NCBI GenBank assembly: GCA_021792615.1
Contig: JAJYUJ010000064.1
Span: forward strand, 1 to 8,078
DNA length: 8,078 nt
Source of the DNA: a bacterium
Lineage (GTDB): Bacteria > JAMCPX01
Direction of reading: 5' to 3'
In this document: in pieces, positions 1-8,078 of the stretch
Layout: every line of letters starts with the position of its first letter
How positions within the stretch are numbered: the first letter of the stretch is position 1
Translations under genes and position numbers: made by a program
Notes under the pieces: generated by a model
Database searches by the model: none
What the model was told of the DNA's origin: nothing
What the model saw: the letters and a program-made list of their open reading frames with translations, nothing else

Positions 1-73
1 GTAAAAGCGTTTTGCGGAGCTTGAGAAAAAATGTACTCTACAGAACGGCCAACTTTATGTGCACGCCCGGCAG

Positions 74-709
74 TTAATTTCCCCAGCGTGTGTACATCTC
101 ATTGGAGATGTCTAATGCATCGAGTATCTTTGATACCATGAAGTTTATGATATCGTCCACGGACCCGGGCTTTTGATAAAACCCCGGCATAGCGGGCAGT
201 ATGACTGCCCCGGCTGATGACAGCTCCAGCATGTTTTTCAGGTGCAGGGAGTGCAGCGGCGTTTCCCGCGGTACGATGACAAGTCTCCTCCGCTCTTTCA
301 GTGCAATGTCGGCAACCCTTTCAATGAGTTTTGAGCCGCTTGCCGCGGCTATCCTGCCGAGTGTCCCCATGGAGCACGGAACGATAACAACCTTGCTGGA
401 TTTACCCTGTTTCGATGACCCGCTCGATAAAGAAGAAAACAGATTGTCGTTGTCATGGATGGTGAGAAGGCCCTTGCCGTTCGTGATTGCACGTACCGTG
501 AATTTTGTGCCTGTTTCATACTCAAACACCTTTTTCCCGGTTTCCGACGCTATTGCATCAACCGGGTATCCGTTGCCGGCAAGCCACCGGATCAGCGTCA
601 GCGCATACACGGATCCGCTTGCACCGGTGATTGCCACGACAATAGGCCCTTTTGTTTGTATTTTTTTATCGATAATCAAGGTTAACAGCCTCTTATGACT
701 ACGATACAT
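74..709 (-). CDS. ubiX: UbiX-family flavin prenyltransferase
   Basis: UbiX enzymes join a dimethylallyl group to reduced FMN, making the prenyl-FMN cofactor used by UbiD-type (de)carboxylases; they are cytosolic dodecamers. The protein shows the family signatures in order: the Rossmann flavin loop TGASGS (residues 28-33 from the ATG), a conserved Glu at 56, an SGS motif near 96, PCSMGTL (111-117), LKE with Lys138, RETPL (148-152), and FYQKP with Tyr178. A C-terminal Lys194 sits where family members usually have Arg. The 3-residue-longer Ser/Lys-rich loop just before PCSM is unusual. From the ATG at 707-709 the protein is 211 residues, with about 20 extra N-terminal residues. A TTG at 677-679, preceded at 9 nt by AAGAGG, would give a more typical 201 residues; another TTG lies at 728-730. 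No UbiD partner is visible. Family assignment is firm; the physiological pathway is not known. Confidence 0.9.
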   Translation of the reverse strand: MYRSHKRLLTLIIDKKIQTKGPIVVAITGASGSVYALTLIRWLAGNGYPVDAIASETGKKVFEYETGTKFTVRAITNGKGLLTIHDNDNLFSSLSSGSSKQGKSSKVVIVPCSMGTLGRIAAASGSKLIERVADIALKERRRLVIVPRETPLHSLHLKNMLELSSAGAVILPAMPGFYQKPGSVDDIINFMVSKILDALDISNEMYTRWGN

Positions 710-730
710 GAAACCGTAAAAGGATGTCAA
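701..730 (-). promoter_or_regulatory. Possible promoter of the ubiX-like gene
   Basis: Read on the minus strand, a perfect TTGACA (725-730) is followed after 18 nt by TATCGT (701-706, four of six matches to TATAAT). If used, transcription would begin near 694, downstream of the ATG at 707-709. This would favour the TTG start at 677-679, which has AAGAGG at 689-694. It is only a consensus match and the -10 is weak. Confidence 0.3.
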
Positions 731-762
731 CCGTTCAAACCCGGTAATTCCTTAAGCATCTG

Positions 763-792
763 TTGCGTTTTTTTGTGAGCTGTGAATATATT
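763..792 (+). promoter_or_regulatory. Weak candidate promoter for the barrel-cyclase-lipoprotein operon
   Basis: TATATT at 787-792 matches the -10 consensus at five of six positions, with TTGCGT (763-768, three of six) 18 nt upstream. Transcription from it would start near 799 and give a leader of about 26 nt before the ATG at 825. The -35 is poor, so an activator or an alternative sigma factor could be involved. It is supported only by position and the -10 match. Confidence 0.25.
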
Positions 793-824
793 CAAGAAAA
801 AGGCCGGATTGTTTCTGGGGGAAG

Positions 825-1760
825 ATGAGAAACGTAAAAAGACCATACATGGTAGTGTTCATAATGATCCTGTTGCTTGTCGCTGTGAATGCACATGCCC
901 AGCTTGGAGCAATCGGAGGCATAGCGTCAATCCAGGGACAAAAACAAACTACATTTCCCCTGTTTACGTTGACCGCAAAAACAGGCCAGCCCAATATTCT
1001 GGACATGGGTTTTTATATCTACTACGCGCAGGTAGACCGGTATATGGGAAAGGATTTTTACTCGGTTTTCAGCGGCAATACCACGGAACGGCTCCTCTAC
1101 AAGATCCTGAACGTCAGTTATAATTTAACATCGACTATGAATCTCTCCGCAAGTATCCCGTATGTAAATGCCGATGTCGGGCAATTAGTAACAAGCACGG
1201 CAAATCCAGGAGGCACCTACAATATAACGCGAAGCAGCAGTGGATTGAGCAATCCGGCAGTCCGGTTCATGTATCAGTTCCTCAGTTCCCCGATGCTTGC
1301 CGTGTATGGCACAATCTATTTACCGACGGGTTTTATCGGGGTTGGATCCGGCGGAACGGACCTCGAGGTCGATCTGGCCTATACGAGAAATATCAGTATT
1401 GTTCAATGGGATTCAAACATTGGATATAGATTAATAGGCGTTGATCCGGTGACGCACAGAAAACCCAACAACGATATCCAGATAGCCAATACTGCCTTCA
1501 GCATACCTTTTGGAATGTCTCTGTCGGGTTTTTTCGAGATCAATGCGATGTACGAGGGGCAGGTTACGGATATCAATTTTGCAGGTACCAATAAGCCGTA
1601 CACCGTTCAACAGCTCTTGGTGAATCTTGTTCCCGGCATACGGTTAAGTATAACGCCTAATCTGTTCCTTACATCCGCTTTGAGATATTCTGCGTACAAT
1701 ACCTTCCTTTACGGCTACCATTATATTTACACCATAGGTCTTGATTATCTTGTACTATGA
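825..1760 (+). CDS. Outer-membrane beta-barrel, phenol MetA-pathway/transporter-like
   Basis: This 311-residue protein begins with a clear Sec signal peptide: basic MRNVKR, a hydrophobic core at about 9-21, and a likely AHA cleavage site after residue 25. The mature part is a run of alternating polar/aromatic strands, as in outer-membrane barrels. The middle resembles the MetA-pathway-of-phenol-degradation/transporter family: GLSNPAVRF (140-148), a YLPTGF strand (165-170), the glycine-rich GVGSGGTDLEVDLAY (172-186) and a later NIGYRLIG strand (198-205). The chain ends in a strand, YTIGLDYLVL, whose last residue is Leu rather than the usual aromatic. The ATG is preceded by GGGGGAAG, and this start keeps the basic n-region. 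Its stop overlaps the cyclase start (ATGA), so the two are probably translationally coupled. Uptake of a hydrophobic compound is possible from the family, but the substrate is unknown. Confidence 0.75.
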   Translation: MRNVKRPYMVVFIMILLLVAVNAHAQLGAIGGIASIQGQKQTTFPLFTLTAKTGQPNILDMGFYIYYAQVDRYMGKDFYSVFSGNTTERLLYKILNVSYNLTSTMNLSASIPYVNADVGQLVTSTANPGGTYNITRSSSGLSNPAVRFMYQFLSSPMLAVYGTIYLPTGFIGVGSGGTDLEVDLAYTRNISIVQWDSNIGYRLIGVDPVTHRKPNNDIQIANTAFSIPFGMSLSGFFEINAMYEGQVTDINFAGTNKPYTVQQLLVNLVPGIRLSITPNLFLTSALRYSAYNTFLYGYHYIYTIGLDYLVL

Positions 1761-3175
1761 ATAAACCGTTACTTCTCAGTCTTAAGGTAAAGCTTGGACT
1801 GCTTGTTGCAATGATCATATTGGTCATCATGGTTATCGTTGCGTATACATCGGTGATCAGGCAGGAAAAAAGTATGCGCAATGAGATGCGGGCTAAGGCC
1901 ATCAATATGGCGCAGATAACAGGCGCCCTTGCCCTCCTCGGCGGGAATGGAAGCGATCCGTGGGCATTTGCAAAACAATTTTTGAAATTTGCGCCCCAGC
2001 TTGACAATAATATCCTGTACGTCGTTATTACCGATGCTAACGACACGATTATCGATTCAGAGATCAACACACCGCTGTTGACAACGATAATCGGCCATAA
2101 CAGTGATCGACTGCAGCATGAAATACCGGAGGCCGTAAAGGCGCACCTCCTGAAATCAGAACGGAGTCAGAGTGAAGCTGTTTTTGAAAGGCTCGGTCAC
2201 GTACTACCCATAGACGTTGTGTTGAAACCCGCGAATAAACTCATAGGAACCATGAGTATAGGTTATTCACTCTATATGTTTGATTCATCCGTAAAAACAG
2301 CGAGGACTGTTACCCTGCTTTTTACCCTGGGTTTTATTGCCCTTGGTATCATGGCGTCCTTTGGACTGTCTCTGAATATAACGAAACCCATTTATAAAAT
2401 CGTGGATGCCATGAAGAATGTAGAGCAGGGAGATCTGAATCAGCACGTTGAAGTAAAAACAAGAGACGAGATGCAAATGCTCGCTTCCAGTTTTAACTTC
2501 ATGGTCGAAGGTCTGAAAGAACGGGAACACATAAAGCACACCTTTAAAAGGTATGTTTCCGAGCTCGTTGCGGACCGGCTTATCCAGGGAAGGGAGATCT
2601 CCATTACGGGTGAGAGAAAAAACGCGACAATCCTGTTCCAGGATATACGGGGCTTTACGTCAATGTCGGAACAGATGTCACCCGAAGAAGTCGTCGGTAT
2701 ATTAAAAGAGTATTTTACTGCAATGGTCGATGTGATCTTTGCCTACGAAGGCACCCTGGACAAGTACATCGGCGATGCGATCATGGCAGTGTTCGGGACA
2801 CCCTATGCGCATACCGATGATCCCCTGCGGTCTGTCAAAACAGCCATAGACATGCAAAAGGCACTGAAGGCTTTAAATGATACGTGGGTGAAGGAAGGCA
2901 AAAACAGGCATCTTGCCGTTGGTTGCGGCATTGCAACAGGTCCTGTCGTGGCAGGAAGCATGGGTTCGGAGAAAAGGCTTGAATACACGGTTATAGGTGA
3001 TACGGTAAACCTTGCTTCGAGGATAGAGGGACTGACCAGGGGCGGCCAGATACTGATATGCGAAAATACCTATAAAGCCATTAAAAACGATATGAGCATA
3101 AAAGCGCTGGATAAGGTATATGTAAAAGGCAAGAAAGAGCAGCAGCAGATCTATGAGGTTTTGTATGAATTATAA
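1757..3175 (+). CDS. Membrane sensor adenylate cyclase (periplasmic sensor-HAMP-class III cyclase)
   Basis: This 472-residue inner-membrane enzyme likely makes cAMP from ATP. TM1 spans about 12-32, a periplasmic domain about 33-180, TM2 about 183-205 and HAMP about 206-259; a linker leads to a class III catalytic domain (about 285-470). All canonical residues are present: metal-binding Asp296 (FQDIRGF) and Asp340 (YIGDAIM), adenine-selecting Lys336 (LDKYIGD) and Thr411 (EYTVIGD), and Asn418 and Arg422 (VNLASR). The Lys/Thr pair is the class IIIb adenylate-cyclase pattern rather than that of a guanylate cyclase. The periplasmic part contains ILYVVITDANDTIIDSE (86-102), which resembles a PAS-like or Cache sensor strand pair; I cannot name its ligand. 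It starts within the preceding stop codon and overlaps the lipoprotein gene downstream. This arrangement suggests the barrel and lipoprotein supply or shape its input, which is inference. Confidence 0.9.
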   Translation: MNKPLLLSLKVKLGLLVAMIILVIMVIVAYTSVIRQEKSMRNEMRAKAINMAQITGALALLGGNGSDPWAFAKQFLKFAPQLDNNILYVVITDANDTIIDSEINTPLLTTIIGHNSDRLQHEIPEAVKAHLLKSERSQSEAVFERLGHVLPIDVVLKPANKLIGTMSIGYSLYMFDSSVKTARTVTLLFTLGFIALGIMASFGLSLNITKPIYKIVDAMKNVEQGDLNQHVEVKTRDEMQMLASSFNFMVEGLKEREHIKHTFKRYVSELVADRLIQGREISITGERKNATILFQDIRGFTSMSEQMSPEEVVGILKEYFTAMVDVIFAYEGTLDKYIGDAIMAVFGTPYAHTDDPLRSVKTAIDMQKALKALNDTWVKEGKNRHLAVGCGIATGPVVAGSMGSEKRLEYTVIGDTVNLASRIEGLTRGGQILICENTYKAIKNDMSIKALDKVYVKGKKEQQQIYEVLYEL

Positions 3176-3869
3176 AAAGATTGTTGTACTGTGTTCCGTT
3201 GCAATGATTGCATCTGCAACGGTATTCTCCGCCTGTTCCAAAAAGAAAAAGGAAGAAGACATCACCATCACCCTCAAGACAGAGGGTACTGTTCCTGCCC
3301 AGCCACCGGCCGGACAAACACCCCGGCCGGCGGAGCAACAGGCAAAAGAGAAGCCAAGGTCTGTACCGAAGAAAAGAGAAAGTGTAAAAGAGGAACGGCG
3401 GGAGCGGGTTGTGTCTTTGCCGCAGAGGAAGGTGTCTCGAAATAAGACAGAGCCCATACAACAACAAGTTGCAAGTGCAGTACCCCAGCCGTCACCGCAG
3501 CCTTCGCCCGAAGCTGTTGCACGGGAACAAATACGATCCATTATCAAAAGACAAAAGCTGGCGATGATAACAAAAAATGTGCCACTTGCGCTTCAGGATA
3601 TTGCCGGTAACAATGAGCAAAACAAGAGGGCACTGGAAGATTATTTTAACCGGTATGAAAAAATAGATGTCAATTTTTCAAATATTTCCATAAATGTGTC
3701 GGGCAATACCGCAACAGCGGTGATGGACCAGAGGACATCTATCGTTACCAAAAGCCTTATACCACAGACGATCACGGAATTGACTAAGGTACAATGGACA
3801 TTCATAGAAGAGGACAATCGGTGGCTCATCAGCGGTACCCAGATACTGTCGAAGATGAAAGACAAATAG
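3165..3869 (+). CDS. Lipoprotein with charged/proline-rich tether and NTF2-like C-terminal domain
   Basis: From the ATG at 3165 this is 234 residues. The N-terminus MNYKK, a hydrophobic stretch and lipobox FSAC mark a lipoprotein with Cys24 as the lipidated residue. Ser at +2 argues for outer-membrane sorting. Residues 25-117 are a low-complexity tether: KKKKEED, then Pro/Gln/Lys/Arg/Glu-rich sequence ending in a PQPSPQPSPE repeat, long enough to reach through the periplasm. Residues about 118-230 look like a compact alpha+beta fold of the NTF2/SnoaL type (a helical half, then strands VNFSNISINVSG, TATAVMDQRTS, KVQWTFIEEDNRWLISGTQI); this is by eye. I prefer 3165 over the ATG at 3153 because GAGG lies 6 nt upstream and the signal peptide then starts correctly. 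It overlaps the cyclase end by 11 bp. It may be a periplasmic partner of the cyclase or barrel; the function is unknown. Confidence 0.75.
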   Translation: MNYKKIVVLCSVAMIASATVFSACSKKKKEEDITITLKTEGTVPAQPPAGQTPRPAEQQAKEKPRSVPKKRESVKEERRERVVSLPQRKVSRNKTEPIQQQVASAVPQPSPQPSPEAVAREQIRSIIKRQKLAMITKNVPLALQDIAGNNEQNKRALEDYFNRYEKIDVNFSNISINVSGNTATAVMDQRTSIVTKSLIPQTITELTKVQWTFIEEDNRWLISGTQILSKMKDK

Positions 3870-3902
3870 ATTCTTCTTTCGTTCCAATTAGTATTCCAAT
3901 GC

Positions 3903-3945
3903 TGTAGATGCCTACAAAGCTGTTCTTTATTTTTAATCAAACAGC
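3903..3945 (+). terminator. Possible weak terminator region after the lipoprotein gene
   Basis: Two short hairpins lie here: TGTAG-ATGC-CTACA (3903-3916) and GCTGTT/AACAGC (3919-3924 with 3940-3945) around a T-rich loop. Neither is G/C-rich nor followed by a clean U-run, so intrinsic termination is only a possibility. It sits where the first operon would be expected to end. Confidence 0.2.
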
Positions 3946-3952
3946 AAGCAAA

Positions 3953-3981
3953 CTGACACACCTCTGTCACCGGCATATGTT
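3953..3981 (+). promoter_or_regulatory. Candidate promoter of the AAA+ ATPase cluster with inverted-repeat operator
   Basis: CTGACA (3953-3958, five of six to the -35 consensus) is followed at the optimal 17-nt spacing by TATGTT (3976-3981, four of six to the -10). A perfect inverted repeat TGACA-N6-TGTCA (3954-3969) overlaps the -35 box, as expected of a repressor site. The WYL regulator two genes downstream is a natural candidate to bind it, but nothing in the sequence proves this. Transcription would start near 3988, leaving a leader of about 38 nt that contains a strong Shine-Dalgarno GGAGGTG (4015-4021). Confidence 0.4.
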
Positions 3982-4025
3982 ATTGTAGCCGCAAACATCA
4001 TAATAAAAGTAAGCGGAGGTGTAGT

Positions 4026-5822
4026 ATGAATGATAATACAATGCTTGATGAGAATGCGTTTGAACTTTTACTTGAGATAAATGATTTGTACGAGAAGAAA
4101 AATGCTGAAGGCGTGGATTCTTCTGGCAAAGATACAGCTCTAAATGCAGCATTTCTGATAAAAAGCTCAATTTTTGAAGGGTATAATCTTGATGAAGATG
4201 ACATTAAAATCGTAGCACTTATTCTGGGGAATTATCTTGAAGGCAAAAAAGATATAGAGGCTGTTGAAATTATTAAAAGGATTTGGAAGGATAAAAAGGT
4301 TGTAAAGGCAGAACTAAAAAGGCTCTTAAAAATGAACAAATCAGGGATTCTGGATGTCGTTTGCGGCCCCACGACAAACAACGGTAATGAAGTAACACTT
4401 TTGCGGTCAAGCTTAACGTTATCAGATACAATTTTAGGACGGATTTTTGGTACGGAGTCAAAAGCTTTGGAAAACGAAGAATTTGAGCCATACAAGGATA
4501 ACCTTGAGTATCTTGCCGACCAGTTTGAAAGGGTAAGAATTCTACGCAAGCGAATAGACATGGAAGCCTCAACATCGAGGCTGAAGGACAACAAGGCATT
4601 GGAAAGGATTGAAAACAGGATCGATCGTCGTCTTAAAATAACCGGCAGTTTATTTCCCATGGAAGCATTTAAAAAAGAAAAGGGTTTTAGCCGGGAAGAA
4701 GAGCTGGTTATACTTGCGTTGCTGCAACAGGAAATAGTCGGGAACAACTTCTTCAATCGTGAAGAAGACATTATTGGTACAACCCAGTATGAAAGACTCT
4801 GTTACAGGAAACTCCTTGAGGAAGACGGAATATTATTTAAAGAAAGGATTATTGAGCCAGTTTCTCCAACTGCTTCAAGAAACGGCAGCCTGCTCGGATT
4901 AAAGCTGAACAAGGATTTAAAAAACAGGCTTTATGAAAAGAGAAAGGCTCAAGGAAATGTATTGGATAACCCCGACAGCTTCTTTGAAATAATAGAGCCA
5001 TCCATATCAATGGATAAAGTTATACTTCATCCAAAAACTCATGAGCAGATAAACCTTGCGATCGATATGGTTAAAGGTGAGGTATCTGATCTTTTGAATG
5101 AATGGGGCATAAAAAGTATTAATCTTATTCAGTCCACTTCAAAGAAAAGGCAGCATTCTGTTACAATGCTTTTTTACGGTATACCCGGGACTGGTAAAAC
5201 CCTTACTGCAAATGCAGTGGCTTATGTCTTGAAGAAAAGGTTATTGACCCTTGATTGCTCACACATGTTAGGCAAATATGTTGGAGAGAGCGAACAGAAT
5301 ACAAGAAAGATTTTTGATAGGTATAGAGAAATTTCCGGCATGATGAAAAACCCGCCTGTTCTTCTTTTGAATGAGGCTGACCAGTTTTTACACAGGCGTA
5401 TAAGTGCTCAGCATTCAACTGATCACATGTATAACCAGATACAAAATATCTTGCTTGAGCAGTTGGAAAGGTTTGAAGGGGTGCTGATCGCCACAACAAA
5501 CCTTGCAGACAATCTCGACCCGGCCTTTTCAAGGAGGTTTCATTATAAAATTGAGTTTAGACTGCCGGGGGTCAAAGAAGGGCTGAAACTCTGGCAGGTC
5601 CATATACCGGACAAGGCACCTGTATCAGAAGATGTTAATCTGCAATATCTTTCAGAAAGATACGGTTTAACCGGCGGACAGATTGCGGTTGTTATAAGGA
5701 ACGCAGCCACTATGGCCGCAAAGAGGGGTGATAAAATTTCTATGCATGATTTCATAAGTGCATGTGAAGACGAGGTAAGAGGTAGCTTTGGAGAGCGGGC
5801 AAAGGCAGCAATAGGGTTTTAG
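4026..5822 (+). CDS. AAA+ ATPase with uncharacterised N-terminal region and Asn-Glu Walker B
   Basis: This 598-residue cytosolic protein has a classical AAA module in its C-terminal half (about 330-585). It shows Walker A GIPGTGKT (385-392, Lys391), a pore-loop-like KYVGESE (417-423), Walker B LLLNEAD (446-452, Asn449-Glu450), sensor 1 IATTN (488-492, Asn492), a candidate arginine finger pair SRRF (502-505), and a helical lid with GLTGGQI (547-553). Asn replaces the usual first Walker B Asp, while the catalytic Glu450 is kept. Residues 1-320 match no domain I can name: an acidic helical N-terminus, a Lys/Arg-rich helical stretch (about 150-205) and a segment at about 205-300 that could be a winged helix. 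The Tyr pore loop suggests a hexameric threading or remodelling motor, which is inference. It begins a plus-strand cluster with the WYL regulator and a nuclease. The start is set by GGAGGTG 4 nt upstream. Confidence 0.85.
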   Translation: MNDNTMLDENAFELLLEINDLYEKKNAEGVDSSGKDTALNAAFLIKSSIFEGYNLDEDDIKIVALILGNYLEGKKDIEAVEIIKRIWKDKKVVKAELKRLLKMNKSGILDVVCGPTTNNGNEVTLLRSSLTLSDTILGRIFGTESKALENEEFEPYKDNLEYLADQFERVRILRKRIDMEASTSRLKDNKALERIENRIDRRLKITGSLFPMEAFKKEKGFSREEELVILALLQQEIVGNNFFNREEDIIGTTQYERLCYRKLLEEDGILFKERIIEPVSPTASRNGSLLGLKLNKDLKNRLYEKRKAQGNVLDNPDSFFEIIEPSISMDKVILHPKTHEQINLAIDMVKGEVSDLLNEWGIKSINLIQSTSKKRQHSVTMLFYGIPGTGKTLTANAVAYVLKKRLLTLDCSHMLGKYVGESEQNTRKIFDRYREISGMMKNPPVLLLNEADQFLHRRISAQHSTDHMYNQIQNILLEQLERFEGVLIATTNLADNLDPAFSRRFHYKIEFRLPGVKEGLKLWQVHIPDKAPVSEDVNLQYLSERYGLTGGQIAVVIRNAATMAAKRGDKISMHDFISACEDEVRGSFGERAKAAIGF

Positions 5823-5847
5823 GGATGATTCTAAACAGATCAAAAAG

Positions 5848-5876
5848 TTGACGATCACAGAGAGGTTTAATAAAAG
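5848..5876 (+). promoter_or_regulatory. Weak candidate promoter before the WYL regulator
   Basis: TTGACG (5848-5853, five of six to the -35) is followed after 17 nt by TAAAAG (5871-5876, four of six to the -10). It lies in the 116-bp gap after the ATPase stop and could give the regulator-nuclease pair independent expression. The perfect 10-bp palindrome TTTCATGAAA (5904-5913) lies just downstream and could serve as an autoregulatory site. Consensus match only. Confidence 0.3.
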
Positions 5877-5883
5877 GAAAGCT

Positions 5884-5949
5884 ATGACACAATCCTTCCT
5901 GAGTTTCATGAAAAGATGCAAACCCTACAGGAGTTTCAATGCCATCTAA
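5884..5949 (+). CDS. Possible 21-residue leader peptide overlapping the WYL gene start
   Basis: A short frame starts at ATG 5884 with AAAGGAAA 3-10 nt upstream and ends at TAA 5947-5949. Its predicted peptide, MTQSFLSFMKRCKPYRSFNA plus Ile, is basic and ends 11 bp inside the WYL regulator gene. Ribosomes finishing it would pass over the regulator's own Shine-Dalgarno (AGGAG, 5929-5933), so it could couple translation. No homology is recognised and a frame this short can arise by chance. Confidence 0.2.
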   Translation: MTQSFLSFMKRCKPYRSFNAI

Positions 5950-6943
5950 GTCCGAAAGATTTACCGATAAAACCAATAAGCTGCACAGGCTTATTTCCAT
6001 CCTGCGAAAGCTTGATATCCGTAATAGATGTACTCCCAGAAGCCTTGCAGAAGCGTATGGTACGACAGAACGCACCATCTATAGAGATATTGATGACCTT
6101 AACTCTGCGGGCTTTGGTATCAGGTTTGATAGGGAAGCAAACATCTATACTTTTGCAGACCCTGACTTTACGCTACGAGACCTTAATCTGAGTGAAGATG
6201 AATTAACAGTTCTTTTAATCGGCAGGCAGGTTGCTCAAAACCTTGGCAGCCCTTTTGATAGGATATATCAGTCATTGATGAAAAAAGTTCGCAAGGATAC
6301 AGGCAGAAAGACTCAGGAAGCGGTTAAAAAGTCCAATGGAACACAGCGTTTCTGGATAGGGCTTGACCCAATGGAGGAGTTTGAGAGTATCGAGCATCAG
6401 TACAATATTCTGAACCAGGCAATGGATGAAAAGCATACTGCCGAGATAGTTTATAAGGCAATGTCTTCACAAAAAGAAGAGAAAAGAACTATTGCACCCT
6501 ATGGGCTTATATTCAGCAAGGGGATGTGGTATGCGGTTGCGTATTGCAGCCTTCGCAAAGGGATACGGAGCTTTGCACTCGATTGTATAAAGGATGCCGT
6601 ATTAACTGATGAATTTTATGAAATACCGTCTGAATTCGATCTGAAAGAATACCTTAAACCTGGCTGGCAAATAATAAGCAGCGGCAAGCCGGTGGAAGTG
6701 ATGTTAAGGTTTAACAAAGATATCGCACGGTGGATAAAACGCCGCAAATGGCATCCGACACAGAAAATAGAGGATCAAAAAGACGGCTCAATTATATTCA
6801 AGGTGACGGTGTCCGACACAAGTGAGATAAAATGGTGGTCATACAACTGGGCGCCGAACTGTGAGATTCTCTCTCCACCTGAATTAAGGAAAGAAGTAAC
6901 AGAGGATATAAAGAAACTGGCAAAGATATATGAGAAAAGTTAA
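5939..6943 (+). CDS. WYL-domain transcriptional regulator (HTH-WYL-WCX, YafY-like)
   Basis: This 334-residue protein is a probable ligand-responsive DNA-binding regulator. Residues about 12-72 form a DeoR/HTH_11-type winged helix: KLHRLISILRKL, then the recognition helix region TERTIYRDIDDL (43-54) and wing GFGIRFDREANIYTF. Residues about 146-225 are the WYL domain, with GMWYAVAY (195-202) and the following strand IRSFALDCIKDA (209-220). About 250-331 is the C-terminal WCX-like extension. The triad reads Trp197-Tyr198-Ala199 rather than Trp-Tyr-Leu, and Cys216 occupies the place of the common Arg in the 'RI' motif, while Arg210 is kept. WYL domains are thought to sense nucleic acid or nucleotide ligands and are frequent regulators in phage-defence loci. 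AGGAG lies 5 nt before the ATG. The nuclease gene starts 12 bp after its stop, implying co-transcription. It likely controls this cluster, which is inference. Confidence 0.9.
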   Translation: MPSKSERFTDKTNKLHRLISILRKLDIRNRCTPRSLAEAYGTTERTIYRDIDDLNSAGFGIRFDREANIYTFADPDFTLRDLNLSEDELTVLLIGRQVAQNLGSPFDRIYQSLMKKVRKDTGRKTQEAVKKSNGTQRFWIGLDPMEEFESIEHQYNILNQAMDEKHTAEIVYKAMSSQKEEKRTIAPYGLIFSKGMWYAVAYCSLRKGIRSFALDCIKDAVLTDEFYEIPSEFDLKEYLKPGWQIISSGKPVEVMLRFNKDIARWIKRRKWHPTQKIEDQKDGSIIFKVTVSDTSEIKWWSYNWAPNCEILSPPELRKEVTEDIKKLAKIYEKS

Positions 6944-6955
6944 GGAGGATAAATT

Positions 6956-8078
6956 ATGGCCATCTATTCTAACAGCAAATTAGGCATGTATGAAGCATGT
7001 CCTCTCAAATACAAGCTCAGGCATATAGATAAAATACAGGTTCCGGAAGAAGAAGGAATTGAGGCATTTCTTGGAATCCGCGTTCACGAGGCACTCGAGA
7101 AATTATATAATGATTTAAGTTATTCAAAATTATTAACCCTTAAAGAACTGCTCTCTTATTATAATGCAGAATGGGACAAGAACTGGAATGACTCTGTTGT
7201 TATAAGGAAAAAAGACTATTCTTCCCAAAACTACAAGGACACCGGCATAAGATGCTTAAAGGCCTATTACGAAAAATATAAGCCTTTTAATAAGGCAACA
7301 ACCATGGGGTCAGAGGTAAAGCTTAATTTTTCGTTAACTAAAGACGAAAGGTATAAAATGACAGGTTATATAGATCGTCTTGATAAGATAAAGGATGGGC
7401 AGTATGAGATACATGATTATAAAACATCCAATAGTCTTCCATTGCAGGAACACCTTGATAACGACAGGCAATTAGCACTGTATGATATGGGAATAAGAGA
7501 GAGTTTTCCTGACATAAAAGAGGTCAAACTCGTATGGCATTATCTGACTTTTGATACGGAGATGTCGTCTAAAAGGACACCCGAACAGATCGAAGATTTA
7601 AGAAAAAAGATGATCGCCCTTATTGATACCATAGAAGCGGACACTGAGTTTAAACATCGGGAGTCCGCTCTTTGTGGCTGGTGCGAATATCCTGAGTATT
7701 GCCCTGCGAGAAAGCATCTGGTTAAGGTACAGTCCCTGCCTTCGAATCAAGTCCTGCTTGATGATGGTGTTAAGCTTGTTAGCAAGTATATTGCAGCGTG
7801 GGAAACATCTAAGCGTATAAATGAAGAAATAGGCAGACTGAAAGATGCACTAATAGGGTATGCCAAAAAAAATGGCATAGAACAAATCGCTGGGAATGGT
7901 TACGCAGTAAGGGTCAAGATAGGGGAAAAACTTAAATTTCCGGACACAAGCGATCCTCGGCGTTCAGAACTTGAAAAGCTTGTCAAAGCAGCCGGTCTCT
8001 GGGAGCAGTTTTCAAAACTTGATACAGGTGAGTTATTAAGGTTTATGGAATCCGATAATGAAAACAAGGCAAGATCGG
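6956..8078 (+). CDS. RecB/Cas4/AddB-like PD-(D/E)XK nuclease with Fe-S cysteines (3' end beyond window)
   Basis: At least 374 residues are visible and the frame is still open at the right edge. It is a PD-(D/E)XK superfamily nuclease of the RecB/Cas4 group (PDDEXK_1 type). Visible motifs are: N-terminal SNSKLGMYEACPLKYKL with Cys15; GIRVHEALE with His44; GYIDRLD with metal-binding Asp140; EIHDYKTS with Asp154 and Lys156; and RQLALY with Gln172. Cys240, Cys243 and Cys249 (CxxC-x5-C) complete with Cys15 the four-cysteine pattern that holds a 4Fe-4S cluster in AddB, Cas4 and Dna2 nucleases. Residues about 260-374 go beyond the nuclease core: a helical segment with a coiled-coil look (about 275-305), then a strand GNGYAVRVKIGEKLKF and more helices. 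It likely cuts or resects DNA ends. Start ATG 6956 has AGGAGG (6943-6948) 7 nt upstream. No helicase partner is visible in the window. Confidence 0.88.
   Translation, partial: MAIYSNSKLGMYEACPLKYKLRHIDKIQVPEEEGIEAFLGIRVHEALEKLYNDLSYSKLLTLKELLSYYNAEWDKNWNDSVVIRKKDYSSQNYKDTGIRCLKAYYEKYKPFNKATTMGSEVKLNFSLTKDERYKMTGYIDRLDKIKDGQYEIHDYKTSNSLPLQEHLDNDRQLALYDMGIRESFPDIKEVKLVWHYLTFDTEMSSKRTPEQIEDLRKKMIALIDTIEADTEFKHRESALCGWCEYPEYCPARKHLVKVQSLPSNQVLLDDGVKLVSKYIAAWETSKRINEEIGRLKDALIGYAKKNGIEQIAGNGYAVRVKIGEKLKFPDTSDPRRSELEKLVKAAGLWEQFSKLDTGELLRFMESDNENKARS
7859..7879. repeat. Perfect inverted repeat around an A-tract inside the nuclease gene
   Basis: TATGCCA (7859-7865) and TGGCATA (7873-7879) are exact reverse complements separated by seven adenines. 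With the last base of the left arm this makes a run of eight A. It encodes part of the helical extension of the nuclease (YAKKNGIE region). It could be a hairpin or a protein site, but coding constraint may explain it. Confidence 0.35.

What the first reader, a model, noticed from the sequence alone, without database searches (positions are those of the whole stretch)
4026..8078. AAA+ ATPase / WYL regulator / Fe-S PD-(D/E)XK nuclease cluster: possible undescribed defence cassette
Three same-strand genes encode a pore-loop AAA+ motor, a WYL regulator and a Cas4/AddB-like nuclease, the last two only 12 bp apart. WYL regulators and RecB-like nucleases are recurrent in antiphage islands. This set does not match a system I can name: there are no BREX, DISARM, Zorya, Wadjet or CRISPR adaptation hallmarks. 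The cluster continues past the right edge, so further components are expected.
Basis: partly seen in the sequence, partly recalled or inferred. Interest (0 to 1): 0.65.

Follow-up and report, generated by a model that had tools for sequence, protein, structure and literature searches.

The report
Mobile WYL-controlled nuclease gene island
A block of about 6.8 kb that this bacterium acquired carries a molecular motor, two predicted DNA-cutting enzymes, an orphan protein and a regulator of a DNA-damage-sensing type; related regulators in other bacteria share the same promoter switch, so it looks like an inducible defence or DNA-repair cassette whose function has not been tested.

Summary
The three genes are real: AAA+ ATPase 4026-5822, WYL regulator 5939-6943, Fe-S PD-(D/E)XK nuclease from 6956. 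The window's last 7 bases (agatcgg) are Illumina adapter. A 126-bp exact overlap leads into another contig: the nuclease is 407 aa and is followed, in overlapping frames, by a second PD-(D/E)XK-like gene (270 aa) and an orphan gene. The cluster is a ~6.76-kb AT-rich insertion; four relatives have the empty lipoprotein-ribD site. Strict co-occurrence of the three genes fails: the nuclease is usually solitary, and AAA occurs without the others. However, the WYL-nuclease pair recurs in other phyla, and the WYL belongs to a supported five-member clade. A promoter element, CTGNCA-N5-CTGTCA-N11-TAnnnT, precedes AAA. It recurs in three other clade loci, in one of them before WYL, nuclease and an AAA+ gene; about 150 control loci lack it at two or fewer mismatches. 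Its TGTCA-to--10 distance equals that of PafBC promoters, and PafBC and DriD are the closest solved relatives. Best reading: a mobile, WYL-activated (ssDNA/DNA-damage inducible) nuclease cassette, probably defence, possibly repair. Known parts, new arrangement, function untested.

The parts
3874..8071 (.). Part of the acquired island that lies in the window; the island continues on contig C17 (L003:127 to about L003:2686, joined coordinates to about 10631)
   Evidence: Empty lipoprotein-ribD site in G004, G005, G002, G001; GC 39.5% against 46.5% and 49.0% in the flanks
3953..3969 (+). Promoter element CTGACACACCTCTGTCA upstream of AAA (tandem CTGWCA, 11 bp apart)
   Evidence: Only two exact cores in the own genome, both in the island; third before the G005 AAA; same element in L161, L135, L141
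3981..3986 (+). Predicted -10 TATTGT with TG at 3978-3979, 11 nt after TGTCA
   Evidence: TAnnnT at exactly 11 nt in 8 of 11 sites; random draws reach at most 3
4026..5822 (+). AAA+ ATPase, 598 aa, classic-AAA motor with variable N-terminal half
   Evidence: PF00004 1.4e-28; motifs; 87% homologue in congener G005
5939..6943 (+). WYL regulator, 334 aa (HTH_11-WYL-WCX)
   Evidence: Pfam; profile of its family matches PafBC 8.5e-41; clade support 96/96
6956..8071 (+). Fe-S PD-(D/E)XK nuclease, 407 aa; ends on C17 (L003:234). It is followed there by P270 (L003:218-1030, PD-(D/E)XK-like) and P225 (L003:987-1664, orphan)
   Evidence: PF12705 7e-30; conserved residues and four Cys; AdnA Z 20.9; continuation
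8072..8078 (.). Illumina adapter remnant, not genomic
   Evidence: agatcgg; bases before it continue differently on C17

Best explanation
A horizontally acquired cassette whose WYL protein is a PafBC/DriD-type transcription activator. When ssDNA or DNA damage appears (phage infection, replication trouble), the WYL protein binds CTGWCA-N5-CTGTCA in the -35/-26 region and lets the housekeeping RNA polymerase fire from an extended -10. This raises the AAA+ ATPase and, by read-through, the WYL gene itself, the Fe-S RecB-like nuclease, the second PD-(D/E)XK protein (P270) and P225. The products attack DNA: the RecB-like nuclease degrades ends or ssDNA, P270 probably cuts, and the AAA+ motor remodels a protein or nucleoprotein target. 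Most likely use: inducible defence against foreign DNA. Shown: gene set, insertion, the element and its spacing, its restriction to one WYL clade, nuclease fold and residues. Inferred: WYL binding to the element, ssDNA as signal, read-through, nuclease activity, defence.
For: Insertion against four empty sites and lower GC. Tight same-strand order with overlapping frames for WYL to P225. Element before AAA, repeated in L161 before WYL, nuclease and an AAA+ gene, and in L135 and L141; hits with two or fewer mismatches in about 150 other loci only in WYL-clade loci; WYL clade 96/96, 4 of 5 with the element, 3 of 5 with the nuclease next to WYL. Spacing equals PafBC consensus tTGTCRgtg-8nt-TannnT (PMC5656591). 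WYL profile matches PafBC 8.5e-41 and 8tp8 2.3e-24. ssDNA activates PafBC and is bound by SiwR (PMC11804915, PMC10693628). Nuclease fold and residues. L090 WYL-nuclease sits beside ArdC and type I R-M genes.
Against: WYL binding to the element is inferred from co-occurrence only; L090, the closest WYL, lacks the element. No element lies directly before WYL in the window, so its control depends on read-through across 116 bp. Most nuclease homologues are solitary. Genes under the element elsewhere include UDG-like, DnaJ and polymerase III alpha genes, which suggests repair. P270 and P225 have no detectable homologues, so the whole set has no second example.
Confidence: 0.45

Rival explanations
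1. A mobile DNA-damage-repair module rather than defence: the WYL clade is a LexA-independent damage regulator and the nuclease processes broken ends as AddAB/AdnAB nuclease domains do; the cassette raises damage tolerance.
For: DriD and PafBC control repair genes (PMC12340889, PMC5656591). Elsewhere the element precedes a UDG-like gene (L135) and a DnaJ-WYL-polymerase III alpha operon (L141). Nuclease fold is closest to AdnA/AddB; in about 10 loci the nuclease lies next to a UDG-like gene (family read from sequence).
Against: Acquired at a variable site, absent in close relatives; two orphan partners; L090 neighbourhood has restriction-modification genes.
Confidence: 0.3
2. Chance neighbours: AAA is an independently acquired gene, and WYL-nuclease-P270-P225 is a separate unit that landed beside it; the element before AAA is read by another regulator.
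For: AAA family is a single gene in G193 and G048; G005 has AAA with its own upstream region and no detectable WYL or nuclease; 116-bp gap between AAA and WYL.
Against: The AAA promoter carries the element otherwise found with this WYL clade, including before an AAA+ gene in L161. G005 is 87% complete and its contig breaks inside AAA.
Confidence: 0.2
3. Remnant of a prophage or other mobile element whose nuclease is a phage recombination exonuclease.
For: ORF6N-like fragment at the right end; phage exonuclease families match the nuclease; distant phage relatives; nuclease homologues on contigs classed as viral.
Against: No integrase or structural gene recognised among the island ORFs; no clear terminal duplication; AAA, WYL and nuclease frames intact; no WYL beside the three viral nuclease copies inspected.
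Confidence: 0.05

Closest known systems
PafBC, DriD and SiwR (ssDNA-responsive WYL activators)
   Same: HTH-WYL-WCX architecture; best profile matches among solved structures; DNA element in the -35/-26 region at a constant distance from -10, with the TGTCR-N11-TAnnnT spacing of PafBC promoters.
   Different: Element is a tandem CTGWCA with its own sequence (DriD consensus ATACGAC(X)7GTCGTAT); found outside Actinobacteria and Caulobacter; targets are mobile nuclease/AAA genes; ssDNA response not tested.
BrxR/CapW-type WYL regulators of defence islands
   Same: WYL regulator in an island with nuclease genes; BrxR also has two sites in its island (PMC9122601).
   Different: Sequence is nearer PafBC and DriD than BrxR (8.5e-41 and 2.3e-24 against 8.5e-9); promoter geometry suggests activation, not repression.
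PF12705 Cas4-like nucleases (UvrD-Cas4, phage Cas4-like, ACE1)
   Same: Fold, catalytic residues and four-Cys cluster; some PF12705 loci in defence contexts include WYL genes (PMC5704561); ACE1 Z 18.3.
   Different: Stand-alone 400-aa protein with its own C-terminal part, no fused helicase, no Argonaute, no cas1/cas2.
IetAS (AAA+ ATPase plus subtilisin)
   Same: AAA domain matches IetA models (4.5e-28).
   Different: Match covers the AAA half only; far below the NCBIfam cut-off (95.9 of 510 bits); no subtilisin gene in the island.

Membership tests
Fe-S PD-(D/E)XK nucleases (AddB/AdnA/Cas4 type) | PD-(D/E)XK fold with catalytic residues | tested here: met
   H44, D140, D154, K156, Q172, Y176; model pLDDT 93.1, AdnA Z 20.9, AddB Z 17.0
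Fe-S PD-(D/E)XK nucleases (AddB/AdnA/Cas4 type) | Four cysteines for an iron-sulfur cluster | tested here: met
   C15, C240, C243, C249 invariant in 44 sequences; cluster itself not measured
CRISPR adaptation Cas4 | Adjacent cas1/cas2 | tested here: not met
   No cas1 or cas2 among the island genes scanned
PafBC/DriD-type WYL activators | HTH-WYL-WCX architecture | tested here: met
PafBC/DriD-type WYL activators | Binding element at constant distance from -10 | tested here: met
   8 of 11 sites with TAnnnT at exactly 11 nt; three L141 sites the same (read). That WYL binds the element is inferred
PafBC/DriD-type WYL activators | Activation by ssDNA | not testable with these tools
   Needs protein
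BrxR family | Repressor of a defence operon | not testable with these tools
   Sequence is nearer PafBC/DriD
IetAS | AAA+ ATPase with subtilisin partner IetS | tested here: not met
   No protease family among the island genes; NCBIfam cut-off not reached
Catalogued anti-phage systems (PADLOC-DB 2023) | Full set of system components | tested here: not met
   Only domain-level hits: IetA (AAA part), WYL, Cas4, weak PDC-M15A
Anti-phage defence in general | Recurrent location in defence islands | tested here: inconclusive
   L090 WYL-nuclease beside ArdC and type I R-M genes; most nuclease homologues in ordinary contexts
Anti-phage defence in general | Protection against phage | not testable with these tools
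   Needs experiment

The most novel reading that the evidence does not exclude
A new family of mobile anti-phage cassettes switched on by ssDNA: a clade of WYL activators uses a PafBC-like mechanism, through a conserved CTGWCA-N5-CTGTCA-N11-TAnnnT promoter, to induce exchangeable sets of PD-(D/E)XK nucleases and AAA+ motors in several bacterial phyla.
Probability: 0.3. Interest if true: 0.75.

Novelty: new variant of a known kind. Interest (0 to 1): 0.55.

Why it matters
How WYL regulators in defence and repair islands are triggered is largely open. Here one WYL clade comes with a readable promoter code shared between phyla, so its targets can be listed from sequence and tested in vitro. If the ssDNA-activation reading holds, PafBC-type promoter activation reaches well beyond Actinobacteria and links damage sensing to mobile nuclease cassettes. 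If defence is shown, it adds an inducible system that the PADLOC-DB 2023 catalogue lacks.

Tried and rejected
P270 and P225 homologues: none among 386 genomes or in plasmids; P270 none in phages or genome contigs; P225 none in viral contigs. AAA in viral contigs: none with the single protein; the alignment was too diverged to search with. Nuclease as single protein in viral contigs: nothing; as alignment: 7 loci, none of the three inspected with WYL. Known-system reading (BREX, DISARM, Zorya, Wadjet, CRISPR, IetAS): only domain-level hits. Rfam: nothing at gathering score. tRNA insertion site: none. Terminal repeats of the island: no clear duplication; the 21-bp left/right repeat is the promoter element itself. 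Exact promoter patterns in viral contigs: none. AAA model from a single sequence: pLDDT 35, discarded. General genomic repeat as explanation of the element: rejected, only two exact cores in the own genome, both in the island. A plain palindrome reading was replaced by a tandem CTGNCA reading, because L161 variants (CTGTCA...CTGTCA) break the palindrome and keep the direct repeat.

Full report
OBSERVATION. The three genes exist as described and carry the stated domains. AAA is a classic-clade motor with Walker A, pore loop GKYVGES, Walker B, sensor 1 and arginine finger. WYL has HTH_11, WYL and WCX domains. The nuclease matches PF12705, with weak Cas4 and AddB matches. The window is the whole of contig C44 of its genome. 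Its last 7 bases are Illumina adapter (recognised from own knowledge), and bases 7946-8071 equal the first 126 bases of contig C17 (L003). Joining the two gives a 407-aa nuclease ending at joined coordinate 8179. P270 starts 17 bases before that end. P225 overlaps P270 by 44 bases, or by 11 from a later start with an AAAGGAGG ribosome site. P270 has a PD...EAK core (EPD 84, IEAK 103) and weak matches to PDDEXK_4 (0.014) and to the PADLOC candidate PDC-M15A (5e-6). P225 has no family match. Further right come a short ORF, an ORF6N-like fragment and then the riboflavin operon (operon named from its sequences).

ISLAND. In congeners G004, G005 and G002 and in G001 (another genus of the family) the lipoprotein gene is followed directly by ribD; 22 to about 125 bp separate the two aligned stretches. 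The own genome therefore carries about 6.76 kb of extra DNA between window ~3874 and L003 ~2686. Its GC is 39.5% against 46.5% and 49.0% in the flanks. No integrase was recognised, and no tRNA or clear duplication marks the ends. G005 carries an 87% identical AAA at another locus, together with about 77 bp of upstream DNA at 88%, but no detectable WYL, nuclease, P270 or P225. G005 is 87% complete and its contig breaks inside AAA, so absence there is not certain. AAA differences between the two genomes are mostly at third codon positions (17, 20, 64), as expected for a maintained protein.

CO-OCCURRENCE. AAA: full-length homologues in two unrelated genomes are single genes among ordinary neighbours. 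Nuclease: about 18 long homologues among 386 genomes, and 396 relatives in genome contigs, of which the best 80 were kept. Two of the 80 gave no nuclease ORF in my gene calls and were not classified. Neighbourhoods are mostly ordinary; about 10 loci share a UDG-like neighbour and a run of heme genes. A WYL gene lies immediately upstream in L161 (Thermodesulfovibrionia) and L225 (Planctomycetota), and in L090 from the 386-genome search. In L161 the nuclease overlaps another PD-(D/E)XK-like protein (PDC-S11, 1.6e-18), not detectably related to P270, and an AAA+ gene, only distantly related to ours, lies 7.7 kb further on. L090 continues with ArdC and type I restriction genes.

NUCLEASE. In 44 aligned homologues H44, D140, K156, Q172, Y176 and C15, C240, C243, C249 are invariant and D154 nearly so. 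The model (pLDDT 93.1) matches the AdnA nuclease (Z 20.9), Argonaute-associated ACE1 (Z 18.3) and AddB (Z 17.0). Residues beyond about 256 were not covered by these matches. Cas4-like PF12705 proteins in defence loci, some with WYL genes, are described in PMC5704561.

REGULATION. Upstream of AAA lies CTGACACACCTCTGTCA (3953-3969). In the own genome and two congeners the exact core occurs only there, at L003:1725-1740 in the same island, and upstream of the G005 AAA. The same element appears in L161 at six places, all in gene direction: before WYL, before the nuclease, before three other ORFs and 48 bp before the AAA+ gene. With two mismatches allowed L161 has 7 matches against 0.38 expected, 0 of 100 shuffles. 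L135 (G007, same family as the window genome) has two exact copies; with the looser pattern chance is not negligible there (8 of 200 shuffles). L141 has three. A scan of 4.06 million positions (about 150 loci, both strands; window and G005 not included) gave hits with two or fewer mismatches only in L135, L141 and L161. A tree of 21 WYL proteins puts the window, L090, L141, L161 and L135 together at 96/96. Four of these five loci carry the element (L090 does not), and three of five have the nuclease directly downstream of WYL. None of the other 16 carries it; L225, outside the clade, has the nuclease. In 8 of 11 sites TAnnnT starts exactly 11 nt after TGTCA (random draws reach at most 3 in 2000), mostly with an extended -10 TG; the three L141 sites do the same (read). 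The PafBC promoter consensus is tTGTCRgtg-8 nt-TannnT (PMC5656591), the same 11-nt distance. DriD sites likewise overlap the -35 at constant distance from -10 (PMC12340889). The WYL profile matches PafBC at 8.5e-41 and 8tp8 at 2.3e-24 (that 8tp8 is a DriD structure is from own knowledge). PafBC is activated by ssDNA and SiwR binds it, through their WYL domains (PMC11804915, PMC10693628). No binding was shown here; the link between WYL and the element is co-occurrence.

MECHANISM AND RIVALS. The best reading is a WYL-activated, ssDNA- or damage-inducible nuclease cassette. AAA is the first gene behind the element, and read-through would reach P225; no terminator was predicted in the AAA-WYL gap, which is weak evidence. 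Defence is favoured by the insertion, the orphan proteins, two nuclease-type proteins and the L090 neighbourhood. Repair is favoured by the UDG-like gene and the DnaJ-WYL-polymerase III alpha operon behind the same element elsewhere and by the AdnA/AddB fold. Independent acquisition of AAA is the third reading, made less likely by the shared element.

NOVELTY. All parts belong to known kinds. The combination, and a promoter element tied to one WYL clade across phyla, did not turn up in the papers searched, a limited library. I rate it a new variant of a known kind.

Noticed in passing
window:8072-8078: Illumina adapter start (agatcgg) left at the contig end; other contig ends of this assembly may carry it too.
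   Followed up: yes
L003:1665-2690: Right end of the island: second copy of the promoter element before a 71-aa ORF, dispersed short repeats shared with other contigs of the family, a near-perfect 27-bp palindrome and an ORF6N-like fragment on the minus strand (PADLOC PDC-S05, 3.5e-21). It looks like decayed cassettes.
   Followed up: partly
L141:3045-10480: Genome G049 carries a second WYL of the clade in a DnaJ-WYL-DNA polymerase III alpha operon behind the same promoter element, with two more copies of the element nearby, one upstream of a metallo-beta-lactamase-fold gene.
   Followed up: partly
L135:439-3705: In G007, a genome of the window's own family, a WYL of the clade lies near a UDG-superfamily-like gene and an ankyrin-repeat gene, with two exact copies of the element upstream.
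   Followed up: partly
L161:8678-20844: Thermodesulfovibrionia island with six copies of the element in about 10 kb, among WYL, nuclease, PDC-S11-like protein, AAA+, GGCT and toxin-antitoxin-like genes: probably the richest locus for this regulon.
   Followed up: partly
L167, L182, L195: In about 10 genome-contig loci the nuclease lies between a UDG-like gene and heme genes, a recurrent context that suggests a repair role for the solitary form.
   Followed up: no
L137, L138, L139, L140, L143, L144: Several more distant WYL-WCX homologues sit directly upstream of what look like CRISPR-Cas operons (identified by eye from the protein sequences).
   Followed up: no
L038 (G005:C381) and L272 (G000:C67:4243-9000): The G005 copy of AAA lies next to a conserved transporter/kinase block whose counterpart in G000 and G004 is followed by different genes: a second variable site.
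   Followed up: partly
window:1757-3175: HAMP plus adenylate/guanylate cyclase protein upstream of the island, conserved in the family and not part of it.
   Followed up: no
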